DNA from: Dehalococcoidales bacterium
GTDB taxonomy: Bacteria; Chloroflexota; Dehalococcoidia; Lucifugimonadales; Lucifugimonadaceae
NCBI GenBank assembly: GCA_009937255.1
Contig: JAACCT010000061.1
Location: forward strand, 1-41,505
DNA: 41,505 bases
Direction: 5' to 3'
Positions 1 through 41,505 of the stretch are shown in pieces. The translations under genes and the position numbers were made by a program. Position 1 is the stretch's first letter; the number at the start of each line of letters is the position of its first letter. The notes beneath the pieces are model-generated. The model was not told the origin of the DNA. It ran no database searches and saw nothing but the letters and a program-made list of their open reading frames with translations.

Positions 1-219
1 CCCTAAAGATCAATTTCGGATTTCACTCCATTTAGATAAAATAAATAATACAATACTTTTATTTAATTGCAACCCCTATTTTTCCCAGCTTTTAAATATA
101 CTGATATTCAAACTAAAAATATAAGAAAATTATCAATTAGATAATATTTCCCAGAAAAAATTCATAGTAAAAAGTTTTTTTTAATTTATGATAAATTATT
201 ATCGTTGTTTTTAAAAACA

Positions 220-247
220 TTGAAAATATTATTACTTAGAATAGAAT
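220..247 (+). promoter_or_regulatory. putative sigma-70 promoter for the Ldh_2/aldolase pair
   Basis: A TTGAAA hexamer (220-225) and a TAGAAT hexamer (242-247) are separated by 16 bases, each one mismatch from the sigma-70 consensus, about 45 bases ahead of the first gene. The rest of 1-290 is very AT-rich and shows no coding signal or RNA gene that I can recognise. In such AT-rich DNA a chance match is possible. Confidence 0.35.
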
Positions 248-290
248 AAAGTACTAGAAATTTAAAAATAAATAAATATTGGGGGCAAGA

Positions 291-1367
291 ATGTTAGAAA
301 GATTTCATGTACCACATGATATAGCCGTTAAAGTTAAACATAAAGAAATATTTAAAGTAGTAGAAAATATTTTTATAAAAATGGGTATGTCTAAAAAAGA
401 TGCTGAATTGTCCGCTGATGTTTTAATATATGCAGATATAAGAGGGATTGAATCTCATGGTGTTTCAAATATGCTTAGAAGATACGTTGAATCATTTTCT
501 GAAGGAGGAATAAATCCTACCCCAAAACCAAAAGTTATACGCGGAAAAGGAGCTGTAGCTACATTAGATTCAGATTCAGGTCATGGATTAGTAGTTGGTC
601 CTTATGCTATGAATATGGCAATAGAAAAGGCTAAAGATTATGGAATTGGATCAGTTACTGTAATTAATGGTAAACATTTTGGTGCTTGCGCTTATCATGC
701 TGAAATGGCTCTAAAGCATAATATGATAGGTATAGCGATGACTACAGGTGGTCTTATGGTTGCTCCGGTTAATGGTGCAGAAGCAAAAGTGGGTTTAAAT
801 CCAATTGGAGTTGCAGTACCTACTAAAGATGAACCACCTTTTATTTTTGATGCATCTATGTCTTCAGTAGCTGGAAATAAAATTGCTTTAGCACAAAGGT
901 TGGGTGTAAAAGTTATGGGAGGTTGGATAGCAAAAGAAGATGGTACTCCAATAATGGAAGAGTCAATAGTACCAGATAAGTATTTAATGTTGCCAGCTGG
1001 AGGTACTAGAGAAATAGGTTCTCATAAAGGATTTTCACTCGCAATGTTAGTAGAAATTCTTGCAGGAGTACTTGGTGGATCAGGGGCAGGTAACTTTAGG
1101 AGATCAGATGCAGCTCATCATTTTATCGCTTATGACATAGATTCTTTTACTGATGTCGATCAATTTAAATCTGATATGGATGATTATATGAAATCTATTA
1201 AAGAAACAAAGCCCGCACCAGGTGTTGATAGAGTTCTGTATGCTGGATTACCAGAGTATGAAGAAAAAATAGAAAGAGAAGAAAATGGAATACCTTATCA
1301 TCCAGAAGTTCTTGATTGGTTTAAAGGTATATGCGCCGAGCTTGGTATAGATTGGAAATTAAGTTAA
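291..1367 (+). CDS. Ldh_2 family NAD(P)-dependent 2-oxoacid (malate/L-lactate-type) dehydrogenase
   Basis: The product (358 aa) belongs to the Ldh_2 / malate-L-lactate dehydrogenase superfamily, which reduces 2-oxoacids with NAD(P)H and is unrelated to Rossmann-type LDH. Family features are an early ESHG segment with the active-site histidine, a KHFGA segment in the middle, a LNPIG stretch, a SMSSVAGNKI segment and a C-terminal GSHKGFSLA nucleotide-binding loop. The length is normal. I chose ATG 291 because a run of five Gs lies 5 bases upstream; an in-frame TTG at 279 would add MGAR but lacks a ribosome site. The following gene, an HpcH/HpaI aldolase 26 bases on, suggests that the pair cleaves and then reduces (or oxidises) a 2-oxoacid intermediate. 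The actual substrate cannot be read from sequence. Confidence 0.85.
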   Translation: MLERFHVPHDIAVKVKHKEIFKVVENIFIKMGMSKKDAELSADVLIYADIRGIESHGVSNMLRRYVESFSEGGINPTPKPKVIRGKGAVATLDSDSGHGLVVGPYAMNMAIEKAKDYGIGSVTVINGKHFGACAYHAEMALKHNMIGIAMTTGGLMVAPVNGAEAKVGLNPIGVAVPTKDEPPFIFDASMSSVAGNKIALAQRLGVKVMGGWIAKEDGTPIMEESIVPDKYLMLPAGGTREIGSHKGFSLAMLVEILAGVLGGSGAGNFRRSDAAHHFIAYDIDSFTDVDQFKSDMDDYMKSIKETKPAPGVDRVLYAGLPEYEEKIEREENGIPYHPEVLDWFKGICAELGIDWKLS

Positions 1368-1393
1368 AAAAACTAATGTGAAAAGAGGTTAAG

Positions 1394-2308
1394 ATGGCTA
1401 AAAGAATAAATAAAGTTATTGAATTGTGGGAGGAGGGTCAGCCTGTATATCATAAACACCCAGAAGAGCTAAGCTATGAAGCAGGATTAGAAAATTCCAA
1501 AACATTGGCAGATATGTTACTAATAGATTTTGAACATAATCCATTTGATACAGTTGGATTAACTAAATTTATGCAAGGATTAAAAGATGGAGGTCCTACT
1601 GCAAGTGGTCATCTAACTCCAACTGTAATTTGTACACTACCTTCAAATGCTATTACACCTGAAGAAGTAAAATATAATGCTTGGCAAGCTAGGCATGTTT
1701 TAACTGCTGGAGTTCATGGTATTCTTCACACTCATACAAGAAGTCCTGAATCTGTTAAGGCTTTTGTTCAAATAACTAGATATCCATTTCAAGAGATAGG
1801 AAGAGATGTTATTGGAGAGGGAATAAGGGGAGCTGGAGGACAAAAGAAACCTGCTGAATTATGGAACTTAGATCAATCAGAATATGTTAAGGTTGCAGAT
1901 CCTTGGCCTTTAAATCCTAATGGGGAATTAATTTTAGGTTTAAAAATAGAAGATAGACATTGTGTCGCAAATGTTGATGATATTGCTAAAGTTCCTGGAA
2001 TAGCATTTGCTGAATGGGGTCCTGGTGATATGGGAATGAGCTATATGCAACCAGATGCACACGATCCTCCTTATCCAGATGTTATGAATGATGCAAGAAA
2101 TAAAATTAAATCTGCATTGGATAAAAACGGGAAGGTTTTTTATTCAAGTTGGTTAGATGAGAGTATGACTCAGGAAGAAAAGCTTGATTATATAATTGAT
2201 GAACTTGGCTGCAAGATGATTGGGGTTCCCGAAATTCTTTCGAGTTCTGAACAAAAAAAACTTCTTGAGTATGGAAGAAATAAAACAGGAAGAAAAATGC
2301 CTGTATAA
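1394..2308 (+). CDS. HpcH/HpaI-family class II aldolase / citrate lyase-like protein
   Basis: The 304-aa protein has the fold signature of HpcH/HpaI aldolases, metal-dependent enzymes that split 2-keto-3-deoxy or 4-hydroxy-2-oxo acids into pyruvate and an aldehyde. Visible landmarks are LLIDFEHNPFD near the start, a LKIED segment whose Glu is the expected metal ligand, and an EWGPGDMGMS loop equivalent to the GPADLS loop that carries the metal-binding Asp. It is somewhat longer than the usual 250-270 aa, mainly through an insert between the first third and the metal site. An AAGAGG ribosome site precedes the ATG. It follows the Ldh_2 gene at 26 bases and probably shares its transcript. The substrate is unknown. 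Confidence 0.8.
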   Translation: MAKRINKVIELWEEGQPVYHKHPEELSYEAGLENSKTLADMLLIDFEHNPFDTVGLTKFMQGLKDGGPTASGHLTPTVICTLPSNAITPEEVKYNAWQARHVLTAGVHGILHTHTRSPESVKAFVQITRYPFQEIGRDVIGEGIRGAGGQKKPAELWNLDQSEYVKVADPWPLNPNGELILGLKIEDRHCVANVDDIAKVPGIAFAEWGPGDMGMSYMQPDAHDPPYPDVMNDARNKIKSALDKNGKVFYSSWLDESMTQEEKLDYIIDELGCKMIGVPEILSSSEQKKLLEYGRNKTGRKMPV

Positions 2309-2318
2309 TTAATTTGCT

Positions 2319-2356
2319 TTTTTAGTAAATATTCGAATAAATTCTTTTTAGTAAAT
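2319..2356 (+). repeat. short direct repeat upstream of the his operon
   Basis: TTTTTAGTAAAT occurs twice (2319-2330 and 2345-2356), 26 bases start to start, in the 98-base gap between the aldolase gene and hisZ. It could be a pair of operator half-sites for the histidine operon or chance in AT-rich DNA. Nothing else stands out in the gap. Confidence 0.3.
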
Positions 2357-2406
2357 TTTTTTAAATTTAAGTAATATATAAATAATATGTTTAAAGTGAA
2401 TCTAAC

Positions 2407-3813
2407 TTGAATAATAAATTCAATATAAATAAGATCCCTGGTTTTAATGATAAATATTCTGAAGAAATATCTTTCTCAGAATATTTTGATAATAAATTTT
2501 TTATATTTACAGAAAAATGGGGATATACCAAGATATCTCCTCCAATAATTGAAAAGACAAATCTTTTTTCTAATAAAATAGGCTCAAGTCTGACGAGTAA
2601 TATCTACAAATTTACAGATCCTTCTGGTCAAGAAGTTTCTTTAAGGCCTGATTTCACTTCATCAATTATGAGAATGATTTTTGAAAATAATGAAAATCTT
2701 CCTTCTAATGAAATCAGATATTCATATTCTGGAGAAATATATAGGTATAACAATATTTCAAATAAAAATTATATTTCACAAAATGGTGTAGAGCTTATAG
2801 GAAATGATAATTTAACTTCAGATATAGAAATTGCTGCTTTAGCAATTTTGTTTTCTAAAGAAATTATTGGGGATGATTTATTAGTTTCTGTTGGTCATGT
2901 AGGAATTATATCCGATGTATTAGATTATTATAATTTAAGCGATAGAGAATCAATTTTTATACTTCAGAACCTAGATTTGATTTCTAAAGAAAATAATTTA
3001 GATTTAATTATAAATAAAGCAAAAGATTTTGGATTATATATTCAAAAAGATTTAGAAAATATTGAAAGCAAATCATTTTCTAATGAGGAATATTCTAGGA
3101 TGCTTGATTTTGCTTTTTCTAATGATAGTAATTTTTCTCAAACAAGAGAAAAAAAATCAATTATTGAAGGTTTAGCTAAAAAGTACGAAAAAAATACTTC
3201 TGTTGAAAAATTTTCTGAATGTATTAAATTAATTTCAAATTTGATTAATATTGAAGATAATTTAGAAGAATCAGTTTCAAAGGCGAATAAAATTCTGAGT
3301 AAAATTCCTGTTAAAAATAACCTTTCAGATTTTTATAATATTGTAAGTAGTTTGAAAAATTATGAAATAGATTTGGCTAAAATAAAAATAAATTTTGGTT
3401 TAGTTAGAGAATGGGGATATTACAGTGGATTTGTTTTTAATTTATATAATAAAAATATTTTAGACAAAAATAATTTTGGTGGAGGAGGCAGGTATAACAG
3501 CTTAAGTAACTCTATTGATAACAATATTTCCTTTCCAGCAACTGGATTTGCAATTGATAATGAAAAATTAACTGAAAATATTAAAAATATAAAAATCACT
3601 AAAAAGCTAAATAAAATTATTATTTATGTAAAAAATCCAATTGATTATGATTTTGCTATTAAAACTTCAATTGATGAGCGAAAAAATGGTAATATCGTTT
3701 TATTTCAAACTAAATTTTCTTCAATAAGCGAGCTTGAAGAATGGTCAAAGAATAATGGTATATTTGAGATAATTTATTTTGAAAAAAGTAAATTGATTAG
3801 GAGGAAAATTTAG
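2407..3813 (+). CDS. hisZ: ATP phosphoribosyltransferase regulatory subunit HisZ
   Basis: This is a histidyl-tRNA synthetase paralogue that acts as regulatory partner of ATP phosphoribosyltransferase in the first step of histidine synthesis. Class II synthetase core elements are present: SLRPDFT around residues 77-84 and the motif-2-like YSYSGEIYRY around 103-113. A late VREWGYYSGFVF segment and GGGGRYNSL replace the catalytic RGLDYYT and GGRYD motifs of true HisS, which argues for HisZ. At 468 aa it is longer than most HisZ (about 390), with a middle insert and about 70 residues of extra C-terminal sequence. The start is TTG with no strong ribosome site, and no in-frame ATG fits better. It is the first gene of the operon and lies 1 base from hisG. 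Confidence 0.82.
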   Translation: MNNKFNINKIPGFNDKYSEEISFSEYFDNKFFIFTEKWGYTKISPPIIEKTNLFSNKIGSSLTSNIYKFTDPSGQEVSLRPDFTSSIMRMIFENNENLPSNEIRYSYSGEIYRYNNISNKNYISQNGVELIGNDNLTSDIEIAALAILFSKEIIGDDLLVSVGHVGIISDVLDYYNLSDRESIFILQNLDLISKENNLDLIINKAKDFGLYIQKDLENIESKSFSNEEYSRMLDFAFSNDSNFSQTREKKSIIEGLAKKYEKNTSVEKFSECIKLISNLINIEDNLEESVSKANKILSKIPVKNNLSDFYNIVSSLKNYEIDLAKIKINFGLVREWGYYSGFVFNLYNKNILDKNNFGGGGRYNSLSNSIDNNISFPATGFAIDNEKLTENIKNIKITKKLNKIIIYVKNPIDYDFAIKTSIDERKNGNIVLFQTKFSSISELEEWSKNNGIFEIIYFEKSKLIRRKI

Positions 3814-3814
3814 T

Positions 3815-4843
3815 TTGAAAAACTTATCTTTTGCATTACCTGTTTCAGGTGCTTTATATGATGGAAGTATGGACTTACTTAAGAATTGTGGGTTATCAGT
3901 TTCTAGATCAAATAACCGTGTTTATACAGCTACTATTCCTAATTTGTTAGGATTAGATGTAATGTTTCAAAGACAGTCTGATATACCTTCAAGGTTAGAT
4001 TCAAATGTAGCAGATATAGGGATTGTAGGATTAGATAGTTTTTATGAATCTAAAATTGATAATGGTACTTCGTTAGTTTTAATAGATGATTTAGGATTTG
4101 GAAAATCTGATTTAGTTTTAGCTGTTCCTGATGCATGGCTTGATGTGAAAAATTTAGTTGATCTAGCAGATCTTTCCTTTAAAATGAGAGATCAAGGTAG
4201 AGACTTACGAATAGCTACAAAATACCCTAGATTAGTATCAAGATTCTTAAATAATAATTCAATATATTATTTTGATATTGTTGACGCTAGTGGAGGAATA
4301 GAAGTTGCTCCATACATAGGTTACGCTGATATGATCTGTGACATAACTGCCACAGGAAATACACTCAGGCAAAATAGATTGAAAATTGTTGAAAACGGGA
4401 CTGTTTTTTCTTCTCAAGCGGCTCTTGTGGGTAATATACAATCTCTTGCTAAAAGTAGTAATTTTTTAACTATAAAACCTCTTATAGAAAAAATTGAAGC
4501 ATATATGAATGCAAAAAAGTATATCCGAGTAACTGTTAATCTTTCTCTTGAGGATCTAGGGCTTTCTTCTCCAGAAGATTTACCAGCAGTTATTGGTTCT
4601 AATCATATATTACATGGTTTAAAAGGACCTTCTTTTAGTTATGTACTTACGACGGAGCCAGGTACATGGATTTCATTAGAATTAATCATATTAAATGACC
4701 AACTATTGTCATGTATAGAAGAGCTGAGAAATCTTGGAGGAGTAAGTATTACTTCATCAAATTTAAGTATGCTTTTTTATAAAGATTCAATTGGTTATTC
4801 TAAACTTCTAGAAGCAATTTCTTTACTTGGAGATGAAGAGTGA
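3815..4843 (+). CDS. hisG: ATP phosphoribosyltransferase, long form
   Basis: This enzyme condenses ATP and PRPP to phosphoribosyl-ATP, committing flux to histidine. The N-terminal part has the DIGIVGLDSF segment and a PRPP-loop region around DMICDITATGNTLRQ. Beyond residue 225 there are about 110 more residues, starting near KYIRVTVN and running through LHGLKGPSFS to ELRNLGGVSI, matching the C-terminal regulatory domain of long-form HisG. Long forms usually work without HisZ, yet hisZ sits directly upstream. The start is TTG, 8 bases after an AGGAGG-type site inside the end of hisZ. The stop codon overlaps the GTG start of hisD (GTGA), indicating translational coupling. Confidence 0.88.
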   Translation: MKNLSFALPVSGALYDGSMDLLKNCGLSVSRSNNRVYTATIPNLLGLDVMFQRQSDIPSRLDSNVADIGIVGLDSFYESKIDNGTSLVLIDDLGFGKSDLVLAVPDAWLDVKNLVDLADLSFKMRDQGRDLRIATKYPRLVSRFLNNNSIYYFDIVDASGGIEVAPYIGYADMICDITATGNTLRQNRLKIVENGTVFSSQAALVGNIQSLAKSSNFLTIKPLIEKIEAYMNAKKYIRVTVNLSLEDLGLSSPEDLPAVIGSNHILHGLKGPSFSYVLTTEPGTWISLELIILNDQLLSCIEELRNLGGVSITSSNLSMLFYKDSIGYSKLLEAISLLGDEE

Positions 4844-6156
4844 AAATAATTTTTGGTAAAACTGATACTTTAGATTACTTAAAAAAGATAAGAATAAATA
4901 ATTATCTAGATATAAAAACTAATGGTAATGGTTATTTTGAAAAAGAATATAATCATATAGATTATGCAAAAAAAATTATTCAAAAGACAAAATCAGAAGG
5001 AGATAAATTTCTATTTGATCTTAGCTCTAAATTAGATGGTGAAAAGTTTGGAAAGGTAGAAATTACAAAAAATGAATTAAGTAAATCTATTGATTTAATA
5101 TCAAAAGATGAAAGGAAAATTATTGAAGATACAATTTCACGTATAGAAAAATTTCAAAAAAATACATTATATAAAAATTGGTTTGATGAAAAATTAGGTT
5201 ATGGAGAATATGTTAGGCCTATAAATTCTATAGGTTGTTATATACCTAGTGGATCAGCACCTTTGATTTCAACAATACTAATGACAGTAGTCCCTGCTAA
5301 AGTTGCAGGAGTGAAAAAAATAATAGTTTCTTCTCCAACTAAGGGCTCGAATTTACCAAATAAATTTTTATTAGCTTCAGCATATTTAAGTGGGGTTGAT
5401 AAGTTTTATACTTATGGAGGGCCTCAAGCTATATCAAGCATGGCATATGGTACTGAAAATGTTGATAAAGTGGATATGATTTGTGGTCCAGGAAATATTT
5501 TTGTTATGAGTACTAAAAAGCTAGTTTATGGAGATGTTGGTTTAGATGGTATTTTTGGTCCAACAGAAACATTAATTATTGCAGATAGTTCATCTAATAA
5601 AGATTATGTTACGGGTGATTTAATGGCTCAAGCAGAGCATGATAAATTAGCATTGCCAATGATGATTACTAATGACGTGAAATTTGCCGAAGAAATTAAT
5701 AATTTGTATAAAATTAAGATGAAAACATTATCCAGAAAAAATATAATTGAAGAATCTATGAATAATGGATTTATATCAATAATTGATAGTAATGAAGAAA
5801 TAATTGAAGTTTCTAACCAAATAGCATCTGAACATATTTCTATTGCATCAGAAAGTTTAATTCATTTATCTTAAAGCATAACTTCTGCAGGTTCTATATT
5901 TTTAGGTGAAATATCATCAGAAGTATTAGCCGACTATGTAGCGGGTCCAAGTCATGTTATGCCTACAAATGGATCTGCTAAATATTCCTCTTCTGTTTCT
6001 TCAAGAACTTTCCTAAAATCAATACCTGTATTATCAATAAATAAGAAAAGATTCTTGGAAATTAGTGAAGATGCAGAAAAACTAGCTTCATTAGAATCAT
6101 TAGATGCTCATCAAGAGGCATTAAGTATTAGAAGAGAAAAATTTTCAATGGAGTAA
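4840..6156 (+). pseudogene. hisD: histidinol dehydrogenase, interrupted by one in-frame TAA
   Basis: The enzyme oxidises histidinol to histidine in two NAD-dependent steps. Read through the TAA at 5872-5874 (codon 345), the frame gives a normal-length protein of about 438 residues. Upstream are the zinc ligands Gln264 and His267 (QAEHDK) and the catalytic pair Glu331-His332 (SEHIS). Downstream in the same frame are SITSAGSIFLG, the third zinc ligand Asp365 (ADYVAGPSHV) and the fourth, His424 (LDAHQEA). Compared with the E. coli protein, the spacing across the stop is exact, so a single base change explains it. A product ending at 5874 would lack two zinc ligands and should be inactive. The GTG start overlaps hisG; the distal end lies 3 bases before hisC. 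Confidence 0.9.
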
Positions 6157-6159
6157 ATT

Positions 6160-7242
6160 TTGAATTTAGATAACTATATTAGAAAACATATTAAAAACAT
6201 TCCATTTTATGAAGGAGTAGATCCTTCTATCAAGTTAGCTGAAGAATCTGGAATACTTCCAGAAGATATTATAAAGTTAAATGCTAATGAAAATCCTTTT
6301 GGAAAGACTTTAGCGTTAGGTGAAAATCTCTCTTCTATAAATATTCATGAATATCCTGATCCTAATCAAAAATTACTCAGAAAATCATTGTCAAAATATA
6401 CTGGAAAAAAAATTGATCAATTAGTTGCAGGTTCAGGAAGTGATGAATTGATAGATATTTTAATTAGAATATTTTTAGATCAAGGTGATAAATTAATTGA
6501 TGCTCAACCAACTTTTGGTATGTACGAATTTTTTGCAAAAATACAAGGTGCAAACGTTGTTTCAGTTCCTAGGGATGAAAATTTTAATTTAGATTTAGAA
6601 TCTATTTTAAATCAAATAGATAAATCTACTAAAATGATTTTTTTGGCATCTCCTAATAATCCTACTGGTAATTTAGCTTCTTTAAAGGAAATAAAGACTT
6701 TACTTGAGAGTGAATTGATTGTAGTTGTAGATGAAACATATTTTGAATTTGCAAATAAAAGCTATTCTGGATTAATTGATGATTATGAAAATTTAGTTAT
6801 TTTAAGATCTTTTTCTAAATGGGCAGGTCTTGCTGGACTTAGAATTGGTTATGCTATTTCAAATCCTAAACTTATTCAAAGAATGCTTCTAATAAAACAG
6901 CCTTATAATATTAATTCTGCAGCTGAACAAGTCGCAATTTTAGCAATGAATAAAAAGAAAAACCTATTAACTAAAGTCGAAATTTTAATAGAACAAAAAG
7001 AGTTAATATTTGAATTTTTGAAAAATAAAAAAGGATTGAAAGCTTATCCTTCATCTGCAAATTTTATATTATGCGATTTTGGTCAGTATGATTCTAATGA
7101 TGTATTTAATCAATTGGCTCAAAAAGGAATATTTGTGAGAAAGTTTTCAAATCAATTAATTTCTAATTGCTTAAGAATTTCTTCTGGAACTCCTGACCAA
7201 ACTGGTAAATTATTACAAGTGCTTGATAACATAATTTCATGA
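6160..7242 (+). CDS. hisC: histidinol-phosphate aminotransferase
   Basis: This PLP-dependent fold-type I aminotransferase converts imidazole acetol-phosphate to histidinol-phosphate. Visible landmarks are LNANENPFG near residue 40, YPDPNQ, the GSGSDELID cofactor-phosphate region, SPNNPTGN, VVDETYFEF, and the Schiff-base lysine in RSFSKWAGLAGLRIGY. The length of 360 aa is typical. The start is TTG 3 bases after the distal hisD stop, with a GGAG ribosome site inside the end of hisD. That arrangement only makes sense if the distal part of hisD belongs to the operon. Confidence 0.92.
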   Translation: MNLDNYIRKHIKNIPFYEGVDPSIKLAEESGILPEDIIKLNANENPFGKTLALGENLSSINIHEYPDPNQKLLRKSLSKYTGKKIDQLVAGSGSDELIDILIRIFLDQGDKLIDAQPTFGMYEFFAKIQGANVVSVPRDENFNLDLESILNQIDKSTKMIFLASPNNPTGNLASLKEIKTLLESELIVVVDETYFEFANKSYSGLIDDYENLVILRSFSKWAGLAGLRIGYAISNPKLIQRMLLIKQPYNINSAAEQVAILAMNKKKNLLTKVEILIEQKELIFEFLKNKKGLKAYPSSANFILCDFGQYDSNDVFNQLAQKGIFVRKFSNQLISNCLRISSGTPDQTGKLLQVLDNIIS

Positions 7243-7257
7243 TATAAAAATAATACT

Positions 7258-7854
7258 ATGAAACAACAAAGACTATCAAAAAAAATTAGATCGACTGGTG
7301 AAACTGAAATTTCTATTGAAATAAACTTAGATGGAAAAGGTTCATCCAAGATAAATTCTCCTATAGGGATGCTAAATCATATGCTTGACCAAATTGCTAG
7401 ACATGGATTAGTAGATATAAAAGCAGATATAAAAGGTGATTTAGAAACAGGCACTCATCATATTATAGAAGATACTGCTATTGTTCTAGGAATGTGTATA
7501 GATGAAGCCCTAGGAGATAGATCTGGTATAACAAGAATGGGAGATAAAACTTGTATGCTTGATGAAGCTTTATGTCATATTGCTATAGATCTTTCAGGTA
7601 GAGGTTATTCAGTAATTGATATGGGTGAAGAATCAAGTAATGAAGGTGAATTTTCTATAGATATGTGTAGGCATTTTTATGAATCACTTTCCTCAAATGG
7701 TAGATTTGGAATACATTTAAAGATGCTTTCAGGGACAAATCATCATCACATACTTGAATCCTCATTCAAAACTTTTTCTAGAGCTTTAAAAGAAGCTGCT
7801 TCTTATGATCCTAGAAGATTAGATTCTATACCTTCCACAAAAGGCTCATTATAA
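7258..7854 (+). CDS. hisB: imidazoleglycerol-phosphate dehydratase
   Basis: This is a monofunctional dehydratase (198 aa) that makes imidazole acetol-phosphate. Both metal-binding repeats are visible: GTHHIIEDTAIVLG near residue 62 and NHHHILESSFKTFSRAL near residue 160, giving the HHxxE(D) pairs expected for the Mn-binding active site. There is no fused phosphatase domain, so histidinol-phosphate phosphatase must come from elsewhere. It is the last gene of the block. Its stop lies one base from the purS stop on the other strand, leaving no room for a terminator. Confidence 0.95.
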   Translation: MKQQRLSKKIRSTGETEISIEINLDGKGSSKINSPIGMLNHMLDQIARHGLVDIKADIKGDLETGTHHIIEDTAIVLGMCIDEALGDRSGITRMGDKTCMLDEALCHIAIDLSGRGYSVIDMGEESSNEGEFSIDMCRHFYESLSSNGRFGIHLKMLSGTNHHHILESSFKTFSRALKEAASYDPRRLDSIPSTKGSL

Positions 7855-7855
7855 A

Positions 7856-8101
7856 TTATATTTTTTTATAAGAAAATTTTTCAATTATTGGATTAGAAAG
7901 TAATTTATCAGATATTTCATCTATTTTTTTGGATGCAGATTTTTCTGTATCCGATTCAATATCAACTATAAAAATCTTTCCAGACCTTATATTCTTAATA
8001 CCTTCAAAGCCTATTCTTTTAGCAGATTCAGCAATAGTAAGACCTTGTGGATCATTTACATTATCTTTATACAAGATTTTTACTTCAAAACTATAATTCA
8101 A
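7856..8101 (-). CDS. purS: phosphoribosylformylglycinamidine synthase subunit PurS
   Basis: This 81-aa small subunit bridges PurL and PurQ in the Gram-positive-type FGAM synthetase of purine synthesis. The pattern is clear: an N-terminal strand (FEVKILYKDNVNDPQG), then IAESAKRIGFEGIKNIRSGKIF, matching the PurS DPQG and GF..V...R.GK signature. The start is TTG overlapping the TGA of the upstream TlpA-like gene (TTGA), so it is translationally coupled to a redox gene rather than to purine genes. PurL and PurQ are not in the window. Confidence 0.88.
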   Translation of the reverse strand: MNYSFEVKILYKDNVNDPQGLTIAESAKRIGFEGIKNIRSGKIFIVDIESDTEKSASKKIDEISDKLLSNPIIEKFSYKKI

Positions 8102-8688
8102 TTTATACTCTCATTCAATCCTGCGTTCATAATTTGATTAAATTTATCCTCTCCTAATGATCCTGAATGACGCATATTTACTGTTCCATCACTATTTAAA
8201 AACACCCAATACGGAAATGCATTTAATCCAAAATGCTCTGCTATTATATTTTCTTCATTATCAAAAATCACAGAAGATGACCATTGCTCTCTTATTAACC
8301 AGTCATTTGGTGGGTAATTAGGTTTATTCTTTTCTATATAAGTTGCCACAGAAAATAAGTTGATATTATCTGAAGATCCATTTTTATTAATCCAGTTTTG
8401 AATCATTGGGACTTCTCTTTGGCAATGTGAACACCAATGAGCTAAAAAAACTATAACCGAAGCTTTTCTTTCTTCTAAACCAACTCTAGTAGTCATAGTT
8501 ATAGGATTACCATATAAGTCAACTCCAGTTGGTATAGGTGCAAAAGCACCTATTGCTAAATCTTTACCTGTTCGATTAAATTCAGGTAAAGCTCCACCTT
8601 TTACTGTAACTTCACTAAATTCAAAAGTTGACCCTGAGCATGATAAGACGAGCAATAATATAAATAATGAGATATTTTTAATTTTCAT
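8098..8688 (-). CDS. TlpA/ResA-like thioredoxin-fold lipoprotein
   Basis: This is an extracytoplasmic thiol-disulfide oxidoreductase. A hydrophobic signal peptide ends in a lipobox with Cys17 (LLVLSC), implying membrane anchoring by a lipid. The thioredoxin-like domain carries a CxxC active site, WCSHC at residues 86-89, followed by QREVPMIQ. Further on are VIFDNEENI and a NAFPYWVFLNSDG segment with the cis-proline expected of the fold. It lies 4 bases after the DsbB-like gene, and its TGA overlaps the purS start. Likely roles are reduction of extracytoplasmic disulfides (cytochrome maturation) or exchange with the DsbB-like partner; sequence does not decide between them. Confidence 0.85.
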   Translation of the reverse strand: MKIKNISLFILLLVLSCSGSTFEFSEVTVKGGALPEFNRTGKDLAIGAFAPIPTGVDLYGNPITMTTRVGLEERKASVIVFLAHWCSHCQREVPMIQNWINKNGSSDNINLFSVATYIEKNKPNYPPNDWLIREQWSSSVIFDNEENIIAEHFGLNAFPYWVFLNSDGTVNMRHSGSLGEDKFNQIMNAGLNESIN

Positions 8689-8692
8689 TTTT

Positions 8693-9217
8693 TTATTTAG
8701 ATAATATTTTATAATTTACTATTATTAATAATAATCCAAAAAAATTAAAAAAAGCCATTAATGGTATCGAAATAAAACCTAATTCCCATAAATATGGGCT
8801 AGAACAGTTGATAATTTCACAACTTTCTTCAACTGGAAAAAGTTGAATTGAATAATGGTATAAAGATATAACAATTCCAATTATTAAGAAGGGTAAAGAA
8901 ATTATTATTCCATTTTTATCATTTTTTAACCAACTCATACAATAAATAATGACTAAAGGGAATAAAAATATTCTTTCAAACCAACAATATTTACATGGCT
9001 CAAGATCTTTAATCTCTGACAAATATAAGCTTGATATCGTTCCTATTGCTGAAATAATAAAGCAATACATTAGTACTGATCTATATTCCATATCAAATTT
9101 GTTATGAATTAATTTTGTAATTTTATTTTTAGGGGAAAAAAAATTAATTATGGTAACTAAAGAAAGCAGAGAAATGTAAATAAGACTTAATATTGCAAGT
9201 ATTTGAATTTCAAACAT
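8693..9217 (-). CDS. DsbB/BdbC-like disulfide oxidoreductase
   Basis: This 174-aa polytopic membrane protein has about five hydrophobic segments (near residues 5-25, 50-66, 82-94, 104-121 and 150-167). Two cysteine pairs fit the DsbB/BdbC family: Cys75-Cys78 (PCKYCWFER) after the second segment, and Cys133-Cys138 in an external loop. Such proteins reoxidise an extracytoplasmic thiol oxidase and pass electrons to quinone; menaquinone synthesis genes are in this window. There is an extra N-terminal segment compared with four-helix DsbB. The ATG directly follows the TAA of the DUF3105 gene with no gap. Confidence 0.85.
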   Translation of the reverse strand: MFEIQILAILSLIYISLLSLVTIINFFSPKNKITKLIHNKFDMEYRSVLMYCFIISAIGTISSLYLSEIKDLEPCKYCWFERIFLFPLVIIYCMSWLKNDKNGIIISLPFLIIGIVISLYHYSIQLFPVEESCEIINCSSPYLWELGFISIPLMAFFNFFGLLLIIVNYKILSK

Positions 9218-9904
9218 TTAGTTACCCCTAAAGGATGAAAGAGGAGCCCTATCTTGATATGCTTCAATAAATTCATTGATTTTTACTTCATCAAATTCCA
9301 TTAATTTTAAATGATGTCTCCACCCTGTAATTGTTATAGGGTATTCATCAGAAGCACTAAATGGAGTCATTAAAAATAAGAATTGACTTTCAGGCATTAA
9401 ATCTCGTAAGTTATTTTTTAGTTCATCACATATTTCTGAACCTGAACTTATACTCTTTGCTTCAGTATCTATCCTACTACAATCATAGTGAATTCCAATT
9501 CCACCGTGTAAAAGGTTTGCAACAAGGATTTCATTTGGTAATTGTGTATCATAATTACCCCAAGGAGCTGGAGAAGTTACACCAATACCAGGAATAGGTC
9601 TCTCTACATCATACCAATATGCTCCTGATGTAGGAGGAGCAAGAGTATAACCTTCATGAGGTTCACCTATACCTAATTCTCTTCTTTTTTCTTCAATATC
9701 TGTTGTTACAGGACCTTCTAAATTAACTCCATTACCTTTTATTTTATTAGAAGTAGTACCCGAACCTAATGCAGGACCAATTGTAAGCCCTAAAATGAAA
9801 ACTAATGCTAGTAAACCTCCAAAAAAATAAATAAAGAATCTTCTTCTTCGTTTTTTTTCTTTATTGTTATCTCTTCTCTCATTTGTTATTTGAGATTTGG
9901 ACAT
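9218..9904 (-). CDS. DUF3105 membrane-anchored extracytoplasmic protein
   Basis: The product (228 aa) has a basic N-terminus (KEKKRRRR), one transmembrane helix at about residues 24-45 and an exported domain. That domain matches DUF3105: HEGYTLAPPTSG, then a LLHGGIGIHYDC segment, then a TGWRHH region near the end. It has two cysteines, in HYDC and SEICDEL, that could form a disulfide. The family's function is not established. Because it is immediately followed by DsbB-like and TlpA-like genes, I infer it is a substrate or partner of that thiol-redox pair. An AAGGA ribosome site precedes the ATG. Confidence 0.8.
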   Translation of the reverse strand: MSKSQITNERRDNNKEKKRRRRFFIYFFGGLLALVFILGLTIGPALGSGTTSNKIKGNGVNLEGPVTTDIEEKRRELGIGEPHEGYTLAPPTSGAYWYDVERPIPGIGVTSPAPWGNYDTQLPNEILVANLLHGGIGIHYDCSRIDTEAKSISSGSEICDELKNNLRDLMPESQFLFLMTPFSASDEYPITITGWRHHLKLMEFDEVKINEFIEAYQDRAPLSSFRGN

Positions 9905-9963
9905 TCCTTTTCTATGTTTTGGTCTAGCAGTAGTAATAATAAATTCCTTTTTTTAATTTCTTT

Positions 9964-10860
9964 CTATTGTAATTTATCACCAGTTATAAGTTCATAGATA
10001 TCTAAATACCTTTTTAAAGTATTTTTTATTACTTCATTTGGTAAATTTGGTGGGGGAGGAGTCTTATCCCATATTTGATTACTTAACCAATTTCTAAGAA
10101 ATTGTTTATCAAAAGGTTCAGGAGAGGAACCTATTTTATAATCACTTAATTTCCAAAATCTACTTGAATCAGGAGTTAAAACTTCATCAATTAAAGATAT
10201 TTTGTTATCTATGAATCCAAATTCAAATTTTGTATCAGCTAGTATAATACCCTTTGATAAGCAATATTCATTTGCTTTGTTATATAGTTCGATTGAAATT
10301 TCTTCAAGTTTTTTATAAAGATCTTTTCCAATTAAATTTTTACCATCTTTTTCAGATAAAGGCTGATCATGACCTTCTTCAGCTTTAGTTGATGGTGTAA
10401 AAAGAGGAGAATTAAATTTTTCACCCTCTTTTAGATTTTTTTCTAATTTTTTAAAATTTATTGTTTGAGATTTTTTGTATTCTTCCCAAGCACTTCCTGT
10501 AATATAGCCTCTTACAACACATTCTATATCTATTCTTTTTGCTTTCTTTACAATAGTTGATCTGCTGATAATTTGATTATTTATATTATTAAAATCTGCA
10601 TATTGAGAGAAATCAAAATCTTCTCCTTTACAAATAAAATGAGTATTATATTTTTTAAAAAAATCAAACCAAAATGAACTGAGCTTATTTAATATTATTC
10701 CTTTTCCACCAATTGGTTCGTTCATTATTACGTCATAAGCAGATATTCTATCTGTAGCTATAAAAAGTAGTTTGTCATCATCAAGTTTATATATATCTCT
10801 AACTTTTCCAGAATGAACTTTATTATGTAAATTAGTTTTTTTTATTTTTTGAAAATGCAT
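9964..10860 (-). CDS. purC: phosphoribosylaminoimidazole-succinocarboxamide synthase (SAICAR synthetase)
   Basis: This enzyme joins CAIR and aspartate with ATP in purine synthesis. Motifs seen are HSGKVRDIY at the N-terminus, ATDRISAYDVIM, IECVVRGYITGSAW, the FTPSTKAEEGHD segment and LADTKFEFG...LIDEVLTPDSSRFW. At 298 aa it is the longer form seen in yeast and many environmental bacteria, rather than the 237-aa E. coli form. It starts 1 base after the purB stop. A 59-base gap separates it from the DUF3105 gene downstream. Confidence 0.94.
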   Translation of the reverse strand: MHFQKIKKTNLHNKVHSGKVRDIYKLDDDKLLFIATDRISAYDVIMNEPIGGKGIILNKLSSFWFDFFKKYNTHFICKGEDFDFSQYADFNNINNQIISRSTIVKKAKRIDIECVVRGYITGSAWEEYKKSQTINFKKLEKNLKEGEKFNSPLFTPSTKAEEGHDQPLSEKDGKNLIGKDLYKKLEEISIELYNKANEYCLSKGIILADTKFEFGFIDNKISLIDEVLTPDSSRFWKLSDYKIGSSPEPFDKQFLRNWLSNQIWDKTPPPPNLPNEVIKNTLKRYLDIYELITGDKLQ

Positions 10861-10861
10861 A

Positions 10862-12169
10862 CTAATCTATGTTCCAACCTAAAGAATTAAATTGTTCTTT
10901 TGTAAATCTTAAGTAAAATTTATAATCAAAAATTTCTGAAATTTCAGAAATACTCAATTTTGATTTTATGATTTCATTTTGCAGACATAAATCTTTTAAA
11001 TTATTTCCAGAATCAATACATTCCATAGAAAGTGATTGTACAAGATCATAAGCTTCACTTTTATCCATTCCTGCTTCAATAATCTTTAGCATTACTCTTG
11101 GAGAAAAAATTAGACCTTTAGCTTTATCCAGGTTTTCTAACATTTTTTCTCTATTAATATCCAAATCTGAAATAATTTGATTTGTTAAATAAATAATATA
11201 ATCTAGAGCTATTGATGAATCAGGTAAGATTATTCTTTCAGCTGATGAGTGTGAAATATCTCTTTCATGCCACAATGGTATATTTTCTAAAGAAGCTGAA
11301 CTATTTGATCTTATTATTCTTGATAAACCACAAATTCTTTCAGAAAGTTCTGGATTCCTTTTATGAGGCATTGACGATGATCCTTTTGTCACAAAACCTT
11401 TTTTACCAAAAGGCTCTCTTACTTCGTCAACCTCACTTCTTTGTAAGTGTCTTATTTCTAATGCAATTTTTTCTAAAGAGCTAGCAATTAAAGCTAAATT
11501 TTGAGAATATTCTCCATGAATATCTCTTTGAATAACTTGGTTTGTAATTTTTGCTGGAACAAGATTAAGTTTTTTTGATACAATTTGTTCTAATTCTGGA
11601 GATACTGTCGCATAAGAACCAACTGGACCAGAGATCATACAAATTGCAACTCTCTCTTTAGTTTCATTTAATCTATCTTTGTGTCTTTTTAATTCATCCC
11701 AAAATATACCTAACTTTGCACCAAAACTCATTGGTTCAGCATGCATTCCATGAGATCTTCCTACACAAGGAGTATCAATTTCTTCAATAGCTTTTCTCTT
11801 TAATGAATTCATTAAGGTTTCTAGTTCATTACTTATATGAATTATTGATGCCTTAAGTTGTAGGCTTAAACCTGTATCTTTTACATCATTTGATGTTATT
11901 CCATGGTGAATCCATCTTGATTCTTCTTCTAAATATTCAGAAATTGATTTTACAAATGAAACTATATCGTGTTTTGTTTCATTAAAATACTTTTCATATT
12001 TTTGAATGTCAAATTTGATTTTTTTTATTTTAGATAAATCTTTGTCTGGAATTACACCCATTTCACTCCAAGCTTCACAAGTAGCTATTTCTACATCTAG
12101 CCAAAAGTTATACATTTTTTCATCTGACCATATTGATGAAATTTTGTCTCTTGAATATCTAGGTATCAA
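10862..12169 (-). CDS. purB: adenylosuccinate lyase
   Basis: This fumarase/aspartase-superfamily lyase removes fumarate from SAICAR and from adenylosuccinate. The signature loop GSSSMPHKRNPELSERI lies near residue 263, VGRSHGMHAEP carries a catalytic His region, and HHGITSNDVKDT lies near residue 87. The length of 435 aa is typical of the short PurB type. The start is TTG (MIPRYSRD); its first 11 bases overlap the end of the upstream HAD phosphatase gene, so the two are probably coupled. Confidence 0.95.
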   Translation of the reverse strand: MIPRYSRDKISSIWSDEKMYNFWLDVEIATCEAWSEMGVIPDKDLSKIKKIKFDIQKYEKYFNETKHDIVSFVKSISEYLEEESRWIHHGITSNDVKDTGLSLQLKASIIHISNELETLMNSLKRKAIEEIDTPCVGRSHGMHAEPMSFGAKLGIFWDELKRHKDRLNETKERVAICMISGPVGSYATVSPELEQIVSKKLNLVPAKITNQVIQRDIHGEYSQNLALIASSLEKIALEIRHLQRSEVDEVREPFGKKGFVTKGSSSMPHKRNPELSERICGLSRIIRSNSSASLENIPLWHERDISHSSAERIILPDSSIALDYIIYLTNQIISDLDINREKMLENLDKAKGLIFSPRVMLKIIEAGMDKSEAYDLVQSLSMECIDSGNNLKDLCLQNEIIKSKLSISEISEIFDYKFYLRFTKEQFNSLGWNID

Positions 12170-12839
12170 AACTTTTTCCTTCTTCTAATTCTTTAATATA
12201 TTTTAATAAATTATTAAAGCCTTCAAATTTTTTAGCATTTATTTTTTCATCTAAGCACTTATTATATAACGGATTAAGTGCAAAAATTTCGTCACATTTT
12301 TGAGATGCACAAAAATCTGTTGTAATTCCATCTCCAATATATATTATGAAGTTTTTATTTTTAAAAGATTCTACAGTTTTACATTTACAAATACCCCAAT
12401 CATCAGAACAATTTGAACTATATGAGTCTTTGTAGGAAAACATAACATTAGTATCTGTTTTTCCCATATCAGCTGCAATTAATGTTAAGTCATTTTGATA
12501 ATTTTCTAAAACTGGTTCAATATAAGATTTTATACCTGAACTTAGAATAATTATTTCTATATTTTTATTTTTAGAATAATCAATTAATTCTTTAAATCCA
12601 GTTCTTATTTCAACATTGTTTTTTGAGTATTTTTCTATTTCCAAAATAGATGTTTTTTCTAAAGCTTTTTTAAAAGAATCTTCCTGATATATTCTAAAAT
12701 TTATTCTTTTATCTTTATAACTAGATGCAATTTTCTTGTAATCATTTGGAACAAAATTATTTAGCACTACCTGTGCTGCATTTTTTGTTACTAATGTATC
12801 ATCAAAATCAATTACTAATAAAATATTTTTTTTAATCAT
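12159..12839 (-). CDS. HAD-superfamily phosphatase (phosphoserine phosphatase/MtnX-like)
   Basis: The 226-aa protein has the three HAD landmarks in order: VIDFDDTLVT with the nucleophilic Asp at residues 10-13, IIILSSG near residue 100 (motif II Ser), and YIGDGITTDFCAS near residue 170 (motif IV). The layout resembles SerB/MtnX-type C1-cap phosphatases. It is wedged into the purine operon, overlapping purD by 4 bases (ATGA) and purB by 11, so its expression must follow the purine genes. The substrate is unknown: a nucleotide-pathway phosphomonoester is suggested by context only, and phosphoserine or methylthioribulose-type substrates are possible by family. Confidence 0.72.
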   Translation of the reverse strand: MIKKNILLVIDFDDTLVTKNAAQVVLNNFVPNDYKKIASSYKDKRINFRIYQEDSFKKALEKTSILEIEKYSKNNVEIRTGFKELIDYSKNKNIEIIILSSGIKSYIEPVLENYQNDLTLIAADMGKTDTNVMFSYKDSYSSNCSDDWGICKCKTVESFKNKNFIIYIGDGITTDFCASQKCDEIFALNPLYNKCLDEKINAKKFEGFNNLLKYIKELEEGKSFDT

Positions 12840-14104
12840 TTTTCTTCAGCTTTTAATGCAATATCAGTTCTATAAAAGGAACCTAAAAATTTTACTTTAT
12901 TTATTTCTTCATAAATATTTGCTCTAGATAATTTTATTGATTCGTCTAAGTTTGATAAAACTATAACCCTTCCTCCATTTGTAACTAATTTTCCATCTAA
13001 TTCTTTAGTTCCTGCATGGAAGCAAATAGTATTTTTATTAATATTTTCTAATCCAATTATTTCGAACCCTTTTTTGTAATCCTCAGGATATCCTTCAGAG
13101 CAAATTACTACAGATACTCCTTTTTTATTTTTCCATTTTACTAAGTTATTATTAAAATTACTTTTACTAATACCTAAAAATATTTCACTCAAATTTCCAT
13201 CTAACATTGGCATTATAAGTTCACATTCAGGATCTCCAAACCTACAATTATACTCGATCACTTTTGGTCCATCATTTGTGATCATTATTCCTGTATATAG
13301 CATTCCTTTAAAAGGAGTTCCTAATTTTTTCATAGAATTTAAAGTTGGATAAATTATATCTTTTAAAATTATTTGCTTTAATTCTTCATTCCAAAACTCA
13401 GGAGGAGTATAGCAACCCATTCCTCCTGTATTTGGACCTTCGTTATTGTTATAAACTCTTTTGTAATCACAAACTGCTATTGGTTCCGAAATAGTAGTAC
13501 CATCAGTAAATGTAAAGATACTTACTTCTGGGCCGTATATCTTATCTTCAATTAATATATTTACCCCTGATTTTCCTAATTTTTTTTCTATAAGTAGACT
13601 ATTTAGTGTATTTATCATATCAATCTCTGATTCAGGAAGAAATACTCCTTTTCCCCCTGCGAGTCCATCTGCTTTTATCACAATATTTTTAAACCCTTTT
13701 TTTAAAGAGTATTTTTTTGCATCTTCAAAGCTATGAAAAAATCTTGCATTAGCCGTAGGAATATTATTTTGTAACATAAGTTCTTTAGAAAAAGTCTTTG
13801 AGGATTCAATTTTAGCCGCTTCTTTAGTAGGACCAAAAACTAGAATATTATTTTCTTCCAATAAATTAGTTATTCCTTCACATAGTGGAGCCTCAGGCCC
13901 AACTACTACTAAATCTGGGTTTAATACAAGTATTTTATCTTTAAGATCATTTATATTTTTATATTTAAAATCTATCGTTTCACAAATTTCTGATATACCT
14001 TTATTTTCACCTATACATATAATTTTTGAGATATTTTTATCTTGATTTAATTTCCAAATAATGGAATGTTCTCTTGCTCCTGATCCTATTACTAAAATTT
14101 TCAA
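12836..14104 (-). CDS. purD: phosphoribosylamine-glycine ligase (GAR synthetase)
   Basis: This ATP-grasp enzyme makes GAR. Visible are the N-terminal KILVIGSGAREHSI, VVGPEAPLCEGI, KADGLAGGKGVFLP, the NTGGMGCYTPPEF segment and EYNCRFGDPECELIMPML. I chose TTG at 14104, one base after the guaA stop with GGGAG ahead of it, because it aligns with the family N-terminus (422 aa). An in-frame ATG at 14155 would add 17 unrelated residues lying inside guaA. The 3' end overlaps the HAD phosphatase start by 4 bases. Confidence 0.94.
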   Translation of the reverse strand: MKILVIGSGAREHSIIWKLNQDKNISKIICIGENKGISEICETIDFKYKNINDLKDKILVLNPDLVVVGPEAPLCEGITNLLEENNILVFGPTKEAAKIESSKTFSKELMLQNNIPTANARFFHSFEDAKKYSLKKGFKNIVIKADGLAGGKGVFLPESEIDMINTLNSLLIEKKLGKSGVNILIEDKIYGPEVSIFTFTDGTTISEPIAVCDYKRVYNNNEGPNTGGMGCYTPPEFWNEELKQIILKDIIYPTLNSMKKLGTPFKGMLYTGIMITNDGPKVIEYNCRFGDPECELIMPMLDGNLSEIFLGISKSNFNNNLVKWKNKKGVSVVICSEGYPEDYKKGFEIIGLENINKNTICFHAGTKELDGKLVTNGGRVIVLSNLDESIKLSRANIYEEINKVKFLGSFYRTDIALKAEEK

Positions 14105-14105
14105 T

Positions 14106-15641
14106 TTACTCCCACTCAATCGTACTTGGAGGTTTAGATGTAATATCGTAAACAACTCTGTTTACACCTTCAACTTCATTTATTATTCTTGAAGAAACTG
14201 AAGAAAGTACTTCATATGGTATATCTGACCAATCTGCTGTCATAGCATCTCTTGAATTTACAGCCCTTATTGCAACACATTTTTGGTAAGTTCGATTATC
14301 TCCCATTACTCCTACGCTCTGTGTATTAGTTAAAACAGCAAATGCTTGCCAAATTTTATCGTATAAATTAGCTTTCTTTATTTCTTCTATAAAAATATTA
14401 TCCGCTTCTCTTAAGATATTAAGTTTATAATCAGTTACATCTCCCATAATTCTTATAGCTAAACCTGGTCCAGGAAAAGGATGTCTTCCTAATATTTCTT
14501 TATTTATACCTAATTCCTTTCCGATTTCTCTTACCTCATCTTTAAACAAAAGCCTTAGAGGTTCTAAAAGTTTTAAATTCATTTTTTCTGGTAAACCGCC
14601 CACATTATGATGACTTTTTATAACTACTTGATGACCATCTTTTATTATTGCTGATTCAACAACATCAGAATATAGGGTCCCTTGAGCTAGAAAAGAAACA
14701 TTCTTAATTTTTTTACTTTCTTTTTCAAACACATTTATAAATTCTTTTCCAATTATTTTTCTTTTTTGTTCAGGATCTGTTATATCTTTTAATTTATTGA
14801 TAAAAACATCACTAGCATCAACTCTTAAAACATTTAACCCCAGTCCTTCTTTAAGAAATTTCATTATTTCTTCAGATTCATTTTTCCTAAGTAAACCATT
14901 ATCTACAAATATTGAAGTTAATTGTGAACCAATAGCTTTATGAATTAAAGTTGCAGTAATGCTTGAATCAACCCCTCCTGAAATCCCACAAATTACATTA
15001 TTATTACCAACTTGATCTTTTATATTTTTTAATGATGTTTCAATAAAGTTTTTTGTAGTCCATTTGTTTGATGTTTTACAAATTTCTAGTGCAAAGTTAC
15101 TAAGAATTTGATTGCCATATTCTGTATTATCAACTTCTGGATGAAACTGAACTCCTAAAATATTTTGATGTTCAAAAGCTGCACAAAAAGAATTTTTAGT
15201 TTTAGCTATAATTTTAAAATTAGGAGGTAGATTAATTATTTTGTCCCCATGACTCATCCAAACATTATTTTTTTTAGGAATATTTTTAAAAATCAAAGAG
15301 TTACTGTTAATTGTAAGTTCTGCATTTCCATATTCTCTTTTGTCTGTTTTTTCTACCTTACCTTTGGATTCATTTGCTAATAGTTGCATTCCATAACAAA
15401 TTCCTAAAATAGGTAGATTCTTTTTTTTAATCCAAGATGGAAATTTAGGTGAGTTTTTATCAAATACGCTATTGGGACCCCCTGATAGTATGAAACCTTT
15501 AATATTTCTATCTTTAAAAAAACTTTCGTCTATACTGGGACTTACTAAATCACAAAAAATACTTAACTCTCTAAGTCTTCTTGAAATTAATCTTGTATAT
15601 TGTGAGCCATAATCAAAAATTACTATAGTATCTTGCTTCAA
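14106..15641 (-). CDS. guaA: GMP synthase (glutamine-hydrolysing)
   Basis: This two-domain enzyme converts XMP to GMP. The N-terminal class I amidotransferase has the catalytic Cys in LGICYGMQLL and the His-Glu in GVQFHPEV. The ATP pyrophosphatase domain has the P-loop GISGGVDSS, and the C-terminal dimerisation part ends in VVYDITSKPPSTIEWE. At 511 aa it is full length. The start is TTG (MKQDTIVIFDYG), with no better start nearby. It opens the purine cluster and is divergent from the tsaC-like gene across 60 AT-rich bases. Confidence 0.96.
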   Translation of the reverse strand: MKQDTIVIFDYGSQYTRLISRRLRELSIFCDLVSPSIDESFFKDRNIKGFILSGGPNSVFDKNSPKFPSWIKKKNLPILGICYGMQLLANESKGKVEKTDKREYGNAELTINSNSLIFKNIPKKNNVWMSHGDKIINLPPNFKIIAKTKNSFCAAFEHQNILGVQFHPEVDNTEYGNQILSNFALEICKTSNKWTTKNFIETSLKNIKDQVGNNNVICGISGGVDSSITATLIHKAIGSQLTSIFVDNGLLRKNESEEIMKFLKEGLGLNVLRVDASDVFINKLKDITDPEQKRKIIGKEFINVFEKESKKIKNVSFLAQGTLYSDVVESAIIKDGHQVVIKSHHNVGGLPEKMNLKLLEPLRLLFKDEVREIGKELGINKEILGRHPFPGPGLAIRIMGDVTDYKLNILREADNIFIEEIKKANLYDKIWQAFAVLTNTQSVGVMGDNRTYQKCVAIRAVNSRDAMTADWSDIPYEVLSSVSSRIINEVEGVNRVVYDITSKPPSTIEWE

Positions 15642-15701
15642 ATTATATCCAGAATTATTTTTTTCTATTAAGATTTAAGCATAATGTTATTTTTTTAAAA
15701 T

Positions 15702-16319
15702 TTGAAGATTAAAAATCAAAATATATTAATAGATAAAGTTTTATTAGAACTTAATAAAGAGAAAGTTTGTATTCTTCCAACTGATACTTTTTACTCACTT
15801 TCTGTGGTTGCTGACAGCAATAAAGCGATAGAAAATTTATTTACAATTAAAAATAGAGAAGCTAATAAACCTATACCTTTGTTAATATCTGGCCTAAGCG
15901 ATATAGAAAGATTTTGTGATATTTCTTCATCAAAATTACAAAAACTTTCTGAAACTTTTTGGCCTGGGCCTCTTACGATTGTTTTACCAGTAAATGATTT
16001 ATTACCTAAAGAATTAAATAATGGCTCAGGATTTATAGGATTTAGAGTTCCAAATCATTATTTTACAAAAACAATTATTGAGAAATTAGGAAAGCCTATC
16101 ACTGGAACATCAGCTAATATTAGTAATATTCCTCCTTCTAAAAATATATTAGAAATTATATCTACTTTTAAGAAAACTGTGTCTACAATAGTAGATATAG
16201 ATTGTGGTAAAGAAACTCATTCTTCAACAGTAATAAAGATCGACAAAAATGAATCCATTGATATCTTAAGACAAGGTCCAATTACATTAGATAAGATTAA
16301 AGAAACTATAAACAATTAA
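15702..16319 (+). CDS. TsaC/YrdC-type L-threonylcarbamoyladenylate synthase
   Basis: This enzyme makes the threonylcarbamoyl-AMP used for t6A at position 37 of ANN-decoding tRNAs. Motifs include LPTDTFYSL near residue 26, the KNREANKPIPLLI segment with basic ligand residues, WPGPLTIVLP, GFRVPNH and TGTSANIS. The 205-aa size fits the single-domain TsaC form without the C-terminal Sua5 domain. The start is TTG. It is the first gene of a plus-strand operon and lies 4 bases from the polyprenyl synthase gene. Confidence 0.9.
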   Translation: MKIKNQNILIDKVLLELNKEKVCILPTDTFYSLSVVADSNKAIENLFTIKNREANKPIPLLISGLSDIERFCDISSSKLQKLSETFWPGPLTIVLPVNDLLPKELNNGSGFIGFRVPNHYFTKTIIEKLGKPITGTSANISNIPPSKNILEIISTFKKTVSTIVDIDCGKETHSSTVIKIDKNESIDILRQGPITLDKIKETINN

Positions 16320-16323
16320 ATAA

Positions 16324-17283
16324 ATGAAAAATTTTTTGAATAATTTAGAAAATATCCTAACTAAAGATAATTTAGGATTGTATAAAATGATGCAATATCA
16401 TTTTGGAATAGACGATAACCATGAACAATCCATCAAGTATGAATTTCCCTATGGATCTATTTCTGAAATATTTTCTAATCATTTAAAAATAAATGAAAAT
16501 ATTTCAGTACAAGTTTCGACTGCTATTGAACTACTAAATGCTTCATTCGAAGTACATGAAGATGTAAGAAATGGTAATACAGAAAGGCTAAATAAGGAAT
16601 CTTTATGGTGGAAATATGGACCAGCTCAAGCTATAAATGTGGGAGATGGATTTCAAGCTCTTTCAAGGTCAGTATTGTTAAATATTTCAGATTATTTTGA
16701 TGATCATAAAATTTTATTAGATTTGATATCTAATTTTGATAATAGGATAATTGAAATTTGTGAGACTGAAAATTTTGAGTTAAGTCTTCAAGAGTTACCA
16801 ATAACAAAAACAGATGATTACTTTTCTATTATCAGAAATAAATATGGATCTTTATTATCAAACTCAATGGTTCTACCTTCAAAATTAATAAAAAATGAAA
16901 CAAATAATTTGAGAAATTTAGCTAATAACTTAATGATTTATGAAAAAATACGAAAAGATGTTGAATTTTTAAATCAAGATTCTCCTAAAGACTCTGCTCA
17001 ATTTGGAGGTATATTATCTAAAAATAAACCATTACCAGTTATATATGTTTTTGAAAATGGAAATCCAACACAAAAAAGAAAAATTGGAGAAATTTATTTA
17101 GATAGAGTTATAGACCCCAAAAAAATAACTAATATTAAAGAATTGTGTCTAGAATTAGATACTATTACTTTATCTATAAATACTGCGGAAAAATTTAAAG
17201 AAAAAGGTTACAAAACACTTAAGGATTTAGATTTTTCTGAAGATCAAATAACTGCTATTTTTGAAAAAATTAAACATATTTAA
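16324..17283 (+). CDS. divergent polyprenyl synthetase (isoprenyl diphosphate synthase fold) with eroded Asp-rich motifs
   Basis: The 319-aa protein aligns with all-helical trans-isoprenyl diphosphate synthases: a first motif region near residues 77-85 followed by W.KYGPAQAINVGDGFQALS (93-113), matching the R..P....G...AI..GD element, and a late KNKPLPVIYVFE resembling the K.TLP segment. The catalytic DDxxD motifs are not intact. The first is HEDVRN (residues 78-83), and the second region is YEKIRKDVEF (206-215) instead of FQIxDDxLD. It may be a non-catalytic subunit of a heteromeric synthase or a weakly active enzyme. It is tightly packed between the tsaC-like gene and pgk (2-base gap). Confidence 0.72.
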   Translation: MKNFLNNLENILTKDNLGLYKMMQYHFGIDDNHEQSIKYEFPYGSISEIFSNHLKINENISVQVSTAIELLNASFEVHEDVRNGNTERLNKESLWWKYGPAQAINVGDGFQALSRSVLLNISDYFDDHKILLDLISNFDNRIIEICETENFELSLQELPITKTDDYFSIIRNKYGSLLSNSMVLPSKLIKNETNNLRNLANNLMIYEKIRKDVEFLNQDSPKDSAQFGGILSKNKPLPVIYVFENGNPTQKRKIGEIYLDRVIDPKKITNIKELCLELDTITLSINTAEKFKEKGYKTLKDLDFSEDQITAIFEKIKHI

Positions 17284-17285
17284 TC

Positions 17286-18461
17286 ATGATAAATATAAAA
17301 AGTATTGTTTCTCAAAATTTTAAGAATAAAAATTGTTTACTAAGACTTGATCTTAATATTCCACTTTCGGAAAAAGGTGAAATTTTAGATGATACTAGAA
17401 TAATAGAAAGTATACCTAGTATAGATTTTTTATTAGATCAATCAGCTAAAGTTATAATAATTTCTCACATAGGTAGACCATTAGGAAAATTTAATGAAAA
17501 ATTTTCTTTTATTAAATTAATAAAAATAATTGAAGAAAAAATTAAAAGAAGAATTATTTTTATTAGATATGAAGATCAGAAAAATATAAAAAAAATTATA
17601 AATAATTATCCCTATGGAACTTTGTTTATGTTAGATAACTTAAGATTTAATCCTGGAGAAGAACAAAGTAATAAAGATTTTATAAATTTTTTATCTAGTT
17701 TTTCTGATATTTATATTAATGATGGATTTGGTACTATTCATAGAAATCACGCTTCTATAACAGGCATATCAAAACAAATTCCTTCATATGGAGGAATTTT
17801 AGTTGAAAAAGAAATAACTAATATTATTGAATGTTTAAATTATAATTCTGATAAATCTATTGCTATTTTAGGTGGATCAAAAATTAAAGATAAAATTCCA
17901 ATTATTGAAAATTTATCAAAGTCTTTTAAAGACATTATTATTACAGGAGGAATGATTAGACCCTTTTTAATAGCTTCTAAAAAAATTATTCAAAAAGATG
18001 AATCTATTTATAAAGAAGAAATAGAATTTGCTAAAATTCTTTTGAAACTAAATAATAAAATATATATTCCTGAGCATTTAATTTGTAGTAAATCAATAAA
18101 ATCTGAAGCTGTTTTTCTTCATTCTACTCAAATTACAGATGAAGATAATATTTACGATATAGCTCCTAATTCTATGAATGAAATAACAAAAAAAGTACTA
18201 AATTCAGACAAGATAATTTGGAATGGACCTCCTGGTATTTATGAATATGAAAAATTTCAAAATGGAACAAAAATCTTAATTCAATCAATAATAAATTCAG
18301 ATTCAAAAATAAAATTAGCAGGAGGAGGATCTACAGTTGCAGCTATAAATTATTTTAAAGCCTCTGATTTTTTTACTCATATATCAACTGGTGGTGGAGC
18401 ATTTCTAAGCTTACTTGAGGGTAAATATATGGAAGGTATTGAAGTATTAAAAAATGAATAA
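17286..18461 (+). CDS. pgk: phosphoglycerate kinase
   Basis: This glycolytic/gluconeogenic kinase interconverts 1,3-bisphosphoglycerate and 3-phosphoglycerate. Motifs in order are LLRLDLNIPL (signature), DDTRIIES, ISHIGRPLG, NDGFGTIHRNHAS, AILGGSKIKDKI, WNGPPGIYEYE and the nucleotide-binding AGGGSTVAAI with STGGGAFLSLLEG near the end. The length of 391 aa is normal. It overlaps tpiA by 8 bases. Confidence 0.95.
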   Translation: MINIKSIVSQNFKNKNCLLRLDLNIPLSEKGEILDDTRIIESIPSIDFLLDQSAKVIIISHIGRPLGKFNEKFSFIKLIKIIEEKIKRRIIFIRYEDQKNIKKIINNYPYGTLFMLDNLRFNPGEEQSNKDFINFLSSFSDIYINDGFGTIHRNHASITGISKQIPSYGGILVEKEITNIIECLNYNSDKSIAILGGSKIKDKIPIIENLSKSFKDIIITGGMIRPFLIASKKIIQKDESIYKEEIEFAKILLKLNNKIYIPEHLICSKSIKSEAVFLHSTQITDEDNIYDIAPNSMNEITKKVLNSDKIIWNGPPGIYEYEKFQNGTKILIQSIINSDSKIKLAGGGSTVAAINYFKASDFFTHISTGGGAFLSLLEGKYMEGIEVLKNE

Positions 18462-19185
18462 ATTTTATATAATTGCAAATTTAAAAATGAATAAATCCTT
18501 TGAGGAAAGTAAAAAATACTTGAAATCTCTTCAAAATAAAGTTAAGAGCTCAAAATGCAAAATTGTTTTATGTCCATCAAATATTTCACTCGCGCACTTT
18601 AATAAAAATATTCATGAAATGGAACTAGGTATTCAAGATATAGATTATAGAAATGAAGGACAGGGGACAGGTTCAATATCTGCCTCTCAAATAAAAGATA
18701 TTTGTGATTATGTATTAATTGGGCATTCTGAAAGAAGAGAAACATTTTCAGAAGACCATAAATTATTAAATAAAAAACTTAAATCTTCTTGGAAAAATAA
18801 CTTAAAAACTATCTTTTGTGTCGGAGAAAATATAAATATTAGAAATAAAGGAAGCAAAGCTGTAGAAGATTATATTGTTAAACAACTAGTTAATTCTCTA
18901 TAACCAGATAGCGATTGGAAAAACCTAATAGTAGCTTATGAGCCTATTTGGGCTATTGGTACTGGTAAACCTGCAGATACATTACAAATTAAAGATGTTT
19001 TAGAGGTAATTAAACTAACTTTATCCCAATTATCTAATAATATAAATATTCCAATTCTGTATGGGGGAAGTCTTAATGAAAAAAACTTTCAAGAATATAA
19101 AAATAAAAAAAATATAGATGGATTATTAATTGGTAGTGCTAGTTTAGATCCAGATATTCTTTCTAATATAATAAATAATATTTAA
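18454..19185 (+). pseudogene. tpiA: triose-phosphate isomerase, interrupted by one in-frame TAA
   Basis: This glycolytic TIM-barrel enzyme interconverts DHAP and GAP. Read through the TAA at 18901-18903 (codon 150), the frame yields 243 residues, close to the usual 250. Upstream lie Asn9-Lys11 (NLKMNK) and the catalytic His91 (IGHSERRE). Downstream in the same frame are the catalytic Glu163 (VAYEPIWAIGTGK), ILYGGSLN for phosphate binding and LLIGSASL. No bases are lost or gained, so one substitution accounts for the break. A product ending at 18903 would lack the catalytic base and the phosphate loop. The start overlaps pgk by 8 bases; the distal stop abuts the miaA ATG (TAAATG). Confidence 0.92.
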
Positions 19186-20112
19186 ATGAAAAATAATAGA
19201 TTAATATCTATCGTAGGTACAACAGCATCAGGTAAATCAAATTTAGCTTTAAAATTGGCTATAAAATATAAATTGCCAATATTAAATAGTGATTCTAAGC
19301 TTTTATATAAAGGATTTAATATTGGCACAGCAAAACCATCTTTAGAAGAACTGAAAAAAGTAAAACACTTTATGGTTGATGTTTTAGATTATAAAGATAA
19401 AAGTAATCTTAAGTGGTTTCTTGATAAATCAAGAAAAATAATTAATAATCTAAATGATGCAAATTCTATCCCTATATTAGTAGGAGGAACAGGGCAGTAT
19501 ATTTGGGGAATAATTGAAGGATGGGATCCTCCTGAAATAAGACCTAATATAAAATTAAGAGAATCAATTCAAAATGAAATTTTAGACTTAGGAATAAATT
19601 TAGTAGTTAAGAAATATTCTGAAAAATTTGATCTTGATGGGATTTCTGATTTAAATAATCCTAGAAGATTTATAAGAGCAATAGAAAGGTTAGAATCAGG
19701 TTTTTCAGGTGATACTAAAAATAAGATTAAAGATCATAATCTCGATTCATTAATTTTAGGAATAAATATAAATAGAAAAAAAAATGATGAATTAATAAAA
19801 CATCGTATAAATAAAATGTTAAATTCAGGTTGGATCGAAGAAGTAAAATCTCACCTAATAAATGGAATCAAAGTTGATTCACCTCCGATGATGTCAATTG
19901 GATACAGAGAAGTTAATGAATTTTTAAATAATAGAATAAATGTATCGGAACTAGAAGAAAAAATATTTTTTTCTACAAGAAAACTGATGAGACATCAAGA
20001 TAATTGGTTTAAGAAATCTGATAAAAGAATTAAATGGATTGATTTAGAAAACTCTTATAGTCAAGCAGATAATATAATATCAGAATGGCTATCTAAAAGA
20101 GAGGATAAATAA
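19186..20112 (+). CDS. miaA: tRNA dimethylallyltransferase
   Basis: The enzyme transfers a dimethylallyl group to A37 of UNN-decoding tRNAs. The P-loop GTTASGKSNLAL is at residues 11-22, followed by LNSDSKLLYKGFNIGTAKP (the DSxQ-type region, with Lys replacing the usual Gln), VGGTGQYIWGIIEGW, NPRRFIRAIER and a C-terminal FFSTRKLMRHQDNWF. At 308 aa it is full length. It starts directly at the distal tpiA stop and overlaps dapF by one base (TAATG). Confidence 0.93.
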   Translation: MKNNRLISIVGTTASGKSNLALKLAIKYKLPILNSDSKLLYKGFNIGTAKPSLEELKKVKHFMVDVLDYKDKSNLKWFLDKSRKIINNLNDANSIPILVGGTGQYIWGIIEGWDPPEIRPNIKLRESIQNEILDLGINLVVKKYSEKFDLDGISDLNNPRRFIRAIERLESGFSGDTKNKIKDHNLDSLILGININRKKNDELIKHRINKMLNSGWIEEVKSHLINGIKVDSPPMMSIGYREVNEFLNNRINVSELEEKIFFSTRKLMRHQDNWFKKSDKRIKWIDLENSYSQADNIISEWLSKREDK

Positions 20113-20960
20113 TGTTACCCTTCGTAAAACTACAAGGTGCAGGAAATGACTATATTGCAATTGATGGTAGGAATAAAGATTATGACTGGAATCAACTTTC
20201 TATAGATATGAGCAAACCAGCTTTTGGAGTAGGATCAGATGGTATAGTTGTAGTATTTGAAAGTGATAAGTCTGATATTCGTATGAGAATATATAACCCT
20301 GATGGTTCCGAAGCTGAAATTAGTGGAAATGGGATAAGATTATTTACTAAATTTATAATTGATGAAGAAATATTTATTCCAAAAAAAGATTCAATACAAA
20401 TAGAAACTGGCGATGGAATAAAAACTGTTTACCCTAAAATTGTTAAAAATAAAGTGATTTCTTCTAGAGTAGAAATGGGAATTCCAAATTTTATACCTAG
20501 TAAAATACCTATTAATGTTCCTAATATGAATGATTCTGATAATCCAAAATTTTCTTTAAAAGTCTTAGATTTTAATTTAGAAATAACTTGTCTTTCTGTA
20601 GGAAATCCTCATGCAGTTTGTATTATGGATGAAAATGTTGACAATTTTCCATTGGTTGAAGTAGGAACTCTTGTTGAAAAACATGAATATTTCCCTAATA
20701 GAATAAATTTTGAAATAGTAAATATAATTTCAAGAGAAAAAATTAGAGCTAGAATTTTTGAAAGAGGAGCAGGAGAAACATTATCATCAGGAACTGGTTC
20801 TACAGCTTCTGCTAGTGCTTCAAGATATAATGGATTGGTTGACGATGAGGTTGAGGTCATTCTTGATGGAGGTAGTTTGAATATTTCTTGGGATAAAAAA
20901 GGCATGGCTATGCTTGAAGGTCCTTCAGTTGAAGTTTTTAAAGGTGTTTGGTCAAATTAA
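20112..20960 (+). CDS. dapF: diaminopimelate epimerase homologue lacking both catalytic cysteines
   Basis: The 282-aa protein has the DapF fold pattern: KLQGAGNDYIAIDG at the start, FGVGSDGIVV, YNPDGSEAEISGNGIRLF, VGNPHAVCIMD, and ERGAGETLSSGTGS. In active DapF the two active-site bases are the Cys of CGNGxRC and the Cys of ACGTG. Here they are Ser71 and Ser226, and the second Cys of the first motif is Leu77. By length and all other motifs it is intact and in frame, so this is substitution rather than decay. It lies between miaA and dapL, whose product LL-DAP is the expected substrate. It may be impaired, use serine, or have another role. Confidence 0.85.
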   Translation: MLPFVKLQGAGNDYIAIDGRNKDYDWNQLSIDMSKPAFGVGSDGIVVVFESDKSDIRMRIYNPDGSEAEISGNGIRLFTKFIIDEEIFIPKKDSIQIETGDGIKTVYPKIVKNKVISSRVEMGIPNFIPSKIPINVPNMNDSDNPKFSLKVLDFNLEITCLSVGNPHAVCIMDENVDNFPLVEVGTLVEKHEYFPNRINFEIVNIISREKIRARIFERGAGETLSSGTGSTASASASRYNGLVDDEVEVILDGGSLNISWDKKGMAMLEGPSVEVFKGVWSN

Positions 20961-20980
20961 ATATTATAGGAGAGTTTAGT

Positions 20981-22144
20981 ATGGAATTAGCAAAAAGAGT
21001 TAAAGAATTACCACCATATCTATTTGTAGGTATATCTAAAGCAATAGCAAAAAAGAAAGAACAAGGTATTGATGTTATATCTTTTGGAATAGGAGACCCT
21101 GATATACCTACTCCAAATAAAGTGTTAGATAGATTAAAAAAAGCATCAGATAATCCTGCTCATCATAAATATCCTGAATCTGAAGGATTACCTGAGTTTA
21201 GACAAGCTGTTTCAAATTTTTATAAAAATAGATTTAATGTAGATTTAGATTTTGGAACTGAAATAATCAATCTTATTGGAGCTAAAGAAGGTATTGCTCA
21301 CGCTCCTCTTTGCTTCATTGACCCTGGAGATAAAGCTATAGTGCCTAACCCCGCATATCCTGTGTATGAAATAGGAACAATGTTTGCTGGTGGAGAAACA
21401 GTTTTTATTGACTTATTAGAAAAAAATGACTTTTTAGTTGACTTTACTTCTATAGATACAAAACTTGCTAAAGAAGCCAAAATGATGTGGATTAATTATC
21501 CAAATAATCCAACTGGAGCGATAGCTAATCTTGATTTTTTCAAAGAAGCAGTAGAATTTTGTAAGGAATTTGATATAGCTTTGATGCATGATGCTTGCTA
21601 TACAGAAGTGACATTTGATGGCTACATTGCCCCTAGTATATTACAGGTACCTGGAGCGATGGATATCTGTATTGAATTTCATTCATTATCTAAAACAGCT
21701 AATATGACTGGCTGGAGAGTTGGGAGTGCAGCAGGTAATCCAGATTTAATTAATGCTCTTATGAGAGTTAAGTCTAATATTGATTCCGGACTATCTCAGG
21801 CAATTCAAGAAATGGGTATAGAAGCTTTATCTTTGTCAAAAGATTGGATTAATCAAAATAATGATATTTATAAAAAAAGAAGAGATAAAGTTGTCTCAAC
21901 TCTTAATGAAATTGGACTTGATGCAAACGCTCCTAAAGCAACATTATATATTTGGACAAAAGTACCAGAAGGTTTTACATCAGCTTCTTTTACTGAAAAA
22001 TTATTAGAAGAAGCAAATGTTGTAGTTACTCCTGGTAATGGATATGGTAAAGCAGGAGAAGTATATGTAAGATTATCTCTAACTATCCCAGATGATCAAA
22101 TTGACGAAGGGTTAAAAAGGTTGTCTAAATTAAATTTAAAATAA
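20981..22144 (+). CDS. dapL: LL-diaminopimelate aminotransferase
   Basis: This PLP aminotransferase makes LL-diaminopimelate directly from tetrahydrodipicolinate, bypassing the acyl-DAP steps. Landmarks are ISFGIGDPDIPTP, KYPESEGLPEFRQA, GAKEGIAHAP, YPNNPTGAIA and the Schiff-base lysine in FHSLSKTANMTGWRVG. I chose ATG 20981, preceded by AGGAGA at 8 bases, giving 387 aa. An upstream GTG at 20948 overlapping dapF would add 11 poorly fitting residues. Pairing with dapF is typical of lysine/peptidoglycan loci. Related fold-type I transaminases cannot be fully excluded. Confidence 0.85.
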   Translation: MELAKRVKELPPYLFVGISKAIAKKKEQGIDVISFGIGDPDIPTPNKVLDRLKKASDNPAHHKYPESEGLPEFRQAVSNFYKNRFNVDLDFGTEIINLIGAKEGIAHAPLCFIDPGDKAIVPNPAYPVYEIGTMFAGGETVFIDLLEKNDFLVDFTSIDTKLAKEAKMMWINYPNNPTGAIANLDFFKEAVEFCKEFDIALMHDACYTEVTFDGYIAPSILQVPGAMDICIEFHSLSKTANMTGWRVGSAAGNPDLINALMRVKSNIDSGLSQAIQEMGIEALSLSKDWINQNNDIYKKRRDKVVSTLNEIGLDANAPKATLYIWTKVPEGFTSASFTEKLLEEANVVVTPGNGYGKAGEVYVRLSLTIPDDQIDEGLKRLSKLNLK

Positions 22145-22145
22145 T

Positions 22146-23258
22146 TTGAAATTACATAAAACTAAAATAAAAAAAGAAAAAGCATTACTTGTTGCCTGTG
22201 CAATAAAAGGTAAGTCTTCAATTAAAAAGTTAAAAGAGTCTTTATCAGAACTTAATAATTTAAGTATTTCAGCTGGTGCAGATCCAATTTACGAAATTTA
22301 TCAACTATTACAAAAACCTCAAAATACATATATTGGTTTAGGAAAAATTTCTGAAATTAAAGAGTATATTAAAATTCATGAAATTGAAGTTTGTATTTTT
22401 GATGATGAGTTAAATCCAAGTACTCAAAAAGTTTTAGAAAACAAACTTGGAATTAAAGTTATTGATCGTACAGCTTTAATTCTAGATATATTTTCTAAAA
22501 GAGCTCAGACTCATGAGGGGAAATTACAGGTTGAATTAGCTCAATCTGAATATTTACTTCCTAGATTAGCTGGACAATGGTCTCATCTTGAGAGATTAGG
22601 AGGAGGAATAGGGACAAGAGGTCCTGGTGAAACTCAAATAGAAACAGATAGAAGGCTTATAAGAGGAAAAATAAAAAGAATTAAAGCTGGAATGAAAAAA
22701 GTAGAATCTACAAGAACTTCTCAAAGAACTAAAAGAATGAATAATAATATTATTAATTTATCCTTAGTCGGATATACAAATTCTGGAAAAAGTTTAATTT
22801 TTAATAAGCTCGTTAAATCTAATATTTTATCGAAAAATCAATTATTTTCTACTTTGGATACTACCACGAGAAAGATTTTCTTAGATGAAGAAATATATTC
22901 TACAATTTCAGATACAGTAGGTTTTATAAATAAACTTCCAACAATTTTAGTTGAGTCTTTTAAATCAACATTAGAAGAAGCTATAAATGCAGATATATTA
23001 TTACATGTTGTTGATTATTCAGCAGAAGATTTCAATGAAAAGATAGAAACAGTTGATAATATTTTATTTGAATTAGGACTTAATAAAGTTCCTAAAATAT
23101 TAATAAAAAATAAAATAGATCTTATTGAAAAACCTTTAGAATATTTAGAATTAGATGAAAGCTATTTAGCACAAATTACTACATCTGCAAAGGTTGGTAC
23201 AGGATTAAATGAACTTAGGAGTTCACTCCTAAATGCTTCTCAAATAGTTAAAAATTAA
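22146..23258 (+). CDS. hflX: ribosome-associated GTPase HflX
   Basis: HflX binds the large ribosomal subunit and splits stalled or hibernating ribosomes. The N-terminal HflX domain includes the diagnostic glycine-rich segment ERLGGGIGTRGPGETQIETD near residues 153-172. The GTPase domain has G1 GYTNSGKS, TLDTTTR (switch I), DTVGFI (G3) and IKNKIDLIE (G4). At 370 aa it lacks a long C-terminal extension. The start is TTG 1 base after the dapL stop. It is the last gene of this operon before a 55-base gap. Confidence 0.93.
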   Translation: MKLHKTKIKKEKALLVACAIKGKSSIKKLKESLSELNNLSISAGADPIYEIYQLLQKPQNTYIGLGKISEIKEYIKIHEIEVCIFDDELNPSTQKVLENKLGIKVIDRTALILDIFSKRAQTHEGKLQVELAQSEYLLPRLAGQWSHLERLGGGIGTRGPGETQIETDRRLIRGKIKRIKAGMKKVESTRTSQRTKRMNNNIINLSLVGYTNSGKSLIFNKLVKSNILSKNQLFSTLDTTTRKIFLDEEIYSTISDTVGFINKLPTILVESFKSTLEEAINADILLHVVDYSAEDFNEKIETVDNILFELGLNKVPKILIKNKIDLIEKPLEYLELDESYLAQITTSAKVGTGLNELRSSLLNASQIVKN

Positions 23259-23261
23259 AAA

Positions 23262-23273
23262 AAGTATATACTT
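23262..23273. promoter_or_regulatory. 12-bp perfect palindrome between hflX and the amine oxidase gene
   Basis: AAGTATATACTT is a perfect 12-bp inverted repeat in the 55-base gap, 40 bases ahead of the amine oxidase ATG. It could be a regulator-binding site or a chance AT-rich palindrome. An AAGG ribosome site follows at about 23304. Confidence 0.25.
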
Positions 23274-23313
23274 ATATAAAATTCATTATTTATAACTAAT
23301 ATTAAGGTAGCTT

Positions 23314-25278
23314 ATGCTTTCAGATAAAAAATTACAAGGTAAAATTTTAAACTCTTATCCTCATCCTTTAGATCCGCTTACTTTTGAAGAAATTAATATT
23401 GCCAGTAAGATTGTAAAAACTAAATCTAATCTAGGTAAAGAGCTACTTTTTGAAACTATTATGCTAATTGAACCTTTAAAAGAAATAGTGCTTTCCTATA
23501 AATCTGGAGATCATTTCTCACGTGATGCATTCGTTGTCGTACTCAATTACAAAAAAGAAAAAATGTATGAATTAAACATCTCTATTGATCAGGAAAAAAT
23601 TCTAAATTGTAAAGAAATTTTAAATGCCCAACCAGCTTTCATGTTTGGTGATATTGATATGGATTTCAATCAATGGGAAGCTAAGATGAAAGAAGATCCA
23701 AAACTTATAGAAGTATTAAATAAAAGAGGAATTACTGATCCAAGTTTATTAATGATTGATCCGTGGCCAATAGCAAATTTTGGTAATAGTGAAGAAGAAG
23801 GAAAAAGGTTAGCTTTAGGAAGATGTTGGATAAGGAGAGAACCAGAAGATAATGCTTATGCTAGACCAGTTGAAGGACTTTCAATAATACTTGATTTAAA
23901 TAAAAATAAAATATTAGAAATTCAAGATTTTGGTATTGTTGAGATACCTCCTGATGATGCTAATTATTCTACTAAATATCAAAAAGAGTTTAGAACAGAT
24001 CTTAAACCTATTGAAATTACTCAGCCTGAAGGACCTAGTTTTATAGTTAAAGGCAATAAAGTAAGTTGGCAAAAATGGAGTCTTAGAATTGGTTATACAA
24101 AAAGAGAAGGATTAGTTATTCATACAGTAGGATATGAAGATTCTGGAAAAGTAAGGCCAATAATTTATCGAGCTGCTCTTTCTGAGATGATTGTTCCATA
24201 TGGAGATCCCACCAACGATCATTATAAAAAGCAAGTATTTGATGCAGGTGAAGTGGGAATAGGAAAATGTGTAAACTCACTAGAATTAGGTTGTGACTGC
24301 CTAGGAGAAATAAAATATTTTGATGTAGCTTTATTTGATAATATAGGTGAAGCTATTTCACTTAAAAATGCTATTTGTATGCATGAAGAAGACTACGGGA
24401 TTCTATGGAAGCATACTGATACAAGAACGGGTGAATCAGAGACAAGAAGATCAAGAAGACTTGTTATATCTTCTATAGTAACCGTAGGGAACTATGAATA
24501 TGGATTTTTCTGGTATTTTTATCAGGACGGTGGAATTGATTATGAAGTTAAACTTACAGGAATTGTAAATTCATCAGCAGTCCCAAAAGGTGTTAAGCCT
24601 AAAAACGGAACATTAGTAGCTCCACAAGTAGTGGCTCACAACCATCAACATTTTTTTAATGTCAGGCTAGATATGATGGTTGATGGGATTCAAAACTCTG
24701 TGTATGAAGTTGATACTGTAAGAGATCCGATTAGTAAAGAAAATCAGCATGGAAATGCTTTTTCTAGTAAGAAAACATTAATTGAAAATGAAAAAAATGG
24801 AACTAGAGTAATAGATCCTTTTGCAGCAAGATATTGGACAGTAACAAATCATTCAAGCAAAAATTATATGGGAGAACCTGTAAGTTACAAGATATCTCCT
24901 GGAGAAAATATACTTCCTTTTTTCAGTAAAGACTCTGTAGTAATGAAAAGAGCAGGTTTTATGAATGGTCATTTATGGGTAACTCCATTTAATAAAGATG
25001 AAATGTATGCTGCAGGTCTTTATCCTCAACAGCATTCTGGAGGAGATGGTTTGCCAAAATGGATGACAGCCAATAGAGACCTTAGAGATAAAGACTTAGT
25101 TGTTTGGTACACATTTGGTCATAATCATATCCCTAGGCTGGAGGATTGGCCAGTTATGCCTGTTGCTTATACAGGATTTTCTATTCGCCCTTCGGGGTTT
25201 TTTGACAAAAATCCTGCTCTTGATGTTCCACCTTCTACAAATGATTCTTGTAATTCAAAATGTAATTGCTGTAACTAA
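23314..25278 (+). CDS. copper-containing primary-amine oxidase with a Cys-rich C-terminal tail
   Basis: This 654-aa copper amine oxidase oxidatively deaminates primary amines to aldehyde, ammonia and hydrogen peroxide. The catalytic machinery is complete: Tyr394 in VGNYEYGF is the topaquinone precursor (consensus NY[DE]), Asp310 in VFDAGEVG is the catalytic base, and His444 and His446 (HNHQHFFNVRLDM) plus His605 (HIPRLEDWPVMP) are the copper ligands. No signal peptide is seen, so it looks cytoplasmic. It closely follows the bacterial (Arthrobacter-type) layout. The last 10 residues hold four cysteines (CNSKCNCC), which is unusual. It stands alone between hflX and a 424-base non-coding stretch. 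Confidence 0.93.
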   Translation: MLSDKKLQGKILNSYPHPLDPLTFEEINIASKIVKTKSNLGKELLFETIMLIEPLKEIVLSYKSGDHFSRDAFVVVLNYKKEKMYELNISIDQEKILNCKEILNAQPAFMFGDIDMDFNQWEAKMKEDPKLIEVLNKRGITDPSLLMIDPWPIANFGNSEEEGKRLALGRCWIRREPEDNAYARPVEGLSIILDLNKNKILEIQDFGIVEIPPDDANYSTKYQKEFRTDLKPIEITQPEGPSFIVKGNKVSWQKWSLRIGYTKREGLVIHTVGYEDSGKVRPIIYRAALSEMIVPYGDPTNDHYKKQVFDAGEVGIGKCVNSLELGCDCLGEIKYFDVALFDNIGEAISLKNAICMHEEDYGILWKHTDTRTGESETRRSRRLVISSIVTVGNYEYGFFWYFYQDGGIDYEVKLTGIVNSSAVPKGVKPKNGTLVAPQVVAHNHQHFFNVRLDMMVDGIQNSVYEVDTVRDPISKENQHGNAFSSKKTLIENEKNGTRVIDPFAARYWTVTNHSSKNYMGEPVSYKISPGENILPFFSKDSVVMKRAGFMNGHLWVTPFNKDEMYAAGLYPQQHSGGDGLPKWMTANRDLRDKDLVVWYTFGHNHIPRLEDWPVMPVAYTGFSIRPSGFFDKNPALDVPPSTNDSCNSKCNCCN

Positions 25279-25702
25279 ATTTTTAATTTTTTATTATTGT
25301 AGAAGTACCATATATTTTATTGCGCACTATATTAGTTATGTAAAATATCACTACTGAAAACTTACAATCAATATAAAATCTAGCGGTACGCTATATTACA
25401 TATGTATAATTTAATTATTTTTTATGAAACCATATTTTATTAATGATTCTACCCAACGTTTTCTTTCTGGATTATCTTTGACTCCGTCAATCCAATTATC
25501 ACTGATGATAGTTAATGGAAATTTTTCAGCTACTCCTGATAATTCTTGTGAAAATTTAGTTGCCGAATTTTCTTGATCTTTATTTTTAGGATTTGCAAAA
25601 TAGCCTATAAAACCTTATTTTTAATAATTAAAAAAATAGATTTGTTTTATATGATTTTTTAAGGGGACTTTTTATAGCAGTTTTTAGGAAAGAAAAATTA
25701 CT
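25279..25702. other. 424-base intergenic stretch with a gene remnant
   Basis: No intact gene is seen. It contains a small perfect hairpin (TAGCG at 25381-25385, GTA loop, CGCTA at 25389-25393), a startless open stretch on the minus strand at 25411-25614 (listed separately), and an AGGAAAG ribosome site for hemH near 25687. It looks like a site of past gene loss. Confidence 0.55.
25411..25614 (-). pseudogene. C-terminal remnant of an unrecognised gene
   Basis: The minus strand is open for 67 codons up to a TAA at 25411-25413. It encodes a plausible, mixed-charge globular sequence beginning GFIGYFANPKNKDQ and ending RWVESLIKYGFIKNN. It has no start codon: two in-frame stops occur immediately upstream (TAA AAA TAA), and I find no continuation in the other frames. 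Its amino-acid composition looks more like real coding sequence than like the surrounding DNA. I do not recognise the family. It is probably the tail of a deleted gene. Confidence 0.4.
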
Positions 25703-26803
25703 ATGGCTACTGAAAAGAAAAATGGATATTTAATTCTTAATACTGGTACACCTGATGAACCAACTATTCCAGCACTTCGAAAATATCTTAAAGAATTTTT
25801 ATCTGATCCTGATATGCTTGATTATCCTTCAACAAGACCTCCAGAATTATCCTCAGGATTTGATGTTTTGAAGAATAAATTAGCTTCTGTCCTTAGATGG
25901 TCAATAGTAAACTTGATAGTTGTTCCATTTAGACCTGCAAAAATACAACATAAATATCAAGGTATTTGGACTAAAGAAGGTTCTCCATTGCTAGTAAATA
26001 CTATTAAATTTTCAAATAAACTTAAGAAATTTACTAATGGTAATATTGAAATAGGTATGAGATACGGTAATCCTTCCATTCACAGTGCAATAAAAAAATT
26101 AAAAGAAAATGGTACGGAAAAACTTTTCTTAGTTTCTATGTTTCCTCAATATGCCGAAGCAACATCAGGTTCTACTTTTACTGAAATAGAAAGAGTTTTA
26201 AAAGAAGAAAATTATTATCCTGAATTAGTTAAAATAGAACATTTTTATAATGAAGAATTTTATTTGAAATCATTAGCTAAAAGTATCACAGAATCTGAAG
26301 AATATAAAAATAGCGAATATTTACTTTTTAGCTTTCATGGTCTTCCTGTTAGGCACCTTACAAAAGCTGACCTTTCAACTTCTCATTGCCAAAAAATAGA
26401 AAATTGCTGCGAAAAGACATCTGAAAATAATGAATTTTGTTATAAATCACATTGTGTTAAAACTATAATGAAGCTTGCAGAAATTATTGATCCTGATAAG
26501 CCTTTTAAGGTTTGTTATCAAAGTACTTTTGGTCCTGAAAAATGGATTCAACCTAATATTGTTGATGTTCTTGAAGATTTATCTGAAAAAGGTATAAAGA
26601 AAGTTTCTGTAGCATGTCCTTCATTTACAGCAGATTGTCTTGAAACTCTCGAAGAAATTGCTGTTGAGAATCATGAAGATTTTGAAAAAAACGGTGGTGA
26701 ATATGTTAAGCTAATACCAAGTTTAAATGATAATGATGATTGGGTTAAAGGTTTCGCAAACTATCTTCATGAAAAAGAAGATCAGTTAGCTATTAAAAAT
26801 TAG
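25703..26803 (+). CDS. hemH: ferrochelatase
   Basis: This 366-aa enzyme inserts iron into a porphyrin at the end of haem synthesis. Landmarks are YLILNTGTPDEP at the N-terminus, the conserved active-site His in LLFSFHGLPVRHL (near residue 214), YQSTFGPEKWIQP and ACPSFTADCLETLEEI. A cysteine cluster follows the active-site His: one Cys, then CC, then CYKSHC, at about residues 228-250. This pattern resembles ferrochelatases with an internal [2Fe-2S] site. No other haem genes are adjacent. It begins after a long non-coding gap and ends in a TAG that lies within a vestigial repeat. Confidence 0.93.
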   Translation: MATEKKNGYLILNTGTPDEPTIPALRKYLKEFLSDPDMLDYPSTRPPELSSGFDVLKNKLASVLRWSIVNLIVVPFRPAKIQHKYQGIWTKEGSPLLVNTIKFSNKLKKFTNGNIEIGMRYGNPSIHSAIKKLKENGTEKLFLVSMFPQYAEATSGSTFTEIERVLKEENYYPELVKIEHFYNEEFYLKSLAKSITESEEYKNSEYLLFSFHGLPVRHLTKADLSTSHCQKIENCCEKTSENNEFCYKSHCVKTIMKLAEIIDPDKPFKVCYQSTFGPEKWIQPNIVDVLEDLSEKGIKKVSVACPSFTADCLETLEEIAVENHEDFEKNGGEYVKLIPSLNDNDDWVKGFANYLHEKEDQLAIKN

Positions 26804-26871
26804 CAATATCTCTAAAATATCCTTTATTTTATACTAAGCAAGATATTTTTATATATATGTAAAGCTGAACC
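26800..26871 (-). pseudogene. vestigial copy of the 3' end of the downstream metallopeptidase gene
   Basis: Read on the minus strand, these 72 bases align without gaps to 28216-28287, the last codons and 3' flank of the lipoprotein metallopeptidase gene. I count about 50 of 72 identical, rising to 28 of 33 over the part that covers the RIF-stop codons and flank. The copy has an extra in-frame stop 3 codons before the end, so it is dead. The two copies are direct repeats 1416 bases apart flanking the enolase-superfamily gene. The other 163 bases before 27035 show nothing recognisable. Confidence 0.45.
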
Positions 26872-27034
26872 TTTTTTGGCTCTGCATTATTTCCCTTTTG
26901 TGTCACATGTCGACTTGATATCCTATATTTTTCATAGAAATCTAGCACTAGATGTTACTTCTTCAACTAAAAATTATTGATACAAAGAGATCATAACTAT
27001 TTTTTTAATCTAATGAAAATTAAAAAGGAATGAT

Positions 27035-28135
27035 ATGAAAATTACCAAAATAGATACAATAACTATAGGGTTGCCTTTTGAAAATCCAGGCCCTGAATCT
27101 TCATTTGTTATAGCCGATAAAAATATTTTGAATTCTCTTCTGATTAGAATAGAAACTGATAAGGGTATAGTTGGTTGGGGAGAATCTTTTGGTTACTTAT
27201 CAATTGAAACAACTAAAGCAGCATTAGATTCTATGATTATTCCTCAGTTAATTGGAAAAAATATTGAAAGTAGAAACGATATAGAATTAATTAATAAAGA
27301 ACTTCAATTAAAACTTCATCTATTTGGGCGTTATGGCATAACCATGTTTGCACTATCAGGAATAGATATTGCACTTTGGGATATATTAGGAAAAGCTGAA
27401 AATAAATCTATAGCAGAGCTGCTCGGAGGTTTAAAAATTGAATCTCTTACAGCATATGCAAGCTTATTTTTGTATGATGATTCAGAAGCTACATCAAAAG
27501 TATCTTTAAAAGCCAAAAATGAAGGCTATGAAATTATTAAGCTCCATGAAAATACCATGGCACCTATTCAAGCTAGCAGAACTGCAATTGGAGATACAGC
27601 ACTCATGGTTGATGTAAATTGTGTTTGGTCTGAAGAGCATATGGAAGAAATTAAAAACACATTAAAAGAAGCAAAATTATATTGGTTAGAGGAGCCAATA
27701 TGGCCACCAGAAAATTATTCCGGCCTTTCTAAATTGAGGGAACAAGGATTTACAATAGCTTCTGGAGAAAACGCATGCACTTCATATCAATTTGAACAAA
27801 TGATATCTAATAAAGCAGCTGATATTTTACAACCAAGTGTTACGAAAGTAGGAGGTATATCTGAAATGATTAAAATTTCTACTTTAAAAAAGAATAATTG
27901 CAGAGTGGTACCTCACTCACCATACTTTGGTCCAGGGTTTGTTGCTAGTCTTCAAGTAATTGGAGCATTAACGCCAGAAAGTGAAATAGAGAGATTATAT
28001 ATTGATTTAAAAGCAGACCTTTATGGCGGAGTAAGTAATATTGATCAAAATGGAAAAATTTTAATTCCTAATGGGCCAGGTCTTGGAATAGAACCTAATT
28101 TAGACATAATAGAAAAATATAGAAGGAATAGCTAG
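27035..28135 (+). CDS. enolase-superfamily enzyme (mandelate racemase/muconate lactonizing subgroup)
   Basis: This 366-aa protein has a capping N-terminal domain and a TIM-like barrel. Metal ligands are Asp193 (MVDVNCVW), Glu219 (WLEEPIWP) and Glu245 (SGENA). His294 (PHSPYFGPG) would be the general acid/base of MR-type enzymes. On the opposite side the usual KxK is KLH (Lys169, His171), so only one lysine is conserved. Likely chemistry is dehydration or epimerisation of a sugar acid or related carboxylate; the substrate is not predictable. Numerous paralogues of this family are known in marine SAR202 Chloroflexota. An AAGGA ribosome site lies 5 bases before the ATG. It is bracketed by related 72-nt sequences. 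Confidence 0.83.
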   Translation: MKITKIDTITIGLPFENPGPESSFVIADKNILNSLLIRIETDKGIVGWGESFGYLSIETTKAALDSMIIPQLIGKNIESRNDIELINKELQLKLHLFGRYGITMFALSGIDIALWDILGKAENKSIAELLGGLKIESLTAYASLFLYDDSEATSKVSLKAKNEGYEIIKLHENTMAPIQASRTAIGDTALMVDVNCVWSEEHMEEIKNTLKEAKLYWLEEPIWPPENYSGLSKLREQGFTIASGENACTSYQFEQMISNKAADILQPSVTKVGGISEMIKISTLKKNNCRVVPHSPYFGPGFVASLQVIGALTPESEIERLYIDLKADLYGGVSNIDQNGKILIPNGPGLGIEPNLDIIEKYRRNS

Positions 28136-28227
28136 AAAAAGTAATAAGTGCCTTTTGGATAAATGTAATTATTTTAAGCTAGAAGCAATCTTTAATTTCG
28201 CTAGTATTTTTATTTTTAGCGATTTCT

Positions 28228-29763
28228 CTAAAATATCCTGTATTCCATGTTTCCTAAGATATCATGAAACAAATCATAATCTGATCCCTGCAGTTTTAAA
28301 AATTTATCAAAATCTTCGTAAAATTTTTCTAATGAAATTCCAAAGGTATCTTTAAACGCTACCTCCCAGTTTGGTTTTTCAGTCAAATTCTTGTAAAAAG
28401 ATTCAAGCAACAAATCTTTTCCGTAAACTTGAGCCAAATAAGCCAATGCCCAAGTTCCAAGATCATAGAGAATGTCACAACTATTTTCATAATTTATGTC
28501 TTGTAACTTACTTCCAGGACAATTATTGGAAAGTTTATCAAGAGCACTAAGCATTTTATCTTCCATATTATCTCTTAATACGTTTGGTTCTGATCCATAT
28601 ATAGGTTTTAATAAATTAGTATCGATTGCTTTTTGATACTTAATTTGACCCATATATTCAGCTCCACCTTCATAGAACCAATCAGGGCCCTTTAAACTTG
28701 TTCTTTTTTCACCTACTCCCATATGGGAGCTCTGGATTGCATGGAAATATTCATGGAAGAATATTCTTTGATCCGTTCCAGCTTCAATTGGTTGAAATAA
28801 ATCTGTAAATCCGAATGGTATTGATGATCCAAAAAAGTGAAATCCCCACTCATCATGTCCCATGTGAGCTGCAGACGCACTTCCAAAATTGTTCTCTATA
28901 CCTTCTTCTCCTATTCGTCTATAGAAATCAAGTCCACCACTATCAGGACCGTGTCTGCCTAAACAGTCATCCATACTCTGTTGATTACGATTTTCTCTTC
29001 TTTCACAATTTATATTAGTTAATTTACTAGCGGCTTCTTTTTCAGTCCCTAAAACCCAATATTCAACAGGCTCATAACTTCCCCATTCAATCATAGCTGC
29101 TAATAAAGATGAAGTTACTGCAGGACATACAGTTTCTTGTAAATCTGAAGCACAAAATACTTCAGGAGAATATCCTTTTTCAACTCCCCATCCCGACTCC
29201 CAATCAAGTTGTGTAAAAGGAGCTACTATAGCTTCAGAAGAAGTACAATAAACATAATCTTTTCTATCTTCACAAAGACTTTCTGTAGTTGTTATTTTTT
29301 CAGGTTTTGGTAATGGTGTAGGTGTTGGAATTAGATCTGGAATTGGATCTGGAATTGGTATAATTGTTGAAATAGGAATTGCTACACTAGTGGGTAAAGT
29401 GGTGACTATACTAGGTGTAGCTGTAGAAACAAATGTAGGTTTGTAATTATATGACTGGCTTTTATCAGTAGGTGAAGATTTATTTGCTCCTGAAGAAGTT
29501 GGTAAAACAGTAATTGATATAGGGGTTGATTTTATTTGGCTCGCTGAAGACTTGTTTCTTGAAGAAGAAGATCTTTTACTAGTTTTTAAGGTAATTTCAG
29601 TTGCAATAGGTTCTGGAGTAACAGACTGAATTATTTTATCATTTGATTTAGTTGTTATTTCAGTTGAATTATTATTTGTTTCGATCTGTTCAGATGTACT
29701 TGATCCGCAACTTATTAGTATAAAAGAAAAAATAATTAAAATAAAAATATTAAAAATCTTCAT
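28228..29763 (-). CDS. putative zinc metallopeptidase lipoprotein
   Basis: The product (511 aa) begins with a lipoprotein signal peptide (lipobox Cys19 in FILISC). A low-complexity Ser/Thr/Pro-rich linker of about 140 residues follows, ending in short PIPD and TPTP repeats. The C-terminal half has HEYFHAIQ (His337, Glu338, His341), an HExxH zinc motif, followed by YEGGAEYMG with Glu365 and Glu369 as candidate third ligands, as in gluzincin-type peptidases. Several cysteines suggest disulfides in an exported domain. I infer a cell-surface peptidase held away from the membrane by the linker. I do not recognise a named family. It converges with the enolase-superfamily gene across 92 bases. Confidence 0.65.
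   Translation of the reverse strand: MKIFNIFILIIFSFILISCGSSTSEQIETNNNSTEITTKSNDKIIQSVTPEPIATEITLKTSKRSSSSRNKSSASQIKSTPISITVLPTSSGANKSSPTDKSQSYNYKPTFVSTATPSIVTTLPTSVAIPISTIIPIPDPIPDLIPTPTPLPKPEKITTTESLCEDRKDYVYCTSSEAIVAPFTQLDWESGWGVEKGYSPEVFCASDLQETVCPAVTSSLLAAMIEWGSYEPVEYWVLGTEKEAASKLTNINCERRENRNQQSMDDCLGRHGPDSGGLDFYRRIGEEGIENNFGSASAAHMGHDEWGFHFFGSSIPFGFTDLFQPIEAGTDQRIFFHEYFHAIQSSHMGVGEKRTSLKGPDWFYEGGAEYMGQIKYQKAIDTNLLKPIYGSEPNVLRDNMEDKMLSALDKLSNNCPGSKLQDINYENSCDILYDLGTWALAYLAQVYGKDLLLESFYKNLTEKPNWEVAFKDTFGISLEKFYEDFDKFLKLQGSDYDLFHDILGNMEYRIF
29327..29362. repeat. 12-bp tandem repeat in the linker of the metallopeptidase gene
   Basis: Three imperfect 12-base units (29327-29338, 29339-29350 and 29351-29362), based on GGAATTGGATCT, encode the PIPDPIPD-type linker on the minus strand. 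Such units are prone to length change by slippage. Confidence 0.6.
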
Positions 29764-29824
29764 ATTTAATTAATTATAAATTATTTAACTCATGTTTAAC
29801 TTATAAAATCTATATTTTTTATAT

Positions 29825-30097
29825 TTATTCTCCTGTTGTAGGATCACTTATAGTTTTTATTTCTTCAACCCTATCGGCAGGAGCTCCTAATCTTCTAGCA
29901 TGTTCTTTAACTAGTTCAGAATTATCAGCAATATAAACACAATAAATTTTATCATTTGTTGTGTAACTATGTTGCCAATGGATATTTTTTCCTTCATCAT
30001 TCATTTCTTTTAAAACTTTATTAGAAGCTGTAGCTCCAGAATTATCTTTTCTATCTCCTGCTCCAGGAATATCTCTTTCAATTAAATATTTTGGCAT
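29825..30097 (-). CDS. DUF4242 (SCO4226-like, possibly nickel-binding) small protein
   Basis: This 90-aa protein begins MPKYLIERDIPGAG and includes IHWQHSYTTNDKIYCVYIAD and HARRLGAPADRV, ending ISDPTTGE. This matches the DUF4242 pattern well. A member, SCO4226 from Streptomyces, has been described as a nickel-binding ferredoxin-like-fold protein; whether this one binds metal is unknown. An AGGAGAT ribosome site precedes the ATG. It stands alone, 61 bases upstream of the metallopeptidase gene on the same strand and divergent from ctpA. Confidence 0.78.
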   Translation of the reverse strand: MPKYLIERDIPGAGDRKDNSGATASNKVLKEMNDEGKNIHWQHSYTTNDKIYCVYIADNSELVKEHARRLGAPADRVEEIKTISDPTTGE

Positions 30098-30186
30098 TTT
30101 TTATCTCCTATATTTTAAAAATTTATTAAATATTATAGATGATTCAATAATTATTAGTTTTTAAATATAAGAAAATTAAGTTTCGT

Positions 30187-30241
30187 AAAATTCAATCTGT
30201 TTAGAATTTTCTAACGGATTCTTTCACGAATGACTTATAAT
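30187..30241 (+). promoter_or_regulatory. inverted repeat and -10 element ahead of ctpA
   Basis: A perfect 7-bp inverted repeat (AAAATTC at 30187-30193, GAATTTT at 30204-30210, 10-base spacer) lies in the divergent DUF4242/ctpA gap. A perfect TATAAT follows at 30236-30241, 21 bases before the ctpA ATG. The -35 region is weak, which would suit a regulated promoter. Confidence 0.35.
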
Positions 30242-30262
30242 TAAAATAAATAACTAATTATT

Positions 30263-31516
30263 ATGAAATTACTTTTTCTAAAATATAAAAATATATTAGC
30301 TTTGATACTTTTGTGTATAATATTTTTTGGTGTTGGGTATTTTGTAAATGTTTTACTTACACAAGATAAACAAACAATTACTAACGGTAAGGAAACTGTT
30401 TTTGAAGAAGTTTCAAGGCCTAAATCTATACCTGATAATTTAAGGTCATTTTGGGAAGCTTACAGTTTTATTAATGATTCTTATTTTGACAAAGAAAAAA
30501 TTAATAACGAAAAAATAACTGATGATACAATAACGTCCTTAATTAGAAGCTTGGATGATAAACATTCAACATATATTACACCTGAACAATGGAAAATTTC
30601 TAGCTCTGATTTAACTGGTTCATATCAAGGTATAGGTGCATATGTAGATATGGCTAATGATCAATCATCAGTAGTTATTGTATCCCCTATTTCAGGTGGT
30701 CCAGCAGAAAAAGTAGGTATCAAAGGTGGGGATAAAATAATCAAAGTAGATGGAGAAAGTATTATTGGAATGTCTCTTAATGAAGCTATTAATTTGATTA
30801 GAGGTCCTGAAGGATCATCGGTACTTCTAACTATTGAAAGATTAGGAGAATTTGATCCTTTGGAAATTGAAGTTATAAGAGCAAAAATTGAACAAGATAG
30901 TGTTAAAAAAGATCTTATACCTGAAACAAATTATGCAAAAATCAGAATTAATCAATATACAGAATCTACACCAAAAGAATTATCCCTTGCGATTGATGAA
31001 GCTATTTCTATTGATAAATCTCAAGGAATTATATTAGATTTAAGAAATAACCCTGGAGGTTTATTAGGATCAGCTGTCGATGCAACTAGCCTCTTTATTA
31101 AATCAGGCGTGATTACATTTGAAATTGATGCAAATGGAAAGAAGACTTTATGGAATGTCAATGGAGAAGTAGGAAAATTTTCTGATATTCCTATGGTTAC
31201 TTTAGTAAATGCTAATTCTGCCAGTGGATCTGAAGTTATGGCAGGTGCTTTACAAGATTATGGAAGAAGTGTTGTAATAGGAGATAAAACTTACGGAAAA
31301 GGAAGTGTGAGCTTAGTTAGAAGCTTATCTAATGGAGGTGGAATGTTTTTAACAAATGCTCATTGGTTTACTCCAAATGGAAGAGCTATACATGATATTG
31401 GAATATTACCTGACGTAGAAATTTCTCTTCCAGAGGCTAAGTCAAAGGATGTAGATTTTTATGATACTCAAGTAGAAGCAGCAATAGAACAATTAAATTT
31501 TGAAATTTTAAATTAA
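30263..31516 (+). CDS. carboxy-terminal processing protease (S41 family)
   Basis: This 417-aa CtpA-type serine protease cleaves C-termini of extracytoplasmic proteins. Residues 10-32 form a transmembrane or signal-anchor helix. A PDZ domain follows (about 110-200, with YQGIGAYVD and GIKGGDKIIKVDGE), then the S41 catalytic core with the Ser321-Lys346 dyad (NSASGSEVMAGAL and TYGKGSV). DLRNNPGGLL is also characteristic. It is the first gene of a ctpA-smpB-ssrA unit, with smpB 4 bases downstream. Confidence 0.93.
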   Translation: MKLLFLKYKNILALILLCIIFFGVGYFVNVLLTQDKQTITNGKETVFEEVSRPKSIPDNLRSFWEAYSFINDSYFDKEKINNEKITDDTITSLIRSLDDKHSTYITPEQWKISSSDLTGSYQGIGAYVDMANDQSSVVIVSPISGGPAEKVGIKGGDKIIKVDGESIIGMSLNEAINLIRGPEGSSVLLTIERLGEFDPLEIEVIRAKIEQDSVKKDLIPETNYAKIRINQYTESTPKELSLAIDEAISIDKSQGIILDLRNNPGGLLGSAVDATSLFIKSGVITFEIDANGKKTLWNVNGEVGKFSDIPMVTLVNANSASGSEVMAGALQDYGRSVVIGDKTYGKGSVSLVRSLSNGGGMFLTNAHWFTPNGRAIHDIGILPDVEISLPEAKSKDVDFYDTQVEAAIEQLNFEILN

Positions 31517-31520
31517 TACC

Positions 31521-31970
31521 ATGCCTTTAGCTAAAAACAGAAAAGCGTACTATGATTATGAAATTCTAGATAAATTTGAAGCAGGCATAGTTCTTAATGG
31601 ACCTGAAATAAAATCTATTAGAAATAGTAATCTTTCTATTTCAGAATCTAGAGTAATTATAAATAAAGGAGAAGCTTGGTTAATTGGTTGTCACGTTGCT
31701 GAATATAAGTTTGATTCTTCTTCTGCAATGTATGATCCAATAAGAGAAAGAAAGCTTTTATTGCATAAAAAACAAATAAACAGACTCGGAGGAGCTAAGT
31801 CACAACAAGGACTAACTATTATCCCATTAGCTGTATATATGAAAAGAAATCTAGTTAAGATAGAAATAGCTCTTGCAAGAGGAAAAAAGAAATTTGATAA
31901 AAGAGCTTCAATTAAAGAGAAAGATTCTAATAGAGATATTTCAAGAATTTTGAAAAATAAAAATAAATAA
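31521..31970 (+). CDS. smpB: SsrA-binding protein
   Basis: SmpB binds the tRNA-like domain of tmRNA and brings it to stalled ribosomes for trans-translation. The 149-aa protein shows NRKAYYDYEILDKFEAGIVL, GPEIKSIRNSNLSISESRV, an AWLIGCHV strand, and a basic C-terminal tail after RGKKKFDKRASIKEKD, all diagnostic. Its RNA partner ssrA starts 21 bases downstream, so the two are almost certainly transcribed together. Confidence 0.96.
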   Translation: MPLAKNRKAYYDYEILDKFEAGIVLNGPEIKSIRNSNLSISESRVIINKGEAWLIGCHVAEYKFDSSSAMYDPIRERKLLLHKKQINRLGGAKSQQGLTIIPLAVYMKRNLVKIEIALARGKKKFDKRASIKEKDSNRDISRILKNKNK

Positions 31971-31991
31971 GATAAGCTTAACTAGTAATAT

Positions 31992-32345
31992 GGGGACGAG
32001 TGGGTTCGACAGGGAATGGATCTTTAAGTCGCAGGTCGTGTTGTCATACCACGTATGAAATGGCAAAATAATGATTGGCGATCAAAAATACGCTCTCGCT
32101 GCTTAATTAAATAGCGGTGACGTTCTTTAGTATCTTTGCTTAGGGTGGTACTAAAGAGCGACGATATACCTAAGCTGAGCAAAGTTATTGCTAGAGTAAT
32201 TTTGCAAATACTTTTCTGGCTAAGCAATAATAGTTGGTTTGTCGATAACGCCTTTATTGACGAAAATTAATTATCGTCTAAGCCTGTAGAAGCTTAAGGA
32301 ATAAATTTCTTGGACGGGGGGTTCAACTCCTCCCCGTCTCCACCA
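31992..32345 (+). ncRNA. ssrA: transfer-messenger RNA (tmRNA)
   Basis: This one-piece tmRNA is about 354 nt. The 5' GGGGACG pairs with 3' CGTCTCC in the acceptor stem, CCA is encoded at 32343-32345, the D-like region reads GTGGGTTCGACAGG, and the T arm contains TTCAACT. The tag ORF ends at a TAA (32104-32106) and reads GDQKYALAA if it resumes at GGC 32077; an earlier GGC would give GKIMIGDQKYALAA. The C-terminal YALAA is a classic ClpXP/ClpAP degron. A PK1-like element (CGTG/CACG plus TCAT/ATGA) precedes the tag. Confidence 0.95.
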
Positions 32346-32361
32346 TTATAAATTTCTCGAA

Positions 32362-32389
32362 ATATCTAGAAATTCTAAGATATATTTTT
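32362..32389 (+). terminator. possible intrinsic terminator after ssrA
   Basis: ATATCT (32362-32367) can pair with AGATAT (32378-32383) across a 10-base loop, followed by a short T run (32385-32389). The stem is AT-only and weak, and an alternative AATTTCT/AGAAATT pairing overlaps it. Confidence 0.3.
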
Positions 32390-32443
32390 CGAATAGTGTT
32401 ATTATCAAATAGTGCTAAACTCTAGATAGAAAAATTATCCATT

Positions 32444-32935
32444 TTGAAGTTAAAATTTTCAATAACTAAATATCATTTTATTCAGTCTATTATTGCAGGA
32501 TTAGCTATTACATTAATAATTTTGATTGGAGAATCTTTTTCTAATAATGTTATAAATGCAGCTATCGGTTCCAGCGTTGCTTTAGTATTTTTACACCCAA
32601 AAAATAAGCAAAATAATTTTAAAAGTCTTATAGGTGGTAACTTTATCGCAATTGTATCTTTTCTTTTTTTATATTTTATTTTTTCAGTATTTAGCCAAGA
32701 ACTTTTTATTACAATAAATGATAAGGACTTTCATATTTTTTCAGGGATATCTCTAACTTTATGTTTACTTTTAATGAGTATTTCAGATACTGAACATATC
32801 CCAGCTGCTGGTACTTCTATAGGATTGTCAGTAAATAAATTTGATCCTACATTAATAGTATTTATATTTATATCAATATTTATTTTGTATATGTTAAGAG
32901 TGATAGCTCATAAATACGGAAAGAATTTATTTTGA
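32444..32935 (+). CDS. HPP-family-like integral membrane protein
   Basis: The 163-aa product has about four to five hydrophobic segments. It resembles the HPP family: an AAIGSSVALVFLHPKN segment after the first helix, then an IGGNFIAI helix, and late EHIPAAGTSIGLS in place of the family's HPPAGA motif. Some HPP proteins are implicated in nitrite transport in chloroplasts and cyanobacteria; the role here is unknown. The start is TTG. Its stop abuts the fur stop on the other strand. Confidence 0.6.
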   Translation: MKLKFSITKYHFIQSIIAGLAITLIILIGESFSNNVINAAIGSSVALVFLHPKNKQNNFKSLIGGNFIAIVSFLFLYFIFSVFSQELFITINDKDFHIFSGISLTLCLLLMSISDTEHIPAAGTSIGLSVNKFDPTLIVFIFISIFILYMLRVIAHKYGKNLF

Positions 32936-33373
32936 TTAAGCGCAATCACTACATATAATATAAATTTCTAAATTATGAGACAAGATTTCACTATTAATAT
33001 TTTTTTCAAATTGTTTAATTGATTTTTCTAATCCAATTAAATTAATTTCATCGATTTTGTTACATTTTTTACATACAGTATGATGGTGATGATCAGATGA
33101 TGATAAAGTATAGTAACTATGATCATCAACGATGTTTATTCTACATACACTACCTTGTTCATACAATAATCTAAGTGTTCTATAGACAGTTGCCCTGCCA
33201 ATATTAGGTAAAGATTTTGCAAGTTCTTCTGAAGTGAATAATCCTTCTTTCCTTACTATTTCTGCTATGATTCTTCTTCTTGAGTTAGTTACACTATTTC
33301 CACTAATATTTATAGATTCTATCAGTTTATTTACAATGTCTATTTGATCGTATACCATTCTTCCAATCTGCAT
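32936..33373 (-). CDS. Fur-family metal-responsive transcriptional regulator
   Basis: The 145-aa protein has an N-terminal winged helix (LAKSLPNIGRATVYRTLRLLYEQG) and a C-terminal metal-sensing domain with YYTLSSSDHHHHTVCKKCNKIDEI and a second CxxC at the very end (CSDC), giving the structural zinc site. Fur, Zur and PerR cannot be separated from this sequence alone. The reading frame overlaps the rhomboid gene by 34 bases; an in-frame ATG at 33358 would reduce the overlap, and no strong ribosome site decides. Being last in the men transcript direction, it may be co-expressed with quinone genes. Confidence 0.85.
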   Translation of the reverse strand: MQIGRMVYDQIDIVNKLIESINISGNSVTNSRRRIIAEIVRKEGLFTSEELAKSLPNIGRATVYRTLRLLYEQGSVCRINIVDDHSYYTLSSSDHHHHTVCKKCNKIDEINLIGLEKSIKQFEKNINSEILSHNLEIYIICSDCA

Positions 33374-34191
33374 AATTGTGATAATTCTAATAAGTATTGT
33401 GTTCTTTGATAATCAGCCATGAAGATAATTATAATTAAAAATAAGAAGCTAACAATAAACAATAGAGATAAATTATTTCGTTTTATAGTAACTATTATAG
33501 ATTTTTCATATAACTGATCAGGTAATACAAGTAATTGCTTCGCAGGACTTAGCAACCATCCTATAGCAAAACCACATATTAACCCTGCAATATGAGCTAT
33601 TTGATCAACATCTCCCCCATAAGATCCGTAAGCTACATTAATAAATATTAAAACACCAATAGATATTAATGATTCTTTCCCATGTTTGCCTAAGACACTT
33701 CTATTCACTAATAAGTATGAAGCATAACAACCTAGTAATCCAAATATTGCCCCACTTGCTCCAGCCCCAATAGCTCCAAGTCCTTCAACACAGGTTAATA
33801 CCGTAATGTTAGCAATATTATCTTTATCCATGAATGCTGAACCAGACCAATAAGAAAAAACAGTAGCAGAAAATCCACAAAAGAAATAAATAGCTAAATA
33901 TTTATTTCTTGAAAATTCTTTTTCCACAAGTCTTCCAAAAATATATAGACCAACTAAATTTAGTAAAATATGAATAAATCCTATATGTAGAAAAGTTGCA
34001 CTTATAAATCTCCAATATTCACCCTGAGATATCAAAAAATCACATTTAGCTCCAAGCCTACATAGATTAACAGTAGATTTAGAACCACCAGATATCTCTT
34101 GAATTAAATACATAAAAATATTTGCAATCATTAGGATTGCTGTCATGGGTGATGATTTATAAAAAGAGTATAAATTATTAAGAATTTTCAT
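33340..34191 (-). CDS. rhomboid-family intramembrane serine protease
   Basis: This 283-aa polytopic protein cleaves transmembrane substrates. Family hallmarks are GEYWRFISATFLHIGFIHILLN (about 57-78), the catalytic Ser146 in GAGASGAIFG and the catalytic His200 in AHIAGLICGFAIGW. A seventh hydrophobic segment lies at about 242-262, beyond the six-helix core. It overlaps the menE end by 14 bases, so it is translated as part of the menaquinone operon, though no functional link is known. Confidence 0.9.
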   Translation of the reverse strand: MKILNNLYSFYKSSPMTAILMIANIFMYLIQEISGGSKSTVNLCRLGAKCDFLISQGEYWRFISATFLHIGFIHILLNLVGLYIFGRLVEKEFSRNKYLAIYFFCGFSATVFSYWSGSAFMDKDNIANITVLTCVEGLGAIGAGASGAIFGLLGCYASYLLVNRSVLGKHGKESLISIGVLIFINVAYGSYGGDVDQIAHIAGLICGFAIGWLLSPAKQLLVLPDQLYEKSIIVTIKRNNLSLLFIVSFLFLIIIIFMADYQRTQYLLELSQLCRLEEWYTIK

Positions 34192-35572
34192 TAATATATT
34201 CTCTAATTACTTTTTTATTATATTTACCATTATCCAGCTTTGGCAAAGAAGTATGATAAAAAAATATTTTTTTTGGTATTTTATATTTATCTAGAGCACT
34301 TAAATGTTTTTTAATTTCATCAATAGAAATTTTTTTTCTTGCAAATAAAACTACACTCAATATTTCTCCCCAATATGCATCTTTAATTCCAACTACTACA
34401 GACTCTTCAACATAATCTATAGTATTAATGATTTGTTCTATTTCTAAAGGATTTATATTTTCTCCCCCTGAAATTATAAGATCGTCTACCCTACCAGTTA
34501 TATATAAATAATTTTCATTATCTAGATACCCTGTATCTCCAGTATAAAGCCAACTAGAGCATATTTTATTATTATAATATTTTGCAACAACTTTGCTTTG
34601 TACTAGTATTTCATTATTTTTATTAAATTTAATATTTATATCGTTTAGTACTTTTCCCACTGATGAATCAGGTCTAAATTTATCTAAAGGAGAAGCTGTC
34701 GCAATTTGAGATGATGTCTCAGTCATTCCATATGTAGGAACAACTAATATACCAATTTTTTTTGCTTGAGAAATTAAGTTATTAGGAACACTTGCTCCTC
34801 CACATAAAATAAAATTAAATTCTTTGGGAACTTTGATATTTTTATTTTCCATTAGTTTTATTATTTTGAATAACATTGTAGGTACTAATGAAATAATAGT
34901 AACTTTTTTATCTAATATCAGGCTAATAACTCTTTCAGGATCAAAAGAGTTTTCTATATAAATTTTATTTCTATATATCAAACTTCTGAACATAATAGAA
35001 AGTCCTCCAGCATGGTAAGGAGGCATACAAAGTAACCATATATCACTATTTTTTACATTTAAGTTTTCCTGTGAAATATGAGAGCTGGTCTCAATATTTT
35101 CAAGGGAAAGCTCTACAGCCTTTGGTTTTCCTGAACTTCCAGAAGTAAACAAAATACAAAAAGTTTCATTTATTTTTGGCCAAGAATAAATATTTTCCTT
35201 TTTTTCGTTACTCTTAATGATTTCTATTAATTCAATATTTTTAAAATTATTTTTATCAAGATCGGATGATTTATCATAAAAGATTTTATTACTTTTAATT
35301 TCATCCATTTTATTTAATATTTCTTCTTTGGGACTATTCGGATTTAAAGGAACAAAAATTCCACCTAACATAGGAATTAAATTTACAAAAACAGCATAAT
35401 GTAAAATATTTTTAGACATAAAACAAATTTTTTCATTCTTTTTTATGTGATTAGATGAAGTATATGCATATGATTGAATCAATTCATAAAAATCATCAAA
35501 AGTTAGCTCTTCTACTTCACTGTATATAAAATTATCTTTTCCTAGTTTATTTTCTATCCAGCTATTTCTCAT
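34178..35572 (-). CDS. menE: o-succinylbenzoate-CoA ligase
   Basis: This acyl-adenylate-forming enzyme activates o-succinylbenzoate to its CoA thioester. Motifs are the P-loop-like ILFTSGSSGKPKAVELS (near 136-152), VPTYGMTETSSQIA, YTGDTGYLD and GRVDDLIISGGENINPLEIE, with a conserved C-terminal lysine region. At 464 aa it is the usual compact MenE. Neighbours menC (11-base overlap) and menA support this assignment over other acyl-CoA ligases. Confidence 0.9.
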   Translation of the reverse strand: MRNSWIENKLGKDNFIYSEVEELTFDDFYELIQSYAYTSSNHIKKNEKICFMSKNILHYAVFVNLIPMLGGIFVPLNPNSPKEEILNKMDEIKSNKIFYDKSSDLDKNNFKNIELIEIIKSNEKKENIYSWPKINETFCILFTSGSSGKPKAVELSLENIETSSHISQENLNVKNSDIWLLCMPPYHAGGLSIMFRSLIYRNKIYIENSFDPERVISLILDKKVTIISLVPTMLFKIIKLMENKNIKVPKEFNFILCGGASVPNNLISQAKKIGILVVPTYGMTETSSQIATASPLDKFRPDSSVGKVLNDINIKFNKNNEILVQSKVVAKYYNNKICSSWLYTGDTGYLDNENYLYITGRVDDLIISGGENINPLEIEQIINTIDYVEESVVVGIKDAYWGEILSVVLFARKKISIDEIKKHLSALDKYKIPKKIFFYHTSLPKLDNGKYNKKVIREYINENS

Positions 35573-36581
35573 TTTTAATAATTTCCAATAATGATTTATT
35601 TTTTATATCTTCCCAGAATGTAACTTGATAATTTTTTAAGTTATCAAAATTTATTTTTTTATACTCACAAGAAACTTTTTCTTTCTTAAATAGTATTCCA
35701 TTGTTAATTTTATTATTAAGATATTTTGAAGTACTAAGACCATGTGAAATTTTCTTTTTATATATTTCATCAATATATTTTGCCAAAGTAATAGTTTTAT
35801 AAAATCCTATTTGAGTTTCAAAAGAAGAACTAATATAACTTTTTATATTAGCTTTATGCAATATATCTATTAATATTTTTGTTTTTTTATAATTTCCTAA
35901 TAACTTAGGTTTTATTGCAACATAATCAATACAATTATTTTGAATTACTTCTTGTATTTCATTCAAATTATCATTTGTAATATCGATTGAAATTTTTTGG
36001 TTATGTCTATTAATCTTTAAGTAATTTTTTATTTTTTTACTTTTTAATAATCCTTCAATAAATTCAAATTTTATATTTCTATTCTTATCTAAGAATCTTT
36101 GTGCTTCAAGAATAGAAAATTCGTTATTAAAATCTGCTCTTATTTTATAATTATTTATAAGTTTATCTAAAATTTTATATTTATACTTAAAGTCATATTT
36201 TGTGAATTTAATTTTGAATGATTTATATCCAAATTTTATATAATTATTTATTTCTTCTTCTAATTTATTACTATTTCCTAATAGCATTACAGTTTTAATA
36301 TCATCAATTTTTTTAAAGCTTTGGTTTAATTGAGATATTCCATAATCTAGACTTGGAAAATCATCTCTATATTTATAATCTTTATCTTTAAAGATTTTTA
36401 TTATACTCTCTATTTTTTCTTCACTAAATTTTGGTAAAGGAGAGACTTCTAAAATTTGTTCTTTATTTTTATTTATTACTTTTATAAAGATATAATCTTG
36501 AAAGGTATAAATATAATTAGAATTTTCTATTTGTTTATCTAAAGGTATTCTGTAGTGACTATATTGTACTTTATTTTCCAT
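35562..36581 (-). CDS. menC: o-succinylbenzoate synthase (divergent)
   Basis: This enolase-superfamily dehydratase converts SHCHC to o-succinylbenzoate. Sequence identity looks low, but the active-site order is intact: FKIKF with the KxK pair, IRADFN (metal Asp), FEFIEGLL (metal Glu), ISIDITND (third acidic ligand) and VAIKPKLLG (lysine across the barrel). The length of 339 aa fits. It is extremely AT-rich and lysine/asparagine-rich, like its neighbours. Its position between menA and menE makes the call firm. Confidence 0.85.
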   Translation of the reverse strand: MENKVQYSHYRIPLDKQIENSNYIYTFQDYIFIKVINKNKEQILEVSPLPKFSEEKIESIIKIFKDKDYKYRDDFPSLDYGISQLNQSFKKIDDIKTVMLLGNSNKLEEEINNYIKFGYKSFKIKFTKYDFKYKYKILDKLINNYKIRADFNNEFSILEAQRFLDKNRNIKFEFIEGLLKSKKIKNYLKINRHNQKISIDITNDNLNEIQEVIQNNCIDYVAIKPKLLGNYKKTKILIDILHKANIKSYISSSFETQIGFYKTITLAKYIDEIYKKKISHGLSTSKYLNNKINNGILFKKEKVSCEYKKINFDNLKNYQVTFWEDIKNKSLLEIIKNEK

Positions 36582-36585
36582 TTGA

Positions 36586-37530
36586 TTAACTACTTAAAAT
36601 TTCAGCTATATATGGCCATATTATTATTGAAATAGATAAGATCATACATAGATTAAAGTGAGATTTTACAGTCTTAATTAAAGTTATATTTAACTCACCT
36701 AATTTTTTTGACTTTTCTATATCAAAAGACATAAAAATAAATTTTTTTTTATTAAACCCAATATCTTTTATAGGAAAAAAATACCACATTATAAAAGCTG
36801 GAATTAATATTAATAAATTTTGTAATATAAAAGTTAAGGATATTAAAATAATAAAAATTAAAAATAGTATTCCAACAAATAAATACCTTGATTTTATTTC
36901 ACCAAGTTTTACAGCTATTGTATTTTTGCCACCTTTTTTATCATTATCCAGATCCCTTATATTATTTACTAATATTATAAGACTTGCTGATAGTCCAGGT
37001 ATGACTGATATTAAAATCTTTTCATAAGTAGGGTGTATTGAAAATAGATATAATGAACCTAGTACTGTAAATGGACCAAATACTATCAGTACAGCAATCT
37101 CTCCTAATCCCATATATCCGTAAGGTTTTGGCCCTCCTGTATATGTATAAGCTAAAAATAAAAGTATAAGTCCCATTATAATTATAAATATTCCAGATAT
37201 AAAAAATGCTATCATTCCTAGAACTAAACATAGAATTAATATGAAATAAATTAGAAGTTTTATTTCATATTTTGTTAGTAAGCCTGATTGAGTAGCTCTT
37301 AAAGGGCCTACCCTATTTTTATTATCAATACCTTTTTTTGCATCTTCTAAATCATTTATTAAATTTACTAATATTTGAAGAAGAATTCCAATAAAAATAA
37401 TTAAAGCAACTTTAAATAAATTAAAATCATTTGTAATAATTATAGATATAGATATAAATAAAGGTCCTAAAACTGCAGGTAAAGTTCTTAATCTAAACGC
37501 TACTAATATTGAGTTTATTTTTTTCTTCAA
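36586..37530 (-). CDS. menA: 1,4-dihydroxy-2-naphthoate polyprenyltransferase
   Basis: This UbiA-superfamily integral membrane enzyme (314 aa, about eight to nine hydrophobic helices) attaches the isoprenoid tail to DHNA. Both Asp-rich motifs are present: NLINDLEDAKKGID (about 60-73) and NNIRDLDNDKKGGKNT (about 189-204). The GGPKPYGYMGLGE segment is typical of MenA. The start is TTG. It lies 12 bases after menB and 4 before menC. Confidence 0.93.
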   Translation of the reverse strand: MKKKINSILVAFRLRTLPAVLGPLFISISIIITNDFNLFKVALIIFIGILLQILVNLINDLEDAKKGIDNKNRVGPLRATQSGLLTKYEIKLLIYFILILCLVLGMIAFFISGIFIIIMGLILLFLAYTYTGGPKPYGYMGLGEIAVLIVFGPFTVLGSLYLFSIHPTYEKILISVIPGLSASLIILVNNIRDLDNDKKGGKNTIAVKLGEIKSRYLFVGILFLIFIILISLTFILQNLLILIPAFIMWYFFPIKDIGFNKKKFIFMSFDIEKSKKLGELNITLIKTVKSHFNLCMILSISIIIWPYIAEILSS

Positions 37531-37542
37531 AATTATTTTTTA

Positions 37543-38370
37543 TTAACCGTGAAATGGAGGTTTTGGAAATTTAGAAAAATCAGGCTTCCTTTTTTCATTA
37601 AATGCATTCTTCCCTTCTTTTGCCTCTTCTGTCATGTAGTACATCATAGTTATATCTCCTGCCATATTTTGTAAGCCAGCTAACCCATCAGATTCAGCTA
37701 TAAAAGTATTTTTCAAGAATCTTATTGCGGTAGGACTATGTTCTAGGATTTTTTTTGACCATTTTATACCTTCGAGCTCTAATTCATCATAATCAACAAT
37801 TTTATTAATAAGTCCCATATTTAAAGCTTCTTCAGAATTATATTGATCACATAAAAACCAAATTTCTTTAGCTTTTTTAGTTCCAACTAATCTTGCTAGC
37901 TCTGAACTACCAAAACCAGCATCAAATGATCCTACTTTAGGACCAGTTTGACCAAAAATTGCATTCGTTGATGCAATGGTTAAATCACAAATTACTTGTA
38001 AGACATGCCCTCCTCCAATAGCATATCCACTTACTAGAGCTATAACAGGTTTTGGCATATATCTTATAAATCTTTGTAGAGGAAGAACACTTAATGATGG
38101 ATTTCCACTTTCATCATTATATCCACCATGTCCTCTTACTTTTTGGTCACCACCTGAGCAAAATGCTTTATCTCCAGCTCCTCTAAATAAAACTACACCA
38201 GTATTATCATCTTCAGCAGCTTTTTTAAAAGCTTGAGTAAGTTCCGTTATTGTTTGAGGTCTAAATGCATTTCTCACTTCTGGTCTATTAATTGTTATCT
38301 TGGTAATACCTTCATAATAATCAACAAGAATATCTTCATATTGACCATTTTGTTCCCATTTAATATTCAT
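37543..38370 (-). CDS. menB: 1,4-dihydroxy-2-naphthoyl-CoA synthase
   Basis: This crotonase-fold enzyme closes the naphthoquinone ring. Landmarks are [33 protein letters not shown] (oxyanion region), [21 protein letters not shown] and the MenB-specific [16 protein letters not shown]. The C-terminus ([12 protein letters not shown]) also matches the family. At 275 aa it is full length. The start ATG shares its last base with the menH stop. Confidence 0.95.
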
Positions 38371-39164
38371 TAAATTTCTCCTAAAATAAATTTTTTAATT
38401 TTTTGAGATATGTAGATTGGGTTTTCTAATATTATATTATGACCTGATTTTGGAACTTCACTTAATTCAGAATTTTCTATTATTTCAGACATTTCTTTTG
38501 AAATAAATTTATATTTTAAATCATTCTCTCCATACATTATAAGTGTTTTTATTTTTATATTTTTTAGAGATTCACCCAAAAACTCTTGAACTCCTTGTCC
38601 TTGATGCCTTAAGTTCAATATTAGACCTTCATTTTTTTGATTTAATCGTATAATTCTATGTTTATTTTTTATTTCTACAGGAAGTTTTTTTTCTGATTCC
38701 CATAAAGGAATAGCTTCCCAATAATTCACAAATTTTTCTACTTTATTATTTATTAATAAGTCAATTATTTTTTCATCAGATTTAATTCTTGAAATTCTTT
38801 CTGATTTATTTTTTATTCCAAAAGATGAGCTACATAAAATCATATTATTTATTTTGTGTTGATTTTTTATTGAAAATTGCATAGCTAATCTTCCTCCTAG
38901 AGAATAACCCAATATATTAACTTTTTTCAGATGCAAATCTTTAATTATTTTTTCTATATAATGAATGGATTGCAAAAAAGAATAGCTTTTTATATCTTTA
39001 TCCATCGACAGACCATGACCAATCATATCTAATTTTATTATCTTAAAATATTGTTTTAGAAAATTAGATAATTTATCAAATGATTTATTAGTTCCTGTAA
39101 AACCATGAATAAGAATTAAAGGAATTCCTGAACCTTCAATTTTATAGTGTAAATTTTTTATCAT
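38370..39164 (-). CDS. menH: MenH-like 2-succinyl-6-hydroxy-2,4-cyclohexadiene-1-carboxylate synthase
   Basis: This alpha/beta-hydrolase-fold protein (264 aa) is expected to eliminate pyruvate from SEPHCHC. The catalytic triad candidates are Ser in [11 protein letters not shown], Asp in YGENDLKYK and His in [12 protein letters not shown]. The oxyanion region [10 protein letters not shown] is typical. Location between menD and menB supports MenH; in isolation the fold would not specify the substrate. Confidence 0.85.
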
Positions 39165-39170
39165 TATTTT

Positions 39171-40841
39171 TTATACATTATTTGTAATATCTTTAATATA
39201 ATTATTGAATTTAGTATAATCTGAATTTTTAAAATTTAACTCAATTACTTTTGTACCTTTAATTTTTGATGATGATAATAATATCTCTTCAAATTCTTTT
39301 TGATTATTAGGATTATAATATTTACATCCAAAGCCTTCTGAAATATTTTTTATAGAAAATTTCTCATGAGATGTGATAAACCATTCATCATATATCTCTT
39401 TTAAATCTTTAGCTTGACTTAGAAGACTAAATATTTGTCCTCCCTGGTTATTATTTACTATTATAGTTAGATTTTTTGCATTTCTAATTGATGTTATTAG
39501 ACTGCTTGAATCGTGAAAAAAAGCTAAATCTCCTAGATCTAGATATACGGGAGTTTCTACCATTGAGCTGAACCCTGAAGCCATAGCAATATTACCATCT
39601 ATCCCTGATAAACCTCTATTACCTACAAAATTTACTGATTTACTTTTATTTAAAATAATATCTAAAATTCTTATTGAAAGTGAATTTCCAGATATAAAAA
39701 TAGATTCAGCAGATAATTTTGCTATTAGTATTTTTTTAAACTTAATTTCATCAAAATCATGATCCATTTTCTCTATTATTATTCTTATAGATTCATTTAT
39801 TTTTTTAAATTTATTTTTCCATAAATTATCTGGATTAAGTTTATTTTTTGATTTTAATTCATCAATAAATAATTTAAAATTATCTTGGATATGTAAATCA
39901 ATATTAAATAATCCTTCATTTATATTATTAGATTCTTCAAAAAAAATATGAGAATTAGCTTTTAATAAATTATTTAAAATATATTTAGATACAGGTAGGG
40001 CTCCGATATGTATAACTGTATCTATATCTATAAATTTATTAGTTCTAAAAATCAAATCTCCTGTATCGACTATTGTTGCATTTTTATAATTATTTTTTTG
40101 TCTTAAATTAGATAAAGGGTCTGCAATAATAGGCCAATTTAATATTTTTGCTAAATCAATAATTTCTAAATGATTATTATCATTTTCACCAACTAAAATA
40201 ATTCCTTTTTTATCTTTTACTAATTTTAAAAAATTATTTTTGTTGTTACTGATTTTTTTTGGTTTAAGATCATTAATATCATCTACATCTAATTCTTTTA
40301 TAGTTTGTATTTCCCCATCAGTGAAAGGTTCTTCTAATTGCCAGTTTATATGAACGGGTCCTTTATTATCCGAGATGCTCTTCAAAATAGATTTATAAGC
40401 AACATTAGATATAAAGTTTGGACTATATGTTGCTATGGGAACATCATAAAACCAATTAATATTATTTTTGTATATATTTGATTGATTCAATGTCTGATTT
40501 ATACCGCTTCCTCTATATTCCATAGGTCTATCAGCGGTTATAACAATAAGTGGTATTCTTGAATAATATGCTTCAGCTACTGCAGGAGAATAATTAAGAG
40601 TAGAAGTTCCCGATGTACAAATCAGAACTGTTGGATATTTTGTATATTTTGAAATTCCTAATGCAAAAAAAGCAGCCGATCTTTCATCAAGAACTAATTT
40701 TAAATTAAAATATTGTTTATTTTTTAAAATATTATTAACTATTGGAGTTGATCTAGACCCTGGGCTAATAACTATATTTTTAACGTTATATTGTATTAAT
40801 TTTTTTAGAAATTTATTTATTATGAAATCGTGGTTTAACAT
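39171..40841 (-). CDS. menD: SEPHCHC synthase
   Basis: This thiamin-diphosphate-dependent enzyme adds 2-oxoglutarate-derived succinic semialdehyde to isochorismate. The 556-aa protein shows ISPGSRSTP at the N-terminus, the conserved Glu in LDERSAAFFALGISK, TSGTSTLNY, ADRPMEYRGSGINQT, and the diphosphate-binding VGNRGLSGIDGN with a later NNNQGGQIFSLL. All are MenD-specific. It lies 6 bases upstream of menH and follows menF with no gap. Confidence 0.95.
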   Translation of the reverse strand: MLNHDFIINKFLKKLIQYNVKNIVISPGSRSTPIVNNILKNKQYFNLKLVLDERSAAFFALGISKYTKYPTVLICTSGTSTLNYSPAVAEAYYSRIPLIVITADRPMEYRGSGINQTLNQSNIYKNNINWFYDVPIATYSPNFISNVAYKSILKSISDNKGPVHINWQLEEPFTDGEIQTIKELDVDDINDLKPKKISNNKNNFLKLVKDKKGIILVGENDNNHLEIIDLAKILNWPIIADPLSNLRQKNNYKNATIVDTGDLIFRTNKFIDIDTVIHIGALPVSKYILNNLLKANSHIFFEESNNINEGLFNIDLHIQDNFKLFIDELKSKNKLNPDNLWKNKFKKINESIRIIIEKMDHDFDEIKFKKILIAKLSAESIFISGNSLSIRILDIILNKSKSVNFVGNRGLSGIDGNIAMASGFSSMVETPVYLDLGDLAFFHDSSSLITSIRNAKNLTIIVNNNQGGQIFSLLSQAKDLKEIYDEWFITSHEKFSIKNISEGFGCKYYNPNNQKEFEEILLSSSKIKGTKVIELNFKNSDYTKFNNYIKDITNNV

Positions 40842-41505
40842 TTAATTTTCAATTAATGATTCATTTATTGCTTTAAACTTTGAATTTAACTCTTCTAATT
40901 CATATTTTATTTTACTGTCTTTAATTATTCCATTACCTGCAAATGAAATAATTTCTTTTTCACTTATAGAATATTTTGCACATCTTAAAGCAGCATAAAA
41001 GCTAGAATTATTTTTTTCAATATATCCAATTGAACCTGCATATAACCCTCTATCAAACTTTTCATTTTTTCTAATCCACTTTAAAGCTTCATCAATAGGA
41101 TATCCAGCTAAAGCAGGTGAAGGATGTAACAAGTTTATAAATTCAAAAAAATCATTCTTATCAATTTTTGTTTTAATTTCAGATTGTAAATGATAAATAT
41201 TATTTAATTTTTTAATTTCAGATGAAGAAATTGATATTTTATTTTTAGTTATTTTAGATAATTGAGACTCGATATATTTTACAACTATATCGTGTTCTTC
41301 TTTTAAAGTAGAATTTTGGAATTTTTTTTGAATTTCTAAAAACTTTTCACCTTTATTTGGGATAGATCCTGCTAAAGCTTCTGTTCTAAGTATTTTATTT
41401 TCATACTCAAAAATTTTTTCAGGAGTAGTTCCAAAAAAAATATTATTTTTATCATTTAACATATATGTAATGCAGTTAGGATATTTTAATATTATTTCTA
41501 ATATA
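40842..41505 (-). CDS. menF: isochorismate synthase, C-terminal part (runs off the window)
   Basis: This is the chorismate-binding domain that converts chorismate to isochorismate for menaquinone. The frame stays open to the window edge (LEIILKYPNC before an internal Met at 41462), so the true start lies outside. Visible are the FFGTTPEKI segment, LRTEALAGS, LHPSPALAGYP and RGLYAGSIGYI, all typical of the isochorismate/anthranilate synthase superfamily. The menF rather than entC assignment rests on direct adjacency to menD. Confidence 0.9.
   Translation of the reverse strand, partial: ILEIILKYPNCITYMLNDKNNIFFGTTPEKIFEYENKILRTEALAGSIPNKGEKFLEIQKKFQNSTLKEEHDIVVKYIESQLSKITKNKISISSSEIKKLNNIYHLQSEIKTKIDKNDFFEFINLLHPSPALAGYPIDEALKWIRKNEKFDRGLYAGSIGYIEKNNSSFYAALRCAKYSISEKEIISFAGNGIIKDSKIKYELEELNSKFKAINESLIEN

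Follow-up and report, generated by a model that had tools for sequence, protein, structure and literature searches.

Two cysteines are regarded as the defining machinery of diaminopimelate epimerase (DapF) and of the wider group of DapF-like racemases, and as the reason for the sensitivity of these enzymes to thiol reagents. The window analysed here, a stretch of 41,505 nucleotides from a Dehalococcoidales bacterium, encodes a DapF homologue with serine at both positions, which raises the question of how its cell carries out the epimerisation step. Either serine performs proton transfer at the alpha-carbon at a biological rate, or the lysine pathway of this lineage runs without a known epimerase.

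The window corresponds to contig C6 of a genome of 1.47 Mb (108 contigs, 90% complete); the named genomes closest to it are MAGs with the labels SAR202, Dehalococcoidia or Chloroflexi. SAR202 genomes of such size and low GC have been described as streamlined euphotic types (PMC11994032). For comparison, we used the 37 genomes from 12 genera of the window's own SAR202 family (hereafter f1) as well as further families of the Chloroflexota.

Identity and setting of the DapF homologue

The frame at 20112-20960 is uninterrupted and encodes a full-length DapF homologue, which matches the curated DapF equivalog model TIGR00652 over residues 4-280, well above the cut-off of 114.65 bits. The features relevant to the analysis are as follows.

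19186-20112 (+): miaA, upstream neighbour of dapF (TIGR00174, 192.4 bits; conserved synteny)
20112-20960 (+): dapF homologue of the Ser/Ser type, 282 aa (TIGR00652, 226.7 bits; PF01678, 151 bits)
20322-20324 (+): codon AGT of Ser71, at the position of the first catalytic Cys (Anabaena Cys75)
20340-20342 (+): codon TTA of Leu77, at the position of the conserved non-catalytic Cys of CGNGxRC
20604-20612 (+): Asn165-Pro166-His167 of the GNPH loop, invariant in 34/34 f1 proteins
20757-20765 (+): Phe216-Glu217-Arg218, a family-specific Phe for Trp followed by the kept Glu-Arg pair of the DAP site
20784-20789 (+): codons TCA TCA of Ser225 and Ser226, with Ser226 (20787-20789) at the second catalytic Cys position (Anabaena Cys224)
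20981-22144 (+): dapL, LL-diaminopimelate aminotransferase (NF006756, 591.6 bits, above cut-off)
22146-23258 (+): hflX, downstream neighbour (TIGR03156, 425.1 bits; conserved synteny)

The two motifs read SGNGIRLF (Ser71) and TLSSGTG (Ser226), and cysteine stands opposite both serines in PDB alignments with solved DapFs. Translation and alignment thus bear out the preliminary description of this DNA, which had reported serine at both catalytic positions. The best PDB match is 9mro, the DapF of Anabaena, with the catalytic residues Cys75 and Cys224 (PMC12039745). An assignment to another racemase of the DapF fold was rejected, as neither candidate matches better than DapF: the O-ureidoserine racemase 7vdy (107 bits) ranked below 14 DapF chains, and NF038284 (bifunctional DapF/Glu racemase) scored 79.4 bits, under its cut-off of 350. 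An AlphaFold2 model of the protein, built from five sequences only, reached a mean pLDDT of 42, which is too poor for judging geometry.

By sequence, the protein belongs to the DapF family, lacks the two-cysteine pattern (CGNG, ACGTG), as do 34/34 f1 members, and is a Ser/Ser DapF variant and putative epimerase. Because the curated model scores it well above cut-off, automated annotation would miss the change. The Ser/Ser DapF is real and fixed in its family, and no description of a natural serine DapF was found in the literature searched.

The location of dapF beside dapL, also noted earlier, was confirmed. The dapL gene probably starts at ATG 20981, within an ORF that opens at TTG 20948. This adjacency is retained in nearly all f1 members, and the gene order miaA-dapF-dapL-hflX recurs in most of them. 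Elsewhere in the window, tpiA (triosephosphate isomerase, 18454-19185) is broken by a single in-frame TAA (18901-18903), its frame being complete apart from this; the gene is uninterrupted in five relatives (L031-L035), and the TAA reflects either a recent mutation or an error in the base sequence.

Fixation of serine within the family and beyond

A dapF gene was found in 34 of the 37 f1 genomes, always as a single copy, and the three genomes without a match are 61-74% complete. All 34 proteins have serine at both catalytic sites, across a gene GC of 31-64% and pairwise protein identities with a minimum of 51%. Site 71 is encoded by AGT or AGC in 34/34 genes, one base from TGY, and site 226 by TCN (TCA, TCC, TCT or TCG; 34/34), likewise a single substitution away from Cys, and synonymous variants occur freely at both codons. 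The preliminary description had taken Cys/Cys relatives as a sign of error; the close relatives agree with the window instead, and sequencing error was rejected. An artefact of sequencing, assembly or genetic code has a negligible chance of explaining the serines: although the genome is fragmented and tpiA of the same window contains an isolated in-frame stop, 34 separate genomes are concordant, synonymous codons vary at both sites, and the catalytic cysteine is kept in LysA (CESGD) and in the window's GMP synthase (GICYG). Since these two enzymes keep theirs, serine does not replace cysteine generally, and a general avoidance of catalytic cysteine was rejected as well.

The f1 dapF genes are under strong purifying selection, with dN/dS of about 0.05-0.13 (close pairs; synonymous sites near saturation). 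Only positions 71, 77, 216, 225 and 226 are conserved in f1 and depart from the consensus of relatives, and all of them lie within the two catalytic motifs; besides the two serines, Cys77 to Leu, Trp216 to Phe and Ala225 to Ser are fixed. In contrast, the DAP-binding residues N12, N62, G72, N73, N165, N199, G227 and T228 are invariant in f1, as is the conserved Glu-Arg pair (E217, R218). The DAP contacts in Anabaena are Asn13, Asn66, Gly76, Asn77, Asn164, Asn197, Gly225 and Thr226, where the substrate-binding Asn164 is the counterpart of Asn165 in the window's protein (PMC12039745). The earlier statement that everything apart from the two cysteines was intact is therefore right for substrate binding but has to be corrected for the three further fixed changes. 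Both serines are invariant, with no drift to Ala, Gly or Thr. From these patterns, we infer a concerted active-site change under selection, with no decay.

Compared to the known DapFs (TIGR00652; Haemophilus influenzae, Anabaena 9mro, M. tuberculosis), the protein is alike in full-length homology, DAP-binding residues and partner genes of the DAP-aminotransferase route. It differs by Ser for both catalytic Cys, Leu six residues after the first, Phe for the Trp before Glu-Arg and Ser for the Ala before the second site.

Sampling of DapF in a wider set covered the Chloroflexota. Among 21 sampled sister families of the same order, 20 have the Cys/Cys form, and the remaining one (G049) is Ser/Cys. 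In the wider class, family f57 is Cys/Ser in 13/13 sampled proteins, while Ser/Cys forms make up 6/6 in f42 and 4/4 in f82 and occur as single cases in f77 and f56. Every single-serine genome carries one dapF. These forms resemble the f1 protein in being natural and clade-fixed with the binding residues kept but, unlike it, retain one catalytic Cys and Cys77. MurE was found above cut-off in 12/12 tested genomes of f57, 6/6 of f42, 3/4 of f82 and the f77 genome; a single serine is therefore compatible with peptidoglycan synthesis. Peptidoglycan loss as the cause of serine was rejected as a rule, given the MurE of f57 and f42 and also the many MurE-less families that stay Cys/Cys.

The f57 proteins (L141, L144, L161-L170, L206) share the motif ASGTS, with a serine codon that is mostly TCN but AGC in L164. 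The Ser/Cys proteins are L136 and L171-L175 (f42), L132 and L176-L178 (f82), L187 (f77), L191 (f56) and L040/L085 (f14); their first-site codons are mostly TCN but AGC in L187 and L191, a difference pointing to several origins.

A second Ser/Ser clade was detected in other Chloroflexota classes, comprising 11/11 sampled proteins of f114, 2/3 of f127 and a single genome in each of the families f130 and f131 (L217, L218, L220, L224-L233, L235, L236; motifs SGNGLRI and ASGTS). The f130 and f131 copies adjoin dapL, and two f127 copies lie near lysA. As in f1, the change is natural and clade-fixed, the binding residues are kept and Cys77 is lost; the clade differs from f1 by Ile77 and Ser229, at a mean identity of 33%. 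Position 77 is Leu in 34/34 f1 proteins and Ile in all 15 proteins of the second clade; Cys stands there in 83/86 Cys/Cys proteins and in every Ser/Cys and Cys/Ser form, so that loss of Cys77 is common to both Ser/Ser clades and the Ile of one parallels the Leu of the other. Cys231 is mostly lost in every serine-bearing group.

In the tree, f1 forms one fully supported clade inside the Dehalococcoidia, and the other Ser/Ser sequences group elsewhere. This favours two origins of Ser/Ser (by 17 log-likelihood units), with a single origin unrejected by the AU test (p 0.095). Cys-to-Ser replacement in DapF is clade-fixed in several parts of the Chloroflexota, and because single-serine forms are fixed elsewhere and a second Ser/Ser clade exists, serine is repeatedly tolerated. 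This natural series of Cys/Cys, Ser/Cys, Cys/Ser and Ser/Ser proteins could be used to map the second-shell residues that make a hydroxyl workable.

Lysine synthesis and the putative Ser/Ser epimerase

The pathway context of the protein is that of a DapF: dapL is adjacent, LysA and DapB occur throughout f1 except for gaps in incomplete genomes, and LysA of the window's genome has unchanged motifs. None of the 60 relatives that were searched yielded a MurE match above cut-off. This is in line with SAR202 lacking peptidoglycan (PMC10444878, PMC11994032), a loss that is ancestral to marine Dehalococcoidia (PMC10284905). With LysA present and MurE absent, lysine should be the only product that still requires meso-DAP. 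The suggestion that the cell has no need for meso-DAP thus holds for peptidoglycan but not for lysine, and it does not explain the Ser/Ser change. In Tepidiforma, a peptidoglycan-making member of the Dehalococcoidia, wall hydrolysates reportedly contained neither DAP nor lysine despite DAP-type genes (PMC10284905). A second canonical DapF, which the preliminary description had considered as counter-evidence, was found neither in the window's genome nor in any f1 member, including three single-contig genomes (G009, G019, G035). In these wall-less marine SAR202, the Ser/Ser DapF is the only enzyme found for one step of lysine synthesis.

We favour the reading, with a probability of roughly 0.6, that the window's DapF would be the working LL-diaminopimelate epimerase of the cell and serve lysine alone, its activity, rate and use of serine being read from the comparisons. 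Of the possibilities named earlier (a serine-based or weak epimerase, or a re-purposed protein), the first is thereby the best supported. DapL would produce LL-DAP, the Ser/Ser DapF would invert one of its centres to give meso-DAP, and LysA would decarboxylate the latter to lysine. Ser71 and Ser226 would stand on opposite sides of the alpha-carbon of the substrate, in a pocket whose DAP-binding residues and flanking motifs are kept, and two-sided proton transfer by their hydroxyls, or by hydroxyl-relayed water, would replace the thiol/thiolate pair with the assistance of helix dipoles. Thiols are much stronger acids than hydroxyls, and a Ser/Ser epimerase would probably be much slower than the Cys form. 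In DapF, the two sulphurs are located at helix N-termini and flank the alpha-carbon of the substrate from both sides (PMC12039745). The catalytic sulphurs of the Anabaena enzyme have no basic residue within 4 A (PMC12039745), which counts against a working Ser/Ser epimerase. The completeness of the window's genome (90%) also tells against this reading.

Laboratory mutants of DapF-fold racemases in which the corresponding Cys were exchanged for Ser (PddB C101S/C233S, HisR C67S/C209S) are nearly inactive. PddB Cys-to-Ser mutants have under 0.1% activity, with a like loss in M. tuberculosis DapF according to the same authors (PMC8225329), and activity is greatly reduced in HisR C67S and C209S (PMC11602996). 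These changes are single and engineered, whereas that of f1 is double, natural and family-wide and comes with neighbouring changes. The natural, cofactor-independent Cys/Thr racemases (EcL-DER, MMP0739 and the human trans-3-hydroxyproline enzyme) likewise have a hydroxyl residue at one acid/base position but, unlike the f1 protein, retain one Cys. For natural Thr-for-Cys members, one-way turnover or racemisation or dehydration has been reported or predicted (PMC8142540); their existence tempers the argument from the laboratory mutants. An assignment of the window's protein to this dehydratase or one-way racemase type was rejected, given serine at both sites with no Cys kept and no Thr.

Slow turnover would be affordable for slow-growing, wall-less oligotrophs. 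SAR202 isolates grow at 0.18-0.24 per day (PMC10444878), and therefore a low DapF turnover may suffice. With a computed Lys fraction of 9%, and assuming that a cell contains 1e6 proteins, each 300 aa long, we arrive at an order-of-magnitude demand of about 100 Lys per second per cell; if 1,000 DapF copies are assumed, an estimated 0.1 per second or so would be needed from each. As M. tuberculosis DapF is listed with a comparable value, 0.15 per second (PMC8142540), a weak epimerase would be enough in principle. A more far-reaching and tentative proposal, for which we see less than even odds, is a natural cofactor-independent amino-acid epimerase whose acid/base pair consists of two Ser hydroxyls and which is fast enough for the needs of the cell; it would have arisen two or more times in the Chloroflexota, enabled by second-shell changes (Cys77 to Leu/Ile, others) that let serine succeed where the laboratory mutants do not.

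Alternative readings of the Ser/Ser protein

ALTERNATIVES. The rival readings are a re-purposed protein together with a different epimerase, an altered LysA, or other bases in the pocket. In the first of these, DapF would bind DAP or a similar amino acid and carry out an elimination, a one-sided exchange, sensing or the regulation of DapL, while an unrelated enzyme, perhaps of the enolase superfamily, would make meso-DAP. This appears unlikely, although several observations fit it. The loss of both catalytic groups comes with a concerted remodelling of the surrounding motifs, and in a related family of enzymes the exchange of one Cys for Thr made a dehydratase out of an epimerase (PMC8142540). 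SAR202 group I has an expanded set of enolase-superfamily genes, with 80 in one cultured strain (PMC10444878); one member is located inside the window (27035-28135). However, no other known epimerisation enzyme was found among the named racemase families searched. Neither Ddh (meso-DAP dehydrogenase) nor Alr (alanine racemase) was found in f1, and Asp/Glu racemase exceeded its cut-off in only 1/25 f1 genomes, with a match in two pieces; all three were rejected as the replacement. Re-purposing also sits poorly with the retained DAP-binding residues and dapL neighbourhood, with single-serine forms in MurE-positive genomes that have one dapF, and with the persistence of dapF in streamlined f1 genomes of 1.3 Mb.

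An active epimerase whose true bases would be supplied by His167, Glu217, a bound water or Cys160, with Ser71 and Ser226 acting as relays or spectators, seems very unlikely. His167 and Glu217 are indeed invariant in all sequence sets compared. Cys160 (20589-20591), five residues before Asn165, is invariant in 34/34 f1 proteins and present in 36/85 Cys/Cys relatives; it is possibly a relocated thiol, or its conservation is due to chance. Yet Cys160 is missing from the second Ser/Ser clade, spectator positions do not readily account for two serines that are never Ala, Gly or Thr, and the Anabaena enzyme offers no basic residue near its catalytic sulphurs.

It is highly improbable that LysA of f1 decarboxylates LL-DAP directly, or accepts either isomer, which would make the epimerase step dispensable and DapF a relic or a moonlighting protein. 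A nearly fixed change of Ala79 to Ser (18/19 f1 proteins), close to the PLP lysine, is what such a reading could build on. In the alignment of 19 f1 LysA proteins with 12 others, this contrasts with only three f1-specific differences overall, none of them in the motifs HxHxGS, GGG, EPGR, CESGD and YN, and dapF itself is not decaying, as its dN/dS indicates. A second, divergent LysA paralogue is encoded in one f1 member (L099; G011 contig C80).
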